From assembly GCF_003664035.1 (NCBI RefSeq), contig NZ_RCCK01000013.1, forward strand, positions 1 through 64,000: a DNA stretch of 64,000 nucleotides, given 5' to 3'. Origin of the DNA: Pedobacter alluvionis. Its GTDB lineage: Bacteria; Bacteroidota; Bacteroidia; Sphingobacteriales; Sphingobacteriaceae. A model generated the notes under the pieces. The model ran no database searches. It worked only from the letters and a program-made list of their open reading frames with translations, and was not told where the DNA came from. Positions 1 to 64,000 of the stretch are shown here, piece by piece. Position numbers and translations under genes: made by a program. How positions within the stretch are numbered: position 1 is the stretch's first letter; every line of letters begins with the position of its first letter.

Positions 1-1511
1 ACATTGTTTCCTTTAGGATCTTTACCAGTTGCTGTTGCAATGTTGTAAACAGCACCATTATCAATATCGGCCTGTGTTACAGTGTAAGAAGCAGTAAATG
101 TAGTTAAGTCGGCAGCACCAGGAAGTAATGTTACCGGTCCGCCAGTTACGGTTACTTTAGGGTCAGTAATAACGATGTCACTCACCGTTACGTTACCAGT
201 ATTTTCAACTTTGAAAGTATAGCTGATCTTGTCGCCAAGGTTTACTTTACCGTCGCCATTCGCATCAGCATAAGTTCCGGTTTTAGTTAATTTAATAACC
301 GGGGTTTGTGGAAGTGGCGTAATCGTGCAATCCGGACAGGCAGGATCAACAGGAGGCGTACCAGGACCTGAAGGGTTACCGCTTTCAGACTGATCGGTAA
401 CATTGTTTCCTTTAGGATCTTTACCAGTGGCTGTTGCAATGTTGTAAACAGCACCTTTATCAATATCGGCCTGTGTTACAGTGTAAGAAGCAGTAAATGT
501 AGTTAAGTCGGCAGCGCCAGGAAGTAAAGTTACCGGACCACCAGTTACGGTTACTTTAGGGTCAGTAATAACGATGTCACTCACCGTTACGTTACCAGTA
601 TTTTCAACTTTGAAAGTATAGCTGATCTTGTCGCCAAGGTTTACTTTACCATCGCCATTGGTATCTGCGTAAGTTCCGGTTTTGGTTAATTTAATAACCG
701 GGGTTTGTGGAAGCGGTGTAACCGTGCAATCCGGACAGGCAGGATCAACAGGAGGTGTACCAGGACCTGAAGTGTTACCACTTTCAGATTGATCGGTAAC
801 GTTGTTTCCTTTAGGATCTTTACCAGTCGCTGTTGCAATGTTGTAAACAGCGCCTTTATCAATATCCGCCTGTGTTACCGTGTAAGAAGCAGTGAAGCTC
901 GATAGGTCTGCTGCACCAGGAAGTAAAGTTACCGGTCCGCCAGTTACTGTTACTTTAGGGTCAGTAATAACGATGTCACTCACCGTTACGTTACCCGTGT
1001 TTTCAACTTTGAAAGTATAGCTGATCTTGTCGCCAAGGTTTACTTTACCGTCGCCATTCGCATCAGCATAAGTTCCGGTTTTAGTTAATTTAATAACCGG
1101 GGTTTGTGGAAGTGGTGTGATCGTGCAATCCGGACAGGCAGGATCAACAGGAGGTGTACCAGGACCTGAAGGGTTACCGCTTTCAGATTGATCGGTAACG
1201 TTGTTTCCTTTAGGATCTTTACCCGTTGCTGTTGCAATGTTGTACACCGCGCCTTTATCAATATCGGCCTGTGTTACCGTGTAAGAAGCAGTGAATGTAT
1301 TTAAGTCTGCTGCGCCAGGAAGTAAAGTTACCGGACCGCCAGTTACGGTTACTTTAGGGTCAGTAATAACGATATCACTTACCGTTACGTTTCCAGTGTT
1401 TTCAACTTTGAAAGTATAGCTGATCTTGTCGCCAAGGTTTACCTTGCCGTCGCCGTTGGTATCTGCGTAAGTTCCGGTTTTAGTTAATTTAATAACCGGG
1501 GTTTGTGTGAT
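1..1511 (-). repeat. 399-bp (133-aa) tandem repeat array within the adhesin gene
   Basis: The landmark AAGTTCCGG recurs at 272, 671, 1070 and 1469, exactly 399 bp apart. Another landmark, at 1, 400, 799 and 1198, has the same spacing. Three full units and one partial unit lie in the window, and the array continues leftwards. Each unit encodes a DUF11 domain with a dockerin/EF-hand-like loop (DxNGDGKVNLGD), and the linkers carry a CPDC cysteine pair. By eye adjacent units differ at only about two dozen bases. The variant before AAGTTCCGG alternates: units 1 and 3 encode ADANGDG, units 2 and 4 encode ADTNGDG. Confidence 0.95.
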
Positions 1512-4295
1512 GATCGTTTCAGTAGGCGTATCATTTAAAGCAGTAGATCCTGAAATATCACTTACAGGTGTATTGATTGGATCCTTAGCAGTAACAGTAG
1601 CCTGGTTTGTTACCTTACCAGCATCAACATTAGCCTGAGTAATCGTATATGCACCTGAGTAAGTCCATACTTCGCTAACACTAAGCAACTGATCGTTACC
1701 AGTATCGCCCGTAGGGCCAGTTAAGGTAACAAAAGGCAGACTTTCAGCTAAAGCGACCGTGTTCAATATTACATCCCCTTCGTTTTTGACTTTAAAGCTG
1801 TAATTAATCACATCACCAAGTTTGAAAGTGCCACCAGCACCATTACCCGTATTCGTTATCGATTTAACTAAAGATATTTTCGGATTGGTACCAATGGTGA
1901 TCGTTACCGTAATCGGGTCAGAATCTACCAGATCGCCTGTAGTAAGTTTGTAGGTGTATGTATCCGTACCGATATAACCATTTGTTGGCGTATAGGTAAT
2001 TGTTCCATCACCATTAACCACAACAGAACCGTGCGTTGGATTAGCCACTTTACTAACAGTGGTACCCGATGCACTGACACCATCATTGGATTTTACAACT
2101 GTTGTAACCGGCGTGTTCAATGCAGTTAAACTGGCATCATCAACACCAACCGGTTTAATGCGGACAGTAATTGTACCCTGATTACTTACAACACCTGCAT
2201 TGTCTTTTACCGTGTATTTAACCGGCGTTGCAATACCGATAAAGGCAGGCTCAGGATTAAAGGTAACTTGTCCAGTTGCCGGATCAACGGTATAAACACC
2301 CTGGTTGGCTACTGTAAGACTGGTACCATAGGTATTTGTTGTTGGGTTAAATAGTAAAACTGTTGTTTTATTGATTGTTGCGTTACCGTTTGGATCCGTA
2401 TCGTTTGCAAGAACTTCAATAATCAAGTCAGTGTCTATAGTAGTAGATACTCCATCATTTACAGCAAACGGAACCTGATCAACGGCAAAGTTTACCGCTG
2501 TTACATCCATGCTTAAACCAGGTATCACTACTGTAACCCGCATGTCAGGCACACCAGCTTCAAATCCCGTCTGACTGTTGTTAACTCCAAACGCATCACC
2601 TACAGCATTCCAGCCAGTAGGAATCGTTGGCGGGATATTAGCTATTGTATTGGTTCCGTTTACCGGCACATTAACAGTAGAAATAGCCACACTATACGTT
2701 CCCTTATTCAGGTTGGCAAATTGATAGCTGCCATCAGCGGCAACAGGCGTTTTAGCAATAATTTTACTCGTGTTATCTAATAAGTAAGCGTATAGTGGAG
2801 ATCCGCCGAGCGTGTTGATTCCTGTTCCCGAGATTTGATTATCACTCAGGCCGTTTCCGTCGTTAATCACATTTCCAGAAATTGACGGACCAATAATATC
2901 TTTCAGCTTGTAATCTTCTGTTTCACCATCGGCAGCGAACGACGTACTTCGCTCATCTACCGGCGTAGCAGGGTCATCGATTAGAGTACTTGTTGTTATT
3001 CTGATCCGGGCATAGAGCGGCCCGGTTTTGATGTCATTAATAAAAGACGCATTAGGATAAGTAAGCGTTACTGTATAATTGGAAGCATTGGCCGGAACAG
3101 TAACACTGATCATTTCATTTGGAGAAAAAATACCATCCCCATCAAAGTCGACCCATCCACGTACCACAGCAGGTACGTTTTTAGTATTAGTAACCGGAAA
3201 GCTAATGACATAATCCCCAGCCTGATTCACCTTAACATCGGCTAAGCCAGAAGGATCAATCGTGTTTTCATCATTATTTTGCGTATTGTTATCCGCATTA
3301 GCCAGGGGCCCATGAGCACCCAGACCATCCGCATCTACATTTGGCGAACCGATATACACCGTAGCCTCAGGCGTTAATGGTGTAGTAGGGTAATTAACAG
3401 TGGCATAGTCGCCATCACCAGGAAAATAATCGGTGATCAAAAATTTATCAATATAATGGCCAACTTTATCACCATACGAAATCGGGGCATCCCCAAGATC
3501 AAAAGGCAAGACAAAACCGATAGCCATTGCGGTAATACCAGAACCTTTCATCTCTACATCCAGCAGGTTGCTTGCATTATGGGCAAACATAACCGCCTGG
3601 ATACCAAAATTGCCGGGCGTAAGGTTAGCAGAAAGTTTAAATTTCTTACCTGCATTAGAAAGCAACATTCTATAGTGGTCATCATTAGCGTTACCATTGG
3701 TACGCTTGTTTAGCAGCTGCCATGCAATAGAAGAAGGAGATGTTCCCTGGATATATTCACCACCAGCATCAATAGATTCAGCATCGCCGATCACCATACC
3801 TGGGTAAGTAATGTTTGTCCAGACCCCATTCATCAAGATATCAACTTTTACGTCGATATCGAACTTGATTGTTGCGCCGGTTGTGGTGGCAAGACCCGAA
3901 TTTACCACACCCCTGGAATTGGGCTTAGTAAGTCCGTTTCCAGAATAGATCAAGTCGAGACCATCACCCGAATATTGACCAGGCGTATAGGCTACCATAT
4001 TTCCGCCAGCGTTAGTAGTGCGGTTAGAAATGATGGCCGTAATGCGGACTGTTGGGGAGAACATCCAGCGATACGTACCGTTTACCACATTGGTACTGGT
4101 AAAAGTAGCTGGCTTTTCAGTCAGGGTAGCATTATCCCAGGTAAGCCAGTATACAGCTTTGGTAAGATCGCCAGCTGTTCCGCCAATGGCATATTGCGCC
4201 CTGGCGTTGTTTACGAAAAAAGTTAGGGCAACGAGCAATCCAATTGCGTACCGAAATCGTAAGTTTCGTTTTAAATACAGTAAAATTTTTTCCAT
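1..4295 (-). CDS. Giant CshA-like secreted adhesin with DUF11 repeats (3' end outside window)
   Basis: The minus-strand frame opens at ATG 4295 and stays open to the window edge (1431 codons), so the C-terminus is missing. Residues 1-33 are a signal peptide ending in ARA before Q. Residues 35-265 resemble the non-repetitive CshA N-terminal region. About 289-463 is a GEVED-type domain (FDGDG, then DGETEDYKL). About 466-540 is a Cna-B/SdrD-like fold. About 606-710 is a CshA fibril repeat, about 712-801 a cadherin-like 'VxxNDG' domain, about 802-928 a DUF11 unit, and from about 929 on near-identical 133-residue DUF11 units. Family knowledge: such proteins are exported surface adhesins, and in Bacteroidetes usually end in a type IX secretion C-terminal domain, which would lie outside this window. 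A role in adhesion is inferred. Short plus-strand reading frames within this span are antisense shadows. Confidence 0.85.
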   Translation of the reverse strand, partial: MEKILLYLKRNLRFRYAIGLLVALTFFVNNARAQYAIGGTAGDLTKAVYWLTWDNATLTEKPATFTSTNVVNGTYRWMFSPTVRITAIISNRTTNAGGNMVAYTPGQYSGDGLDLIYSGNGLTKPNSRGVVNSGLATTTGATIKFDIDVKVDILMNGVWTNITYPGMVIGDAESIDAGGEYIQGTSPSSIAWQLLNKRTNGNANDDHYRMLLSNAGKKFKLSANLTPGNFGIQAVMFAHNASNLLDVEMKGSGITAMAIGFVLPFDLGDAPISYGDKVGHYIDKFLITDYFPGDGDYATVNYPTTPLTPEATVYIGSPNVDADGLGAHGPLANADNNTQNNDENTIDPSGLADVKVNQAGDYVISFPVTNTKNVPAVVRGWVDFDGDGIFSPNEMISVTVPANASNYTVTLTYPNASFINDIKTGPLYARIRITTSTLIDDPATPVDERSTSFAADGETEDYKLKDIIGPSISGNVINDGNGLSDNQISGTGINTLGGSPLYAYLLDNTSKIIAKTPVAADGSYQFANLNKGTYSVAISTVNVPVNGTNTIANIPPTIPTGWNAVGDAFGVNNSQTGFEAGVPDMRVTVVIPGLSMDVTAVNFAVDQVPFAVNDGVSTTIDTDLIIEVLANDTDPNGNATINKTTVLLFNPTTNTYGTSLTVANQGVYTVDPATGQVTFNPEPAFIGIATPVKYTVKDNAGVVSNQGTITVRIKPVGVDDASLTALNTPVTTVVKSNDGVSASGTTVSKVANPTHGSVVVNGDGTITYTPTNGYIGTDTYTYKLTTGDLVDSDPITVTITIGTNPKISLVKSITNTGNGAGGTFKLGDVINYSFKVKNEGDVILNTVALAESLPFVTLTGPTGDTGNDQLLSVSEVWTYSGAYTITQANVDAGKVTNQATVTAKDPINTPVSDISGSTALNDTPTETIITQTPVIKLTKTGTYADTNGDGKVNLGDKISYTFKVENTGNVTVSDIVITDPKVTVTGGPVTLLPGAADLNTFTASYTVTQADIDKGAVYNIATATGKDPKGNNVTDQSESGNPSGPGTPPVDPACPDCTITPLPQTPVIKLTKTGTYADANGDGKVNLGDKISYTFKVENTGNVTVSDIVITDPKVTVTGGPVTLLPGAADLSSFTASYTVTQADIDKGAVYNIATATGKDPKGNNVTDQSESGNTSGPGTPPVDPACPDCTVTPLPQTPVIKLTKTGTYADTNGDGKVNLGDKISYTFKVENTGNVTVSDIVITDPKVTVTGGPVTLLPGAADLTTFTASYTVTQADIDKGAVYNIATATGKDPKGNNVTDQSESGNPSGPGTPPVDPACPDCTITPLPQTPVIKLTKTGTYADANGDGKVNLGDKISYTFKVENTGNVTVSDIVITDPKVTVTGGPVTLLPGAADLTTFTASYTVTQADIDNGAVYNIATATGKDPKGNN

Positions 4296-4413
4296 GCGAT
4301 AAGTTTATCTTCCCCTTACACATAGGGGAGCGTTAAGTGGGCGCAAAGATGACTTATGCAAGCATTAGTAACGGATCATCCGTATGGGCAGGCGTACTTC
4401 CCAGATGGATGAT

Positions 4414-5535
4414 CTATGTTGATGTGACCTCTTGCAGGTACTCTGAAGGCGTGAGGCTGACTAGCAATTTGAAGTTTCTATTAAACGAAATCTTTGAATT
4501 AAAGCCACTTGCGAAAGCAAGTTGCTCTATAGTTAGCTTGCTCCCGGATTTATTATCGAGCATATGGCAAGCATATGCTATGCGGTGCTTGTTAACGAAG
4601 CTGGTAAAATTGGTCTGCAGCTGCAAATTGAGTGTTTGCGTAAGGTGGTGGGCTGGAATTTTAAGTTGGAGTGCAAGATTTTCCAGGGAAAGAGACGGAT
4701 CAAGATAAGGTTTTTGCGCATCCATCAGATCATTAAGTCTGGAAGTATATTCCTGCAGCTGGAGATCCGATAATTTCGACTTAGCATATAAAGGGGTTGC
4801 ATCTTTATCAAGAGCTTCCTCTAAAGGCCGCTCGCCATCAGCACGGTGGACCTTAAGGAACATATTTTTCAGATAACCAAGAATCAGGACTGTGATAATC
4901 AGCATGAATGTATAAATAGTTGTTCGAAACACATAGCTGCTTTGTGCGGCAGTACCATGTTTAGCTATGGAGATGCTTACAGCAATAAAGAACATACTGA
5001 CAAACAGCATCATAATTCCGCCCACTAATACGATATTACGTTTCCGCTTCATCTGCAGGATTGCATTGCTTCCGTTACTAAAGATGCCCGTAAAGGTGTA
5101 GCCTAAAAGAGAGCATACCGAGCACAATGCACTTATTCGCATCACTGGCTTGAAAATATGGGGATCCTTATACCAACCGTAGATTGCCGAATGGATAAAG
5201 ATAACGAAGAAGATTGCGAATGGGATTAAATGAATCAATACCCTACCCGTAGAAATCGTCTTTCCTTTCATTGCCCGAAGCGCAAAGTAAAGAAAAGGAC
5301 CGTAGACAAATATGAAAGGCATCATCCTATCCAACCACCGCTCGTGTATGTAGAAATTCTCCAGATAAAAGACATAAAATGCATGGAAAAACACAAATAT
5401 GGAAAATGCGTTGATGACTTTTCCAAACAAATCTTTTTTGTTGTATTCAAATCCGATATAGATGTTTATCGCACTAACAGTTCCTGTCAACAATAGAAGG
5501 TAGGGAATCAGTGGGAATATTGCCGGTTCATTCAT
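4414..5535 (-). CDS. Membrane-anchored AraC-family regulator (downstream paralogue)
   Basis: The 373-residue protein has about seven hydrophobic segments in residues 1-225, starting with IPYLLLLTGTVSAINIYIGF. A cytoplasmic linker and an AraC-type double helix-turn-helix follow at about 270-370 (SLENLALQLKIPAHHL; then LTIEQLAFASGFNSKISFNRNFK and TPSEYL). Known family: Bacteroidetes AraC proteins with multi-pass N-terminal sensor regions; the signal is generally unknown. It lies 5 bp after the paralogue at 5541-6545, so the two are almost certainly co-transcribed. It ends about 120 bp before the adhesin start and in the same direction, so it may control the adhesin, but this rests only on position. 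Confidence 0.85.
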   Translation of the reverse strand: MNEPAIFPLIPYLLLLTGTVSAINIYIGFEYNKKDLFGKVINAFSIFVFFHAFYVFYLENFYIHERWLDRMMPFIFVYGPFLYFALRAMKGKTISTGRVLIHLIPFAIFFVIFIHSAIYGWYKDPHIFKPVMRISALCSVCSLLGYTFTGIFSNGSNAILQMKRKRNIVLVGGIMMLFVSMFFIAVSISIAKHGTAAQSSYVFRTTIYTFMLIITVLILGYLKNMFLKVHRADGERPLEEALDKDATPLYAKSKLSDLQLQEYTSRLNDLMDAQKPYLDPSLSLENLALQLKIPAHHLTQTLNLQLQTNFTSFVNKHRIAYACHMLDNKSGSKLTIEQLAFASGFNSKISFNRNFKLLVSLTPSEYLQEVTST

Positions 5536-5540
5536 AGGTG

Positions 5541-6545
5541 CTAAGGGGTACGCTGAGGATCTAAGTAAGTTCGCTGGTATTCTTGTGGTGTTAAATTAGT
5601 GATTTGCTTAAAATATTTATTGAAAGACGTTTTTGAGTTGAAACCGCATTCATAAGCTAAAGATTCAATGGTAAGCATGCCGTTGCTGGATTTCATTTGT
5701 TCAATAGCATAGCTGATTCTATACTGAGCTACGAACTTATAAAATGTGAGCTTCATCTGCACCGTAAATATTTGAGAGAGCAGGTGTTTTGGGATGTCTA
5801 ATGTTTTAGAAAGAAGCTCCAATGACAGGTCGGATTTGAGATAAATATTTGTGTTGTCAAAACAGTCGGTGATCATTTTTCTGTAGCGCTCTGCCATCTC
5901 AGTACTCAACTGCGAATTAGCATACATAGGTGTTACGACGTCTTCCAGCTTCGCTGGAAGCGCTTTTGGCGCATTTGCCAGGTATCGAAAAACCAGGAAA
6001 CTCATGCTCAACAACAGAAAATAACTAAAGAAACGGTAGTCAATCTGCATATCAATTTTAAATACGTTCCAGCATAAATACATCAGGATCATTAGTGTGG
6101 CAATGATGATATATATGGCAGCGCACATCACCAGCAGGTCGGCAGCAAGTGTATTTATTGCCGAGTACAGTCTATTGATTGTCAGGCAGCTGTATGTTAT
6201 TAGTGATATAGAGATCACCAAATAGGAATTTTGGTAAAGCGAAAATGAGCTACTGGCCCATGTATAATGAAAGATTTTGGTAAACCATACATACGCATAG
6301 AGAACTGTGGTAAGCGCTGCCGGTATTAAATGCAAGCCATCTTTACTGGTCGTTCGAGCCCCAGAGAGAGATCGTAAAGCAAGATGGAGCAGTGGTCCAA
6401 ACAACATCCATACGGGATTCCATAGACGCTCATTACACTTTATTTCATTTGCGATCCATTGCAATTTGTAAAAGACAACATAAATTCCCAGGCAAGCTGA
6501 GAGCAAAATTAATTTGTTGAAGGTACCGGCTAGCTTTAAGAGCAT
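5541..6545 (-). CDS. Membrane-anchored AraC-family regulator (upstream paralogue)
   Basis: The 334-residue protein has the same architecture as its neighbour: hydrophobic segments across residues 1-195, a conserved linker (VVTPMYANSQLS compared with ATPLYAKSKLS next door), then an AraC helix-turn-helix at about 235-325 (LSLELLSKTLDIPKHLLSQIF; LAYECGFNSKTSFNKYFK; LTPQEYQ). It is first in a two-gene unit, with a 5-bp gap to the next gene. The shared linker and DNA-binding end suggest tandem duplication, while the membrane parts have diverged, which would fit sensing of different ligands or dimerisation. Target and ligand are not visible from sequence. Confidence 0.85.
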   Translation of the reverse strand: MLLKLAGTFNKLILLSACLGIYVVFYKLQWIANEIKCNERLWNPVWMLFGPLLHLALRSLSGARTTSKDGLHLIPAALTTVLYAYVWFTKIFHYTWASSSFSLYQNSYLVISISLITYSCLTINRLYSAINTLAADLLVMCAAIYIIIATLMILMYLCWNVFKIDMQIDYRFFSYFLLLSMSFLVFRYLANAPKALPAKLEDVVTPMYANSQLSTEMAERYRKMITDCFDNTNIYLKSDLSLELLSKTLDIPKHLLSQIFTVQMKLTFYKFVAQYRISYAIEQMKSSNGMLTIESLAYECGFNSKTSFNKYFKQITNLTPQEYQRTYLDPQRTP

Positions 6546-6667
6546 TTTTTATTAAGCATCAAGGATATTCGTATGGCCAACAAAGTTACCCTTTTCTAAA
6601 TATTTTTAGTGATTTCGATTGTTCAGTTTGTTATGGGGATCAAGCGGGATTCTTGGGGGCATTAAAC

Positions 6668-6702
6668 AAAAAAGCCTCAACTTTTGCAAGTTAAGGCTTT
6701 TG
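6668..6702 (-). terminator. Rho-independent terminator after tRNA-Asp
   Basis: On the minus strand AAAGCCTTAACTT and AAGTTGAGGCTTT form a 13-bp stem (one G-T pair) with a GCAA loop, followed by a T run. It starts just past the tRNA 3' end and so terminates the tRNA transcript. Confidence 0.85.
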
Positions 6703-6705
6703 TTG

Positions 6706-6779
6706 CGGAATGGACGGGACTCGAACCCGCGACCTCCTGCGTGACAGGCAGGCATTCTAACCAGCTGAACTACCACTCC
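6706..6779 (-). tRNA. tRNA-Asp (anticodon GTC)
   Basis: A 74-nt cloverleaf reads from GGAGTGG at 6779. The acceptor arm GGAGTGG pairs with CCATTCC (one G-T), the anticodon stem CCTGC/GCAGG encloses loop CTGTCAC with anticodon GTC, and the T arm contains GGTTCGAGTCC. The discriminator base is G at 6706. The following bases are CAACA, so CCA is not encoded and must be added after transcription. A strong promoter lies upstream and a terminator downstream, so this is a single-gene transcription unit. Confidence 0.97.
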
Positions 6780-6824
6780 TTTTGTTCCCTTTAAAGTTCG
6801 AACCTCTTGTCTCTTTCGAGGTTG

Positions 6825-6855
6825 CAAATATAGAGACTATATCTTAATTCGCAAA
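6825..6855 (-). promoter_or_regulatory. Promoter of tRNA-Asp (-33 TTTG, -7 TATATTTG)
   Basis: The minus strand has TTTG (6855-6852), a 19-nt spacer and TATATTTG (6832-6825), which matches the Bacteroidetes primary sigma factor consensus. Transcription would start near 6818, about 40 nt before the mature tRNA. Confidence 0.8.
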
Positions 6856-6881
6856 CTTTTTTTTCAAAAATATTTAACTCC

Positions 6882-7955
6882 TTAACCTACAGCGCCTTCC
6901 TGCATCTTCTCTGCATTTTCTGCGAACTGGAGTGCGTCAATAATCTCCTGGATATCCCCATCCATAATACTTGGCAGGTTATACATCGTTAATCCGATAC
7001 GGTGTTCGGTAACACGCCCTTGTGGATAGTTATAAGTCCTGATCTTAGCCGAACGATCTCCGGTTGACACCATTGTTTTACGTTTAGCAGCAATATCACC
7101 ATTCTTTTTCTGCAATTCGATATCGTAGAGTTTACTACGCAACATCTCCATCGCAATTACACGGTTACCCAATTGCGAACGTTCTTGTTGACATACCACC
7201 ACAATACCCGACGGTTTATGTGTTAACTGCACTTTGGTTTCTACCTTATTTACGTTCTGTCCACCAGCACCGCCTGAGCGCGAAGTTTGCAACTCAATAT
7301 CTGCAGGGTTAATATACAGATCAATTTCTTCTGCTTCTGGTAAAACTGCTACTGATGCCGCTGAGGTATGCACACGGCCCTGCGTTTCAGTATCTGGCAC
7401 GCGTTGTACGCGGTGTACGCCACTTTCGTACTTTAACTGACCATAAACATCATCGCCATTTACTTTCAGAATTACCTCTTTATAACCGCCCGCAGTGCCT
7501 TCGGTTACATCAACAGTCTCCACTTTCCAACCCTTAGTTTCGAAATAACGGGTATACATGCGGTATAAATCGCCCGCAAACAAAGCCGCTTCATCGCCAC
7601 CGGTACCACCGCGAATTTCAAAAACTGCATTTTTAGCATCTTCAGGGTCTTTAGGAATCAACATCAAGCGGATATTGCTTTCCATTTCTTCCTGCTGTTT
7701 TAACAAAAGATCGAGCTCTTCTTTTGCCATTTCGCGCATTTCAGCATCTTTCTCTGTAGCTAAAATTTCTTTGTTGGCATCAATATTACTCATTACATTT
7801 TTGTAGATTTTATATTCATCTACAATCTTGCCTAAATCTTTATATTCTTTATTTAAAGCCGCAAAACGTTTCATATCCTGAATTACATCCGGATTACTAA
7901 GCGATTCCTCCACATCTTCCCAACGCAGCTTTATAGCTTCTAATTTATCTAACAT
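6882..7955 (-). CDS. prfA: Peptide chain release factor 1
   Basis: The 357-residue class I release factor recognises UAA/UAG and triggers peptidyl-tRNA hydrolysis on the ribosome. The catalytic GGQ is at 231-233, followed by NVNKVET. The codon-recognition tripeptide is PDT at 187-189 (PxT marks RF1; RF2 has SPF). N-terminal coiled coil and switch regions are present and the length is normal for the family. The start ATG is at 7955. A small perfect hairpin (7973-8009) sits 18 bp upstream of the start, inside or next to the probable leader. Downstream is the tRNA-Asp promoter, so the genes are transcribed separately. Confidence 0.97.
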
Positions 7956-7972
7956 ATTTATTCTTGTTGAAA

Positions 7973-8009
7973 TTTCCTGATTAGTAGCACCAGGCTAAAA
8001 ATCAGGAAA
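7973..8009. repeat. Conserved-loop hairpin, copy 1 (upstream of prfA)
   Basis: TTTCCTGATT (7973-7982) and AATCAGGAAA (8000-8009) form a perfect 10-bp stem. The 17-nt loop contains TAGCACCAGGCTA. Two other hairpins in the window (54908-54952, 60851-60896) share the ACCAG(G/C)CT loop core but have unrelated stems. Confidence 0.7.
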
Positions 8010-8124
8010 TGCAAAAATAAGGAAAAAAGCTGAATTTGTTTGTTTAGGATTAGAGGTTAATTGGTTAACCGTTTGAATTGCTCAGTCGCTTAGACATAAT
8101 TGAAATCGCTTAAGTTCAATTTGA
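8010..8124. other. Spacer with no recognised feature
   Basis: This AT-rich stretch lies between the prfA leader hairpin and the first 0.26-kb repeat. No coding frame, promoter or hairpin of note was found. Confidence 0.5.
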
Positions 8125-8386
8125 AAATGAGCAGTTCCTCTCTTATGGCAGCCAGTAGCCCCGCTATCACTTCAAGTCCTCGCTGCGCTGTGGGCTTTCC
8201 GTTTTATCGGGTTTAAGAACAGAGGGCGGTGCAGCAGCTAAGCGCAATGCGACCCTTAATAGTAGCATGCACCTGCGTAACTAAACGGGATTACAGTGGC
8301 AGCTCCCGATTTTCCTTCAAAATCGGGACTATAATGAAAAGCCAGACGAACATTAAAAAAAGCTACAGGTTTTGCTTTCCGAAAAA
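8125..8386. repeat. Intergenic repeat, copy A (about 0.26 kb)
   Basis: This non-coding unit begins AAATGAGCAGTTCCTCTC and ends CAGGTTTTGCTTTCCGAAAA. It recurs 325 bp further on at 8450-8704 with small insertions and deletions. It contains a short inverted pair, CCCGATTTT...AAAATCGGG (about 8308-8328), and the string GCGACCCTTAATAGTAGCATG, which is shared with copy B. No conserved reading frame runs through both copies, so it looks like a dispersed non-coding repeat and not a decayed gene. Confidence 0.8.
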
Positions 8387-8449
8387 TAGACATTAATATA
8401 GTTGGAAAAATAGTTTTATGCCAGAGAAAGCACTATTTAGAGGTTTTGG

Positions 8450-8704
8450 AAATGAGCAGTTCCTCTCCTATGGCAGCCAGTAGCCCCGCTATCACTTCAA
8501 GTCCTCGCCAAACGCTGCGGGATTTCCGTTTTATCGGGTTTAGGAACAGAGTGAGGTGCATTTAGGCGCATGCGACCCTTAATAGTAGCATGAACCTGCG
8601 TAAATAAACGGGATTGTAGTGGCAGCTCCCGATTCTTCATCGGGACTAAAACGAAAAGCCCGACGAACATTAAATTAAGCTTCAGGTTTTGCTTTCCGAA
8701 AAAA
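8450..8704. repeat. Intergenic repeat, copy B (about 0.26 kb)
   Basis: This is the second copy of the unit at 8125-8386, in the same orientation, and it ends 10 bp past the lpxH stop codon. The inverted pair CCCGAT...ATCGGG is kept although the bases between differ (TCTTC), as expected for a conserved hairpin. The two copies are separated by about 63 bp of unrelated sequence. Confidence 0.8.
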
Positions 8705-8714
8705 ATGAACCTAA

Positions 8715-9464
8715 TTACGCATCCGGACTATAATACTCCAATTTCAAATCTACACCATCAAAAACCCCATAAGAATTATAGTTAAGCCACTCTCCAATAT
8801 TCACATAGCGGCTTCCCTTGCCCAAATCAATATCAAGCGGCAGGTGTCTATGTCCGAAAATAAAATAATCGAAATGTGCTTTTTGCAATTGTTCTTTGGC
8901 ATAAATGGCCAGCCATTCTTTATCCTCGCCTAAAAAAACTTCTTTTTCGGTTTGTGCAGCCCTACTCCCCTGGCTCCATCCATTTGCAATGCCAATGCCC
9001 AGGTTTGGATGCAAACGGGCAAACAACCATTGACAAAGTTTGCTTCTAAAAATTTTCCTTAGGAATTTATATTTGTTGTCTCCAGGCCCTAAACCGTCGC
9101 CATGGTGTAGATAAAATTTCTTACCTCCCCTTTCGATGATCAGTTCATCACTTACAATTTCCATCCCGATTTCCTGAATGAAATAATCGCGCACCCACAT
9201 ATCATGGTTGCCTTTAAAAAAATAAATTTTTATTCCGGCATCGGCCATAGCAGCCAATTTACCCTGCAAACGAATAAAGCCTTTAGGAATTACTTTCGAG
9301 TACTCGAACCAAAAATCGAAAATATCGCCCATCAAAAACAATTCGCCACAATTTGGCTCTATAAAATCCAACCAGCTTACAATACGCGCTTCACGGGCAC
9401 GGCTTTCGGCATAATTGGGCGTACCTAAATGAAAATCGGAAGCGAAATAAATATTTTTTGCCAT
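8715..9464 (-). CDS. lpxH: UDP-2,3-diacylglucosamine diphosphatase family metallophosphoesterase
   Basis: The 249-residue protein would hydrolyse UDP-2,3-diacylglucosamine to lipid X in lipid A synthesis at the inner face of the cytoplasmic membrane. The calcineurin-type metal-site motifs are in order: DFHLG (D10, H12), GDIFD (D47), GNHD (N86, H87), HHGDG (about 120-124) and GHRH near the C-terminus. Length and the YFASDFHLG start fit the LpxH family in Bacteroidetes. The gene stands alone on the minus strand; its 3' end abuts repeat copy B. A less specific phosphoesterase role cannot be excluded from motifs alone. Confidence 0.88.
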   Translation of the reverse strand: MAKNIYFASDFHLGTPNYAESRAREARIVSWLDFIEPNCGELFLMGDIFDFWFEYSKVIPKGFIRLQGKLAAMADAGIKIYFFKGNHDMWVRDYFIQEIGMEIVSDELIIERGGKKFYLHHGDGLGPGDNKYKFLRKIFRSKLCQWLFARLHPNLGIGIANGWSQGSRAAQTEKEVFLGEDKEWLAIYAKEQLQKAHFDYFIFGHRHLPLDIDLGKGSRYVNIGEWLNYNSYGVFDGVDLKLEYYSPDA

Positions 9465-9487
9465 GGATTTTTCAAAGGTAACTCAAA

Positions 9488-9543
9488 AAGCTTAAAGACT
9501 AAAGAAGAAAGCACAAAGCTTAAAGACCAAAGACTAAAGCTAG
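9488..9543. repeat. Heptamer tract AAGnnnA x8
   Basis: Eight consecutive 7-mers in exact phase: AAGCTTA, AAGACTA, AAGAAGA, AAGCACA, AAGCTTA, AAGACCA, AAGACTA, AAGCTAG. The rest of the 362-bp lpxH to 9827 gap is AT-rich, with looser A-rich 7-mers near 9725-9745 and a phrase (CCGTGTTTCCGTGGCAAAA-like, about 9631-9662) that recurs near 39225-39250. Confidence 0.85.
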
Positions 9544-9826
9544 AATACTAAATTAATACAAACACTAAAACTAAAATCGCCTAACAAATCGGTATAATCA
9601 CCTTGAAGGAGAACTAATGTTATGTGCTTACCTCCGTGTAAATCTGTGTTTCCGTGGCAAAAAACTTAATGCCCTTAATTTCTCAATGGTAAAAACCCGA
9701 AGGTAAAGGCTGAAAAACTAGCATAAAGACTAAAACTTAAAATACCTTAATCTGTGCAATCCTAAAATCTGTGTAATCAACCCGAAGGAAAAAAAGACAT
9801 ATATTAGTAAATAAATCTGTTTCACT

Positions 9827-11953
9827 ATGAAAAAACAAATTCTATTAAGCTTATTTGCATTAAGTCTGTTCGCCTGTAACCAGGGCAAAAAACCTGCAGA
9901 AAAAATAACATTGATGAAATATCCTGAAACAAAAAAAGATAGCACAAAAGATAATTATTTCGGCACCACTATTGCCGACCCTTACAGATGGCTGGAGAAC
10001 GATACTTCGGCAGAGACAAAAGCCTGGGTTATAGCCGAAAATAAGGTTACCCAAAACTACCTCGGGCAGATTCCCTATCGTGCTGACATTAAAAAGCGCT
10101 TAACCGAATTATGGAACTATCCTAAAGAAAGTGCGCCATTTAAGGTTGGCGAATATTATTTTTTCACTAAAAATGATGGCCTTCAAAACCAAAGTATCTG
10201 GTTTATTAAAAAAGGATTAGATGGCAAAGAAGAAGTTTTTCTTGATCCAAATACACTCACAAAAGATGGAACAGCAGCCGTTTCGCTTTTGGGCTTCTCT
10301 CACGACAAAAAATACCTGGCCTATTCGGTTGCGCAAGCAGGATCAGACTGGAGCAATATTTACGTAATGGATATAGCCAGCAAAACCAAATTAGCAGATG
10401 AGCTGAAATGGACAAAATTCTCTGGCGCAGCCTGGAAAGGCGATGGTTTTTACTACAGTAAATTTGACGAACCTGCTAAAGGGACCGATCTTTCTGCAGC
10501 CAATAAATACCAAAAAGTGTATTTCCATAAATTGGGCAATCAGCAACAAAATGATCAATTAATTTTTGAAGATAAAACCAATCCTAATCTATATTTCGGC
10601 GCCAATGTTACCGAAGATGAACGTTTTCTGGTGGTTTATGCCAGTGCCGGCACTTCAGGCAATGCATTATACTACCAGGACTTAAAAGCGCCTGACAGCA
10701 AAATCGCCCTACTGGTTAAGGGCTTCGAAAACAACCACAGTGTTGTTGATAATATTGGTGACAAACTACTGGTAAACACCGACCTTGATGCAGAAAACAA
10801 ACGAGTAGTTTTAATCGATCCTAAAAATGCAGATCCCAAAAACTGGGAGAAAATTATCCCTGAATCGAAATTGGCTTTAGAAGGTATTGGAACTGGCGGA
10901 GGATTTCTTTGGGCTACGTATTTAAAAGATGCAAGCACCAATATTATTCAGTTTGACTTAACAGGAAAGAAAATTGGCGAAGTAAAACTACCAGCAATTG
11001 GAACCGTTGGAGGCTTTGGGGGTTATAAAGAAGATAAAGAATTTTTTTACACCTTTTCCAATTTCACCACTCCCGGCACTATTTACCGTTACGATGTGGG
11101 CAAAGCTGAATCGATTTTATATAAAAAGTCAGAACTGAAATTCAATACAGACGATTATGAAACCAAACAGGTATTTTATCCATCAAAAGATGGCACTAAA
11201 GTACCCATGTTTATTGTACACAAAAAAGGCATCAAACTGGATGGCAATAATCCGGTTTATCTTTATGCATACGGCGGTTTTCAGGTGAGTTTAACCCCGG
11301 GGTTTAGTCTCTCGCGGATGTTATTTTTAGAGCATGGTGGCATTTACGTTCAACCCAGTTTACGGGGCGGGAGCGAATATGGCGAAGCGTGGCACAAAGG
11401 TGGAATGTTAGCCAAAAAACAAAATGTTTTCGACGATTTTATTGCCGCAGCCGAATACCTGGTTAAGGAAAAATATACCAACCCATCTAAAATTGCCATT
11501 TCGGGTGGCTCAAACGGCGGACTTTTAGTTGGCGCCTGTATGACGCAACGGCCCGATCTTTTTAAAGTGGCTTTACCTGCTGTTGGCGTGCTCGATATGT
11601 TGCGCTACCATAAATTTACTGTAGGCTGGGGCTGGGCTGTTGAATATGGAACAAGCGATAAAAAGGAAGATTTTGATTACCTGATTAAATATTCACCGCT
11701 CCATAACATAAAAAGTGGGGTGAATTATCCGGCCACATTAATCACCACAGCCGATCACGATGACAGGGTGGTACCGGCACATTCATTTAAATTTGCGGCA
11801 ACCTTACAGGATAAATACAAAGGTGAAAATCCGGTTTTAATCCGAATAGAAACTAAAGCGGGTCATGGCGCAGGCAAGCCAACAACGAAAATGATTGAAG
11901 AAGCGGCTGATGTATGGAGCTTTGTATTTCAGAATTTAGGAATGAGTTGGTAA
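9827..11953 (+). CDS. Prolyl oligopeptidase (peptidase S9A), lipoprotein
   Basis: The 708-residue S9A serine peptidase cleaves short peptides after proline. The N-terminus is a lipoprotein signal (LFAC, lipid-modified C17), so the enzyme is placed in the envelope, probably the periplasm. The beta-propeller spans roughly 75-430 and the alpha/beta-hydrolase domain 430-708. The triad by position is S562 in GGSNGG, D645 in ADHDDRV and H680 in AGHGAGK, with R647 as the likely substrate-binding arginine; the spacing matches the mammalian enzyme closely. The start ATG is directly followed by the signal peptide. It is an isolated gene with a palindromic GTCA...TGAC repeat downstream. Confidence 0.95.
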   Translation: MKKQILLSLFALSLFACNQGKKPAEKITLMKYPETKKDSTKDNYFGTTIADPYRWLENDTSAETKAWVIAENKVTQNYLGQIPYRADIKKRLTELWNYPKESAPFKVGEYYFFTKNDGLQNQSIWFIKKGLDGKEEVFLDPNTLTKDGTAAVSLLGFSHDKKYLAYSVAQAGSDWSNIYVMDIASKTKLADELKWTKFSGAAWKGDGFYYSKFDEPAKGTDLSAANKYQKVYFHKLGNQQQNDQLIFEDKTNPNLYFGANVTEDERFLVVYASAGTSGNALYYQDLKAPDSKIALLVKGFENNHSVVDNIGDKLLVNTDLDAENKRVVLIDPKNADPKNWEKIIPESKLALEGIGTGGGFLWATYLKDASTNIIQFDLTGKKIGEVKLPAIGTVGGFGGYKEDKEFFYTFSNFTTPGTIYRYDVGKAESILYKKSELKFNTDDYETKQVFYPSKDGTKVPMFIVHKKGIKLDGNNPVYLYAYGGFQVSLTPGFSLSRMLFLEHGGIYVQPSLRGGSEYGEAWHKGGMLAKKQNVFDDFIAAAEYLVKEKYTNPSKIAISGGSNGGLLVGACMTQRPDLFKVALPAVGVLDMLRYHKFTVGWGWAVEYGTSDKKEDFDYLIKYSPLHNIKSGVNYPATLITTADHDDRVVPAHSFKFAATLQDKYKGENPVLIRIETKAGHGAGKPTTKMIEEAADVWSFVFQNLGMSW

Positions 11954-11963
11954 AGCTTGCGAG

Positions 11964-12030
11964 CGTCACCCTGAATTTATTTCAGGGTCTTAATAGCCAG
12001 ATAGATGCTGAAATAAATTCAGCATGACGA
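11964..12030. repeat. GTCA...TGAC palindromic repeat (CCCTGA / GCTGAA classes)
   Basis: GTCACCCTGAA pairs internally with TTCAGGGTC, and GATGCTGAA pairs with TTCAGCATGAC at the right end. It is one of six related elements in the window, all in intergenic sequence. No coding frame is present. Confidence 0.75.
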
Positions 12031-12195
12031 TTTACCGGAAATATAAACTATATCCCACTAAATCCATAGACCAATTATAATTTGCTTTAAATCACTAAAA
12101 ACCCTTAACTTTTGCTTTCATTTTAGCCCAAAGCATATAAAATACTGAATATAATACGATTGCAAAATTATCTAGAATATTTCTAAATAGCAGGA

Positions 12196-12222
12196 TTGAT
12201 AATACTTTATTTCGTAACTTTG
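12196..12222 (+). promoter_or_regulatory. Promoter of the ferredoxin reductase operon
   Basis: The -7 element TAACTTTG (12215-12222) matches TAnnTTTG exactly, with TTG at 12196-12198, 16 nt upstream. The start codon follows 16 nt after the -7 box, consistent with a short leader. Confidence 0.65.
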
Positions 12223-12238
12223 CGTCAAATTTTTTTTA

Positions 12239-13249
12239 ATGATTACTACTGATATAGCCGTAATAGGCGCTGGTCCGGTTGGTTTATTTGCCATTTTTGA
12301 AGCCGGTTTATTAAAAATGCGTTGCCATTTAATTGATTACCTTCCTCAGGTTGGAGGTCAGCTGTCTGAAATTTACCCTAAAAAACCGATATACGATATC
12401 CCTGGTTATCCTTCTGTGTTGGCTCAGGAACTTATCGATAACTTAATGGAGCAGGCAAAACCTTTCCATCCAACGTTTACTTTAGGCGAGCGTATTGAAG
12501 GTTTAGAAAAACGCGGTGAAGCAGATTTCGTATTAACGACTAATATGGGTACCGTTATCGAAGCTAAAGTTGTGGTAATTGCCGGTGGTTTAGGTTGCTT
12601 TGAGCCACGTAAGCCTGCTGTAGAAAATTTAGAAAACTTTGAAAATGGCAAGGGTGTAAACTACATGATCCTTGATCCAGAGAAATACCGCGACCAGAAA
12701 ATGGTAATTGCAGGTGGTGGCGATTCAGCTTTAGACTGGACGATTTACTTAGCAGAAGTTTGTTCTGAACTCACTTTGGTTCACAGAAGTGAAAGTTTCC
12801 GTGGTGCACCAGATTCGGTTGCAAAAGTAATGGCATTGGCCGAAAGTGGAAAAATCAATTTAATTTTAAACAGCAATCTCCAAGCTGTACAGGGAACTGA
12901 CAAATTAGAGCAAGTTGAAATTGTTCAGAACCGTACCATGGAAAAAACGGTGGTAGAGGCTGATCACTTAATCCCTTTGTTTGGTTTGAGCCCTAAATTA
13001 GGCCCGATCGAAGACTGGAATTTAAATATTAACAAAAGTGCAATTGAGGTTAACGTTGATGATTATTCGACAAACATTCCTGGAATTTACGCTATTGGCG
13101 ATATCAACACTTACACCAATAAACTAAAATTGATTCTTTGTGGTTTCCACGAGGCTGCATTAATGAGCCACAGCGCTTATTCTTACATGAACCCAGGTGT
13201 TAAATATACCATGAAGTATACAACTGTAAACGGAGTTTCAGAATTTTAA
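12239..13249 (+). CDS. Ferredoxin--NADP+ reductase, thioredoxin-reductase-like type
   Basis: The 336-residue flavoprotein would move electrons between NADPH and ferredoxin in the cytoplasm. The FAD dinucleotide motif is GAGPVG at 10-15, a second GGGDSALD nucleotide motif lies near 159, and the C-terminal FAD contact is IPGIYAIGDI. The redox CxxC of true thioredoxin reductase is absent, which marks the type 2 (TrxR-like) ferredoxin reductases. A 2Fe-2S ferredoxin gene follows after 43 bp on the same strand and is its obvious partner. A consensus promoter sits just upstream. Confidence 0.92.
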   Translation: MITTDIAVIGAGPVGLFAIFEAGLLKMRCHLIDYLPQVGGQLSEIYPKKPIYDIPGYPSVLAQELIDNLMEQAKPFHPTFTLGERIEGLEKRGEADFVLTTNMGTVIEAKVVVIAGGLGCFEPRKPAVENLENFENGKGVNYMILDPEKYRDQKMVIAGGGDSALDWTIYLAEVCSELTLVHRSESFRGAPDSVAKVMALAESGKINLILNSNLQAVQGTDKLEQVEIVQNRTMEKTVVEADHLIPLFGLSPKLGPIEDWNLNINKSAIEVNVDDYSTNIPGIYAIGDINTYTNKLKLILCGFHEAALMSHSAYSYMNPGVKYTMKYTTVNGVSEF

Positions 13250-13292
13250 GCTTTCTCCTATATTTGCTATTCAAATAACAAGAGAACTAAAA

Positions 13293-13619
13293 ATGGAAAA
13301 CAACATCAATATATATATGCAGGAGCCGGATGGCTCGGTTACTGAACACGTTGCACCAACCGACATGGGTTTAAGCCTGATGGAGTTTTTAAAGGCATCA
13401 GAGTACGATATTCTTGCTACTTGCGGTGGAATGGCGCTATGTGCTACCTGCTGTGTTGATGTATTGGAAGGCGAAGAAAAACTTAACGAAATGACAGACG
13501 ATGAGTATGCTATGTTAGATACTCTGCCTGATCTATTACCAAATTCGCGTTTAGCCTGCCAATTGCAGTTAAACAATAATATGGACGGATTAAAAGTGAA
13601 ATTACACGGTATAAGTTAA
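13293..13619 (+). CDS. 2Fe-2S ferredoxin, adrenodoxin type
   Basis: The 108-residue protein has the iron-sulfur ligand pattern C44-x5-C50-x2-C53 and C89 (in LACQL), as in adrenodoxin/ISC-type ferredoxins. An extra cysteine, C54, follows C53. Acidic patches after residue 60 (EGEEK, TDDE) fit docking to the reductase. It lies 43 bp after the reductase gene and shares its promoter. A terminator follows within 25 bp, closing a two-gene operon. It probably supplies electrons to iron-sulfur assembly or monooxygenase-type acceptors; the acceptor is not visible here. Confidence 0.93.
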   Translation: MENNINIYMQEPDGSVTEHVAPTDMGLSLMEFLKASEYDILATCGGMALCATCCVDVLEGEEKLNEMTDDEYAMLDTLPDLLPNSRLACQLQLNNNMDGLKVKLHGIS

Positions 13620-13639
13620 GTTCTAAATAACATAAACAA

Positions 13640-13673
13640 AAAATGGCGATATCAAAAGTATCGCCATTTTTTG
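13640..13673 (+). terminator. Rho-independent terminator of the reductase-ferredoxin operon
   Basis: AAATGGCGATA and TATCGCCATTT form an 11-bp stem with a short A-rich loop and a following T tract, 20 bp after the ferredoxin stop codon. Confidence 0.85.
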
Positions 13674-13680
13674 TTGGAGT

Positions 13681-13897
13681 GTTAGTCGGGATTTGCAATC
13701 CCGACTGCATGAGACGTGGATTTGCAACCAATACTATAGTCCTCGTTTGTTGAGGATTTATGAGCCTTGCATTTTTAATGCAATTGAATAACAGTGGCGA
13801 TAAAATCGCCTTTCTCAGCTATCCTCGTTACAAACGAGGACAATAAGAGGATTAAAAATCCAAAGTTCTAAAGACGGGATTACAAATCCCGACTAAC
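13681..13897. mobile_element. MITE-like 217-bp element with nested inverted repeats
   Basis: The left end (13681-13705) and right end (13873-13897) are 25-bp inverted repeats matching at 23 of 25 positions. Each end is itself a palindrome around GTCGGGATT...AATCCCGAC. A second nested pair lies inside: AGTCCTCGTTTG near 13738 and CAAACGAGGACAA near 13831-13843. No reading frame is present. The right end stops exactly at the stop codon of the GH2 gene (13898). It resembles non-autonomous elements moved by a transposase elsewhere in the genome; mobility is inferred. Confidence 0.7.
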
Positions 13898-16507
13898 TTA
13901 TTGAATCGTTACTTTCTGCTTTTCTACATTCCAGCCATACACTTCTACAGCTAAATTACTTTGTTTTCCTGTGTATTCTACCGTTACCGTTTTACTTTCG
14001 CCAGGTAAAATACTAATGTAGTTATCATCATAAAAAGCAGGTAATACGCGTTCACCAGTATTGCCGTTTATTAAAGCGATACGGTTAAAAAACGCGACAG
14101 GATTTCCAGCTGCGTTACTTAAGGTTACGGCCACTTTTCCGTTTTTCTGATCGACGGCAGCAACTTTTAATGGCGCTTGTTTGATGCTTTTTAAGCCCGA
14201 ATATTCGCCGTCCTTACCCGGAAACCAATAAAGATTTTCACTTAAAATATTTTGCTTCTGATCTAAAATCTTTAACGAAATAAAAACACCTTCTTTTTTA
14301 TCCAGCTTGGTTAAAAACTCATTCATAGGAAACAATCTTCTCACCGAAGATGGACCAACCGAGTTGAATGCCTGAGAGTAGAAATAATCTTTCCCATCCA
14401 TATCATAAGCTTTAGCCTGTACCATCAGGTTGTTTTTGGTGGTAAATCCGTTGTTTACAATAGTAACCATACTATCCAAAGGATTCATCATCACATGTAA
14501 GGGCTCACTACCTTTCCTCAAGCCATATAAACAAGCATTGGGATCAAGGTAATAATCGTACATCTGTCCGCGCATGGCTGTCCATGGGTTTTGGGTTTTC
14601 CAGATGATGGAACCCGTGTACCAGTCCCACATTTTGTTAGAAAAGCCTTCCATTAATGCCCTATACTGGTCGTAATTGGCTAGTTGAGCTTTCATTGCAA
14701 AATCTTCCGCACTTTTTGGTTTGCCATAAGGATTCAGGTATTGCTCGTAAGAAATGTATTTATGGTAATCCCATACCGAATCGGGCTTAGCTTTGTACTG
14801 TGGCGCAATTAGATTTTCTTTCGGAATAAAACGGAGTAGTGAAGCGTAATCGCCGACTCCTACCGATCCAACTTCCGAATTGTAAGGAAAAGTCTTTGTA
14901 CCCCAAAAAGTTCTGATGTCCTGTATCCCGTAAGGACCATCACCATTACCACCGATTGAATTGAACGACATTTCATCACTATTAGAGAAATCGAAAAGTT
15001 TTCTCGTACCATCTAAACGAGGAAGAATATCATTTTTTAAAGGTTCCAAAATATCTTCAGGTGGGGTAATTTCGTTTCCACCACACCAAAAAGCAAGTGA
15101 AGCATGATTTCTGATCATCTTGATCTGATCTTCAATGGCTGTTAAGGTGAGGGTATGGTCATCAGGATAATTTCTACGTGTCCATTGGTCTTCTTTCTTC
15201 ATCGGGTCTACCCAACGGCCATTGCAATCGCCACTGAACCAGAAATCCTGAAAAACCAGCAAACCATATTTATCGCAGGCATTGTAAAATTCAGGCCTTT
15301 CCAGTATTGCCCCACCCCAAATCCTGATCAGGTTGAGGTTCATGTCTTTATGGTAACGTATTTCTGCATCGTAACGGGCATCGCTAAAACGGAGCATCGC
15401 ATCAGAAATGATCCAGTTACCACCCTTTATGAAAATCTTTTGTCCGTTTACAAAAGCGCCCATACTCTTGGTATGCTCGTTCCAGATGTTATCAATCTGA
15501 CGCACTCCAACTTTAAGCTGCTCCTGATCTAGTACCTGGTTGGCCGCTACAAATTCGATTTTTACATCATATAGGTTTTGTGCACCATATCCGCTTGGCC
15601 ACCATAATTTAGGATTTTCGAGCTGTAAATCAGGAAGTTTAACGGTAGTGGTTCTATTCGCTGCAATGGTGGCTGATTGTTTAATCAACTTTCCGGCAAT
15701 CTGATATTGCAAAGTACCCGAAACCGCCTGGCCGGTTGGGTTTTCTACTTCAACTGAAACTTTAACGGTTGCCGGATTTTGTTTCCCTTCGGGTAAACGT
15801 TTGCCCGGAACCAGGGTAATTACCTGCGGATTTTGGATATTGATGCTTTTTGTTTTCTCGATGGTCACTTTATCCCAAATTCCGGTGTTACGATCTCGCG
15901 TAGGCTGAATCCAGTCCCAGCCAGCTGTATATTGGGTGGTTAAACCTTTTGCAATGGTACCGTCGCCACCCTGACCACCGTTAGGATTACCTGGAAAATC
16001 TGGCGGATAAACAATTACAGCCAATCTGTTTTTTCCATTGGTAGATAACAGTTTAGTGATGTTATACTGTGCCCTAAGGTGCATCCCTACCTGGGTTTTC
16101 GGATTAACTTTTTTCCCGTTTAAATAAATTTCAGCTTTGTAATTTATTCCTCTAAACTGCAACCAAACCTGTTCGTTACCCTTAGCACGCTCTTCAAAAT
16201 CTTTTACAAACCAGTATGTGTAATAATCGTTACCGGTTTTATATACGTCAGGAATTTTCTCGTTGTTCATTCCGTAAAATGGATCGGGAACTTTTTTATT
16301 GTTCAGCAAAGTGGTTAAAACCGTTCCAGGAACTGTTGCAGGCATCCAGCTATTAAGCGAAAAACCGGGTTTAGAAATTTCTGAACCATTAGCAGCTTGC
16401 ACATCTTTGATATTTGTACAAACCCAGCCCGAGTTTAGCTCGTATCGCTGCTGTGCATTTACAATTAAGGCTGAACAGCACAAAATAAGTAGAAATATTT
16501 TCTTCAT
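13898..16507 (-). CDS. GH2-family exo-beta-glycosidase (beta-mannosidase / exo-glucosaminidase type)
   Basis: The 869-residue secreted enzyme starts with a signal peptide (cut near VNA-QQ). A galactose-binding-like sandwich domain covers about 30-220, an Ig-like domain about 220-340, the TIM barrel about 345-640, and C-terminal sandwich domains follow. The acid/base is E479 in CGGNE and the nucleophile E545 in NSEVGS, with spacing as in exo-beta-D-glucosaminidase and endo-beta-mannosidase relatives. Substrate cannot be fixed from sequence. It heads a minus-strand block with GH92 and GH29 enzymes, which suggests trimming of mannose- and fucose-containing glycans such as N-glycans. Confidence 0.88.
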   Translation of the reverse strand: MKKIFLLILCCSALIVNAQQRYELNSGWVCTNIKDVQAANGSEISKPGFSLNSWMPATVPGTVLTTLLNNKKVPDPFYGMNNEKIPDVYKTGNDYYTYWFVKDFEERAKGNEQVWLQFRGINYKAEIYLNGKKVNPKTQVGMHLRAQYNITKLLSTNGKNRLAVIVYPPDFPGNPNGGQGGDGTIAKGLTTQYTAGWDWIQPTRDRNTGIWDKVTIEKTKSINIQNPQVITLVPGKRLPEGKQNPATVKVSVEVENPTGQAVSGTLQYQIAGKLIKQSATIAANRTTTVKLPDLQLENPKLWWPSGYGAQNLYDVKIEFVAANQVLDQEQLKVGVRQIDNIWNEHTKSMGAFVNGQKIFIKGGNWIISDAMLRFSDARYDAEIRYHKDMNLNLIRIWGGAILERPEFYNACDKYGLLVFQDFWFSGDCNGRWVDPMKKEDQWTRRNYPDDHTLTLTAIEDQIKMIRNHASLAFWCGGNEITPPEDILEPLKNDILPRLDGTRKLFDFSNSDEMSFNSIGGNGDGPYGIQDIRTFWGTKTFPYNSEVGSVGVGDYASLLRFIPKENLIAPQYKAKPDSVWDYHKYISYEQYLNPYGKPKSAEDFAMKAQLANYDQYRALMEGFSNKMWDWYTGSIIWKTQNPWTAMRGQMYDYYLDPNACLYGLRKGSEPLHVMMNPLDSMVTIVNNGFTTKNNLMVQAKAYDMDGKDYFYSQAFNSVGPSSVRRLFPMNEFLTKLDKKEGVFISLKILDQKQNILSENLYWFPGKDGEYSGLKSIKQAPLKVAAVDQKNGKVAVTLSNAAGNPVAFFNRIALINGNTGERVLPAFYDDNYISILPGESKTVTVEYTGKQSNLAVEVYGWNVEKQKVTIQ

Positions 16508-16554
16508 TTATTTGAAATCTTATAATTGATAATTATTGTTATGGCTAATTTTTA

Positions 16555-16591
16555 ATACAAAAGTCGGTTAAACTTATTCCGACTTTTGTAT
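16555..16591 (-). terminator. Hairpin terminator between GH92 and GH2 genes
   Basis: ATACAAAAGTCGG and CCGACTTTTGTAT form a perfect 13-bp stem with an 11-nt loop, 13 bp past the GH92 stop codon. The flanks are T/A-rich on both strands, so it could work in either direction. Confidence 0.55.
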
Positions 16592-16603
16592 TTTGTTTTA
16601 GAA

Positions 16604-18862
16604 TTATTTTCCGGATATCGGCCTGTCTTCAGGTTTTACGCCCCAGGTTGCCGATGGTGTATTGCCCATATAAATCTCCATCTTTCCACCAGCAACAATA
16701 GCTTTATGAAGAATATACGATTTACTGTAGGGCTTTCCGTTCAGTACAATTTTCTGAATGTATTTGTTCTCTGCGCTATTACCTATAACCTTTATATTGA
16801 ATTTTTTATTCCCAGGCAACGAAATAACCGCATCATTAACTAAAGGTGTTCCGAAAACATAAGCTCCGTTTGCCGGATTTACCGGATAAAAACCCATTGC
16901 CGTAAAAATATACCAGGCGCTCATTTGCCCCACGTCTTCATTGCCGCACAAACCATCAGGCTTAGCGGAATAAAAATCTTTGTCGATTTTACGGATCAGA
17001 TCGGCTGTTTTCCATGGCTGACCTGCATAAGTATATAAATAAGTTATGTGATGGTTTGGTTCATTCCCCTGTGCATAATTACCAATCAATCCACTAATAT
17101 CCGGCGAACCGTTGGTTCCCAAATCTAAAGGTAAGGTAAATAACGAATCAAGTTTATTGGTAAAGGCTTTATCCCCTCCAAAAAGATTGATCAACCCTTC
17201 TACATCTTGTGGCACCAACCAGGTATATTGCCAGGCATTGCCTTCAACATAATCGTCTTCACGGTGTTTGGATGAAAAAGGATCGAAAGGACTTCTCCAG
17301 TTTCCGTTGGCCAGTTTACCCCGCATAAACTGAACGCTTGGATCGAAATATAAACTGTACAGTTTCGATCTTTTACTAAAATAAGTGTAATCTGCTGTTT
17401 TGTTCAATGCCTTAGCCATTTGTGCAATGCAATAGTCGTCAATAGCATATTCTAAAGCCTTACCTACTGATTCGTTTATTTTATCGGCTGGAATGTGTTT
17501 AAGCTCCTGAATATATTCTATGCCATCTGTTTTTTGCATTGCCGATTGTTTTATCGCTTCGTAGGCCAGGTTTACATCAAAGCCCCGGTATCCTTTTAAA
17601 TAGGCATCTACAATAACCGGAACAGCATGGTAACCTACCATGGTATTGGTTTCGCTACCCATTAAATGCCAAACAGGAAGTTTTCCCTGCTGTTTATAAA
17701 TGGCCAACATCGTATTTACCACATCATTTACTTTATCCTGGTGAAGGATGGTGAAAAGCGGATTTGCTGCACGATAGGTATCCCAAAGGGAAAAAGTTGT
17801 TAAATTGTTAAAAGCGGCTTTTTTGTATACCTTTTTATCTGTACCGAGGTAATCTTTATTTACATCGTTAAATAGTGATGGCGCCACCATGGTATGAAAC
17901 AAGGCAGTATAAAATACTTTTTTAGTTGTATTTGATGCTTCAATTTTAACCTTCGATAGTTCTTTCTCCCATTTTGCATCAGCGCTTTTAACGGTTGAAG
18001 CAAAATCCCAGCCTGGCAATTCTGTTTTCAGGTTTAAAATGGCATTTTCGATACTTACAGGAGATAAAGCAACTTTAATCTGCAGTTTATCATTATTAAT
18101 GGCATTAAAGCTAACCGATGCCTTAAGTTTTTTACCCGTTAACGTTTTACCACTTTTAACCACTATGCTATCATAAAGCGCAAGACTTTTAATCGGTTGC
18201 GAAAGTTTGATTACAAAATACAAACGTTGATCGTTGGCCCAGCCCTTCGAATTACGATGCCCTACCAGGGTTGTAGCATCTAGCTGCTTAAGTGAAGCAG
18301 ATACAGGTGCATCCCAACCAATGCCTTCAATTAAATCGATAATAATATGGGGATTTTCAGCACCTTTTTTAAAAGTATATTGGTGAAAACCTACTCGTTC
18401 GGTTGCAGTTAATTCTGCTTTAATTTGGTATTTATCAAGCAATACACTGTAGTAACCGGCTTTAGCCACTTCATTTTGATGAGAAAATTTAGAAAGATAA
18501 CCTTGCTGATCATCGGCTGTTTTACCCTTTTCTAAAATGAGTTTACCCGTTGAAGGCATAATCGAAATATCACCTAAATCGCCAATACCTGTCCCGCTTA
18601 AATGCGTATGCGCGAAACCAGTAATGGTATTACTGCTATAATTGTAGCCACTGCACCAATCCCAGCCCTCAAAAATATTATTCGGCCCAAGTTGTACTGC
18701 ACCAAACGGAACATTGGCACCAACGAAAACGTGCCCGTGTTTTGCCGATCCAATTATTGGGTCAACATATTGGGTTAATTTTGTTTTTTGTTGTGCAAAG
18801 ATACTATTGGTAAAGAGAGAGGCTGTTAGAAGTAGAATAGATGAGGTTTTCCTGAACTGCAT
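16604..18862 (-). CDS. GH92 alpha-mannosidase
   Basis: The 752-residue secreted enzyme (signal peptide ending SIFA-QQ) belongs to the calcium-dependent exo-alpha-mannosidases of GH92. Family signatures are VDPIIGS near the start, GTGIGDLGD near 100, and the catalytic segment NEDVGQMSAWY with E642, followed by MGFYPVNP. The N-terminal beta-sandwich and C-terminal helical barrel give the usual length. A 14-bp LacI-type palindrome at 18904-18917 lies 42 bp before the start, so carbohydrate-dependent repression is likely. It sits between GH2 and GH29 genes on the same strand. Confidence 0.95.
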   Translation of the reverse strand: MQFRKTSSILLLTASLFTNSIFAQQKTKLTQYVDPIIGSAKHGHVFVGANVPFGAVQLGPNNIFEGWDWCSGYNYSSNTITGFAHTHLSGTGIGDLGDISIMPSTGKLILEKGKTADDQQGYLSKFSHQNEVAKAGYYSVLLDKYQIKAELTATERVGFHQYTFKKGAENPHIIIDLIEGIGWDAPVSASLKQLDATTLVGHRNSKGWANDQRLYFVIKLSQPIKSLALYDSIVVKSGKTLTGKKLKASVSFNAINNDKLQIKVALSPVSIENAILNLKTELPGWDFASTVKSADAKWEKELSKVKIEASNTTKKVFYTALFHTMVAPSLFNDVNKDYLGTDKKVYKKAAFNNLTTFSLWDTYRAANPLFTILHQDKVNDVVNTMLAIYKQQGKLPVWHLMGSETNTMVGYHAVPVIVDAYLKGYRGFDVNLAYEAIKQSAMQKTDGIEYIQELKHIPADKINESVGKALEYAIDDYCIAQMAKALNKTADYTYFSKRSKLYSLYFDPSVQFMRGKLANGNWRSPFDPFSSKHREDDYVEGNAWQYTWLVPQDVEGLINLFGGDKAFTNKLDSLFTLPLDLGTNGSPDISGLIGNYAQGNEPNHHITYLYTYAGQPWKTADLIRKIDKDFYSAKPDGLCGNEDVGQMSAWYIFTAMGFYPVNPANGAYVFGTPLVNDAVISLPGNKKFNIKVIGNSAENKYIQKIVLNGKPYSKSYILHKAIVAGGKMEIYMGNTPSATWGVKPEDRPISGK

Positions 18863-18903
18863 GTGTATTTATAATTTCCTACGATAGATTTAAAAATCTA
18901 AAA

Positions 18904-18917
18904 GTAAAACGTTTTAC
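18904..18917. promoter_or_regulatory. LacI-family operator-like palindrome upstream of GH92
   Basis: GTAAAACGTTTTAC is a perfect 14-bp palindrome with the central CG typical of LacI-family operators. On the minus strand it overlaps a -7-like TACTTTTA (18907-18900), where a repressor would block the promoter. The LacI gene at 40647 is the only such regulator in the window. Confidence 0.55.
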
Positions 18918-19044
18918 GTTATTTCCCATAAAAAGGGGAAATAATTGTGCTAAAATTAAGTAAAAGATAGGAATACACCATTTCCAGATATATAGTGCGC
19001 ATGCGCGAATTGTATTTTCAAATTGTCTTATAGCTATTTCTTGG

Positions 19045-19194
19045 TCAGCATCTTTATATCCTTGAAAGATGCTGAAATAAATTACCAATTGACAGATTAT
19101 AAAAATCAGTCGTCATTTCGACTGAAACGCAGTGAAATGGAGAAATCTGTTTCAATAGATTTCTCGACTGCGTTGCTCTCCGCTCGAAATGACG
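19045..19194. repeat. Two palindromic repeats between GH29 and GH92
   Basis: TCAGCATCTTT (19045-19055) and AAAGATGCTGA (19065-19075) form a perfect 11-bp hairpin. Directly after it, 19111-19194 runs from CGTCATTTCGACTG to CGCTCGAAATGACG with inner GAGAAATCT / AGATTTCTC. Both belong to the dispersed GTCA...TGAC class. The 352-bp gap otherwise contains only the GH92 upstream region. Confidence 0.8.
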
Positions 19195-19214
19195 ACCATT
19201 CGTACAAGTTTCCT

Positions 19215-20540
19215 TTACCCAATCTCCAAAACGATTACCTGATCAGGTTCTGCATTATTTAAAGTCGCGTTAATACTTAGTATTGATTTTTTAAAGCTAT
19301 AGTTTATGGGGCTTTTATCTTTTAGCAAATAGGCTTTTTTGATTTTCTTTACCGGAACGTTGTCTAAATCAAGCATTGTTGTTTTTCCATCAACCAGGTG
19401 GATATAAATTTTGCTATCACTTTGTGTAATACTGCCCCAGGCCTGTGGCTTAATAAATCCTGCTTTAGTACCGTAAATGCTTTCGCCATAAATTTTAAGC
19501 CAATCGCCTAAACCCGCCAAACGATCTTGAAATTCCGGCTGAATTTTACCACTCGGCATCGGACCAATATTCAGTAAAAGATTGGATCCCAAACTTGCTG
19601 CTTTAACCAACATCTGAACCAGTTCTTTATTTGATTTGTAATAGGTATCGCTCAAATTATATCCCCACGAATTTGAAATGGTTTCGCAGGTCTCAAGCGG
19701 CAATTTATCTGATGCCTTTTGAAAACTTAAACCTGATTTATTCTCTCCGGGAAGATCGCGTTCGAACATCTGAAAATCTTCTCCCGCAAAGGGTGTGAGG
19801 TGGTGGTTATTCCCAATCATACACTGTGGCTGAAGTTTGTGGATTAAGCCATAAATTTCGTTGTATTTCCAATCAATTCGTGATGTTCTGTCTTTTGATC
19901 CTTCTGGTTCGGTCTGGTCCCAATGCCCATCAAACCAGACTCCACCTATTTCACCATAATTGGTCAACAACTCGGTTAACTGGTTTTTCATAAACTGCAA
20001 ATAACTTGCATAATCGCCTTTGCCGGTCCTGCCTGAGTTCTGCCCTGTCCGTCCGGTCTCATGCGGATAATCTTCCCTGCGCCAATCTAAAAGTGAATAA
20101 TACAGGTATAGTTTTATGCCTTGCTTGTGGCACTCATCTGCCATCATTTTTACGATATCTTTTTTATAGGGCGTATTCATGATGTTGAAATCAGAATATT
20201 TGGTATCCCACATACTAAAGCCATCATGATGCCTGGTAATCAGCGTAATATACTTCATTCCGGCATTCTTTGCCATGCTCACCCATTGTTCTGCATTAAA
20301 CTCAACCGGATTAAAAAAATCTTTAAGGTTGGTGTAATTATGAACAGTCAACTTTCGTTCGTTCATTACCCACTCGCCACTTCCTGGTATGCTAAAAGGC
20401 CCCCAGTGGATAAATAAGCCAAACCGGGCATCGTTAAACCATGCTCTTTGTTTTAAATTAGAAGCCGCAGGTGTATAATCCTGTGCTTTTAACTGTAAGG
20501 CGATTAATAGCACAAGGCATATTAAGGTTAATTTCTTCAT
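19215..20540 (-). CDS. GH29 alpha-L-fucosidase
   Basis: The 441-residue secreted enzyme (signal peptide ending LKA-QD) hydrolyses terminal alpha-L-fucose. GH29 marks are the N-terminal RFGLFIHWGPFS, the HHDGFSMW loop near 103-110, and the nucleophile D204 in GGVWFDGHWD. The acid/base residue varies in this family and was not assigned. The barrel is complete, with a short C-terminal sandwich. It lies 22 bp after the S41 protease stop codon on the same strand and 350 bp before GH92, so it may belong to either transcript. Function within glycan trimming is inferred from neighbours. Confidence 0.93.
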   Translation of the reverse strand: MKKLTLICLVLLIALQLKAQDYTPAASNLKQRAWFNDARFGLFIHWGPFSIPGSGEWVMNERKLTVHNYTNLKDFFNPVEFNAEQWVSMAKNAGMKYITLITRHHDGFSMWDTKYSDFNIMNTPYKKDIVKMMADECHKQGIKLYLYYSLLDWRREDYPHETGRTGQNSGRTGKGDYASYLQFMKNQLTELLTNYGEIGGVWFDGHWDQTEPEGSKDRTSRIDWKYNEIYGLIHKLQPQCMIGNNHHLTPFAGEDFQMFERDLPGENKSGLSFQKASDKLPLETCETISNSWGYNLSDTYYKSNKELVQMLVKAASLGSNLLLNIGPMPSGKIQPEFQDRLAGLGDWLKIYGESIYGTKAGFIKPQAWGSITQSDSKIYIHLVDGKTTMLDLDNVPVKKIKKAYLLKDKSPINYSFKKSILSINATLNNAEPDQVIVLEIG

Positions 20541-20561
20541 TAGAATAGCGGTGTGGTTGGT

Positions 20562-22253
20562 TTAGTCTATTGATGCGGTGGCTTTGGTTGGTTTTCCAAT
20601 TACCTTGTAATTTCCGTCTCCTTTTAAGATAGCCAGAATCTGCGATTGGTTGGTGAAAAGGTTTTTCGCTGCAGCCAGTTCTTTATCATACTGAAAGCTC
20701 TGCTCAATTCTTCCTTTTTCGTAAAAATAACGGCTCACAATCTGTGTTTCTAAAACTCTTTTAATTTCAGCTTTATGGCTAACCAGGTCAGTTTTTTTAG
20801 AAGAGGTGAGTTTATATTTTAGGTTCTCGAGATCGGTTTTTACTTCTGCGGATTTATTTTCCTTTTCGGCTTCAACACGTAAATCGGAAAGCAATCTTTC
20901 GGTACGGCTTTGGTAAGCTAAATCCTTATCGGCAAGGCTGCTAGAAAATGCAGCATAATCTGCATCAGATAACTGGAAAGTTTTGGCTGAAGCTAAGCTT
21001 GCTTTTTCTTTCCTGTATTGATTTGCAAAGTTAAAGAAAAGGTTTTTATTAAGCATTGAAATGGTAATCGGGCTTAATTTGGCTGCATCAACCACAATAT
21101 CGGGATAAACACCATTACCGCTGTACACATTTCTTCCTGCTTTGGTCTGGTACATGATCATGGTAGAATCGGCAAAACGCTCGGCAATACCATCCGCATT
21201 TTTATGTGCATAATCTAATTTTTGAATACACCTGCCTGATGGCGTATAATACTTTGCAACAGTTACTTTAACCAGACTATTATAAGGCAGATTGAAAGTT
21301 TGCTGCACCAAACCTTTACCATAGCTACGCTGCCCGATTACAATGGCACGATCTAAATCCTGCAGCGAACCAGCAACAATTTCTGAGGCTGAAGCCGAAT
21401 TTCCATTTACAAGCACCACCAACGGAACCGATGTAGAAACTGGCGCTAAAAGTGTTTTATAGGCAATGGTTTTCTCTATATTTTTGCCTTTTTGGGTAAC
21501 AATAAGCTGATCTTTATTTACAAAGAGGTTCACAATTTTAACCGCTTCCTGCAAAATACCTCCACCGTTGTTTCTCAAATCTAAAACTACACCTTTGGGG
21601 TTTTCTTTCTGAATGGCCAGCAGGGCATCTTTAACTTCCTGACCAGAATTTTCAAGGAATTTATCGAGCTTGATATAACCGATTCCATCGCCAACCATTC
21701 CAGCATAAGAAACGTTAGGCTGTTTTATTTCATCACGGACAAGTTTTTTAGTAATTTCTTTTCCATCTCTAACCACCAACAAATCAACCGGTGTTCCTTT
21801 AGGACCGCGCAACAGCTGACTAATTTCCTGGCGGTCTTTGCCCTTTACCGCAATTCCATTGATACTTACCACCTGATCTCCTGCCTTAATCTCACTTTTA
21901 TTTGCCGGGTAACCTTCACTCACGTCGTTAATAAACAGTTTCCCATCGATAAAAACAGTGCTGGCGCCAATACCTCCGTACTGCGTGCTTACATATTTTA
22001 ATTTGTAATCTTCAATTTCCGATTCGGGAACATACTCGGTATAAGGATCCAAACTATCTAACATGGCATCAATACCTGTTTTCATCAACTGAGGGGCATT
22101 GGTATCATCTACATAGTTGATATTGATTTCTTTATAGAGTGAGGCAAAAATATCCAGGTTTTTAGAAACCAGAAATAAATCTTCTTTAAATGAAAAAGAT
22201 AAAGCAGCTACCCCCAAACCAGCTGCAAAAAGGCCATATTTTAGTTTCTTCAT
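20562..22253 (-). CDS. S41 C-terminal processing peptidase with PDZ domain
   Basis: The tail-specific protease is 563 residues from ATG 22253. An upstream in-frame TTG (22289) would add 12 residues, but the ATG gives a proper hydrophobic export segment (MKKLKYGLFAAGLGVAALSF) and is preferred. The PDZ domain lies at about 90-165 (GGIGAS...GDQVVSINGI). The catalytic serine is in NGNSASASE and the general-base lysine in GQRSYGKG. Helical C-terminal regions follow, rich in K/E. Such enzymes cut envelope proteins from their C-termini. A -7 box TACGTTTG lies at 22331-22338. The 3' end is 22 bp from the fucosidase start. Confidence 0.92.
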   Translation of the reverse strand: MKKLKYGLFAAGLGVAALSFSFKEDLFLVSKNLDIFASLYKEININYVDDTNAPQLMKTGIDAMLDSLDPYTEYVPESEIEDYKLKYVSTQYGGIGASTVFIDGKLFINDVSEGYPANKSEIKAGDQVVSINGIAVKGKDRQEISQLLRGPKGTPVDLLVVRDGKEITKKLVRDEIKQPNVSYAGMVGDGIGYIKLDKFLENSGQEVKDALLAIQKENPKGVVLDLRNNGGGILQEAVKIVNLFVNKDQLIVTQKGKNIEKTIAYKTLLAPVSTSVPLVVLVNGNSASASEIVAGSLQDLDRAIVIGQRSYGKGLVQQTFNLPYNSLVKVTVAKYYTPSGRCIQKLDYAHKNADGIAERFADSTMIMYQTKAGRNVYSGNGVYPDIVVDAAKLSPITISMLNKNLFFNFANQYRKEKASLASAKTFQLSDADYAAFSSSLADKDLAYQSRTERLLSDLRVEAEKENKSAEVKTDLENLKYKLTSSKKTDLVSHKAEIKRVLETQIVSRYFYEKGRIEQSFQYDKELAAAKNLFTNQSQILAILKGDGNYKVIGKPTKATASID

Positions 22254-22330
22254 TCCCCTGTTTATTTTAATTCCAATAGTGCAGAACAATAGATTATTAC
22301 CTGTTTGAAAGATTATTTAGTAATTCTGTA

Positions 22331-22338
22331 CAAACGTA
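22331..22338 (-). promoter_or_regulatory. -7 element TACGTTTG upstream of the S41 protease gene
   Basis: It matches TAnnTTTG exactly on the minus strand, about 75 nt before ATG 22253. A good -33 TTTG at the usual spacing was not found, so confidence is limited. Confidence 0.45.
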
Positions 22339-22441
22339 AATGTACAAAAAGCAATAAATATTAAAAACAGCTTATTTGGACCAGACGTAAATTAAGCGTT
22401 ACGCTAAAAAGAAGCAGAAATTGGCCTTTTTAAGAGAGAAA

Positions 22442-22657
22442 CTAAAGTCTGTTGCCTTTGGTATCGGCAAGTGCTTTCTGAATGGTAAATTCGATATACG
22501 TACGGTCGCGTTTCACCAAACGCATTAAATCTTCAACCAATTGATCTTCTTTGCCAGGAGTAAATTCTAAAGGCTCATTCGCCAGATCGCGGTATTTCCT
22601 TAAAAACTTAGTTTTTACTTTAAATGCAGTTTCAGAAGTCAGTTGAAAATTAGCCAT
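22442..22657 (-). CDS. Small conserved-looking protein of unknown function (71 aa)
   Basis: I do not recognise this family. The 71-residue protein starting MANFQLTSETAFKVK is charged and mostly helical, with no signal peptide, cysteine or membrane segment, and is probably cytoplasmic. An upstream TTG (22678) would add seven residues, but the -7 element TACTTTTG (22683-22676) overlaps that TTG, so ATG 22657 is the supported start with a very short leader. It stands alone between the S41 gene and the divergent beta-barrel gene. Confidence 0.65.
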   Translation of the reverse strand: MANFQLTSETAFKVKTKFLRKYRDLANEPLEFTPGKEDQLVEDLMRLVKRDRTYIEFTIQKALADTKGNRL

Positions 22658-22675
22658 GGCATATTTTATTTGATG

Positions 22676-22683
22676 CAAAAGTA
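22676..22683 (-). promoter_or_regulatory. -7 element TACTTTTG that fixes the start of the 71-aa gene
   Basis: It matches TAnnTTTG on the minus strand. Transcription would begin near 22670, downstream of the TTG at 22678 and upstream of ATG 22657. Confidence 0.55.
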
Positions 22684-22917
22684 AAAAATATTTGTTCAGG
22701 TTGATACCTTTTTGTGTGATATGATAAAAAATTGGAGAATCACGGATTCTTTTTGCACGATAATTGTGTTAAAACTGCGTTATAAAACTCAGCCGGGTAT
22801 TAAAGCCCATAAGATGTAAATTTTAAAATTGAAACCAGAACCTGCAAAAACACCATAAAAACGGCATTTGCAGAGATTTATGGAATCACTGAACTTAAAA
22901 AAAGCAAATTAAACAAC

Positions 22918-23520
22918 ATGAAAAAGATTATCTTCTCCATTGTTTTCCTAACCCTGGGTTGGGCAACATCACAGGCACAAACCTTTAATCTAGGAGTAAA
23001 AGCCGGTGTTAACTTAGCTAAAATTAATGCAGATTTTGCAAGTGAAGAAAACCGTTTAGGTTATCAGATCGGTGCGTGGGCACGTATTGGCGGCGCAAGT
23101 TTTTATGTGCAGCCAGAGGCTTACATTGGCAGCAAAGGGAACAAATTTATCAGTATTCAGCAAAACAACGGCAATGAAGTGGCTGCTGAAGGAAAAGTAA
23201 AATTTACCACTTTAGATGTTCCTGTGTTGTTGGGAACAAAATTTGGTGCTAAAAATTTAAACTTCCGTGTAATGGCTGGTCCGGTTATTTCATTTATTTT
23301 GGACGAAAATTCGTCATTTAGTTCTGCTTATCAGCAAGCTACCGATTTCGACAACTACAAAAACCAGGCATTAGGCTTGCAAGCTGGCGCAGGTGTAGAT
23401 GTAGGTAATATTTCAGTTGATTTACGTTATGAAGCAGGTTTATCAAACATTAGTAAAAGTGAAAAATATAGCCAAAAACCTAATTTATTTCAATTGAGTT
23501 TAGGGTTTAAAATTTTGTAA
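22918..23520 (+). CDS. Outer-membrane beta-barrel protein (porin family)
   Basis: The 200-residue protein has a signal peptide ending SQAQ (residues 1-21), then alternating amphipathic strands typical of an eight-stranded barrel: FNLGVKAGVNLAKI, GYQIGAWARIG, ASFYVQPEAYIG, TLDVPVLLGTKFG, NLNFRVMAGPVIS, LGLQAGAGVDVG, ISVDLRYEAGLSNI. It ends in hydrophobic FQLSLGFKIL, as barrel proteins do for assembly by BAM. The VKAGVN start and DVPVLL segment fit the PorT-like/outer membrane beta-barrel group. Function is unknown. It is monocistronic, with a terminator right after. Confidence 0.88.
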   Translation: MKKIIFSIVFLTLGWATSQAQTFNLGVKAGVNLAKINADFASEENRLGYQIGAWARIGGASFYVQPEAYIGSKGNKFISIQQNNGNEVAAEGKVKFTTLDVPVLLGTKFGAKNLNFRVMAGPVISFILDENSSFSSAYQQATDFDNYKNQALGLQAGAGVDVGNISVDLRYEAGLSNISKSEKYSQKPNLFQLSLGFKIL

Positions 23521-23530
23521 GGATTAATAG

Positions 23531-23564
23531 GCGCCAGATTATTTTTTATCTGGCGCTCCTTTAA
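23531..23564 (+). terminator. Terminator after the beta-barrel gene
   Basis: GCGCCAGAT (23531-23539) and ATCTGGCGC (23548-23556) form a perfect 9-bp stem 10 bp after the stop codon. The T-run after it is short (TCCTTTAA). Confidence 0.65.
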
Positions 23565-24041
23565 ATTCAGGTCTTTTAATCTATTTCTGATCCGTTTCAT
23601 AAAAGACTTACTTGGGTCTGCTTTCGCTGTTAGATATTCCGGATCACTCTCCTTCCATAAGCTTGTTCCAATAAACTGTTTATGCTCGTAATACTCAATA
23701 GGGTATTTGGCCTTCATGTACCGAACCAGATTATCATTCGCCTGCAGTTGTTTACCAGTTATGGTGCTTTCTCGCTACCTACATTTTTCTACACTGATAG
23801 TAAATAATTTAAACTGATCATGTGCCTGGCAATACAGAATCGGGCATTAACTGGAAGATTGTTCTATCCCTGTCGATTAGGTACTGACTGGAAACATTTA
23901 ATGAGCCTGCCGCTGCAATCGACTTTCTGGCTTCTGGCAAAAATGCAGAATACCGCCTATTCCTAAATTTTAAGTAAAAGCCATAATTGTTTCCGCTTAT
24001 TTATGAAGAAACTAGTGCTGTGATTAGTCTGATACGGTAGT
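23557..24041. other. Gap with a possible gene remnant; no intact gene
   Basis: A minus-strand frame of about 75 codons (23717 to 23490) encodes a plausible protein-like segment (MKAKYPIEYYEHKQFIGTSL, then WKESDPEYLTAKADPSKSFM), and the similarity to real protein extends about 20 codons upstream of its first ATG. It then reads through the neighbouring terminator and into the antisense of the beta-barrel gene. That suggests a truncated remnant of a lost gene. I could not name the family. Nothing else is recognisable up to the terminator at 24042. Confidence 0.4.
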
Positions 24042-24073
24042 AAAAAAGCCACCACTAAATCAGCAGTGGCTTA
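24042..24073 (-). terminator. Terminator of the first SusCD operon
   Basis: On the minus strand AAGCCAC and GTGGCTT form a stem with a loop of about 14 nt (partly paired), followed by TTTTTT, 22 bp past the stop codon at 24096. Confidence 0.75.
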
Positions 24074-24095
24074 AACTAAAACAAACGAGAAAAAA

Positions 24096-24893
24096 TTACC
24101 TTATCAGAAAAAAAGATACGTATGGCCGCCGTGGTGCTGTAGTGATACCACTATAGCCACTGGCAAAAATGGTGTATACTCTTTGATTTAAGAATGTGCT
24201 TGCGCTGGTGTAATTGGCCAAAACTGTTGCTGTGGTTACAGCCGCCCCAGCCGGTCTGATTTTCCAGGTTTTTGATTGTGCTGATCTTAATTTAATCTCA
24301 TTGGTAATGTTTAAATAATTTACATTACCTGCAATCAGCGAATCCTTTGCATTATCAGTAGCGCTGGTTCCATAATACAGATCTACGGAAGGAACATTAG
24401 GCATCAAATTAATAAAACGGTATTTACAATAGGCCGTATCCGGTCTGATAAAACTTTCCTCAGTTAAAACATTTTTGGTATTCGCAGCGGTATCGGTGAT
24501 ATGGGCAACATAGTTCTTACCTGCTTCTATCTGAAAAGTTGTGCTGTACAACACAAGTGAATCAGTGCCGTCATCTTTCTTTTTAGGAAGAATGATTGAT
24601 AATTTTAGATTTCCCGGGTTCACCGCCAGGAAATCGGCAGTTGAGCTACCACCAGTGTTATAACCACCGCCCGGAAAAGGTGTGCGGGCCGTAATAACAC
24701 TACTTACCCTTTTATCGTTAATTTTAATAGCTATCGCTCTATTGTTATAATAATAGGAGGCGTAATTTACCTTTAACAATGCCTGATCGCTGGTCAATTT
24801 TTCGGTTTCACCATAATCGAGTACATTTTTAGTACAACTAGTCAAAGCTATGGCAATGAACAGACCAGTGAATAAATTAGAAAATATCTTCAT
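24096..24893 (-). CDS. DUF4397-domain lipoprotein
   Basis: The 265-residue lipoprotein (signal LTSC, lipidated C20) has two related beta-sandwich halves typical of DUF4397, for example LLKVNYASYYYNN and YRFINLMPNVPSVDLYYG, the latter being the classic DUF4397 opening. It is the last gene of a SusC-SusD-DUF4397 operon and starts 24 bp after the SusD stop codon. It is probably surface-exposed and may assist glycan or ligand binding beside the SusCD transporter. No catalytic motif is visible. A terminator follows. Confidence 0.85.
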   Translation of the reverse strand: MKIFSNLFTGLFIAIALTSCTKNVLDYGETEKLTSDQALLKVNYASYYYNNRAIAIKINDKRVSSVITARTPFPGGGYNTGGSSTADFLAVNPGNLKLSIILPKKKDDGTDSLVLYSTTFQIEAGKNYVAHITDTAANTKNVLTEESFIRPDTAYCKYRFINLMPNVPSVDLYYGTSATDNAKDSLIAGNVNYLNITNEIKLRSAQSKTWKIRPAGAAVTTATVLANYTSASTFLNQRVYTIFASGYSGITTAPRRPYVSFFLIR

Positions 24894-24917
24894 GTTAATA
24901 TACTTTAAAATAAAACG

Positions 24918-26528
24918 TTATGGCTGACTAAACCAAACTTCTTTAGTCATATAATCGGGTTCTAAACCGCCCCACTTCCTGAGTTCTTCAGCATTCCACA
25001 CATATTCGGAGTTATAACGGGGCCTGAAACGGTAGGCATATTTACCCCCAAGTAAAAGATCTGCCGTAGGAATCTGATAAAACTGTCTGAAAACATTGGC
25101 GTCATAATGGTATTTCCGAAGATCAGTCCACTGCTCTAAACCTGCCCAGCCCCACTGCGCAATGTATTTCTGTCCCATAATGTCGGACAGCGTTAATGTT
25201 GCCTCACTTTGCGCTACTTCCGTAGAAGTTAAATAGGCAGTGATTTCTGCATCGGTGATTAGCGGATCGGGTGTTTTGGAAGAACGGCCATAAGTATTGC
25301 AAAAAACCATATGCCCTGATATACCTAACCTGTAAGCATTGTAAGCATCAGTTGTTTTTCCCTGTAAAAACAACGCCTCTGCTTTTGCAAATTGCAATTG
25401 GGAATAAGTCATAATCGGATACCTGGCTGCATCGGCAAAAATATATTTCCCATTGTAGGCAGTGGCACCTGCAGGGATTGATCCGAAAACAATCGGCAGG
25501 CCGGATGTACTACTACCTTGAGTGGGAACACCGGCTATATACCTGCCCAGAGTAGCCGTAGCCGTACTTGCCGGCAACATCCTACTCAACCGTGGATCGA
25601 GTGAACTTGTTGGGTTTGTGGAAGGCACCCCCCTCACTCCGCCTGCAAGATAGTTTAAGATAGTAGTCGAGATTCTTCCATAATAGGCAGAAGTTGTACC
25701 TGAAGTGTTAATATAACCCAAAGTTGGCCCAAAAGGATTGGTGTCATCCTGACTGGCCGCCGAAAAATAAACCGTTGCAGATTCGGCCTCGTTAGCGAAG
25801 GATAAGTTAGTATACTTAACTACACTATCGGCATACATGGTTTTAAATTCGGGCTTGTTAACCAAATGGCTATACTGCAAAGCATAAATTGCATAAACGA
25901 ACTTGCGCCATTTGGCCATATCTCCTTTATAAATACCATCCCCGGTAACACTGGCTAATTGCGTAACATAGTTTAACGGGCTTTTCATCAGGGAATATTT
26001 TAGAGACTGTTCACAGTAGAAACGTACCTTTGCATACACCTCTGGCTGATCGTGGTAAGGAAATTTTAACATCCCAGGCGTAAAAGCTTCGTCCAAAATA
26101 ATCGGCCCGTGCAGATCGGTAGTTTGCTGATAGGCCCAGGCTTTAATAGCATAACCAATTGCCGCATATTCATATTTCTGGTTGGCTACTGCATCATTAA
26201 TCAAATTCTCCAGATTCAAGCCAAGATCTACATAAGTCATTCTCCAGATCACTCCTCCATTATCACTATTAGCTACAAAAGAGTGCTTTTCAGGATAAAG
26301 TGATGCAATATCGGTAGAGGCACCGATCATGTTCTGCGTAAACTTCCAGAGCAAACGGTAATCCTGCGCCGTTCCATTTGTCATCTGGAATAAAATTGGA
26401 GGCAGCAGCAGTTCTGCCTTACTGGTTTGAGGCACTGCAGGATTTGTATTAATATCGAGGTATTTTTTACATCCTCCGGCCATTAATAATACTGCCGCAG
26501 CAATATATAATTTATATAATCTTTTCAT
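24918..26528 (-). CDS. SusD/RagB-family surface lipoprotein (SusD-like 2 type)
   Basis: The 536-residue lipoprotein (MAGGC, lipidated C20) begins KKYLDINTNPAVPQTSKAEL, the usual opening of the SusD-like 2 group. Helical TPR-like segments follow, then the C-terminal EQWTDLRKYHYDANVF and YNSEYVWNAEEL parts. SusD proteins sit as lids over SusC channels in the outer membrane and bind the nutrient. It starts 8 bp after the SusC stop codon at 26537, so translation is probably coupled. The ligand is unknown; no glycosidase is in this operon, so peptide or small-ligand uptake is also possible. Confidence 0.93.
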   Translation of the reverse strand: MKRLYKLYIAAAVLLMAGGCKKYLDINTNPAVPQTSKAELLLPPILFQMTNGTAQDYRLLWKFTQNMIGASTDIASLYPEKHSFVANSDNGGVIWRMTYVDLGLNLENLINDAVANQKYEYAAIGYAIKAWAYQQTTDLHGPIILDEAFTPGMLKFPYHDQPEVYAKVRFYCEQSLKYSLMKSPLNYVTQLASVTGDGIYKGDMAKWRKFVYAIYALQYSHLVNKPEFKTMYADSVVKYTNLSFANEAESATVYFSAASQDDTNPFGPTLGYINTSGTTSAYYGRISTTILNYLAGGVRGVPSTNPTSSLDPRLSRMLPASTATATLGRYIAGVPTQGSSTSGLPIVFGSIPAGATAYNGKYIFADAARYPIMTYSQLQFAKAEALFLQGKTTDAYNAYRLGISGHMVFCNTYGRSSKTPDPLITDAEITAYLTSTEVAQSEATLTLSDIMGQKYIAQWGWAGLEQWTDLRKYHYDANVFRQFYQIPTADLLLGGKYAYRFRPRYNSEYVWNAEELRKWGGLEPDYMTKEVWFSQP

Positions 26529-26536
26529 GTTATTTG

Positions 26537-29500
26537 CTATAATTTAACCCTAAATCCAACATTAAAACCTATTGGTTTACCAACATTACCATAATCAATT
26601 CCGTAACCACCAATTCCACCAACACCTGGCGAGTTTGCATTACTCTCCGGATCGCCACCTGAGTAATTGGTAATGAGTATAGAGTCGGTTAAAGTAAAAA
26701 ATGCCCCAAAACTCTGGATAAATCCTATTCGACTAACCAGTGATGGCGGAAAATCGTAGGCTAAAGTAACATCCCTTAAACGGAGTGTGTTGATATTCTT
26801 CTCTACGAACATCTCTGGCGCAACATTTAATGAATAATAGTTAGAGGCATAATATGGCGTTACCGAAATCGCGTTAACCGTTGGGTTTGAGGTGTTTTGT
26901 AACCCATCATTCAGCACGCCCTTAATAATCCGCGGTACTTCCCTATCTAGCGTTTTTAAGCTAATTCCTTTTCTATAGGATTCATATTCAGTACCGTTAA
27001 CTACATCACCGCCGTACCTGAAATCCCACAAGAAGGAGAGGTTAAAACCTTTATAACTAAACCTATTTACAAAACCTAACGTGAACTTTGGATTTCTGTC
27101 GCCGATCGGATAAAACTGGGTATCAGTAACCGATGGCAAACCTGATGATGGATTGATCAGGATATCGCCCCTATCATTACGGGCAAATCTGGTTCCACTG
27201 ATTGCACCTGTGCTATAACCCGGGTGTACTGCGCTTCTAATATCACCAACTACCCAAGTATCAGATTCGTAAAGCTCAGGAAGTTCGTTAGCCAGCGACA
27301 ATACCACACCACGGTTGCGGGTAAAATTAAAAGTAGTGTTCCAGTTAAAGTCTTTTCCCTTGATCGGATTACCAGTTAACTGCACTTCGATACCACGATT
27401 ACGTACGGTACCGCCATTCATCATCTCTAATACGAAACCTGTACCATAACTTAAACGGGGATTAATGATCTGATCTTTACTCAACAGATTGTAATAGTTA
27501 AAATCCAGTCCTATACGGTTTTTCAGGAACTGCATTTCTGTTCCGATTTCAAAGTTCTCTGACACCTCCGGTTTTAAGTTGGGATTACCACCATAATACG
27601 AATAGGCATAACCACCGCCTGTAAATCTTTTGGCCTCATAGTTTGTACCTGTAGAATATTCTCTCCAGGGTTCTTTACCTGTTAAGGCATAAGAAGCTCT
27701 TAACTTACCATTATCCAACCAGGGCAAGGCTGTTTTAACGCTGGCCAGATCCGTAAAGTTAAAGGCCAGACTTGCCGATGGATAGGCAAAATATGGATTA
27801 TTAGGCATTAAACGCGAAGCGCCATCAACCCGACCAGATAAAGTTAAGTAAAGAAGCGTTTTGTAGCCCAAAATGGCCTGTGCAAAAGCACCAACGGTAC
27901 GGTAACGGTTTACATAGGTTAATGTACGCTGTGTAGTTGGCAGTGTATTGTTAATGCTGTAAAAATTAGGGTCGTACATGTTCGTTCCACGCTGAGAATC
28001 AGTAGCAGAATTGTAATCGTTAAATGTAGCACCAATCACATAGGTATTGTTGAAATCGCCAATTTTATGTTTGGCTGAAGCGGTTAAAGATCCATTAAAT
28101 ACTTTCGCCAATTGACCATAAGTCATTATTGTGCCACCTGTTGGAGCAGCAGCTGAACCCGAACCACGGTAAGATTGGGCATGATATACCGATAATCCTT
28201 TAGTATTGGCAATATCGGCCCCGACGATACCATTAATACGCAGCCACTTTAAAGGAGTTAGTTCTATATTAGTGTTGGCAATCAGTCGGTTAACCTTATC
28301 ATTATTTACGTTTTTAACTACATCCCAAAGGGGGTTGTCAAACTCTGAATAAACGCTAGCGAGGTGCAAAATCCGGTTTCCATTGGCATCCTGATAGTCC
28401 TGAACGTTATAGGCAGAACTAAAACGCATCAACTGTAGCAGCGAACCGTTAGTACCTTTATTGGCCTTATCATTATTGGAGTTGATGTAATTAAAGGTAG
28501 TAGTTAGTTTTAAAATCGGCGAAATGGTACCAACAGCGGTTACCCTTGAGGAAATCCTGGTGTAACTTGTTGTAGGAATCGTTCCTTTTGAATCGGTATA
28601 TTCATTAGACCAGCGATAAGAGAATTTATCGGTTCCACCCTCAAACGATAAATTGTGTTTTTGCGTAAAACCCGTTTCGAAAAAATTGTGGATATTATCG
28701 TAAAGCGGTGTATTAGGCAAAAATGCCGGGCCGAAAAAGTTGGATGAACCACCATCATAAACGCCATTTGAAGCTCCGGTATTGTACTTGGTCTGTATTT
28801 CAGGAAATTTATTCAATTGCTCTACCCTAAAAGAATTGTTGTAATTGATGCTTCCACGCCCTGCTTTACCTTTTTTTGTAGTAATCAAAATGGCACCACT
28901 GGCACCAGCGCTTCCGTATAATGCAGTGGCCTCCGGGCCTTTCATGATTACGTAACTTTCAATATCATTGGGATTGATATCCATACCCCTGTTGGAATAA
29001 TCCTGATCCTTGTTTGCTGCACCCGACACGAGTTCTCTGGTCTGATTAAGTGTGCTGTTATTAATCGGCACACCATCAACCACAATTAGGGCATTATTAT
29101 CGCCACTAATGGATACAAATCCCCGTAAAACAATTTGTGCAGAGGCACCCGGATTTCCATTGGTGCTGTTAATTGATAAACCTGGAACACGGCCTTGTAA
29201 ACCTCCAAAAAAATCGTTTCTCTGGGTTTCGGCTACTTCTGCTCCTGAAACTTTAGGGGTAGAGTAACCAAGTGATTTTGCGTCCCTGTCAATACCATAA
29301 GCGGTAACCACAACTTCGTTGAGGTTGCTGGCATCGGTGGCAAGCGTTACATTAATTGTTGTATTTGTACCAACAGTCCTTTCAACTGTTCTGTATCCAA
29401 CATAAGAAAATATGAGTACATCTGTTTTTAATGCTTTAATAGCATAATTCCCATCGCCATTGGATTGTGAAACTGTGGTACTCCCTTTTACCCTGATGGA

Positions 29501-29620
29501 AACACCAGGAGTTGGTCCGTCGGCCGAGCTGACCTTACCGGTAACGGTTAGCTGTTGCGCAAAAACGTGAACACACAGCATAATCATACCGATAAAACTA
29601 AAGAATAGTTTTCTCTTCAT
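26537..29620 (-). CDS. SusC/RagA-family TonB-linked outer-membrane transporter
   Basis: The 1027-residue protein has a signal peptide to HVFA-QQ (1-22), a carboxypeptidase-like regulatory domain (about 24-95, with GVSIRVKGST), a TonB-box-like NEVVVTAYG near 102, a plug domain (RVPGLSINSTNGNPGASAQI) and a C-terminal beta-barrel that ends GFNVGFRVKL. Transport across the outer membrane is driven by TonB. There is no extra N-terminal STN domain, so no direct anti-sigma signalling is expected. It heads the operon with SusD and DUF4397 genes. A DeoR-type regulator is divergent upstream. A -7-like TAATTTG lies about 60 bp upstream of its start. Confidence 0.95.
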   Translation of the reverse strand: MKRKLFFSFIGMIMLCVHVFAQQLTVTGKVSSADGPTPGVSIRVKGSTTVSQSNGDGNYAIKALKTDVLIFSYVGYRTVERTVGTNTTINVTLATDASNLNEVVVTAYGIDRDAKSLGYSTPKVSGAEVAETQRNDFFGGLQGRVPGLSINSTNGNPGASAQIVLRGFVSISGDNNALIVVDGVPINNSTLNQTRELVSGAANKDQDYSNRGMDINPNDIESYVIMKGPEATALYGSAGASGAILITTKKGKAGRGSINYNNSFRVEQLNKFPEIQTKYNTGASNGVYDGGSSNFFGPAFLPNTPLYDNIHNFFETGFTQKHNLSFEGGTDKFSYRWSNEYTDSKGTIPTTSYTRISSRVTAVGTISPILKLTTTFNYINSNNDKANKGTNGSLLQLMRFSSAYNVQDYQDANGNRILHLASVYSEFDNPLWDVVKNVNNDKVNRLIANTNIELTPLKWLRINGIVGADIANTKGLSVYHAQSYRGSGSAAAPTGGTIMTYGQLAKVFNGSLTASAKHKIGDFNNTYVIGATFNDYNSATDSQRGTNMYDPNFYSINNTLPTTQRTLTYVNRYRTVGAFAQAILGYKTLLYLTLSGRVDGASRLMPNNPYFAYPSASLAFNFTDLASVKTALPWLDNGKLRASYALTGKEPWREYSTGTNYEAKRFTGGGYAYSYYGGNPNLKPEVSENFEIGTEMQFLKNRIGLDFNYYNLLSKDQIINPRLSYGTGFVLEMMNGGTVRNRGIEVQLTGNPIKGKDFNWNTTFNFTRNRGVVLSLANELPELYESDTWVVGDIRSAVHPGYSTGAISGTRFARNDRGDILINPSSGLPSVTDTQFYPIGDRNPKFTLGFVNRFSYKGFNLSFLWDFRYGGDVVNGTEYESYRKGISLKTLDREVPRIIKGVLNDGLQNTSNPTVNAISVTPYYASNYYSLNVAPEMFVEKNINTLRLRDVTLAYDFPPSLVSRIGFIQSFGAFFTLTDSILITNYSGGDPESNANSPGVGGIGGYGIDYGNVGKPIGFNVGFRVKL

Positions 29621-29790
29621 AATTAATTAGTAAGAAAATTGGTTATAGGTTGTTGTTTGTTTTCCGGTCTATCAAACGCGCAAATTACCGCAGCATCTGA
29701 TGTTAGTTCAAGTAAATATGATGAATGTTTTTGATAAAAAGAACAAATACTAAAGATTTATAATCGAAACAACAATATATTATTGCAAAA

Positions 29791-29810
29791 ACACGCAAAT
29801 ACACGCAACA
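29791..29810. promoter_or_regulatory. Tandem 10-bp direct repeat in the susC / deoR divergent region
   Basis: ACACGCAAAT and ACACGCAACA lie back to back one helical turn apart, 50 bp before the DeoR start. Direct repeats are a common arrangement for DeoR-family operators, so this could be the autoregulatory site. Confidence 0.4.
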
Positions 29811-29861
29811 TTAAAAATCTAAAAATCTTTTATACATTCGTTTAAAACCAAACACCTACTT

Positions 29862-30608
29862 ATGCTGAAAAAAGAACGCCACGACTTCATTATGCGCCAG
29901 ATTAATTTACATAACCGCGTATTAACTTCTGATCTGGTTCAATTGCTTAATGTTTCAGAAGATACCATTAGACGGGACCTACAGGAACTTGTTGATGAAA
30001 ATCTGCTTTACAAGGTCCATGGAGGCGCTTTATCTAAATCATACCACAGTTCTTTTGATGACAGTACAGTTTATGCGCGTGATAGTAAAATTGCCATCGG
30101 CAAAAAAGCCGTTCAGCTGATAAAGGATGGCATGGTAGTGTTAACAGGTGGTGGAACCACAATTTTAGAGTTTGTAAAGCTGCTTCCACAGGGTTTATCT
30201 GCAACTTTTTTCACTATTAGCCCTCTGGTTGCGGTAGAACTGGCCAAGTACAATAATATCGAGGTGATTTTGATTGGTGGTTTGTTTTCTAAAAATTCGC
30301 AGGTTACTTATGGCGGACAGGTAATTACGCAATTATCGGAAATAAAGGCCGATTTATGCCTGATGGGAACGAGTGCCATCCATCCGGACGAAGGCCTAAC
30401 AGATACTTACTGGGAAATTAACCAACTTAAAAAGGCCATGCTGGCCTGTGCAAAAAAAACAGCCGTGCTTTGCATCTCCGAGAAATTGGATATTGCTTTA
30501 AGATTGAGAGTTTGCCCGATAGAAAGCATTAGTTATTTGATAACTGAATTAGATTTAGATCATGAATCGCTTTCGCGTTATGTAGAAAAGCAATTAAATA
30601 TTTTATAA
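29862..30608 (+). CDS. DeoR/GlpR-family transcriptional regulator
   Basis: The 248-residue cytoplasmic repressor has a winged helix-turn-helix at 1-57 (RVLTSDLVQLLNVSEDTIRR and then DLQELVDENLLYKVHGGAL). A DeoR C-terminal sensor domain follows, with the sugar-phosphate-binding features VLTGGGTTILEF near 95 and GTSAIHPDEGLTD near 170. Such proteins usually respond to phosphorylated sugars. It is divergent from the first SusCD operon with 241 bp between the starts, which makes that operon the likely target. It converges with the second SusD gene through a shared terminator. Confidence 0.93.
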   Translation: MLKKERHDFIMRQINLHNRVLTSDLVQLLNVSEDTIRRDLQELVDENLLYKVHGGALSKSYHSSFDDSTVYARDSKIAIGKKAVQLIKDGMVVLTGGGTTILEFVKLLPQGLSATFFTISPLVAVELAKYNNIEVILIGGLFSKNSQVTYGGQVITQLSEIKADLCLMGTSAIHPDEGLTDTYWEINQLKKAMLACAKKTAVLCISEKLDIALRLRVCPIESISYLITELDLDHESLSRYVEKQLNIL

Positions 30609-30642
30609 AAAGAGTCCCGTCGAAAATCGGGACTCTTTCGTT
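30609..30642. terminator. Bidirectional terminator between deoR-type and SusD genes
   Basis: AAAGAGTCCCG (30609-30619) and CGGGACTCTTT (30628-30638) form a perfect 11-bp stem that starts right at the regulator stop codon, with T/A-rich flanks on both strands. It lies between two convergent genes. Confidence 0.85.
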
Positions 30643-30645
30643 TTA

Positions 30646-31941
30646 CTAAAAAGTTGGATCAGCAGGGGTATTCGTATTATTATCTCTTTCCTGGAAAGGA
30701 TAAGGAAAGAAATTCCGTTTACGATCGGCTAAAGGCTGATTGAACCTTCGCATATCCTCTATCTTCAATCCGGAAGCATATAGTTCGATTGAACGGTGTT
30801 TGTAAATAAGATCAAGCAATTGCTGCTGCGTGTAAGGGCCAGCTAATGGCGGCAATGCTGCGGTCACCCCGAAAAGATCTGAAGTTTTGGTTACTACCTT
30901 GTTCAACTCAATTAATGAATTGGTTAGGTCTGGCTGTCTCGCCAGTGCTTCAGCCTTTATTAAAATCATCTCTCCAGGTAAGTAAATCGGAAAAGGGCTT
31001 GCTGTTGCTGCTGCAAAACCATTCATACGTAAGGTTGGGGTTGCCCCTGCCATTACGGTATAAAAAGCTATCCTTTTATCTGCAGCATCCGGAGTGTTCG
31101 TACCGGTAAGTCCTAGATTTGCGTTTAATGGCTGAAATACATTATTTGAAGAAATGATGCTAAATAGAATATTCGGTGAGGTAGCATCAAACTTGAAAAA
31201 TGATGCCTTAGTTAAATCAACAGCATTTGCTTCTGTTAATGCCAGTGGATAATTTCCTGAAAATAGTGCATATCTGGCTTTGAGTGCATGAATTGTATTT
31301 ATAATATTCACATCAGAAGGAATATTACCTAAAAAGCTGGCAGAAATTGAATTTGCAGCAATAACAGTTAAAGCATTATCCAAAACAGCAATTGCTTTTG
31401 TAAAACCAGCAGAACGGGTAATAAAAGTTACGTTTTTTCCTGTTCCATCTGGAATTTTCTCCCAGTATTGCGCCATATTTCCAATTGCCAGGGCCTTGAA
31501 TATGCTAGAATAGGCAATTAATCCCGCTGCATAACCTTTGTCACCCAAATTACCGGCATTAGCAATCACTAAATCTGCATCGTAAATAATCTTGTTAGCA
31601 CTTGTCCAAAGATTAAATAAAATTGTATTTGTCCCATCAACGGTACTGCCACCGGTGCTTAACTGTAACTCAGGAATATTCCCTGAATTGAGTAACCGCA
31701 GCTCGTTGGTTACAAAACCATTTGCTGCAACAGAGTTGAACATTACACCTGTACGGGTTAAAGTATAAACCCGCTGTAAACCTATTGCCACTGCAGTTAA
31801 CCCTTGCTGGGTACCCAAAGCCACATCTGTTTTAGCTCTGGATGGATCCTGATATTCTTTCGTACATGAGGAAAAGCACAATGTTAATGAAAGTGCTAAA
31901 CAGGTTATATTTGTCGGAATATTATTTCTTAAAATTTTCAT
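30646..31941 (-). CDS. SusD/RagB-family lipoprotein (second pair)
   Basis: The 431-residue lipoprotein has an unusually long n-region before LCFSSC (lipidated C26). Typical SusD features are the repeated helical segments, YLPGEMILIKAEALAR near 330 and the C-terminal LLDLIYKHRSIELYASGLKI followed by EDMRRFNQP. It is shorter than the first SusD protein and clearly diverged from it. It starts 17 bp after the SusC stop codon at 31959. It is the binding partner of that transporter; ligand unknown, with amino sugars suggested by the upstream anmK gene. Confidence 0.92.
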   Translation of the reverse strand: MKILRNNIPTNITCLALSLTLCFSSCTKEYQDPSRAKTDVALGTQQGLTAVAIGLQRVYTLTRTGVMFNSVAANGFVTNELRLLNSGNIPELQLSTGGSTVDGTNTILFNLWTSANKIIYDADLVIANAGNLGDKGYAAGLIAYSSIFKALAIGNMAQYWEKIPDGTGKNVTFITRSAGFTKAIAVLDNALTVIAANSISASFLGNIPSDVNIINTIHALKARYALFSGNYPLALTEANAVDLTKASFFKFDATSPNILFSIISSNNVFQPLNANLGLTGTNTPDAADKRIAFYTVMAGATPTLRMNGFAAATASPFPIYLPGEMILIKAEALARQPDLTNSLIELNKVVTKTSDLFGVTAALPPLAGPYTQQQLLDLIYKHRSIELYASGLKIEDMRRFNQPLADRKRNFFPYPFQERDNNTNTPADPTF

Positions 31942-31958
31942 AAACTTTCCTTTAACGA

Positions 31959-34900
31959 TTATAATTTAACTTGTAAACCCAAACTAAAAGTCCGTGGAAT
32001 TGGCACCGAACCAAAATCTATATTTCTCAGTATCGTTGATTGCCCGCCGGAATTTAACTCAGGATCGTAACCTTTATAGTTGTCCCAGGAGATAAGGTTT
32101 CTACCGCTTACCGTTACAGTAAGGTCCCTTAGGAATTTTAGCTTGCCTATATTATAGCTCAGCGAAATCTCTCGCAGCTTAACAAAAGATCCATCATCAA
32201 TCCTCCACTCCTCAATCGCATAAACTCCGGCAACATATCCCCTGGGCAACTGGCCAAGTTGCTCTTGTTCGGCTACTTTACCATTTCCAACACCCTGGCG
32301 GGTTCTCCAATCGGCATTCCAAACGTCGCCGCCTTGTACCGCATCAAACTGTACATGCAGATTCAGTTTTTTATAGGTAAAATCGTTTACAAACGACATG
32401 TTATAATCAGGGTTTGGATTACCGATTACTTTACGAAGCGTTGTTCCGGTAGGCAAACCATTTGCATCGCGTTGCGGAGTAAACGTAGTGGCAGAATTTT
32501 GAATTCCCTTTTCTATCTGAGGAATTCCTGCTGCATTTGTTAACAGACTTCCATCCGGATTACGCGCAAAAAAGGTTCCATAGAACACGCCAATGGCTTC
32601 ACCATTTATAATCGCAACAGGAGCGCCTGGATTTGTACTAAACAACCTTAAACCACCTACATCAAGTGCTGTATTTCTATTCCTGTTGAAAACAACTGAA
32701 GTGTTCCATTTAAAATCTTTCCCATCAACCGGAGTTCCATTCAACACAAGCTCAATCCCCTTGTTCCTTAGTGAGCCTATGTTATCTAATAAGCTGGAAA
32801 ATCCTGTTGAAGGGGCCTGCACACTGGCAATCAATAAATCGCTTACTTTTTTATTGTACCAGTTAAATTGTAAACCTAATCTGTTTTTGAAGAAAGATAA
32901 ATCTGTTCCCAGTTCCAATTCGCGTTGGCGTTCTGGTTTAACGTTTTCGTTAGCTAAAGTCGCACTCGAAAACAACGATGCTCTACCCAAAAACGATTGT
33001 GTAGAATAGGCATTGATCCTATCATATGCGCCAATACCGGTCAAGTTTCCCGATTCTCCATAAGCCGCTCTTATTTTAAATGTATCCCACCAATCAGAAA
33101 CACCAAAACTTTTCCAATAATCGGCAGAAGAAAGCACATAACTTAAGCTTCCTTTCAGGTATTCCTGTGTGCGGTTATCAGCCCCAAAAACTGAAGATTG
33201 ATCAACCCTTAAGGCACCCGTAACAAATAAATGATCTTTATACTTAAAATTTTGCTGGATATATCCTCCACTTACAGACAATTCAGTTCTTCCATCTACA
33301 CTTGGAAGCTGTGTTGCAGCAGCATTTACCGTTTCGATTAATGGGGCTAAACCTCTGCCATTTACCAACTGATATCTGGTTTTTTCATACTGAAACGAAT
33401 AACCAACTTGAGTAGTTGACGAAATCAGCTCTGATAATTTAGCCTGATAAGTTGCATTAAACTCATTGTTAAACTGAAAAGCATTGTTAGTTGCTGCACT
33501 TGCGTAGCCATTTAATGTACCATCTAAAGCCGCACCACCACCATAAAAATCTGGATTTACGTTATACGCAAATGGTGGAATGTAGGTTGACCCACTCTGA
33601 CCAGAATTATCAACACCTAAAGTAAAATCTAAGGTTAAATTTTTTACAGGGTACAATTTCAAATTGGCATTGGCAATAATGCGGTTAGTTTCCTGACGCT
33701 GTTTAATGTCTTCTATTACCGACACAGGATTCACCCTGCCACGTTCTCCAACAGCCATTAAATTACCATTAGCGTCTCTGGCAAAAATATCATGAATGTT
33801 CCCGATAATGGTAACAGAATTCATTGGCGAAAAAAACGAATTTCCATCTGGCTTTTCATTGGCCGAACTGCGGATATAATTTAAGCCGGCACTAAATTTT
33901 GCCCATTCCGTGATTTTCTGATCGATGTTTGCCCTGAAATTATAGCGTGTAAAATCGGTGTTTTTAATAATTCCCTGATTACTGAAATAAGCTGCCGAAG
34001 TATAGTATTTTGTATTTTCATTACCACCGGAAACAGAAATCGTATTATCTGTACCTGTAGCAGATTGAAAAATGTAATCCTGGTAATTATAACGAGTGGC
34101 AGGGATTTTTTGGGTCTGCAGAAACGGAGGATCACCAACAGTCTGGATTACGTCTTGTGTAGGAAAGTTAATAGGCGTACCAAACCTTACCGGAGATTCG
34201 TTCACCTCAACCTGTTTACGCAAATGGCTCAATGTTAAACTTGTGCTGAAATTAACCTGAGCAGCACCACTTACACCTTTTTTGGTAAAGATCTGAATTA
34301 CTCCGGAATTTGCCCTCGAGCCATAAATGGCTGCAGCTGCAGCTCCGTTTAAAACTTCAATACGCTCAATATCTGCCGGATTGATATCAACCATCCTATT
34401 CTGCCCAATGCTTCCAACAAAGTTTCCGCCATCATAATTGGCTGAGGTATTGGTAACCCTGGTAGTTGAATTGTTAACGATCACACCATCAATAATGTAA
34501 AGCGGCTCTGATGATGAATTTACGGAGCTAATACCTCTTAAACGAACAGATAAGCCCCCTGCAGGATCACCAGAGTTCTGGCTGATTTGAGCACCAGCCG
34601 TTTTTCCCTGTAAAGATGAGAGTACATTTCCACTGGGCGCTTTGTTCAGATCATCACCTTTAACGGTACTTACATAACTTCCCAGCTCTTTTCTGGTTGT
34701 TCCCTGCGATGTTCCAGTCACAATTACTTCATCCAAACCAACAGCATCAGCATTTAGGGAAGTACTTAGCTGAACCTGATCGCCTGACGCAAGATCGATC
34801 GACTGCGCTTTACTCTTGTAACCTACGTAAGAAAACTGAATCTGATATTTGCCAGAGGCCAAATCTACGGCAAACGTATAAGCCCCATTAGAATTGGTAC

Positions 34901-35096
34901 TTGTTGCTAAACTTGTATTAAGGATTTTAACTACAACGCCCGGGATAGGCTCGTTATTTGAGGCATCAGTCACTTTCCCGCTAATGGTATAGCGTTTATT
35001 CTGTGCCTGCGCCTTTTCCGTAAACAGAAGCAGCAGAAATGGGATCAACAAAATTACGAAGAATCCTGATGACCATTTTAGGTAACTTTTTTCCAT
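31959..35096 (-). CDS. SusC/RagA-family TonB-linked transporter (second pair)
   Basis: The protein has 1045 residues from ATG 35096. An in-frame TTG at 35177 is ruled out because a consensus promoter (35160-35132) lies between the two. The order is a signal peptide to AQAQ, a regulatory domain (ISGKVTDASNNEPIPGVVVK), TonB-box-like DEVIVTGTSQG, the plug (GKTAGAQISQNSGDPAGG) and a barrel that ends TFSLGLQVKL. It imports a nutrient across the outer membrane with its SusD partner. anmK lies just upstream on the same strand, so readthrough from anmK may add to expression from the internal promoter. Confidence 0.95.
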   Translation of the reverse strand: MEKSYLKWSSGFFVILLIPFLLLLFTEKAQAQNKRYTISGKVTDASNNEPIPGVVVKILNTSLATSTNSNGAYTFAVDLASGKYQIQFSYVGYKSKAQSIDLASGDQVQLSTSLNADAVGLDEVIVTGTSQGTTRKELGSYVSTVKGDDLNKAPSGNVLSSLQGKTAGAQISQNSGDPAGGLSVRLRGISSVNSSSEPLYIIDGVIVNNSTTRVTNTSANYDGGNFVGSIGQNRMVDINPADIERIEVLNGAAAAAIYGSRANSGVIQIFTKKGVSGAAQVNFSTSLTLSHLRKQVEVNESPVRFGTPINFPTQDVIQTVGDPPFLQTQKIPATRYNYQDYIFQSATGTDNTISVSGGNENTKYYTSAAYFSNQGIIKNTDFTRYNFRANIDQKITEWAKFSAGLNYIRSSANEKPDGNSFFSPMNSVTIIGNIHDIFARDANGNLMAVGERGRVNPVSVIEDIKQRQETNRIIANANLKLYPVKNLTLDFTLGVDNSGQSGSTYIPPFAYNVNPDFYGGGAALDGTLNGYASAATNNAFQFNNEFNATYQAKLSELISSTTQVGYSFQYEKTRYQLVNGRGLAPLIETVNAAATQLPSVDGRTELSVSGGYIQQNFKYKDHLFVTGALRVDQSSVFGADNRTQEYLKGSLSYVLSSADYWKSFGVSDWWDTFKIRAAYGESGNLTGIGAYDRINAYSTQSFLGRASLFSSATLANENVKPERQRELELGTDLSFFKNRLGLQFNWYNKKVSDLLIASVQAPSTGFSSLLDNIGSLRNKGIELVLNGTPVDGKDFKWNTSVVFNRNRNTALDVGGLRLFSTNPGAPVAIINGEAIGVFYGTFFARNPDGSLLTNAAGIPQIEKGIQNSATTFTPQRDANGLPTGTTLRKVIGNPNPDYNMSFVNDFTYKKLNLHVQFDAVQGGDVWNADWRTRQGVGNGKVAEQEQLGQLPRGYVAGVYAIEEWRIDDGSFVKLREISLSYNIGKLKFLRDLTVTVSGRNLISWDNYKGYDPELNSGGQSTILRNIDFGSVPIPRTFSLGLQVKL

Positions 35097-35131
35097 AAAA
35101 TTTGGTTTTGTTAGAAGATTAGTGTTAAAAA

Positions 35132-35160
35132 CAAATTTAACAAAATACCATATAAACCAA
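35132..35160 (-). promoter_or_regulatory. Promoter of the second SusCD operon
   Basis: TTG (35160-35158), an 18-nt spacer and TAAATTTG (35139-35132) match the Bacteroidetes consensus on the minus strand. Transcription would start near 35125, about 30 nt before ATG 35096. Confidence 0.75.
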
Positions 35161-35201
35161 TTTTTCAATCTGTACAATCTTATCTACAAAATTGGGACTA
35201 C

Positions 35202-36398
35202 TTAAGCAGGCAAACTAATTTTACCCATGCAAACCGAAGGCACTCCTTGCCGGTTGCCAAAATTAATCGGCTCTCCACATAGCGTTTCGTTAGCCAAAAC
35301 AGCAAATAAAACAGCCTCTTTTGCATCGGGATTAATATTTAAATCTTCAGTGCTTAGGAATTTGCAAAAGGGCAGCCTGGCTTGAAGAAGCTGAACAAGC
35401 AGCGGATTGTGCATGCCACCACCACTCATAAAAATATATGATTTAGCATGCTCTCCAAAACAACGTTTTATCGCATTGGCAATGGTTTCTGCTGAAAAAT
35501 GGCACAAGGTTGCCATTACATCTTCTTTGCCCAGATTTGTTGTTGAAGACTGTTCTTGTGCCTTTAGTAAATATTCCAGGTTAAATAATTCGGGCCCGGT
35601 GGTTTTAGGAAAATCCAATTCAAAAAAACTACAATTCAACAATGCAGATAACAGCTCTGGATTAACTTTACCAGCCAAAGCAATACTGGCATTTTTATCA
35701 TAAAACTGATTAAAATATTTTTGCATATATTGATCCATCAGAGTATTTCCGGGACCAACATCTGTCGAAAAAATTTCGCTGGCATCAGTACTTCCAGGCA
35801 AATAAGTGAAGTTTGCAATACCGCCAATATTCAACATTACCCGATCTTCACCAGCCTTCGAAAACATTAAATAATCTCCATATACAGCCAAAGGTGCGCC
35901 TTCCCCTCCCGCAGCCAAATGTTTCTGCCTAAAATCAGACAGCGTAATAATTCCGGTTTTAATGGCAATATGGTCGCCATCACCAATCTGTAGTGTGCCA
36001 TTAGGATAATCGGCCAGTTTGTGCAAAGATTTTGGTGCGTGAAAAATGGTTTGTCCGTGACTGGCGATAAAGTCGATATCCTCGTTTTGATACTCCCATT
36101 CTTTCAAAGCTTCATTAATCAATTGAGCATGAACATTTGCAATGTGCGCATTCATCAGGCAAACCGATTGTAAATCGACCTCTTTTTTAGAAAAAATAGC
36201 CTTTATTTTTGCCCTGAAATCATCTGTATAATCGCCCGTTTTAAATCTTAAAACACGGATATCAGTTTCAGCACCACTTTTCTTAACAGAACAGAGGGCA
36301 ATATCCAATCCATCCATTGAAGTCCCGCTCATCAATCCGATAATTAAACGTTCTGACTTGCCTGCTTTTGAATATAACTTTTGGATCTGCCTGTTCAT
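35202..36398 (-). CDS. anmK: Anhydro-N-acetylmuramic acid kinase
   Basis: The 398-residue cytoplasmic kinase opens and phosphorylates 1,6-anhydro-MurNAc to MurNAc-6-phosphate in peptidoglycan recycling. Signatures are GLMSGTSMDGLD (about 21-32), ASHGQTIFHAP near 110-120, and NIGGIANFTYLPG with DVGPGNTLMDQYM further on, then the FMSGGGMHNP nucleotide segment. The length fits the family. It is divergent from the NagB fusion gene with 149 bp between the starts, and a perfect CG-centred palindrome lies 21 bp before its start. Upstream of a SusCD pair, it hints that imported muropeptide sugars are the substrate. Confidence 0.95.
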   Translation of the reverse strand: MNRQIQKLYSKAGKSERLIIGLMSGTSMDGLDIALCSVKKSGAETDIRVLRFKTGDYTDDFRAKIKAIFSKKEVDLQSVCLMNAHIANVHAQLINEALKEWEYQNEDIDFIASHGQTIFHAPKSLHKLADYPNGTLQIGDGDHIAIKTGIITLSDFRQKHLAAGGEGAPLAVYGDYLMFSKAGEDRVMLNIGGIANFTYLPGSTDASEIFSTDVGPGNTLMDQYMQKYFNQFYDKNASIALAGKVNPELLSALLNCSFFELDFPKTTGPELFNLEYLLKAQEQSSTTNLGKEDVMATLCHFSAETIANAIKRCFGEHAKSYIFMSGGGMHNPLLVQLLQARLPFCKFLSTEDLNINPDAKEAVLFAVLANETLCGEPINFGNRQGVPSVCMGKISLPA

Positions 36399-36418
36399 AT
36401 TAATTTTATCTTAAAGAT

Positions 36419-36428
36419 CAAACGTTTG
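36419..36428. promoter_or_regulatory. LacI-family operator-like palindrome upstream of anmK
   Basis: CAAACGTTTG is a perfect 10-bp palindrome with a central CG, 21 bp upstream of the anmK start and 120 bp upstream of the NagB fusion start. It shares AAACGTTT with the site before GH92. Confidence 0.45.
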
Positions 36429-36481
36429 TCTGCCCCCTTAATTGAATTTTATGTAAATACTTGCAATAAATGTAAATAACC

Positions 36482-36515
36482 TTTGTTAAAAATTGGGCAT
36501 AACTCTCTATATTTA
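36482..36515 (+). promoter_or_regulatory. Promoter of the NagB-deacetylase fusion gene
   Basis: TTTG (36482-36485), a 22-nt spacer and TATATTTA (36508-36515, one mismatch from TAnnTTTG) lie 33 bp before the start codon. Confidence 0.5.
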
Positions 36516-36547
36516 CTGCTCCGTACATTAAAATCCATATAAAAAAA

Positions 36548-38473
36548 ATGGCTAGATTAAATCTACTGGAGGAGACACGTTTCGAGAAATTACCTGTAAG
36601 CGTGTTCGAAAATCCAAAAATTGCTTCAATTAATGTGGCACATCGCATTGCCGGGCTCATTAAATCAAAACAAGCAAACAACACACCTGCAGTACTGGGC
36701 TTAGCAACAGGTGTTACCCCAATTGCAGTTTATGCCGAACTGGTTAGACTGCACAAAGAAGAGGGCTTAAGTTTTAAAAACGTAATTACTTTTAACCTGG
36801 ATGAATACTATCCAATGGCGCCAACCGCAGCGCAGAGTTATGTTACGTTTATGAACGAAAACCTTTTCAATCATATCGATATTGACAAAAAAAATGTTCA
36901 CATCCCTGATGGTACGCTTGCACTGGAAGATATTCCTGCTTTCTGCCTGGAATACGAAAAGAAAATCGGCGATCTTGGTGGCCTTGACATCCAGATTTTA
37001 GGAATCGGCCGTACAGGTCACATCGGGTTTAACGAGCCGGGTTCTGCACCAAATTCCGGTACCCGCTTAGTTACCTTAGATGATTTGACGCGCCGGGATG
37101 CTGCGCGTGATTTTGGCGGAAAAACCTTTGTACCAACAAAAGCCATTACCATGGGTATCGGTACAATTTTCAAAGCAAGAGAAATTATATTAATGGCCTG
37201 GAGCCGTAAAAAAGCTTCAATCATCAAAAAAGCTGTTGAAGGAGAAATTTCAGGCGAGGTTCCGGCAACATACCTTCAGCTTTCTGAACATGTAGAGTTT
37301 ATCCTCGATGCACCTGCAGCTTCAGAATTGACCCGTTTTGATACGCCCTGGTTGGTTAAAGATTGTGTTTGGACAGATGCATTGATCCGCAAGGCAGTGA
37401 TCTGGCTGGCCAACACATTGAAAAAACCGATCTTAAAATTAACGGAAGACGATTACAATAATAATGGTATGGCGCAACTGGCTACTGAAAAAGGACCAGT
37501 TTATAACATCAACATCCATATCTTTAATAAATTACAACACACCATAACTGGCTGGCCAGGTGGCAAACCCAATGCTGACGATTCTCAGCGTCCGGAAAGA
37601 GCCGAACCAGCTAAGAAGAGTGTAATTATTTTTTCTCCTCACCCTGATGATGATGTGATCTCGATGGGCGGTACTTTTCTACGTCTGGTTGATCAGGGGC
37701 ACGATGTACATGTAGCTTATCAAACTTCGGGTAATACTGCAGTATGGGATGACGACGCACTTCGTTTTGTAGAGTTTAATGTAGATTTCACAGAGAAAAT
37801 GGGCATGGACAATACGCACTTAAAGGAACTTTACCACAAAATGAGGGCCTTTATTGAGCAGAAAAAGCCAAACCAGATTGATACTCCCGAGATCCAAACG
37901 GTTAAAGGGCTTATTAGAAAAGGCGAAGCTATTGCCGGTGCAAGATATTGCGGTTTAGAAGATGACCATATTCATTTCCAGGCGCTTCCTTTCTACGAAA
38001 GCGGGAAAGTTCAGAAAAATCCGGTAACTGATGCTGATATTGAACTTACAATAGCCTTATTGCAACAAGTTAAACCTCAACAGGTTTATGCTGCCGGCGA
38101 TTTTGAAGATCCTCATGGAACGCACATCGTTTGTTTCAAAATTATTTTAGAAGCATTAAAACGATTGCGTAAAACTGAAGCCTGGGCGCAAGATTGCTGG
38201 TTATGGATGTACCGTGGCGCATGGCATGAATTTGAAACTTATGAAATCGAAATGGCGGTTCCAATTTCTCCACAAGAGCTTGAACGCAAGAAATATGCGA
38301 TTTTCAAACACCAGAGTCAGAAAGACAGGGCGGTTTTCCCTGGCGATGACTCAAGAGAGTTCTGGCAACGGGCAGAAGATCGTAACCGTGAAACTGCAAA
38401 GGCTTATGACGAACTTGGACTTGCAGAATACGAAGCTATGGAAGCTTTTGTTCGCTGGAAATTTGAAGACTAG
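36548..38473 (+). CDS. nagB: Glucosamine-6-phosphate deaminase fused to a PIG-L/LmbE deacetylase domain
   Basis: The 641-residue two-domain cytoplasmic protein. Residues about 1-290 are NagB-like (GlcN6P to fructose-6-phosphate and ammonia), with D85 in NLDEYY, H158 and E163 in GHIGFNEPGS. The position of E. coli D141 is T156 (GRTGH), so one catalytic-triad residue is replaced. Residues about 355-641 are a LmbE/PIG-L zinc deacetylase domain with SPHPDDD (363-369) and a later DPHGTH. The fusion would join N-deacetylation to deamination. Such long NagB proteins occur in other Bacteroidetes. A terminator follows. It is divergent from anmK, tying both to amino-sugar catabolism. Confidence 0.9.
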   Translation: MARLNLLEETRFEKLPVSVFENPKIASINVAHRIAGLIKSKQANNTPAVLGLATGVTPIAVYAELVRLHKEEGLSFKNVITFNLDEYYPMAPTAAQSYVTFMNENLFNHIDIDKKNVHIPDGTLALEDIPAFCLEYEKKIGDLGGLDIQILGIGRTGHIGFNEPGSAPNSGTRLVTLDDLTRRDAARDFGGKTFVPTKAITMGIGTIFKAREIILMAWSRKKASIIKKAVEGEISGEVPATYLQLSEHVEFILDAPAASELTRFDTPWLVKDCVWTDALIRKAVIWLANTLKKPILKLTEDDYNNNGMAQLATEKGPVYNINIHIFNKLQHTITGWPGGKPNADDSQRPERAEPAKKSVIIFSPHPDDDVISMGGTFLRLVDQGHDVHVAYQTSGNTAVWDDDALRFVEFNVDFTEKMGMDNTHLKELYHKMRAFIEQKKPNQIDTPEIQTVKGLIRKGEAIAGARYCGLEDDHIHFQALPFYESGKVQKNPVTDADIELTIALLQQVKPQQVYAAGDFEDPHGTHIVCFKIILEALKRLRKTEAWAQDCWLWMYRGAWHEFETYEIEMAVPISPQELERKKYAIFKHQSQKDRAVFPGDDSREFWQRAEDRNRETAKAYDELGLAEYEAMEAFVRWKFED

Positions 38474-38487
38474 TTTAAAATAACACC

Positions 38488-38523
38488 AATCCTGCTTTGT
38501 TCGCTCAAAGCAGGATTTTTTTT
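38488..38523 (+). terminator. Terminator of the NagB fusion gene
   Basis: AATCCTGCTTTG (38488-38499) and CAAAGCAGGATT (38506-38517) form a perfect 12-bp stem with a 6-nt loop and a long T tract, 14 bp after the stop codon. Confidence 0.92.
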
Positions 38524-38617
38524 GTTCCGCTAAGTTGTCATGCTGAGGGATAATTTATTTTATAAAAATAAATATAAAGGACAGGTGATTTTGATGAATT
38601 AATAGGCCATGAAGAAT

Positions 38618-38712
38618 CGTCATTGCGAGAAGGCTTTTTCAGCCGACGAAGCAATCCTACAACGATCGCTAACAGCGTGCGCTTTAAGATTGCTTCGTGC
38701 CTCGCAATGACG
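38618..38712. repeat. GTCATTGCGAG-type palindromic repeat
   Basis: CGTCATTGCGAG at the left pairs with CTCGCAATGACG at the right, with inner GAAGCAATC / GATTGCTTC. It belongs to the GTCA...TGAC family in the 976-bp gap after the NagB fusion gene. Confidence 0.8.
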
Positions 38713-38796
38713 ACCTTTCTTTATAAGATCTGTCAATGGTAGGAGTTAGAATTTTCCCAATACATAGGAGGGGGTTGATGACAGATATACAAGGGG

Positions 38797-38877
38797 CGTC
38801 ATTTCGACCGCAGTGGAGAAATCTTTGAACTATGTTAAAAGATTTCTCCATTTCGCTGCGCTTCAGTCGAAATGACG
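38797..38877. repeat. GTCATTTCGAC-type palindromic repeat
   Basis: CGTCATTTCGAC at the left and GTCGAAATGACG at the right, with inner GAGAAATCT / AGATTTCTC. Same class as 19111-19194 and the 51939-52068 element. Confidence 0.8.
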
Positions 38878-39270
38878 GCGATTTTTTAAATCTATCATTG
38901 ATAGCGAAGCATCTTTAAAAAAGTCAGTCATCTCATTAAATGCTGTTTCATACTTTCGCGAGAGAGATCTCCCCTATTAGTTAGCGCCACCCTAACCAAC
39001 CTAGTCAAAGTTTAATTATCCAAAATCTCTTTTTTTTGAAAGCAATGTCTGCAGTTCTTCGGTCACTATCGTCCTGCCCTTTGCTTAATCCCGATAAAAA
39101 ACGATAAAACAATATTAATCTTAAATCGGGATAACGCTGCCGGTCAGGTTTATTGAACATAAGGCTCTGCCGTTATAATCCCTACTTCCTTCAGTAAAAT
39201 AGTCTGGCCTAATCAAACCTCTCCGTGTTTCCGAGTCTCCGTGGCAAAAACAAATATCTATCCTCAAACT
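38878..39270. other. Gap without a gene
   Basis: No coding frame is supported. It holds an inverted pair AATCCCGAT...ATCGGGAT (about 39088-39133) and a phrase near 39225-39250 (CCGTGTTTCCGAGTCTCCGT) that echoes one near 9631-9662. It looks like accumulated repeat debris. Confidence 0.5.
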
Positions 39271-39365
39271 GTCATGCTGAGCGCAGCGAAGCATCTATTC
39301 AATAAGGGGTCTCTAACTACATAAAACACACCTAACAAAAGATCCTTCACTTCGTTCAGAATGAC
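39271..39365. repeat. GTCATGCTGAG-type palindromic repeat
   Basis: GTCATGCTGAGCGCAGCGAAGC on the left and CACTTCGTTCAGAATGACAG on the right bound an imperfect inverted repeat with inner GCATCT. It is the third GTCA...TGAC element in the same gap. Confidence 0.65.
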
Positions 39366-39449
39366 AGATCTTATCCCGCCAGGTCTTATTTATTTCTCAT
39401 TCTAAAAACAATACTCTAAATTAGTTTGCTGAACCCAAATAAGCGAATC

Positions 39450-40610
39450 ATGACTGAACCTAAACAACGATTGTTATCGCTGGATTTTTTTAGAGGATTA
39501 ACCGTAGCCGCGATGATCTTAGTGAATAATCCGGGCAATTGGGGGCATATTTATGCACCTTTAGAGCATGCAGAATGGAACGGATGTACGCCTACTGATT
39601 TGATTTTCCCATTCTTTTTATGGATTGTTGGCGTTTCTATTGCCTTTGCCATGAGCAGTAGTAAAGCAGATCCATCTACACATCAAAAAACAATGATTAA
39701 AGCCATTAAACGAGGTATTATACTTTATTTACTTGGTTTTTTCCTCGCTATATTCGGAAAGATTATCAGTGCAATAATGGATAACGGATCCATCTGGGAG
39801 GCCTTTCAAACCGTTAGATTGTTGGGCGTTTTGCAAAGGATAGGCATTGTTTTCATCATTAGCAGCATCATTTTTATTAAGGTTTCCAACAAAACCATAT
39901 TTAAAACATTAATTGTAATCCTAGCCGTTTACTGGGCACTAATGACATTTATACCAGTCCCTGGAGTTGGGTACCCTAACCTGGAAAAAGAAACCAATTT
40001 AGCAGCCTGGATAGACCGTGGAATTTTAACAGAGGCACATACCTGGGCTTCATCAAAAACCTGGGATCCGGAGGGAATTTTAAGCACATTACCAGCAATA
40101 GGAACCTGTTTATTTGGTATTCTCGTTGGCGTTTGGATGCGCAGAAAAGATGTAGACAATCCAACCAAAGTAGCCTGGTTATTTACCACGGGGATTGCGG
40201 CAGTTGTTTTAGGCTTAATTTGGGACCTGCAGTTCCCGATTAACAAAGCGTTATGGACAAGCTCTTATGTGTTATATGCCGGTGGCCTGGCCTCCATCGG
40301 ATTGGCGCTCTGCTACTGGATTATTGATGTGCAGGGCTACAAAAAATTTACCACTCCCTTTGTTGTGTATGGTGTGAATGCCATTACCGTTTTCTTTCTG
40401 GCTGGATTAATGCCAAGAGTATTAAACCTGATCCAGATTACAGATGCAGATGGTACTAAAACAGGATTATTGGTTCGGTTCTACGAAACCTGTTATACGC
40501 CATTTTTTAGCCCAATAAATGCTTCTTTGGTTTGGGCCATAACCTACGTATTGGGTTTTTATGTATTATTATATTTTATGTATAAAAAAAACATTATTAT
40601 TAAGGTTTAG
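39450..40610 (+). CDS. NagX-like membrane acyltransferase (HGSNAT/DUF5009 type)
   Basis: The protein has 386 residues from ATG 39450; an in-frame TTG at 39426 overlaps a -7-like TTAGTTTG (39421-39428) and is rejected. About ten transmembrane helices follow the conserved opening RLLSLDFFRGLTVAAMILVNN, with PTDLIFPFFLWIVGVSIAF next. The family includes lysosomal heparan-alpha-glucosaminide acetyltransferase and bacterial NagX, found beside N-acetylglucosamine genes. It would act on an amino sugar at the inner membrane. A LacI regulator starts 36 bp downstream on the same strand. Conserved catalytic histidine was not assigned with certainty. Confidence 0.85.
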   Translation: MTEPKQRLLSLDFFRGLTVAAMILVNNPGNWGHIYAPLEHAEWNGCTPTDLIFPFFLWIVGVSIAFAMSSSKADPSTHQKTMIKAIKRGIILYLLGFFLAIFGKIISAIMDNGSIWEAFQTVRLLGVLQRIGIVFIISSIIFIKVSNKTIFKTLIVILAVYWALMTFIPVPGVGYPNLEKETNLAAWIDRGILTEAHTWASSKTWDPEGILSTLPAIGTCLFGILVGVWMRRKDVDNPTKVAWLFTTGIAAVVLGLIWDLQFPINKALWTSSYVLYAGGLASIGLALCYWIIDVQGYKKFTTPFVVYGVNAITVFFLAGLMPRVLNLIQITDADGTKTGLLVRFYETCYTPFFSPINASLVWAITYVLGFYVLLYFMYKKNIIIKV

Positions 40611-40646
40611 TAAAAAAACGCTATAATTGATTGTCACTCTCTTCAA

Positions 40647-41666
40647 TTGAAAAAGAAAACTACCATATATGATATCGCCAAGGCGCTCAATATTACAGTA
40701 TCAACTGTTTCCAGGGCGCTTAGTGGCTTTCCGGCAATAAGTGATACCACCAGAAAGGCTGTTGTTGAAATGGCTAAAAAATTAAACTATAGCCCAAATA
40801 AACTCGCATCAGCACTAAAATCCGGTAAAACCCATATCATTGGTGTAATTGTGCCAAGCGTACAGGCACATTTCTTTGCATCTATTATCCATTGCATAGA
40901 AGATGGCCTGAAAGACAGCGGCTACCGCGTAATTATCTATCAATCCAATGAATCTGTTGAGAATGAAATTAATGGCGTAAGAACCTTACTAGAAGCACAG
41001 GTAGATGGCATTATGGCTTCAATGTCTTTAGAAACGGAAGACACTTCGCACTTTGGTGAAATTATTAAGCAGAATAAGCCCCTTATATTATTTGACCGTG
41101 TAAATATAGATTTAAAAGTTCCAACCATCACCCTTGACGATTTTAAGGCAGGCTATATTGCTACTAAACACTTAATCGATCAGGGTTACCAAAAAATTGC
41201 ATTTGTAACCACTGTTCACCAGATTAAAATATTTAACGATCGGCTGGAAGGCTACAAAGCAGCCTTAGCAGACCATAACTTTCCGCTAATAGAAGACCAT
41301 ATTATTTTTGGTGGTTTATCCATTAAAGACGGGCGATTTGGTGCAGGCAAGTTAATGCGTAGCAGCAATAAACCCGATGCTATTATTGCTGGTGATGATT
41401 TTACGGCGCTTGGTGTAATTAAAAAGTTAAAAGAGATCCACGAAACACCACCTCAGGTTGGTGTAATTGGTTTTGCCAATGAAGCATTCTCCGCCTACAT
41501 CACCCCTAACCTATCAACAATTGATCAGCATGCCTCTCAAATGGGCCAGGAGTGCGCTAAAATGTTTCTGAAAATGATTAATCAGGAGAACCCGTATGCC
41601 AATATGGAACATATTGTGCTCGATCCGGCTGTTGTAGAAAGAGAATCGACCAACAAAAAGGTTTAA
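40647..41666 (+). CDS. LacI-family transcriptional regulator (TTG start)
   Basis: The 339-residue repressor has an N-terminal LacI helix-turn-helix at about 5-50 (TIYDIAKALNITVSTVSRAL, hinge NKLASALKSGKTH) and a periplasmic-binding-protein-like sensor domain from about 60. The first start in frame is TTG 40647; no ATG occurs before the helix-turn-helix, so a TTG start is needed for an intact DNA-binding domain. It follows the NagX-like gene by 36 bp and is probably co-transcribed. Family members bind CG-centred palindromes; sites of this form lie at 18904-18917 and 36419-36428. Effector unknown. Confidence 0.9.
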   Translation: MKKKTTIYDIAKALNITVSTVSRALSGFPAISDTTRKAVVEMAKKLNYSPNKLASALKSGKTHIIGVIVPSVQAHFFASIIHCIEDGLKDSGYRVIIYQSNESVENEINGVRTLLEAQVDGIMASMSLETEDTSHFGEIIKQNKPLILFDRVNIDLKVPTITLDDFKAGYIATKHLIDQGYQKIAFVTTVHQIKIFNDRLEGYKAALADHNFPLIEDHIIFGGLSIKDGRFGAGKLMRSSNKPDAIIAGDDFTALGVIKKLKEIHETPPQVGVIGFANEAFSAYITPNLSTIDQHASQMGQECAKMFLKMINQENPYANMEHIVLDPAVVERESTNKKV

Positions 41667-41674
41667 ACACATTA

Positions 41675-43216
41675 TTACTTCGCTAAAGGAACTTCAATAC
41701 CAACCGGCCCACTGGGCTCACTTTCATTTTTTAATCTATCTAATGCCGTTACCAGATAGCTGTACCGTTTTCCACTTTCTATACTTGTATCAATAAATGA
41801 AAGATAATCTTCAAAGCTTATTTTAACAATGTTCTTAGGGTCAAGGATCGAAATTTTCTCTCCTTCATTAAATCGGTAAACTACAAATCCCGAAGCCGTT
41901 TCCCCATCTTTAGCCTTTAACGGAAGCTGCCATTTTAAATGAACACCATCCTTTAGTGCATCGGCTGTTAATGCCTGAGGCTCGTTTGGCGGTACCTCGT
42001 CCAGCCATGGCATTTGCGGTGGCAGAGCAGGGTATTTATAAAGATCGTTCTTCAGCGAATCGCCAACGGCTTTAGCTACCGTACTTAATGATTTAGAACT
42101 AAAAAATACGCTACCCTGAATTCGGTTATTATCTCTGAGGTATCTGATCTGCCTGGGTATTTCGCTCAGGTTTTTCCAGGCGGCTTCAGCCCGCGAATTT
42201 ACCAGGTAAGCACCCTGCCCAATGTAAACATGCCTGCCAAAGGTATTATTGCTCCACCAATCAACTAAAACACCATAAGGTGCAACTCTTCTGGTAAACG
42301 TAAAATAAATTTGAGGATTGATGTAATCTACCCAGCCTTCTCTAACCCATTTACGGCTATCAGCAAAAAGTTCTGCATAATTGGACAGGCCACTGGTAGC
42401 AGAGCCTTCAGGATCCTCATTTTTATTTTTCCAGATCCCAAACGGGCTGACCCCAAATTTCACCCATTTTTTATAATGGTGAATACTATCATCCAGTTGT
42501 TTAATCAACATATCGACGTTATTACGCCTCCAATCTTTTATATCGGAAAAATTATTAGGGTATTTGTAAAAAGTATTACTATCATTAATCGTTTGCCCCT
42601 CTAATTTATAGGGGTAAAAATAATCGTCGAAGTGAATCCCATCAATATCGTATCCTTTTACCACGTCTAAAATTACCTGAACAATATATTCCCTCACATC
42701 CGGAATACCCGGATCAAACTGCTTTTTACCACCATAGGTAAAAAACCAGTCAGGATGTTTCCGATAAGCATGGTTTTCGCTTAACACAGTCGAGCTACTC
42801 ATACTGGCTCGATAAGGATTAAACCAGGCATGGAGTTCCATTCCCCTGAAATGGGCTTCTTTAATGGCAAAGGCCAAAGGATCATAACCCGGTGCCGGCG
42901 CCAAACCCTGTTTCCCCATCAACCATTGGCTCCAGGGTTCTCTCGATTTTGCATAAAATGCATCGGCTGCCGGCCTAACCTGCAAAATGATAGCATTCAT
43001 CCCCTGGCTTTTATGTCTTTCTAAGATACCGATCAGTTCCTGCTTTTGTTGATCAACACTTAAACCCGGCTTCGATGGCCAGTCAATATTGGTTACAGTT
43101 GCCACCCAAACACCTCTAAACTCCCTTTTTGGTGCAATTTTTGCTAAAGGTTGTGCATTTAATATATAAGGTAGTACAGTTAAGAATAAAAGTGCGTATA
43201 GGAAGTTTTTAAGCAT
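41675..43216 (-). CDS. GHL10-family glycosidase, DigH-like, with C-terminal Fn3 domain
   Basis: The 513-residue exported protein (signal peptide ending LNA-QP) has the GHL10/DUF187 barrel at about 30-390: REFRGVWVATVTNIDWPS, AWFNPYR, DIDGIHFDDYFYPY and YINPQIYF. The E. coli relative DigH cleaves peptide-free peptidoglycan glycan strands. A fibronectin-type domain follows at about 415-510. Catalytic acids are probably among the DD of HFDDYF; this is inferred. It converges on the LacI gene (8 bp between stop codons). With anmK, NagB and NagX-like genes nearby, it supports a cell-wall amino-sugar theme. Confidence 0.9.
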   Translation of the reverse strand: MLKNFLYALLFLTVLPYILNAQPLAKIAPKREFRGVWVATVTNIDWPSKPGLSVDQQKQELIGILERHKSQGMNAIILQVRPAADAFYAKSREPWSQWLMGKQGLAPAPGYDPLAFAIKEAHFRGMELHAWFNPYRASMSSSTVLSENHAYRKHPDWFFTYGGKKQFDPGIPDVREYIVQVILDVVKGYDIDGIHFDDYFYPYKLEGQTINDSNTFYKYPNNFSDIKDWRRNNVDMLIKQLDDSIHHYKKWVKFGVSPFGIWKNKNEDPEGSATSGLSNYAELFADSRKWVREGWVDYINPQIYFTFTRRVAPYGVLVDWWSNNTFGRHVYIGQGAYLVNSRAEAAWKNLSEIPRQIRYLRDNNRIQGSVFFSSKSLSTVAKAVGDSLKNDLYKYPALPPQMPWLDEVPPNEPQALTADALKDGVHLKWQLPLKAKDGETASGFVVYRFNEGEKISILDPKNIVKISFEDYLSFIDTSIESGKRYSYLVTALDRLKNESEPSGPVGIEVPLAK

Positions 43217-43419
43217 TATTTGTGTCTTATTTTTGATTCAGGTTGTGTGTTTGTGTAAATTTGAATACAAACGAACATTAGCAAGTAAACGATTTTTTTT
43301 AAAAACTCTTATAAGTTTATTAAAAATTTTAATTTGCGCCCTGCTAAAATTAACTGTGTACCCCATTTACCTATGGAGAGCAAAAGTATATTAATTTACA
43401 GAAGATACAGCGTTATTAA
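43217..43419. other. Divergent intergenic region with a LacI-half-site-like motif
   Basis: This 203-bp AT-rich region lies between the DigH-like and coiled-coil genes. GTAAACGATTTT near 43285 resembles one half of the CG-centred operator. No exact TAnnTTTG element was found for either gene. Confidence 0.3.
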
Positions 43420-44322
43420 ATGGAACCACAAAAGATTAATAAGGGTGATAGAAACAAAATTTACTTCCTGGTCATCGTTATTGCCGCTTTAATAGGCACA
43501 AATGCTTACTTGTTTTTTAAAGATCGAAAGCAAAGTGAAAAATTTGTTACTGTTAGTGCAGAGAAGGATAAACTAAGGCTTGAGGTAGAAAAGATTGAGG
43601 TTGAATTGGATAAGGTTAATGCATTGAATCTGGATTTAAATGATAAGCTTGTTGAAGAACAGAAGCTTGCCCGTGTAAAAATTGAAGAACTTAAAGCAGC
43701 TTTAGAAAAAAATCAGATCACCAAGGCAGAAATCGACAAAGCAAATGCACAAATCAATGAGCTGAAAACATTTGTAAAGAACTACAATGATCAGATTATT
43801 CAGTTACAGAAAGACAATATTTTTTTAAAAAACAGTCGCGATAGTTTACAGAATACGCTGAGAAACATCAGCAATAAGGCATCAAACTTAGAGAACGAAA
43901 ACTCGAATTTAAATGCGAAAGTTAAAACTGCCGCAGCATTAAAGCTTCAATCGGCCGAAATTATTGCTTTCAGAACAAAATCAAGCGGCAAAAAAGTCGA
44001 AGTGAGCAAATCGTCTACAGCAGAGAAATTAAGTGTGCGCTTTAACATTGTGCCGAATCATCTGGCAGAAAAAGGACATCATAATATTTACCTTCGGGTA
44101 TTCGATCCTGCAGGGAATCTGCTTGCAGACGAGGAAAACCATTTTGAGGCTGACGGGCAGGATATGCAGTTCAGCCATTCTATTTTTATTAACTACAATA
44201 ACGATGACAGCACCTATGTTATCGACTGGGCAAATCCTAAACCATTTATAAAAGGCATATACACCGTAATTTTATATGCAGATGGTAACACCATGGGGAA
44301 GGCCCAGGTGGAGCTGAGATAA
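43420..44322 (+). CDS. Membrane-anchored coiled-coil protein of unknown function
   Basis: The 300-residue protein has one transmembrane helix at about 14-33 (IYFLVIVIAALIGTNAYLFF), then a long coiled coil at about 40-165, rich in heptads of L/I with K/E. A C-terminal beta-rich domain covers about 185-300 (VRFNIVPNHLAEKGHHNIYL; FDPAGNLLAD; PFIKGIYTVILYADG). The topology suggests an envelope anchor with the C-terminal domain outside the cytoplasm. I know no assigned function; it looks like a conserved Bacteroidetes hypothetical. It converges with the large sensor kinase, with 32 bp between. Confidence 0.75.
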   Translation: MEPQKINKGDRNKIYFLVIVIAALIGTNAYLFFKDRKQSEKFVTVSAEKDKLRLEVEKIEVELDKVNALNLDLNDKLVEEQKLARVKIEELKAALEKNQITKAEIDKANAQINELKTFVKNYNDQIIQLQKDNIFLKNSRDSLQNTLRNISNKASNLENENSNLNAKVKTAAALKLQSAEIIAFRTKSSGKKVEVSKSSTAEKLSVRFNIVPNHLAEKGHHNIYLRVFDPAGNLLADEENHFEADGQDMQFSHSIFINYNNDDSTYVIDWANPKPFIKGIYTVILYADGNTMGKAQVELR

Positions 44323-44354
44323 TTCATCATCTTCACCAATCTACTTATTTTAAT

Positions 44355-47300
44355 TTATGCTAACGGAAAGTTCAAATAGAACGTTGTTCCCAGGCCGTTT
44401 ATAGAAGTAAACTTAACTGAACCACCTGCATTTTCTACGGCCTGCTTAACAAAAGCCAAACCTAAACCTGTGCCCGATGTTTTTGTAGTGAAATTAGGTA
44501 CAAATATTTTGTCTTGCAGTGCCGGCGGTATACCCTTTCCATTATCTTTTATTTCTATATATGCATTTTTCGAATCTACATATACAATAATAGTAATGCA
44601 GCATAAGGTTTCCTCATCTATAGCTTCTATCGCATTTTTAAGCAGGTTATTAAACGTTCTTAACAACTGATCGTGATCAGCCATGATTTCGATTTCCTTG
44701 TCGCTTTTGTTTAGGATATCAATGGTGACATTTTCGGCGCTTTTAAATACCTCCCTTGCCTGTTCTATAATCGGAAGTAAAGAAAGCCGCTCCAGCTTGG
44801 TATCCGGCATTTTTGCAAAATTAGAAAATTCAGATGCGATTTTCGAAAGGCTATCAATCTGTTCTATAAATGATTTACTGAACTTATTAAATTTAAGTTC
44901 GAAGTTCGGATCCTTCTCCTTCCACGACTTCTCTAGCAATTGAACACCTAATTTTAAAGGCGTTAGCGGATTCTTGATTTCGTGAGCAACTTGTTTTGCC
45001 ATCTCGCGCCAGGCACTCTCTCTTTCCGATCGGGCCAGTTTGATTGCACTATCTTCCAAGGCCGAAATCATGTGGTTATATTCCTTAATTAAAGATCCGA
45101 TCTCATCATGCCTACGCCATACAATAGGTTCATTCTTTTGCCCTATTTTAGTTTTACTAATACTTTCCTGAATAAAAGTTAAGGGATTGGTAATCTGATT
45201 GGCCAGAAATACAGCCAACACCCCAATAGCCACAAATACCAACGCGTAAAGATTAATCAGGTTACTTACAAAAAGCGCAAGTTTATCACTATACTCCTCT
45301 TCGTTAGAATAGTTCGGCAAACCAATATAAGCTATTGTTTTGTTCTGCGCATTCCTGATGGGGGCGTATGCAGCAGCATAAATTAAATTCCCAATATTCT
45401 CTTTAGGATTAATATATTCTGACCGGTGTAAACCACTTAAAGAAAAGAAAGCTTTAGGTCCCATTTTTTTACCGATAATTTTATAATTATAGAGCTTGGG
45501 ATAGGTCGTCATGATCAGGTTGCCACTCAGGTCATATAAATTTAAATCAGCATTATTGATATCGGCAAAATTGTTAAAATCTGCTGCAGCATTCTCATCG
45601 TTTGCAATAATGCCATTATTAAAAACCTGTTTTTCAAAATTCTGCTGAACCTTTCTTATTTTATCCTTTAATATCGCATCCTGCTGTCCACGATACTCAT
45701 TGTTCATATAGTAGTAAGTTCCCCAGCCTACAATGACCAGCGTTGCCACTACCGCCAATACAATAGATACCTGGATTCTGGTTTTATACAAAATCTTATT
45801 GGCATTGATCATTAAAGATCTGTTGATACTGAACCAGCCTACTTTATCATCATCAAGGTTTTTGATTAACCATATTAACCCGTAAAGCAACATGGAGAAG
45901 ATGATAAATACCAGAAAGAAAAACGACAACGCGGCCAAACGTTCTACATAATCCACCTTCTCTTTGCTAATCACAACCATTTTGCTGTCAGTAGGTTTAT
46001 AAACTAAATGGCTGTAATGAAGTTCATCATCATTACTGATTATAAAATCATCTTTTTTACCTTTAAAAACACTTCCATCTAAAGGATATGTATAATTTCC
46101 AGACTGATTAAGCAATTTATTATTGCTGTACAAAGCAATGGAATAACCTTTAAAACCTTCGTCTTTGATCAATTTTTGATCTCCCAGGAGATCGGGTAGC
46201 CGATTATTATAATTATATGGTTTCGACCGGAGTTCGATAATAAGTGTGCCCAATAAACTGCCATTGTTTACAACCGAAATGATCCCAAAGTAATCCTGAT
46301 AACCAAATGTATTGTTTACCTGATAAAAAAAGTTAGATCCATCGATTTTAACAGAGCCAGCTTCCACCAGGTTTTTATACTTATTAATCGGTGGCGTATC
46401 AGAATTTTCTATTGCAGCCCCCATTTTATCATACGGATAAATCTGATAATCGTATCGGTTTAAATAGCCATCCAAATAATCTTTAATATGATTTTTGAGC
46501 ACCGCGTAACCACCCTTCCGGTTTTGACTAAAATAGCTTGTCAGAAAACTATCTTTAACAATTTCATCGCCCAAAATACCTAAAGCAACAATTGCATTCG
46601 GATCTTCTGACGATTGCACTTTTCTCGCCAAAGGCTCGCGCAAACTTCTTTCTTTAATATCTTTATACTTGGTGTACTTAATAGAAGTGTTAAAGGCCAG
46701 ACAGAAAAACACAATGGCAAACATTCCGATTGAAAAATTCTTCTCTTTTAAATAAACGGCCCTCGCTACTATAAATAACACTAGCGCAAAAACAATAAAA
46801 AATGCATTAAAATCCACCACCAACTTATAGATAAAAACGCCGGCAAAGCCAATCAGGAAAACAATGACCCGCTCTTTATTGCTCACATTTAATTGACTGC
46901 TTATTGTTGCCGAGATAACAGTCATGAGGTAAATCTGAAACCAGGCTAAACATAAAATTACAATCCCCACCCAGCTGGTTCCGCTTAGTTTAAGGATATT
47001 AACGATATCGAAATTAATTTTTGAGTTAAAAATCAATCCGAAGAAAATATCATCGGTATCCCAAACAATTCGGCCTATCAACACCATTAATCCTGCCTGA
47101 ATAACAATTCCAATTATTTTACTCCGCTTAATCCATTCCGGAAACTTATATTGTTCCTTGTGGTTATACATAAATAACAGTAACCAGGTAAGTGCGATGA
47201 CGTTCAACAGGAAATCGCCTAACGAAGGCATCAGGAAATTATCTGCATATATTCTTGGATCAAATAGATCCAGGGTAAACCTGTGATTAAACCAACCGTA

Positions 47301-48086
47301 ATATAAATCTGTTAACCTAAATGCTAAGAAAAAAAACAATAGTAAAAAAGTACCCCAGGCAATATGTCCACGCCTGGCAATAAACGAACTTAAAGAGTTA
47401 AAAAACATGCAGATGCATAACATACCTGCAATAAACAGCCATAATTGCGTACCAGAATAATGGGTTTCTGCATACCCCGGCTTTACTTTTAGCCCAAATA
47501 AAAATTTATTTTCGAGGTTTTTTATTACATAAACATCCTTGTCTGTAAAAGAGGCAAAGGTTAGTATTTTTGTTTTGGATAAAACAGGATCAATATCATT
47601 CTTAAAATACTTTGTTTCTTTAAATGGATATTGAGATTGAATAGTGATTAGGAAAATAAGGCTGAAATTTCCCTGGGTACTTTTAATCACCTCGTACCAG
47701 CCATTATAAAAAAACAGTACCGAACTGCCTTCTTTTATGGTAGTTGGATCTATTTCAGAAACCTTATAACTACTCCAAAACTTAAGCTGATTATTTTGAA
47801 AGGTTAATAGATTTATTCCATTATTCTCGCGATAAGATGTAATAAAATCAATCGCATTTTTAGGATTCAGATGAAATTGTTTGGCTTTGGCAACTTCCTG
47901 CTTATTAGCCAAAAATGTTTGAACAGCTTTCTCTTTGATTAAAATTTTCTGTTGAATTTCTTCTGCATCGTGTTCTAACAGTTCACCCCTGGTGGTAAAC
48001 CTGCTTAGCGAAATAGAAGTTGCCACGAGGCAACAGCCCAAAACAAGCAATAGAAATCTTATTTTTACACCAAAGCTCATTTTCAT
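44355..48086 (-). CDS. Very large multi-pass sensor histidine kinase (NtrY-like core)
   Basis: The 1243-residue inner-membrane kinase starts with TM1 (about 9-27) and an extracytoplasmic loop to about 210, followed by a block of about ten hydrophobic helices (210-470), a second sensor region (about 475-700), further helices near 705-770, a third loop to about 930, HAMP near 945-1010 and a kinase core. The phosphoacceptor segment is AHEIKNPLTPLK near 1035, and the ATP-binding domain has NLLKNAIEA, DNGKGI and GTGLGLAFVK. The HEIKNPLTP motif is NtrY-like. No response regulator lies beside it. The 1.2-kb membrane part is unusually long. The signal is unknown. Confidence 0.9.
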   Translation of the reverse strand: MKMSFGVKIRFLLLVLGCCLVATSISLSRFTTRGELLEHDAEEIQQKILIKEKAVQTFLANKQEVAKAKQFHLNPKNAIDFITSYRENNGINLLTFQNNQLKFWSSYKVSEIDPTTIKEGSSVLFFYNGWYEVIKSTQGNFSLIFLITIQSQYPFKETKYFKNDIDPVLSKTKILTFASFTDKDVYVIKNLENKFLFGLKVKPGYAETHYSGTQLWLFIAGMLCICMFFNSLSSFIARRGHIAWGTFLLLFFFLAFRLTDLYYGWFNHRFTLDLFDPRIYADNFLMPSLGDFLLNVIALTWLLLFMYNHKEQYKFPEWIKRSKIIGIVIQAGLMVLIGRIVWDTDDIFFGLIFNSKINFDIVNILKLSGTSWVGIVILCLAWFQIYLMTVISATISSQLNVSNKERVIVFLIGFAGVFIYKLVVDFNAFFIVFALVLFIVARAVYLKEKNFSIGMFAIVFFCLAFNTSIKYTKYKDIKERSLREPLARKVQSSEDPNAIVALGILGDEIVKDSFLTSYFSQNRKGGYAVLKNHIKDYLDGYLNRYDYQIYPYDKMGAAIENSDTPPINKYKNLVEAGSVKIDGSNFFYQVNNTFGYQDYFGIISVVNNGSLLGTLIIELRSKPYNYNNRLPDLLGDQKLIKDEGFKGYSIALYSNNKLLNQSGNYTYPLDGSVFKGKKDDFIISNDDELHYSHLVYKPTDSKMVVISKEKVDYVERLAALSFFFLVFIIFSMLLYGLIWLIKNLDDDKVGWFSINRSLMINANKILYKTRIQVSIVLAVVATLVIVGWGTYYYMNNEYRGQQDAILKDKIRKVQQNFEKQVFNNGIIANDENAAADFNNFADINNADLNLYDLSGNLIMTTYPKLYNYKIIGKKMGPKAFFSLSGLHRSEYINPKENIGNLIYAAAYAPIRNAQNKTIAYIGLPNYSNEEEYSDKLALFVSNLINLYALVFVAIGVLAVFLANQITNPLTFIQESISKTKIGQKNEPIVWRRHDEIGSLIKEYNHMISALEDSAIKLARSERESAWREMAKQVAHEIKNPLTPLKLGVQLLEKSWKEKDPNFELKFNKFSKSFIEQIDSLSKIASEFSNFAKMPDTKLERLSLLPIIEQAREVFKSAENVTIDILNKSDKEIEIMADHDQLLRTFNNLLKNAIEAIDEETLCCITIIVYVDSKNAYIEIKDNGKGIPPALQDKIFVPNFTTKTSGTGLGLAFVKQAVENAGGSVKFTSINGLGTTFYLNFPLA

Positions 48087-48120
48087 CTACGGATAAAGAT
48101 ATTAAATATTGATAAAAAAC

Positions 48121-48150
48121 AACGCCATAAACAGTTAAGTTTATGGCGTT
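48121..48150 (-). terminator. Terminator of fabD
   Basis: AACGCCATAAAC and GTTTATGGCGTT form a perfect 12-bp stem with a 6-nt loop and, on the minus strand, a following GTTTTTTATC. It lies 21 bp past the fabD stop codon. Confidence 0.85.
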
Positions 48151-48170
48151 AAATATTCCATTTAAATAAA

Positions 48171-49052
48171 TTATGCTATCGCAGCACTGCTTGTCTGTAC
48201 TTCGCGGCTTACTTTTTTAACCAATCCCTGCAATACATTGCCCGGACCAACTTCTACAAATTCAGTTGCGCCATCGGCAAGCATGTTACCTACTGTCTGT
48301 GTCCAACGTACAGCACCGGTTAATTGTTTAATTAAATTAGCTTTTATTTCAGCTGGATCTGTATAGGGCTTAGCATCAACATTTTGATAAACAGGACAAA
48401 TTGGTGATGCAATATTGGTGGCTTCAATAGCCGCTTGTAATTCGATTTTTGCCGGTTCCATTAAAGGAGAGTGAAATGCACCGCCTACGTTTAATTTTAA
48501 TGCCCTTTTTGCTCCGGCTTCAGTTAATTTGGCACAAGCAAGATCAATACCTTCTATGCTGCCCGATATTACCAGTTGTCCGGGGCAGTTGTAATTTGCA
48601 GGTACCACTACAGCATCAATTTCAGCACAGATTTTTTCAACCACATCATCAGCTAAACCTAAAATAGCTGCCATGGTTGATGGCTGTGCCTCACATGCTT
48701 TTTGCATGGCATTTGCGCGGGCAATAACCAGTTTTAATCCATCTTCGAAACTCAATGCATTTGCAGACACTAAAGCAGAAAATTCGCCCAGAGAATGACC
48801 AGCAACCATATCTGGTTTAAAATCTTCGGCTAACACTTTAGCCAATATCACCGAATGCAAAAAAATGGCTGGCTGGGTTACATTGGTCTGCTTAAGCTCT
48901 TCATCTGTTCCGCTAAACATAATATCGCTAATGCGGAAACCGATAATTTCATTGGCTTGTTCAAATAATACTGCGGCTTTGGGATTTTCGTAAAGATCTT
49001 TACCCATACCTACAAACTGCGCTCCCTGTCCGGGAAAAATATATGCTTTCAT
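48171..49052 (-). CDS. fabD: Malonyl-CoA:ACP transacylase
   Basis: The 293-residue cytoplasmic enzyme loads malonate from CoA onto acyl-carrier protein for fatty-acid elongation. The oxyanion segment is FPGQGAQFVGMG at 6-17, the nucleophile S87 in AGHSLGE, and the catalytic H194 in GAFHSPLM. The length is normal. It is transcribed alone, with no other fab genes adjacent, and ends in a strong terminator. The upstream 138 bp contains a 7-bp-period tract. Start ATG 49052 gives the standard MKAYIFPGQG opening. Confidence 0.97.
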   Translation of the reverse strand: MKAYIFPGQGAQFVGMGKDLYENPKAAVLFEQANEIIGFRISDIMFSGTDEELKQTNVTQPAIFLHSVILAKVLAEDFKPDMVAGHSLGEFSALVSANALSFEDGLKLVIARANAMQKACEAQPSTMAAILGLADDVVEKICAEIDAVVVPANYNCPGQLVISGSIEGIDLACAKLTEAGAKRALKLNVGGAFHSPLMEPAKIELQAAIEATNIASPICPVYQNVDAKPYTDPAEIKANLIKQLTGAVRWTQTVGNMLADGATEFVEVGPGNVLQGLVKKVSREVQTSSAAIA

Positions 49053-49114
49053 TATAATTAGTTTGGCGTATCGTGTTTGGCGCTTAGCGTTTTTTATCTA
49101 GGCGCCCATCATGA

Positions 49115-49191
49115 TACTTAATACTTTCTACTTAATACTATCTTACCTGAAATTTCTTCTTCCTACTTGATACTAAATACTCGATACCAAT
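49115..49191. repeat. Heptamer tract TACnnnn, 11 units in phase
   Basis: TACTTAA, TACTTTC, TACTTAA, TACTATC, then three degenerate 7-mers, then TACTTGA, TACTAAA, TACTCGA, TACCAAT. The two clear blocks start 49 bp apart, a multiple of 7. The tract ends at the folE stop codon. Confidence 0.8.
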
Positions 49192-49826
49192 TAGTCTAAA
49201 CTCGCTGTAATCAACCTCAAAAACTCAGCCCTTGTTTTATCGTTACTTAAAAAAGTTCCGGTAAAGGCAGATGTTGTGGTTACCGAGTTTTGCTTTTGTA
49301 CACCACGCATAGACATGCATAAGTGCTTGCATTCAATCACCACCGCAACGCCCATCGGGCTAAGGGTATTTTGGATACAATCTCTAATCTCGTTCGTTAA
49401 ACGTTCCTGTACCTGTAAACGGCGGGCAAAAGCATCAACTACACGAGGAATTTTACTTAAACCTACAATGTGTCCGTTAGGAATATAGGCAATATGCGCT
49501 TTGCCGAAGAATGGCAACATGTGGTGTTCGCACATCGAATACACTTCAATATCTTTAACCACCACCATTTGGCTGTAATCCTCTTCAAACATGGCCGATC
49601 TAAGGATTTCATCAGGCTTTAAATCGTATCCATGTGTTAAATATTGCAGCGCTTTAGCCACTCGTTCGGGTGTTTTTAGTAAACCTTCGCGTTCCGGATT
49701 TTCGCCCAACTGGCCAAGAATATCTTTATAATGTGTAGCTACAGCTTCAATTTTATCTTCATTGTAACGGTCTATTTTTACATAACCGTCTCTCGATTCG
49801 CCTTTTAATACGTCTTTATTGCTCAT
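49191..49826 (-). CDS. folE: GTP cyclohydrolase I
   Basis: The 211-residue enzyme makes 7,8-dihydroneopterin triphosphate from GTP, the first step to folate, queuosine and pterins. Zinc ligands are C99 and H102 in [10 protein letters not shown] and C170 in HLCMSMRG; the [14 protein letters not shown] segment closes the active site. The N-terminal 20 residues are a variable extension. It lies 12 bp after the queD stop codon on the same strand, so the two form an operon whose products act in sequence. The tetrahydropterin/queuosine branch is therefore the likely use. Confidence 0.97.
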
Positions 49827-49838
49827 TAATTTAGGTTT

Positions 49839-50249
49839 TTAACCAAAGTACTCAACAAAATTATTTTCGGTTTCGTAGATTTTTACGCAATGTAAAACTG
49901 CGCCGCTCTCTGCAATCGGAGCCCAAAGTTGTTTCCAGATTTCGATGGCCAGGTTTTCGGTCGAAGCCAGTTTGCCTTTCATAAAATCCACATCAAGATT
50001 TAAATTTTTATGATCAACCTTATCTACCACATAATCGTTCATTACGTCTTTCAGCCATTTCAAATCAACCAGAAAACCTGTTTCCGGATTCACTTCGCCT
50101 TTAACGGTAACATATAACCAATAGTTATGGCCATGCCAGTTCGGGTTGGCACATTTACCATAAACTTCATTATTTTTATCATCATCCCAATCGGTACGGG
50201 CCAATTTATGCGCCGCATTAAATGATGCTTTTCTCGTTATGTAAATCAT
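49839..50249 (-). CDS. queD: 6-carboxy/6-pyruvoyl-tetrahydropterin synthase family protein
   Basis: The 136-residue enzyme converts dihydroneopterin triphosphate. Zinc ligands are H14 (NAAHKL), H39 and H41 (NWHGHNY), and the catalytic cysteine is C33 in GKCANPNW. C-x5-HGH spacing resembles the pyruvoyl-tetrahydropterin synthases as well as QueD, so the exact product (carboxy- or pyruvoyl-pterin) is open. The FolE gene follows in the same operon. The -7 element TATATTTG sits 18 bp before the start. Confidence 0.88.
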   Translation of the reverse strand: MIYITRKASFNAAHKLARTDWDDDKNNEVYGKCANPNWHGHNYWLYVTVKGEVNPETGFLVDLKWLKDVMNDYVVDKVDHKNLNLDVDFMKGKLASTENLAIEIWKQLWAPIAESGAVLHCVKIYETENNFVEYFG

Positions 50250-50266
50250 TACTATAAAATAAAATG

Positions 50267-50274
50267 CAAATATA
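50267..50274 (-). promoter_or_regulatory. -7 element TATATTTG of the queD-folE operon
   Basis: Exact match to TAnnTTTG on the minus strand, 17 nt from ATG 50249. The expected -33 TTTG is not at normal spacing because the upstream bases are a heptamer tract. Confidence 0.55.
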
Positions 50275-50280
50275 CGGATA

Positions 50281-50322
50281 AAGGTTTAAGCTTAAAGACT
50301 AAAGACCAAAGCTAAAAGAAAA
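50281..50322. repeat. Heptamer tract AAGnnnn x6
   Basis: AAGGTTT, AAGCTTA, AAGACTA, AAGACCA, AAGCTAA, AAGAAAA in exact 7-bp phase. Several 7-mers are identical to those at 9488-9543, about 41 kb away. Confidence 0.8.
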
Positions 50323-50342
50323 CAATCTGCTAACTTTACTGC

Positions 50343-50966
50343 ATGAAAACTTTAATTGTTGCTGCTACTAAAGCCGAACTTACCTTCTTTTACCAGCATT
50401 TTAATTTACCGGACGGAGATTTTGTGGAAAGTAAAAATTTCGATTTGCTGATTACCGGAGTTGGGATGGTAGCAACAGCCTTTGCCCTGGGTAAACATCT
50501 TTCATCTAAATATAACCTTGTGGTAAATTTCGGTATTGCCGGAAGCTTCGACCGGGATATTGCTTTAGGTACAGTATTGAATATTACTGAAGATACTTTT
50601 GCTGAACTGGGCGCCGAAAACGGAGATGATTTTTTAACCATAAGCGATTTAGGTTTTGGGGAGAACCATTATACATCGAAGATGCAAAAAAGCCTTAACT
50701 TACCTATGGCAAAAGGCATAACTGTGAACTGTGTAACGGGAAGCGAAAAAAGCATTAAAAACTTAATCGAGAGGTTAAATCCAACTACCGAAAGTATGGA
50801 AGGTGCTGCTGTTTTTTATGCCGGTAAACAGTTAAATATAGATTGTTTACAGATTAGAAGTATATCTAATTATGTAGAACCAAGAAATAAAGACAATTGG
50901 GAAATTGGTTTGGCCATTAAAAACTTAAACGATTGGGCCATTGCTTTTGTTGGAGAAATGAACTGA
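50343..50966 (+). CDS. mqnB: Futalosine hydrolase
   Basis: The 207-residue enzyme of the nucleoside phosphorylase fold cleaves futalosine to dehypoxanthine futalosine in the futalosine route to menaquinone. Signs are MKTLIVAATKAEL at the start, NFGIAGSFD near 60, and the substrate-binding STESMEGAAVFYA-type segment (TESMEGAAVFY) near 150, with IRSISNYVEPR after. The mqnD gene follows 116 bp later on the same strand, which supports the assignment over a generic purine phosphorylase. A TAACTTTA (50331-50338) is so close to the ATG that it is either a near-leaderless promoter or chance. Confidence 0.93.
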   Translation: MKTLIVAATKAELTFFYQHFNLPDGDFVESKNFDLLITGVGMVATAFALGKHLSSKYNLVVNFGIAGSFDRDIALGTVLNITEDTFAELGAENGDDFLTISDLGFGENHYTSKMQKSLNLPMAKGITVNCVTGSEKSIKNLIERLNPTTESMEGAAVFYAGKQLNIDCLQIRSISNYVEPRNKDNWEIGLAIKNLNDWAIAFVGEMN

Positions 50967-51082
50967 TTATGACTGATTAGTTTACTGCAGTACTTAATTT
51001 TGATTTATGAACCCGACACAATTAAAATAATTATTTTAATTGTCAAAGGCTCCATCTAACAACTGAAAACAAAAAAATAAAG

Positions 51083-51931
51083 ATGAAACTTACACTTGGA
51101 TTTTCTCCCTGCCCTAACGATACCTTTATTTTTGATGCGCTTATTCACCATAAAATTGATACGGAAGGATTAGAATTTGAGGTTTCTTACGATGATGTAG
51201 AAACCTTAAACCAAAAGGCACTTAGGGGTGAATTAGACATTACCAAATTAAGTTTTCATGCATTTGCCTACGTAGCCAACCAATACGCTTTATTGGATGC
51301 AGGGAGTGCACTCGGATTTGGTGTAGGCCCGCTATTGATCAGTAAGAAACATTTTAATGGAGAAAACGATGCCGAACTCCAAACACCAGATTCCAAACTG
51401 AGGGTTGGAATACCAGGAAAGTATACTACCGCGAATTTTTTGCTGGGAATTGCCTATCCCCATTTACAAAACAAACAGGAACTTGTTTTTTCTGAAATTG
51501 AATCGGCTTTGCTTAACGGACAGATTGATTTAGGACTGATTATCCACGAAAACAGGTTTACCTATCAGGATAAGGGATTAAATAAAATCGTTGATTTAGG
51601 CGATTATTGGGAAAAACTAACAGGTTGTGCCATTCCATTAGGCGGAATTGTAATTAACCGTAATTTAAACCATGATCTGCAGTTAAAAGTGAACCGTTTA
51701 GTCCGCCAGTCGGTAGAGTTTGCCTTTGCACATCCACAATCGGGAATCGATTTTATCCGCCAGCATGCCCAGGCCATGGAAGAAAGCGTGATGTACAAAC
51801 ACATCGAGTTATATGTGAATAAATACAGCATAAACCTTGGCGAAGAAGGTCGAAAAGCAGTTGATACCTTATTTAAACTGGCGCAGGAACGCGGAATCAT
51901 TCCTGCTATTCAGGAGAATTTGTATATTTAA
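51083..51931 (+). CDS. mqnD: 1,4-dihydroxy-6-naphthoate synthase
   Basis: The 282-residue enzyme converts cyclic dehypoxanthine futalosine to 1,4-dihydroxy-6-naphthoate, late in the futalosine menaquinone route. It has a periplasmic-binding-protein-like fold: LGFSPCPNDTFIFDAL at 5-20, DVETLNQKA, ITKLSFHAFAYV near 55 and GCAIPLGGIVINR near 190. The cysteine of SPCPNDT is typical. With mqnB just upstream it forms a probable transcription unit. Presence of these two genes implies menaquinone is made without the classical MenF-MenD branch. Confidence 0.95.
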   Translation: MKLTLGFSPCPNDTFIFDALIHHKIDTEGLEFEVSYDDVETLNQKALRGELDITKLSFHAFAYVANQYALLDAGSALGFGVGPLLISKKHFNGENDAELQTPDSKLRVGIPGKYTTANFLLGIAYPHLQNKQELVFSEIESALLNGQIDLGLIIHENRFTYQDKGLNKIVDLGDYWEKLTGCAIPLGGIVINRNLNHDLQLKVNRLVRQSVEFAFAHPQSGIDFIRQHAQAMEESVMYKHIELYVNKYSINLGEEGRKAVDTLFKLAQERGIIPAIQENLYI

Positions 51932-51938
51932 TTCTTCC

Positions 51939-52068
51939 CATCTCGACCGCAGTGGAGAGATCTAATTTTTTCATGAAAGACCCTGAAACAAGTTCAGGGT
52001 GACGACTCGGTAGAAAGGCCCATCTAAATAGATTTCTCGACTGCGTTGCTCTTCGCTCGAAATGACGA
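51939..52068. repeat. Composite GTCA...TGAC palindromic repeat
   Basis: The outer arms are TCTCGACCGCAGTGGAGA and GCTCGAAATGACG, with GATTTCTCGACTGCG inside. A second hairpin, AGACCCTGAA...TTCAGGGTGACG (about 51980-52005), appears inserted within the first. The left arm lacks the GTCATT end, so it is damaged or truncated. Confidence 0.7.
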
Positions 52069-52115
52069 TAGCGCGGAACATTTCAAAATTACAACATCCG
52101 CATTTAAACACCGTG

Positions 52116-52811
52116 CTAACTCACCAGCAACTTATAACCTTTTCCGTGTACGTTAATAATTTCTACCGTTGGATCGGCCTTAAGGTACTTGCGCAACTTA
52201 CTTAAAAACACATCCATACTTCTTCCGTTAAAGTAATTATCATCATGCCAGATACTTAACAATGCTTCTTCACGGGTTAAAACGGTATTCTTTTTTAAAC
52301 ACAACAAACGCAACAACTCGGCTTCTTTCGTAGAGAGTTTTTGCTGATGATCGCTATCGGTAATAATCTGGGTAGTATAATCGAAATGATATCGCCCGAT
52401 AGAAAACTGTGTTTCGGCGGCCTCATCGCTGTTATCTGTTTTATTGGCTACGCGTTTAAACATCGCATTAATCCGCAGTAAAAGCTCTTCTATCCGAAAA
52501 GGTTTAGTGATGTAATCATCACCACCTAAATCATAGGCCGCAGATTTATCTTCCAGCATGGTTTTAGCCGTTGCAAAAATAATCGGCACCTGCGTGTTTA
52601 CCTTTCTTATGTCTTTACCTAATGTAAAACCATCTTTTTTGGGCATCATCACGTCTAAAATGCATAAATCGAAGTTTTGCTTGTTAAATGTTCTCAATCC
52701 ATCCTCGCCATCGGTGCATAATACTACATCAAACTTGCCTTTTAACTGCAAATAGTCTTGTAACAATAAACCTAAATTGGGGTCGTCTTCTACCAGAAGT
52801 ATTTTTTTCAT
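52116..52811 (-). CDS. OmpR-family response regulator
   Basis: The 231-residue regulator has a receiver domain at 1-120 with acidic pocket EDD, phosphoacceptor aspartate in CILDVMMPKKDG and the conserved K in ITKPFR. A winged helix DNA-binding domain follows at about 135-230 (LLRLLCLKKNTVLTREEALL; RSMDVFLSKLRKYL). An upstream ATG at 52838 would add nine residues (MLLLNKNKK) not typical of receivers, so ATG 52811 is preferred. The sensor kinase at 52961-54781 lies upstream on the same strand and is the cognate partner; the pair resembles RprX/RprY. Confidence 0.93.
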   Translation of the reverse strand: MKKILLVEDDPNLGLLLQDYLQLKGKFDVVLCTDGEDGLRTFNKQNFDLCILDVMMPKKDGFTLGKDIRKVNTQVPIIFATAKTMLEDKSAAYDLGGDDYITKPFRIEELLLRINAMFKRVANKTDNSDEAAETQFSIGRYHFDYTTQIITDSDHQQKLSTKEAELLRLLCLKKNTVLTREEALLSIWHDDNYFNGRSMDVFLSKLRKYLKADPTVEIINVHGKGYKLLVS

Positions 52812-52960
52812 TTTCTTGTTTTTATTCAATAGTAGCATTAGCTACATTGGGAGTTTGATTCTGAATATGCATAACAGTTTAATGTATCTGTGAATTAAAT
52901 TACTACTCCACAACAAGAGCCGTTAAACCGTTCAATTTTAATATATCAATAAAGCACCTT

Positions 52961-54781
52961 TTATAAAGGTAAAGATATTTCGAACGTTGTTCCTTTATCC
53001 TTTTCGCTACTTACCTTAACCGTTCCATTCAGTTTTTTAATAATATCCTGAACATAATTTAAACCCAGACCAAAGCCTTTAACATCATGTAAATTACCTG
53101 TTGGCACCCTATAAAACTGATCAAAAATCCTTTTAGACTGCTCTTTGGTCATGCCTATTCCCTTATCTGCTATTTCGATAATTAAATTCTTGCCGGTATT
53201 GCGGGTCCTAATGGTAATCTCCGGCGTATCGCTACTGTATTTATTCGCATTATCAATCAGGTTATAAATTACATTGGATAAATGCAGCTCATCGCCATAT
53301 ACAACAGCATTTTCTGCGTCGGTATGTACATTGATAATGGCATTCCTTTTCTGCAGCTGCAATTCCATGCTATCCAACACAATCACAATTAAATCGTTAA
53401 CATCTACTTCGGTGTTCTCCATTTTAAGCTCACCCTTTTCTAAGCGGGCAATACTTAAAACACGTTCGATGTGACTCCCAAGGCGAACATTTTCATCATA
53501 AATAATTCCTGCCAGACGTTTTAACCGTGCTTTATCTTCTGTCACCTCCGGATCTTTTAAAGCTTCACTGGCAATCATAATAGTGGCCACAGGCGTTTTA
53601 AACTCGTGCGTCATATTATTGATGAAATCTGTTTTCATTTCCGACAGTTTTTTCTGTTTCAAAATAGCATAAAGCGTATAAGAGAAGATAAAAACAAGCA
53701 CCAGCAACAGGCCAATTGATGAGGCTAGTGTAACACTTAGATTAGCTATAATGGCAGAATTTTTATTTGGAAAACTGACATAGAGCATTCCGGGATCGCG
53801 AAAAATATCGTTGCCAAACAAAGGTGTTTTATAGGTATTTTCGGGCAAAAACTCTCCTTTAACGTTAGAAGCCGCCATAAAAATGGTTGAATCTTTTCTG
53901 GCTAACGAAACCCGGTATGAAGGCACTAATGAAATGTTATTGGCAAGGAGCTCTTGCTTTAATAAACGGTCTAAAGAGCTAAAATTAATGCGTTTATAAA
54001 TTGGCACATTGGTTTCCTGCAGTTCTTTAGACACATCCTCAACCACACTTAACCTTGTATACGAAAAAGTATCTTTGCCCAGCGCTGCAATTTTTAGTTC
54101 TAACTGCTTTTTAGCTATATCATCTTCCCGTTTAAACTTTTTCTGTAAGTCGCTTGGTATTTTCGGAACATTGGCAAAACCCGGGCTACCATCCCGCGGA
54201 TCGAAAACCAGGTACCTTAAGGTATCGGGCAAACTTTGCAAACTTTTAAACTCGAATGCTTTTGGCGGCGCAGAAAAAGGCTTGGTACGCATGCTGTAGC
54301 CTTTAATAATCAGGCTCTTCATGTCCACGAAAGCATCCATCTGCAGGTCGAGCTTATCGCCGTTTTTCGAGGTTAAAGAACTGTATTCCTTTTCTGAAAT
54401 TACATCGGGTGCACGGTAAGCATTACGTATAATACTATCTTGCTGGTTAAGGTAATTTTCGATCTGGTTTTCGCGCTCAACCTGGCGAAGCTCAGCCTCC
54501 TGTACATATTGCTGTCTTAAATCTTTAATATCAAGCACACGCTGTCTCGAATCCTGGAGCTGTTTCAGCTTGTTTTCTGCATCTTTGCGGTTGAGGTGAT
54601 CAGCAACATTTCTACGTTGTATTTTATTGACTACCGAAGTTAGCGTTTGATTTACCTGCTCGTCAAAAAGCTGGGATTTTAGCTTATACGATTCCCGGAT
54701 GTAATACAATTGCATTACAAACACGCCCAGTAGCGCTACCGTCATTAAAACCGTAATTAACCAAAAACTTCTTTTCTTCAT
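52961..54781 (-). CDS. Sensor histidine kinase paired with the OmpR regulator
   Basis: The 606-residue kinase has TM1 at about 6-28 and a long extracytoplasmic region (about 30-350) with a charged coiled-coil at 45-125. TM2 lies at about 350-372, and the kinase core starts MTHEFKTPVATIMIA (phosphoacceptor H near 390), with NLIDNANKYS, DKGIGMTKEQ and GFGLGLNYV in the ATP domain. No HAMP domain is evident between TM2 and the core, as in RprX-type Bacteroidetes kinases. The response regulator follows 149 bp downstream. A conserved-loop hairpin lies upstream of its start. Confidence 0.92.
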   Translation of the reverse strand: MKKRSFWLITVLMTVALLGVFVMQLYYIRESYKLKSQLFDEQVNQTLTSVVNKIQRRNVADHLNRKDAENKLKQLQDSRQRVLDIKDLRQQYVQEAELRQVERENQIENYLNQQDSIIRNAYRAPDVISEKEYSSLTSKNGDKLDLQMDAFVDMKSLIIKGYSMRTKPFSAPPKAFEFKSLQSLPDTLRYLVFDPRDGSPGFANVPKIPSDLQKKFKREDDIAKKQLELKIAALGKDTFSYTRLSVVEDVSKELQETNVPIYKRINFSSLDRLLKQELLANNISLVPSYRVSLARKDSTIFMAASNVKGEFLPENTYKTPLFGNDIFRDPGMLYVSFPNKNSAIIANLSVTLASSIGLLLVLVFIFSYTLYAILKQKKLSEMKTDFINNMTHEFKTPVATIMIASEALKDPEVTEDKARLKRLAGIIYDENVRLGSHIERVLSIARLEKGELKMENTEVDVNDLIVIVLDSMELQLQKRNAIINVHTDAENAVVYGDELHLSNVIYNLIDNANKYSSDTPEITIRTRNTGKNLIIEIADKGIGMTKEQSKRIFDQFYRVPTGNLHDVKGFGLGLNYVQDIIKKLNGTVKVSSEKDKGTTFEISLPL

Positions 54782-54907
54782 GGAACTGGATTGGTTTTTA
54801 AACTAAAAAAAACCGGGCATAATCTTCTTAAATCTAAACAGATATCAAAAATACTGAATAGCTAAGCCAAGTGTTTGTTTTTAACATATTTTAACAGCAC
54901 TGAGAAG

Positions 54908-54952
54908 ACTTCCGAAGTTTTCGGGAATACCAGCCTGGTAAACTTCGGAAGT
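54908..54952. repeat. Conserved-loop hairpin, copy 2
   Basis: ACTTCCGAAGTTT (54908-54920) and AAACTTCGGAAGT (54940-54952) form a perfect 13-bp stem; the 19-nt loop holds AATACCAGCCTGGT. A degraded arm (GAACTTCGTAAGTC) follows near 54967. Loop core is shared with 7973-8009 and 60851-60896. The remaining gap has no gene. Confidence 0.75.
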
Positions 54953-54989
54953 ATAAGTGATGGAAGAACTTCGTAAGTCTGGCATGGGC

Positions 54990-55019
54990 AAAAAAAATGC
55001 CGAGGCTAAGCCTCGGCAT
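54990..55019 (-). terminator. Terminator of the DUF3127 gene
   Basis: ATGCCGAGG and CCTCGGCAT form a perfect 9-bp stem with a CTAAG loop, followed by eight T on the minus strand, 35 bp past the stop codon. Confidence 0.9.
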
Positions 55020-55054
55020 GGTTCAAAATTGTTTGCTTAAAAAAGACTCTTTAT

Positions 55055-55420
55055 TTAGAAAGGCAAATCATCATCTTCACCTGGCGCATTGCTTACATCA
55101 ACCGGAGCTGCATAAGCTGGAGTAGCTGCCGGAGCACCTGCTGCAACTGCATTGATACGCCAAATAACCAAACTGTTAAAATATGATGTTTTACCCGCTT
55201 TATCTGTCCAAGGGCGACCACGTAAATTAAAGAAAACCTCAACCTCATCTCCTGCCTTAAATGTATCTAATAATGCAGTTTTATCTTGTAAAGCCTCAAA
55301 ACGGATGTATTCTGGGTATGTTGGATTTTCTGCGTATTCTACTATTAAATCACGTTTTTTAAACGTTTCACTTACTTGTTGTGTGGCACCTACTTCGTGT
55401 ACTTTTCCTTTAATTTCCAT
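55055..55420 (-). CDS. DUF3127 OB-fold-like protein with an SSB-like acidic tail
   Basis: The 121-residue cytoplasmic protein has a DUF3127 domain at 1-95 (MEIKGKVHEVGATQQVSETF; KRDLIVEY; EVFFNLRGRPW). An Ala/Pro-rich linker leads to GEDDDLPF. That end closely copies the acidic tip of single-stranded-DNA-binding proteins (DDDIPF), which recruits repair and replication proteins. Beta-rich order and length fit an OB fold. A nucleic-acid role is inferred; it is not a canonical SSB. It is monocistronic with a strong terminator, and divergent from the THUMP methyltransferase gene, 68 bp away. Confidence 0.85.
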   Translation of the reverse strand: MEIKGKVHEVGATQQVSETFKKRDLIVEYAENPTYPEYIRFEALQDKTALLDTFKAGDEVEVFFNLRGRPWTDKAGKTSYFNSLVIWRINAVAAGAPAATPAYAAPVDVSNAPGEDDDLPF

Positions 55421-55488
55421 AACTAATACTACTTAATGTACTATAAACATCAAATCTCTATAATTTTATTGATAACTTCGCATATATT

Positions 55489-56670
55489 ATGATGCAAGTT
55501 TTCCACAATAAAAGCAAGGTAATTATTACCTGCAACAAGCGCCTTTCGCCTTATTTACAAGAAGAAGTTACAGCTCTAGGTTATGCCATCGAGCGGTCTT
55601 TTGCTACGGGTGTTGAGCTCAACATCACCCTTACAGAGTGTATTAAGCTCAATTTAAACTTACGCTGCGCCAGTCAGATTCTATATGCAATAAAAAGTTT
55701 CAAAGCCATTACACCAGATGATTTGTATAAAGAAATTGCAGCCATTGAGTGGGAAGAACTGATTGATTTTTCGGGTTACTTCTCCGTAACCTCAAATGTT
55801 GATAACCCAAATATTACTACGCCGCTTTTTGCAAACTTAAAAGTAAAGGATGCCATTGTAGACCGTATGAAAGAGAAAAAAGGCATCCGCCCCAACTCCG
55901 GATCGGACGCAAACAAAGCAGTAGTGCATTTATACTGGAAAGATGCCGATGCAGATGTTTTTATGGATACTTCTGGCGAAACGCTGGCCAAACACGGTTA
56001 CCGGAAAATCCCAGGAAAGGCACCAATGTTAGAAGCCTTGGCAGCTGGGGTTATTTTAGCAACCAACTGGGATAAAAAATCGCCATTTATAAACCCCATG
56101 TGTGGTTCAGGAACCTTAGCTATTGAAGCAGCCCTGATTGCCACCAACCGTGCCCCGGGATTATACCGCATGAATTATGGTTTTATGCATATATTAGGTT
56201 ATAACGAAGAAGATTTTTTCGCTGAGCGCAGAATTTTAAAAGATCAGGTAATTAAAAATATTGATCTCAAAATTGTAGCTTCCGATTTGTCGGAAGATGC
56301 AGTTGAAGTAACCCGTAGAAACGCTAAAACGGCAGGTGTTGATACTTTAATTGAATTTGAAGTTTGCGATTTTGAATTAACACCCGTTCCTGAAGACGGC
56401 AAAGGTGTTGTTGTTTTTAACCCTGAATATGGCGAACGCTTAGGTATACACAGCAAGCTGGAATTGACGTATAAACGCATGGGCGATTTTATGAAAACCA
56501 AATGTAAAGGTTATTCGGGATATATTTTCACCGGAAATCCTGACCTTGCTAAGAAAATTGGATTAAAAGCTGCTAAAAAAGTAGAATTTTATAATGGTAA
56601 ACTAGACTGTCGCTTACTAGAGTATGAATTATATGATGGCTCTCGCCGGGCGCCACTAATTGATGCCTAG
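55489..56670 (+). CDS. THUMP-domain class I RNA methyltransferase (RlmL N-terminal type)
   Basis: The 393-residue protein has an N-terminal ferredoxin-like/THUMP region (about 10-165) for RNA binding and a Rossmann methyltransferase domain (about 165-385). Motif I is NPMCGSGTLAIEAA near 204-217, and motif IV is FNPEYGER near 305, where the usual NPPY has Glu in place of the second Pro. The family methylates guanine N2 in 23S rRNA (RlmL half). An adjacent ATG-ATG pair leaves the start ambiguous by one codon. TAACTTCG (55473-55480, one mismatch to -7) is very close to the start. Confidence 0.9.
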   Translation: MMQVFHNKSKVIITCNKRLSPYLQEEVTALGYAIERSFATGVELNITLTECIKLNLNLRCASQILYAIKSFKAITPDDLYKEIAAIEWEELIDFSGYFSVTSNVDNPNITTPLFANLKVKDAIVDRMKEKKGIRPNSGSDANKAVVHLYWKDADADVFMDTSGETLAKHGYRKIPGKAPMLEALAAGVILATNWDKKSPFINPMCGSGTLAIEAALIATNRAPGLYRMNYGFMHILGYNEEDFFAERRILKDQVIKNIDLKIVASDLSEDAVEVTRRNAKTAGVDTLIEFEVCDFELTPVPEDGKGVVVFNPEYGERLGIHSKLELTYKRMGDFMKTKCKGYSGYIFTGNPDLAKKIGLKAAKKVEFYNGKLDCRLLEYELYDGSRRAPLIDA

Positions 56671-56737
56671 TCTTTTTGATTGAAAATTAATATATTACAC
56701 TCTCTTACGTACCATAACGTAAAAATTTTGAAAAAAT

Positions 56738-57232
56738 ATGGAATTTGATGACATGGACCATATGCCCGAATGGGAGCATTTTAGCCGATTTGGCCGGGAT
56801 GATGAGGATGAAGAAAACCTATCAAGTGTCGATGCCGAAAAGGTTAGACTGAAAGTAACCAGGGCTAAAAGTCTTTATAACCAGGCAAGAGCCGTGTACA
56901 AATATGCCGCCCTGTTCTGCGAAACACTGGAGGGAGAAATGGCCGAAATGACAGCCAACTTAATTATGCAGAATGCACTGATGCTTTGCCCTAAAATTGT
57001 TGGGGCAGAGGGTGCAGATATGTATATTTTGAGAATGGAAAATGCTTCTATTATCCGAACCAACTGTCGTGAATTAGAAACCCAGGTAAGAGCTGCAGAT
57101 ATGTTCGAAATCTGCACTCCGGAATATAAAGACATTGTTTTAGACGAAATTGAAAAATTTCGTCTACTCTTTATCGAATGGGTTAAATATTTCGAAAAAG
57201 ATGAGTTTGAAGATGACTGGGGATTATATTAA
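56738..57232 (+). CDS. Acidic helical protein of unknown function (164 aa)
   Basis: I do not recognise the family. The 164-residue protein has a very acidic N-terminus (GRDDEDEENLSSVDAE), a helical core (about 35-130) with conserved-looking cysteines (CETLEG, LCPKIVG, RTNCRELET, FEICTPEY) and an acidic C-terminus (EKDEFEDDWGLY). It has no signal peptide or membrane segment, so it is cytoplasmic. A TTACGT...ACGTAA inverted pair (56705-56722) sits in front of it. The 68-bp gap to the methyltransferase allows co-transcription. Confidence 0.75.
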   Translation: MEFDDMDHMPEWEHFSRFGRDDEDEENLSSVDAEKVRLKVTRAKSLYNQARAVYKYAALFCETLEGEMAEMTANLIMQNALMLCPKIVGAEGADMYILRMENASIIRTNCRELETQVRAADMFEICTPEYKDIVLDEIEKFRLLFIEWVKYFEKDEFEDDWGLY

Positions 57233-57533
57233 CCTTTACAATTAATTTCTTACCCTGATTTTTTCTCTGGCAAGCTTTTCCGCAAACTATCACATTCTTA
57301 AATATCCCGTTCGCTCCTATTCCCTTTCGGCTGTCTAAAAAACAAATCACTTTAACAACCTGACGATCAACAAAAACAAAACACCTAAACATTTTATGCT
57401 GTTTTTTGTTATCCTATTTAGTCGTCTGTCCCGGTTCGTATAATTCTTAATAGTGCTAAAAATTTACATTTTAAAATCTATAGGAATAAAAGTTTCGTAC
57501 CTAATAAAAAACATTAAAAAATTTATCCCTTTT
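57233..57533. other. Gap without a recognised feature
   Basis: This AT-rich stretch contains a GTG-initiated extension of the XRE gene frame (from 57453) that lacks protein character, and no exact -7 element, terminator or repeat of note. Confidence 0.5.
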
Positions 57534-57815
57534 ATGGAAAATGTATTGGCTTTAAATGCAAAGAATGTTGCCGGGAATATCAGAAAAATAAGAGAATACA
57601 GAGACTATACTCAGGATTATCTGGCAGCGAAATTAAAAATTTCTCAAAATGCATACAGCAAGATTGAGTTAGGCTACAGTAAACTTACTATCGACCGTTT
57701 ATTTCAAATTGCAGCAATTTTAGAAGTTGAAGTTTCTCATTTATTGACGCTCAACCACAATGATTTAATTAAAATTATTGCTGATGATGAAAGCAGAACA
57801 ACGGCCTTGGGTTAA
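57534..57815 (+). CDS. XRE-family helix-turn-helix regulator
   Basis: The 94-residue protein starts at ATG 57534 (MENVLALNAKNVAGNIRKIR). A GTG-started extension of 27 residues upstream is Lys/Ile-rich and not credible. The Cro/C1-type helix-turn-helix covers about 12-70 (YTQDYLAAKLKISQNAYSKI followed by ELGYSKLTIDRLFQIAAIL). No sensor domain is present, so it probably dimerises through its C-terminal helix. Its targets are unknown; small solitary XRE proteins of this type are common in Bacteroidetes chromosomes. No toxin gene is beside it. Confidence 0.85.
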   Translation: MENVLALNAKNVAGNIRKIREYRDYTQDYLAAKLKISQNAYSKIELGYSKLTIDRLFQIAAILEVEVSHLLTLNHNDLIKIIADDESRTTALG

Positions 57816-57864
57816 TTCCCGGCCGCTGTTGATATCATTTCTTTTACCCTGCAAATAATTCCAA

Positions 57865-57872
57865 TATCTTTG
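57865..57872 (+). promoter_or_regulatory. -7 element TATCTTTG of the HD-domain gene
   Basis: Exact TAnnTTTG match, 16 nt before ATG 57889. No convincing -33 TTTG at normal distance. Confidence 0.55.
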
Positions 57873-57888
57873 GGATAAATTTAGAACT

Positions 57889-58533
57889 ATGCAGGCTACC
57901 ATCCAAAAAACCATCGATTTTGTTCAGGAAACACTTGCCAATGCCGAAGCAGGGCACGATTGGTTTCATATCGAACGCGTTTATAAAACCGCTCAAACCA
58001 TTAACCAACAAGAAAATGGTGATGAACTCGTGGTAGCCTTTGCCGCATTGCTGCACGATATTGCTGATCCTAAATTCAATAACGGTGATGAAGAACTGGG
58101 GCCAAACATGGCTGCTTCATTTTTAGCATCAATTGCTGTTGAAGCTGAAGTTATTACGCATGTTAAGTTAATTATACAAAACATGTCGTTCAAAAATAGT
58201 TTTGATGGTAAAGGTTTTACCTCAAAAGAAATGCAAATTGTACAGGATGCGGATCGTTTAGATGCTATTGGAGCAATTGGAATTGCCAGGGCATTTACCT
58301 ATGGAGGATTCAAAAACAGAGTGCTTTATGATCCGGCTATTTTACCAGAAGTGCACCTTAACAAAGAAAGTTATAAAAATACAACGGCCCCTACGATTAA
58401 TCATTTTTACGAAAAACTGCTCCTGTTGAAAGACATGATGAATACAGAAGCTGGAAAAACAATAGCCATAGAAAGGCACAATTTTATGCTGCTCTACCTG
58501 GAACATTTTTATAAAGAATGGGAAGGCAAATAA
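57889..58533 (+). CDS. HD-domain phosphohydrolase (YedJ-like)
   Basis: The 214-residue cytoplasmic metal-dependent hydrolase has the HD ligands in order: H23 in AGHDWFHIERV, HD in ALLHDIADPKF (about 55-56) and D in QDADRLDAIGAIG near 123. The family acts on nucleotides or related phosphates; the exact substrate is unknown. DADRLDAIGAIGIARAF is the hallmark of the YedJ-like subgroup. It is preceded by a consensus -7 element and appears to be monocistronic. Confidence 0.9.
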   Translation: MQATIQKTIDFVQETLANAEAGHDWFHIERVYKTAQTINQQENGDELVVAFAALLHDIADPKFNNGDEELGPNMAASFLASIAVEAEVITHVKLIIQNMSFKNSFDGKGFTSKEMQIVQDADRLDAIGAIGIARAFTYGGFKNRVLYDPAILPEVHLNKESYKNTTAPTINHFYEKLLLLKDMMNTEAGKTIAIERHNFMLLYLEHFYKEWEGK

Positions 58534-58748
58534 CCCACAACAAGACTATTTAAAACCAAGATCTTTGTAGCCAGTAAAACTTGGCTGGCGGAAAAGGCAT
58601 AGCTTTAAATTAAAAAAATAATTCTTTTTTTTAACCCGCTGGACAAATTAATCTGGGGCATAAGCTCCCGTTGAACAGAAAATTGAATTCTTCGAACAGT
58701 ATCGGCTAATACGATTATTCCAAATCCGAATAGATTAAACAAATCAAT

Positions 58749-58782
58749 TTGCTAATATTTTTAGTTATTAAACTATCTTTGT
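58749..58782 (+). promoter_or_regulatory. Promoter of the radical-SAM operon
   Basis: TTTG (58749-58752), a 22-nt spacer and TATCTTTG (58775-58782) match the Bacteroidetes consensus and lie 16 nt before the start codon. Confidence 0.72.
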
Positions 58783-58798
58783 TAGCAAAACAATTCCT

Positions 58799-60055
58799 AT
58801 GTCTGATCGCATTCGTGAAAAATTAAATATTCTTGCCGACGCCGCTAAATATGATGTTTCTTGTTCATCAAGCGGCGGCACGAGAAAGAATGATACAAAA
58901 GGGCTTGGCAACAGCCACACTTCGGGCATTTGCCATACCTATACAGAAGATGGCAGATGTGTTTCTTTATTAAAGATCCTGCTAACAAATCATTGTATTT
59001 ACGATTGTTTGTTCTGTGTTTCACGGAAAAGTAACGATATAAAACGTGCAGCATTTACAGTAGATGAAGTGGTAGAGCTGACCATGAATTTTTATCGACG
59101 GAACTATATTGAAGGATTATTTTTAAGTTCAGGGATTTTCAAAAATGCCGATTTTACCATGGAACGCTTACTGCTGGTGGTAAAAAAGTTGCGTTTGGAA
59201 CAAAATTATAATGGCTATATCCATTTAAAAACTATTCCAGGAGCCAGCGATGAATTAATAAAAGAAGCTGGCTTATATGCCGACCGGATGAGTATCAATT
59301 TAGAGATGCCTACCGAGGCCGGATTAAAACTTTTGGCACCCGAAAAAAATCATGCTGACGTAATTAAGCCGCTCGACTTTGTGCAAAAGCAGATTACTCA
59401 GTTTACCGCAGATAAAAAACTGATTAAACATGTGCCCAAATTTGTACCGGCAGGCCAAAGTACCCAAATGGTAATTGGTGCTACACCCGAAAGCGATAAA
59501 GACATTATGTACACGGCCAATGCCTTTTACAAAAATTTTTCTTTAAAAAGAGTATACTATTCGGGTTATGTACCTATTAGTAACGATAGCCGTATGCCGG
59601 TTTTAGGCACACAGCCACCGCTGTTAAGGGAAAACCGTTTGTACCAAACCGATTGGCTAATGCGGTTTTATGGCTTTAAAGTGCAGGAAATTTTAAATGA
59701 TGCCAACCCAAATCTTGACGTGGATATTGATCCAAAACTTAGTTGGGCGATCCGTAATATGCAGCACTTCCCCGTTGATATTAACACGGCTGATTATAAA
59801 ATGATTCTTCGTATTCCTGGTATTGGCGTAATGTCGGCTAAAAAGATTGTACAGGCCAGGAAATTCGGTAAACTAAGGATTGATCAGTTAAAGAAAATCG
59901 GGGTGGCTTATAACCGCGCCAAACACTTTATTGTTTGCCTGGATAGCCCTTATCAGCTCAAAGATTATCAAGGTACCCAGATTAAAGCTTTTATTTTGGC
60001 AGAGAGTAAAAGTAAATATTTAAAAACAGATAACAACCAGATACTTTTGTTTTAA
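58799..60055 (+). CDS. Putative DNA modification/repair radical SAM protein
   Basis: The 418-residue cytoplasmic protein carries the radical-SAM 4Fe-4S motif C66-x3-C70-x2-C73 (CIYDCLFC). Additional cysteines lie at 22, 45 and 54. The C-terminus has a helix-hairpin-helix DNA-binding segment, ILRIPGIGVMSAKKIVQARK near 340-360. It matches the family described in TIGRFAM as 'putative DNA modification/repair radical SAM protein', which is commonly encoded next to the partner that follows here (gap 23 bp) and to a uracil-DNA-glycosylase-like protein. The chemistry is unknown. It has its own consensus promoter. Confidence 0.9.
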   Translation: MSDRIREKLNILADAAKYDVSCSSSGGTRKNDTKGLGNSHTSGICHTYTEDGRCVSLLKILLTNHCIYDCLFCVSRKSNDIKRAAFTVDEVVELTMNFYRRNYIEGLFLSSGIFKNADFTMERLLLVVKKLRLEQNYNGYIHLKTIPGASDELIKEAGLYADRMSINLEMPTEAGLKLLAPEKNHADVIKPLDFVQKQITQFTADKKLIKHVPKFVPAGQSTQMVIGATPESDKDIMYTANAFYKNFSLKRVYYSGYVPISNDSRMPVLGTQPPLLRENRLYQTDWLMRFYGFKVQEILNDANPNLDVDIDPKLSWAIRNMQHFPVDINTADYKMILRIPGIGVMSAKKIVQARKFGKLRIDQLKKIGVAYNRAKHFIVCLDSPYQLKDYQGTQIKAFILAESKSKYLKTDNNQILLF

Positions 60056-60078
60056 AAGATAGATCTAACAAACAAACA

Positions 60079-60843
60079 ATGACCTACATTTTCGATGGTT
60101 CACTTCAAGGGCTCTTAACTGCCTCTTTTGAATGGTTTGAGCGCAAGCCTGGCAAAGTGATGCTCAAATCAACCGAAATGTTTCAGCCGGAAGCTTTTGC
60201 AGAAAGCTTAACTGTTATGACGGATGCAACAAAGGCTGATCGCGTTTGGGCCGGGCTTCAAAAAAAACTAAAAAAAGAATGGCTCCGTAAATTTTATTGC
60301 AGTTATTTATCAGAAATTCCTGAAGCTTACAATCACCTTTTTCAGTTTACCTTATATATTTTTCAAAATCAGTTAGGTGCCGAAAATAATTATGGCAACG
60401 AACATGTAATTGCCTTAGCTAAATATGCAAAAAGTGTAGAGCGGGAAAAACACAGGATGGAGGCATTTATCCGCTTTCAAAAAACGGGCGATGGAATATT
60501 TTATGCCAGTATCGATCCTGATTTTAATGTTTTACCCTTAATATCCAATCATTTTAAAAACCGATATGCCGATCAGCAATGGGTGATTTATGATTTAAAA
60601 CGGAAGTATGGCCTGCACTATAATTTAACCACGGTGGAAGAAATTACAATTAGTTTTACTAACGGTATAAATAAACAAAACCCATCATCAATTTTGATGG
60701 ATGAAGGCGAAGCTTTATATGCAACGCTTTGGAAAGATTATTTTAAAAGTGCAAATATTGTAGCCCGCAAAAACACCAAATTACATGTGCAGCATGTACC
60801 CAAAAGGTACTGGAAATATTTGACAGAAAAAGCGCCGGTTTAG
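60079..60843 (+). CDS. DUF4130-type partner of the radical SAM protein (probable DNA metabolism)
   Basis: The 254-residue protein opens MTYIFDGSLQGLLTASFEWF and contains VEREKHRMEAFIRFQKTGDG (about 130-150), YASIDPDFNVLPLISNHFKN and FADQQWVIYDLKRKYG-like text (YADQQWVIYDLKRKYG). These are the marks of the family found beside the radical-SAM DNA protein. In some genomes it is fused to a uracil-DNA-glycosylase-like domain; here that domain is absent. It ends DYFKSANIVARKN followed by HVPKRYWKYLTE, a region rich in basic and aromatic residues that may bind nucleic acid. It starts 23 bp after the radical SAM gene. Confidence 0.88.
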   Translation: MTYIFDGSLQGLLTASFEWFERKPGKVMLKSTEMFQPEAFAESLTVMTDATKADRVWAGLQKKLKKEWLRKFYCSYLSEIPEAYNHLFQFTLYIFQNQLGAENNYGNEHVIALAKYAKSVEREKHRMEAFIRFQKTGDGIFYASIDPDFNVLPLISNHFKNRYADQQWVIYDLKRKYGLHYNLTTVEEITISFTNGINKQNPSSILMDEGEALYATLWKDYFKSANIVARKNTKLHVQHVPKRYWKYLTEKAPV

Positions 60844-60850
60844 CTAACAA

Positions 60851-60896
60851 GAGTTGACAACTTTAATAGCATACCAGGCTAGTAAGTTGTCAACTC
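60851..60896. repeat. Conserved-loop hairpin, copy 3
   Basis: GAGTTGACAACTT (60851-60863) and AAGTTGTCAACTC (60884-60896) form a perfect 13-bp stem. The 20-nt loop contains TAGCATACCAGGCTA, close to the loop of copy 1 (TAGCACCAGGCTA). It begins 8 bp after the stop codon at 60843. It could double as a terminator, but no T tract follows. Confidence 0.75.
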
Positions 60897-61079
60897 TGAA
60901 TATCCATAATTCTGGCGAAAAAAACTGAAACTTACTGCCATGCTGACACCCACATTCTCCATTAGTGTGAAAAGATTGACAGTTTGGTGAAAATTTGTCC
61001 CTCCAAACCACTTGGCATAAAAAGTGTTGATTGTAGCTTAGTTAAAAATTCAAATCAAAATAAAAATTTAATAAAAGTT

Positions 61080-61370
61080 ATGGCGTTAAACCTTAAACCA
61101 ATTGCTGGCAGTTCGAACAGAGTAATCGTTGAACCGGCTGCGGCAGAAGAAAAAACTGCATCAGGTTTGTATATCCCTGATACTGCAAAAGAAAAACCAT
61201 CTAAAGGAACCGTAGTATCTGTTTCTGAAGAAGATTCTGAAGGTAAAAAAGCGAGTGTAAAAGTTGGCGATGTTGTAATTTACGGTAAATACGGCGGTAC
61301 TGAGTTCCCTTACGAAGGTAAAGATTACCTGATTATGCGCGAAACTGATATTTACGCTGTTGTAGAGTAA
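61080..61370 (+). CDS. groES: Co-chaperonin GroES
   Basis: The 96-residue GroES starts at ATG 61080 (MALNLKPIAGSSNRVIVEPA). An upstream ATG at 60984 would give a 32-residue extension with no family counterpart. Family marks are the mobile loop EKTASGLYIPDTAKEKPSKG, GDVVIYGKYGGTE and the end YLIMRETDIYAVVE. It caps GroEL during folding. groEL follows 133 bp later. No CIRCE inverted repeat is present upstream, so HrcA-type control is not indicated. Confidence 0.97.
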   Translation: MALNLKPIAGSSNRVIVEPAAAEEKTASGLYIPDTAKEKPSKGTVVSVSEEDSEGKKASVKVGDVVIYGKYGGTEFPYEGKDYLIMRETDIYAVVE

Positions 61371-61503
61371 TAATTTAGGATTGAATGACTGAATTTCGAA
61401 TAAGAGAATTCAGCATTAATCAACAAATAAAATAATAATGTTAGAATGAAAAGAATACAAATTCAATCATTCTCTCATACAATAATTCAAAATTTAAAAA
61501 ATA

Positions 61504-63138
61504 ATGTCAAAACAAGTAAAATATAACGTAGAAGCACGCGACGCCCTGAAAAGAGGTGTTGATATTCTTGCAAATGCAGTAAAAGTAACATTAGGTCCAA
61601 AAGGACGTAACGTAATTATCGATAAAAAATTCGGTTCACCAGCAATCACTAAAGATGGTGTTACTGTAGCGAAAGAAATCGAATTGAAAGATGCAGTTGA
61701 GAACATGGGTGCTCAAATGGTTAAAGAAGTAGCTTCAAAAACAGCTGATATTGCTGGTGATGGTACGACTACGGCTACTGTATTGGCTCAGGCAATTATC
61801 ACTACAGGTATTAAAAACGTTGCTGCTGGCGCAAACCCAATGGATTTAAAACGTGGTATCGATAAAGCGGTTGCTGCTGTTGTAGAAAACTTAAAAGCAC
61901 AATCGCAAGCTGTTGGCGAAGACAATAACAAAATTAAACAAGTTGCTTCTATTTCTGCGAACAACGATGAGGTTATCGGTTCGTTAATTGCAGAGGCAAT
62001 GAGCAAAGTGGGTAAAGATGGTGTAATTACTGTTGAAGAAGCAAAAGGTACTGAAACTGAAGTTAAAACAGTAGAAGGTATGCAATTTGATAGAGGTTAT
62101 TTATCTCCATACTTTGTGACCAATGCAGATAAAATGGAAGCTGAATTAGAAAATCCTTACATTTTAATCTACGACAAAAAAATCAGCAACATGAAAGAAT
62201 TGTTGCCGGTTTTAGAAAAAACTGTTCAAACTGGTAAACCATTGGTAATCATTGCTGAAGATTTAGATGGCGAAGCTTTAGCTACTTTGGTAGTTAATAA
62301 AATCCGTGGTTCATTGAAAGTTGTTGCTGTTAAAGCTCCAGGATTTGGTGACAGAAGAAAAGCAATGTTAGAAGACATCGCGATCTTAACTGGTGGTATT
62401 GTAGTATCAGAAGAAAGAGGTTATAAATTAGAAAATGCTGATTTAACTTATTTAGGTTCTGCTGAGAAAGTTGTTGTTGATAAAGACAATACAACTGTAA
62501 TTAATGGCGCTGGTAACTCAGAAGATATTAAATCTCGTGTTAGCCAAATTAAATCTCAGATCGAAACGACTACATCTGATTACGATAAAGAAAAATTACA
62601 AGAGCGTTTGGCTAAATTGGCTGGCGGTGTTGCAGTTCTTTATGTAGGTGCAGCTAGTGAAGTTGAAATGAAAGAGAAAAAAGACCGTGTTGATGATGCT
62701 TTACATGCAACCCGTGCGGCTGTAGAAGAAGGTATTGTTGCTGGTGGTGGTGTTGCTTTTATACGTGCTGTTGAAGCTTTAGCAAACCTAAAAGGTGCTA
62801 ACGAGGATGAAAACACTGGTATCCAGATCATCCGTCGCGCGATTGAAGAGCCACTACGTCAAATTTGCGAAAACGCAGGTATTGAAGGCTCTATCGTAGT
62901 TCAAAAAGTTAAAGAAGGTACAGCCGATTTCGGTTATAATGCACGTACTGATGTTTACGAAAACTTAATTGGAGCAGGTGTTATTGATCCAACTAAAGTG
63001 AGCCGTGTAGCCTTAGAAAATGCAGCATCTATTGCAGCGATGTTATTAACTACAGAAGTTGTTTTAGCAGACGAACCTGAAGAAGGTGGTGCTCCAATGC
63101 CTCCAATGGGCGGCGGCGGTATGGGTGGTATGATGTAA
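61504..63138 (+). CDS. groEL: Chaperonin GroEL
   Basis: The 544-residue chaperonin forms the ATP-driven folding cage with GroES. Marks are [17 protein letters not shown] near 31-47, the ATP-binding [12 protein letters not shown] near 86-97, [18 protein letters not shown] near 405-422, and the Gly/Met tail GGGGMGGMM. Length and tail are standard. Codon use is strongly biased towards frequent codons, as expected for high expression. It follows groES as an operon and ends in a strong terminator. Confidence 0.99.
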
Positions 63139-63170
63139 TACCCACTTGTAACGAAACGATTTCGTGTAAA

Positions 63171-63206
63171 AACCCCTCAAGGTATAATGCCTTGAGGGGT
63201 TTTTTA
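63171..63206 (+). terminator. Terminator of groES-groEL
   Basis: AACCCCTCAAGG (63171-63182) and CCTTGAGGGGTT (63190-63201) form a perfect 12-bp stem with a 7-nt loop and a T tract. Confidence 0.95.
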
Positions 63207-63359
63207 TGCTAATAGCAGAAAAAAAGCTTTACCAAATCTATAACCTGCTCATTTAGTTTGTGGGTTACGAAAAGTATTTTCCAAATAGTTCAGATAGAGG
63301 CAGGGCAAATGGCCTGAGATGTTATGATTTTTATTAATTTGCCGTGATAATTCAAGGCA

Positions 63360-64000
63360 ATGAACGAAATCATAGACCAAAACCATTTCATTACACAAAG
63401 TGAAATCAATAAATTTTTATTGGCTACCCTACTTTGCGGCATAATCGGTGCCGAACGCGAGTATAGAAGTAAATCTGCCGGACTCAAAACCATGATGATG
63501 ATTGGTTTGGGAGCTGCCCTATTTACCATTTTATCTATCAAAATCGGGCCAACCAGTCAAGACCGTATTGCCTCGAACATTGTTACGGGAATAGGCTTTT
63601 TAGGTGCCGGAGTGATTTTCAAAGAAGAAAACCGCGTTAAAGGGCTCACCACAGCCTGTATTATCTGGATAGTTGCCGCAATTGGAATGGCTGTTGGATC
63701 AGGTTATTACGAGCAGGCCATTGGTGTTACGATTGTGGTTATACTGGCTTTGATTATCTTCCCATTTTTAGAAGAAATTGGCGACCGTCGTTTTACCAAG
63801 CGGATCTATCGCATTGTTAAAAAACAACATACACATGACGATTTAGAAAGTTATGAAGAAGTTTTCAGGGAAAGCAAGCTGAAACCGCAACGTGGCAAAC
63901 ATCAGTTGGTAAACAACATTATTACAGGAAACTGGACGGCTACCGGCACGCCACAAAACCACCAGAAATTTGTAGAGCGTATGCTAAAAGATGATGATAT
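63360..64000 (+). CDS. MgtC/SapB-family membrane protein (3' end outside window)
   Basis: At least 213 residues are visible from ATG 63360, and the frame is open at the window edge. The MgtC/SapB N-terminal domain has about four to five helices with the conserved LLCGIIGAEREYRSKSAGLK, GIGFLGAGVIFK and VKGLTTACIIWIVAAIGMAVG segments. A cytoplasmic C-terminal part begins near residue 150 (DRRFTKRIYRIVKKQ). Family roles are in magnesium and phosphate stress; no transport activity is established for many members. A -7-like TTAATTTG (63334-63341, one mismatch) lies 18 bp upstream. Confidence 0.93.
   Translation, partial: MNEIIDQNHFITQSEINKFLLATLLCGIIGAEREYRSKSAGLKTMMMIGLGAALFTILSIKIGPTSQDRIASNIVTGIGFLGAGVIFKEENRVKGLTTACIIWIVAAIGMAVGSGYYEQAIGVTIVVILALIIFPFLEEIGDRRFTKRIYRIVKKQHTHDDLESYEEVFRESKLKPQRGKHQLVNNIITGNWTATGTPQNHQKFVERMLKDDD

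Follow-up and report, generated by a model that had tools for sequence, protein, structure and literature searches.

Three hairpins with a common loop motif in a 64,000-nucleotide stretch of Pedobacter alluvionis DNA (the window) very probably have different origins, a reading to which we assign a probability of roughly 85%. Two of them, h2 and h3, are REPIN-like elements, and the third, h1, is a hairpin in the leader RNA of prfA (Table 1). h2 and h3 are assigned in this way because they belong to the repeat families A and B, respectively, and A-type hairpins flank genes for REP-associated tyrosine transposases (RAYTs) in related genomes. h1 is a vertically inherited RNA structure.

Table 1. 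Positions of the hairpins and associated features in the window
Feature	Position	Strand	Details
prfA, peptide chain release factor 1 (PCRF and RF-1 domains)	6882..7955	-	start codon 16 nt from h1
h1, prfA leader hairpin	7972..8010	-	outer stem 11 bp, inner stem 4 bp; perfect stem 11 bp at 7972-8010, loop AGTAGCACCAGGCTAAA
TATTTTTGC, promoter-like -7 element	8011..8019	-	directly before h1
Gene with Glucosamine_iso and PIG-L domains	36548..38473	+	C-terminal part matches neighbour of family A RAYT in relatives
Interval matching place of family A RAYT	38522..39391		counterparts in Pedobacter psychrodurus L282, G020, G034 and G049
h2, family A inverted pair	54907..54953		arms 54907-54920 and 54940-54953, spacer 19 nt; perfect stem 13 bp at 54908-54952, loop TCGGGAATACCAGCCTGGT
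Third family A arm, GAACTTCGTAAGTC	54966..54979		12 nt beyond h2
h3, family B inverted pair	60850..60897		arms 60850-60864 and 60883-60897, spacer 18 nt; perfect stem 14 bp at 60850-60897, loop TAATAGCATACCAGGCTAGT

The loop motif of the three hairpins

The initial annotation treated the three hairpins as a single family whose loop, ACCAG(G/C)CT, is conserved and whose stems, of 10, 13 and 13 bp, are free. All three loops do contain this motif, and the positions, the perfect pairing and the length of the h2 stem are as described, but the stems of h1 and h3 are each one base pair longer. When the three hairpins are aligned with MAFFT, the pairs of h2 and h3 fall one column out of register.

In 462 kb of the contig, made up of the window and 20 further stretches, we listed 166 hairpins with a perfect stem of at least 9 bp and a loop of 3 to 30 nucleotides, and sought ACCAG[GC]CT in loops of at least 12 nucleotides together with six stem bases on either side. 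Only h1, h2 and h3 contain it. This sharing is weak evidence of kinship, because shuffled window loops equal it: with at most one mismatch allowed, three or more loops have a common 8-mer in 27 of 300 trials for the seven loops of at least 13 nucleotides and in 66 of 300 for the ten loops of at least 10 nucleotides. Nor is ACCAG(G/C)CT a motif of any of the families described below. It occurs in one of 53 family B spacers (h3 itself), in one of 42 family A spacers (h2 itself), in none of the 68 F and nine E spacers, and in only two of 26 prfA leaders, namely L252, which is h1, and L264.

The proposal of a single family with free stems is thus not borne out. The 462 kb listed hold no more copies, and the stems have three separate origins: those of h2 and h3 belong to repeat families in which the stem is conserved and the spacer varies, and their arms recur across the genome above reversed-pattern controls, whereas the stem of h1 recurs at the orthologous prfA site. 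Conservation of a stem at orthologous positions, which the initial annotation had named as an outcome that would count against its proposal, is therefore found for h1.

A leader hairpin upstream of prfA

h1 is directly preceded by TATTTTTGC, which we take to be a -7 element on the basis of the Bacteroidota consensus TAnnTTTG. This anchor and a leader hairpin are present at the same place in 23 of the 26 prfA leaders examined. The leaders derive from the 30 loci in the genus that are closest by the prfA protein, from which 26 starts were used; L277 to L280 were left out, since their start was not matched by the pattern used. When whole leaders are folded, the outer stem has at least six pairs in 22 of the 23 anchored leaders (that of L266 has three), and the sequence varies in the outer and inner stems alike. 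Native leaders also fold more stably than chimeras whose halves are drawn from other species, with mean energies of -11.67 versus -8.88 kcal/mol over all 23 (0 of 5000 shuffles) and -10.90 versus -7.30 kcal/mol over eight non-redundant leaders (p=0.0002). Selection on an RNA structure, suggested by the initial annotation for all three hairpins, is accordingly upheld for h1, in which native halves pair better than chimeric ones, but not for h2 or h3. When the leaders are aligned plainly with MAFFT, RNAalifold predicts no pairs, probably owing to misregistration of the right arm.

Positions 7972-8019 of the window thus correspond to a covarying prfA leader hairpin that extends across the Pedobacter genomes examined. 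Its position is conserved and its pairing compensatory, and it belongs to no named family; the Rfam search gave two matches in the window, none of them at h1, h2 or h3. It is possibly an unreported leader RNA. A separate feature near prfA, at 8602-8669, matches the Flavo-1 sRNA (RF01705) with 42.6 bits, compared with a gathering score of 42. A structured message start suggests that the hairpin either shields prfA mRNA from decay or controls its translation. The hairpin is kept by selection on pairing, and most likely protects or regulates the prfA message, a role that is open to direct testing.

Repeat families and RAYT genes

The arm of h2, allowing one mismatch, has 39 strand hits in the genome, compared with 15 for a reversed control. 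We collected 42 family A pairs, 17 of them from this genome (two overlapping or partial). Among the 42, L286 and L287 seem to be copies with a short loop whose arms were mispaired, and the L231 entries are near-identical neighbours. The central bases of the arms pair with each other in only 32 of the 42.

Family B, with the layout AGAGTTGWCAACTTT, a spacer of ~17 nucleotides and AAAGTTGWCAACTCT, is represented in the window by h3, which lies directly 3' of the stop codon of 60079-60843. The h3 arm AGTTGNCAACT occurs at 27 palindromic places in the genome (five for the reversed pattern), 18 of which make nine inverted pairs with members 31-33 nucleotides apart. The loci collected hold 62 distinct pairs within five mismatches, including 18 from this genome, of which two overlap, and one, L101, that is probably due to chance. 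The spacer is 16-18 nucleotides long in 56 of the 62. From these pairs it follows that family B has a constant stem and a variable loop. Across the genus, 34 of 60 genomes carry the B arm with at most one mismatch; at least five strand hits, and up to 34, occur in 16 of the 60, compared with at most two per genome for the reversed control. In a set of 53 filtered pairs, collected allowing two mismatches per arm, the arm-centre bases pair with each other in every case (shuffled mean 26), a pattern whose source could be a few events from two old orientations. None of 52 B pairs lies inside a long ORF, compared with 65% of random places.

At the site of h3, 23 genomes were examined out of 30 loci, the other seven loci being left out. 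Outside this genome, a B hairpin can be made out by eye in G058, G009, G020, G011 and G031; G052 and G027 hold more decayed traces, and G041 a trace of the right arm. The other 14 genomes examined, G049 and G051 among them, have no B hairpin there.

Family F is unevenly distributed. Its arm has 197+199 strand hits in G048, 31+32 in G037, 17+17 in G036 and 10+14 in G053, and each of these genomes has an F-flanked RAYT. G005 and G007 have 13-17 hits per strand and no F-flanked RAYT among the loci examined, and each remaining genome has at most three hits in total. Arm-centre bases pair in 66 of 68 F pairs (shuffled mean 41), and none of 28 F pairs falls inside a long ORF (65-66% of random places do so). 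An array of F hairpins in both orientations, at L239 817-1430, lies beside the F-type RAYT of G048.

RAYT genes in related genomes are flanked by A-, E- and F-type repeats. G043 and G020 each have a Y1_Tnp gene that lies between two hairpins, one of A type and the other of A type or a near-variant. A search with the A-type RAYT protein found relatives in 32 of the 60 genus genomes. Those at L222-L232 have A-type or near-variant hairpins at their flanks, E-type arms (AGCTTTGACAACCTT) flank the relatives L235, L237, L238 and L243, and F-type arms (AGTCATCCGATGAAT) flank L233, L234 and L239, and L236 on one side only. Among 80 named loci from GTDB genomes, an upstream and a downstream hairpin have a common stem in 45, whereas cross-locus pairings have one in 106 of 1578 cases. 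In 42 of these 45, one or both of the hairpins have a loop no longer than 7 nucleotides. The NCBIfam model REP_Tyr_transpos (NF047646) matched all six proteins given to it. Four RAYTs of this genome score above the cut-off of 80 bits (85-112 bits), and two A-type RAYTs score below it (71.9 and 63.4 bits). The N-H-F-H motif and the tyrosine motif (Y, N, P) are invariant in 14 aligned RAYT proteins. No relative of the RAYT was found among viral contigs.

This genome has seven Y1_Tnp matches, with no A or B core motif within 1.5 kb on either side of them. Three of its RAYT genes (L067, L068 and L070) have short-loop palindromes of their own at their flanks (GTCGGGATTTG..., GTCAGATG... and TCCTCGTT...). 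We found no enzyme for family B in this genome. The link between h3 and a RAYT is drawn from the likeness of family B to families A, E and F, because no B-flanked RAYT was found among the loci examined, which cover 30 of the 48 RAYT matches of one search and part of those of another.

The A-type RAYT sits downstream of a PIG-L gene, whose copy in the window has a Glucosamine_iso domain as well. The C-terminal part of the window gene matches the neighbour of the RAYT in relatives (G000:C4:37292-38470, 97%). A hairpins flank a RAYT in relatives at this locus, and its window counterpart has no RAYT. The corresponding interval in the window holds ~870 bases of unrelated sequence, with neither a RAYT nor an A hairpin among those listed, and is not a clean empty site. 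Of 12 genomes compared, four were picked because an earlier search had shown the RAYT; these four, G020, G043, G034 and G049, have the A-type RAYT at the PIG-L locus, and it is missing there from the remaining eight. In G027 the place is occupied by an A-type hairpin alone. The P. psychrodurus contig is 100% identical to G043 over 3746 bases and ~87-89% identical to the window at ~36.2-41.8 kb. Because the enzyme is absent beside surviving A copies, it was probably lost from this genome, where family A seems to survive without it; the alternative is a gain of the A-type RAYT in the four relatives.

The window also contains repeats of other kinds. At 38646-38698 lies a member of a different inverted repeat family, ACGAAGCAATC...GATTGCTTCGT, whose inner core resembles CGCTANNRGCG, and more copies are present in L003, L007, L008, L009 and L013. 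A further repeat copy, with arms CTGAATTTATTTCAG and CTGAAATAAATTCAG, is found at 11964-12029, and similar ones in L012 and L065. Four near-identical stretches with a spacing of 399 bases at the window start (208-1480) probably belong to a putative long repetitive gene.

Although the stems of B and F are unrelated, their spacers in part resemble each other beyond dinucleotide shuffles. Scored with a profile of the other family, F and B spacers alike exceed such shuffles. With spacer interiors, none of 500 nulls reaches the observed mean in any of the four tests, and with full-length spacers 12, 0, 0 and 0 of 500 do so, the 12 arising in one of the eight tests, in which the full-length B profile is applied to F spacers of 17 nucleotides. 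These tests covered B and F, with profiles built from redundant sets, and the pattern, pairing and profile tests all left out rows whose spacers lie outside the set lengths. Thus, the conserved loop over unrelated stems that the initial annotation had noted does have a counterpart in the B and F spacers, but not through ACCAG(G/C)CT. Less robust than this likeness is the pattern GC-N4-7-GC. Against single-base shuffles of all spacers, it occurs in 30 of 53 B (null mean 3.9), 30 of 68 F (3.5), 23 of 42 A (7.7) and two of nine E spacers (0.6, maximum 3). With non-redundant spacers and dinucleotide shuffles, the counts are 11 of 27 for B (null mean 6.1, maximum 10), nine of 24 for F (4.4, maximum 8) and 14 of 24 for A (10.9, maximum 16), the last not significant. 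Inner pairing within the spacer, such as TAGC...GCTA, shows no significant excess over half-swapped chimeras in eight tests, comprising four spacer sets and two pairing rules (p from 0.106 to 0.948); by that test, therefore, selection does not act on the inner stem of h3 as a structure.

A tentative and rather doubtful explanation of the common spacer is that the RAYT/REPIN lineages of Pedobacter swap or vary their arms and keep the spacer. The arm might then be the address of the enzyme, and the spacer, approximately GC-N4-7-GC, a shared working site, for example the sequence at which RAYTs without a GTAG foot cleave or by which they are guided. This leads to the testable prediction that the arm is the enzyme-specific part of the element and the spacer the shared part.

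Several other origins for the hairpins can be weighed against this evidence. That all three form one family, with ACCAG(G/C)CT recognised by a partner and the stems free, might be expected from the restriction of the motif to these three of 166 hairpins, all in one 64-kb window and each with the motif on the + strand. We consider it very improbable, given how often shuffled loops do as well (27/300 and 66/300) and the absence of the motif from all other B, A, F and E spacers and from the prfA leaders examined other than those of L252 and L264. The A and B elements could instead be intergenic RNAs under selection, such as 3'-end stabilisers or terminators, and not mobile DNA. The absence of B pairs from long ORFs (0/52) and the place of h3 directly after a stop codon agree with such a role, which is nevertheless unlikely, as B copies number from none to dozens and F copies from none to hundreds within one genus, RAYT genes are flanked by A, E and F arms, most of the 22 relatives examined have either a decayed counterpart of h3 or no visible one, and the spacers do not covary. 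h1, for its part, resembles the repeats in having an outer stem and a short inner stem, and its loop fits GC-N5-GC, so it might go back to an old REPIN insertion that came to serve as the leader of prfA. This too is improbable: 20 of the 33 strand hits of the h1 arm in this genome were examined and, apart from h1, include no inverted pair, and the h1 stem is in none of the hairpins listed at RAYT flanks. Look-alike hairpins can thus be sorted through their copies, orthologs and partner genes.

We therefore prefer separate origins, in which h2 and h3, each with two near-palindromic inverted arms around a short spacer and scattered between genes, were probably mobilised in the form of single-stranded hairpins by HUH transposases of the RAYT type. 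The likeliest course, following PMC6006769 as far as its account of RAYTs applies here, is that the arms would fold on single-stranded DNA and the RAYT would then bind and cut. Each RAYT lineage would have its own arm sequence, and the stems would therefore differ between families and not within them. The initial annotation had also proposed a copying mechanism that inserts the loop and makes an inverted copy of the flanking bases. In kind, this agrees with h2 and h3 as RAYT-associated inverted repeats, but what recurs is the entire hairpin and not a loop beside newly copied flanks.

Comparison with known systems

Literature searches for four arm strings and for REPINs in Bacteroidota returned no paper, and the part of PMC12306157 considered here mentions neither RAYT nor Pedobacter. 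The Pedobacter repeats are most readily compared with REPINs or BIMEs and their RAYT (TnpAREP), as treated in the relevant parts of PMC6006769; a further reference on such elements is PMC3116915. Like these, they have inverted near-palindromic arms and many intergenic copies and, in families A, E and F, an arm sequence that is specific to the RAYT and a RAYT gene flanked by the same repeats. Two inverted arms form one hairpin, the stem is kept within a family, and there are many dispersed extragenic copies, with placement outside ORFs computed for families B and F. For family A, a RAYT flanked by the same repeat is found in relatives, often with a near-variant on one side, but not in this genome. 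Unlike REPINs or BIMEs, the Pedobacter elements as a rule lack a GT[AG]G foot, and their arms hold an 11-nucleotide odd palindrome. The tetranucleotide lies within 6 nucleotides of the hairpin foot in one of 62 B pairs and within 12 nucleotides in three, so they are not canonical REPs of the GTAG class. Because the structural features agree and the GTAG foot is nearly absent, we file the elements as REPIN-like. Spacers in families A, B and F are mostly 16-23 nucleotides long, whereas those of REPINs in other genera are often 3 nucleotides.

The GTAG- and CGTC-tagged REP dimers in the portion of PMC3733652 that concerns them are likewise dimers, with spacers that are at times conserved or structured within a family. 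Their tags are absent here, and that portion makes no mention of a likeness of spacers across families such as we observe.

Judged by listed motifs, not profiles, the RAYTs look most like TnpAY1 subclass 2.1 of PMC6006769, for which the corresponding part of that paper gives NH[YF]H, FQ and Y[IV]HLNP; the RAYTs here have NHFH, FQ and YIHxNP. This subclass has a median length of 238 amino acids in the same account, compared with ~167-207 in the 14 proteins aligned here, and is reported there without REP-like sequences nearby, whereas 45 of 80 loci here have the same stem on both sides. Subclass 2.6, in the entry given by PMC6006769, resembles the present RAYTs in being mostly from Bacteroidetes, in its YIH[QN]NP motif and in genes flanked by atypical secondary structures that are copied elsewhere in the genome, but it lists WQ where the RAYTs here have FQ. 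The Pedobacter elements thus represent tag-less, spacer-bearing Bacteroidota repeats linked to RAYTs whose motifs resemble those of a subclass reported without REPs.
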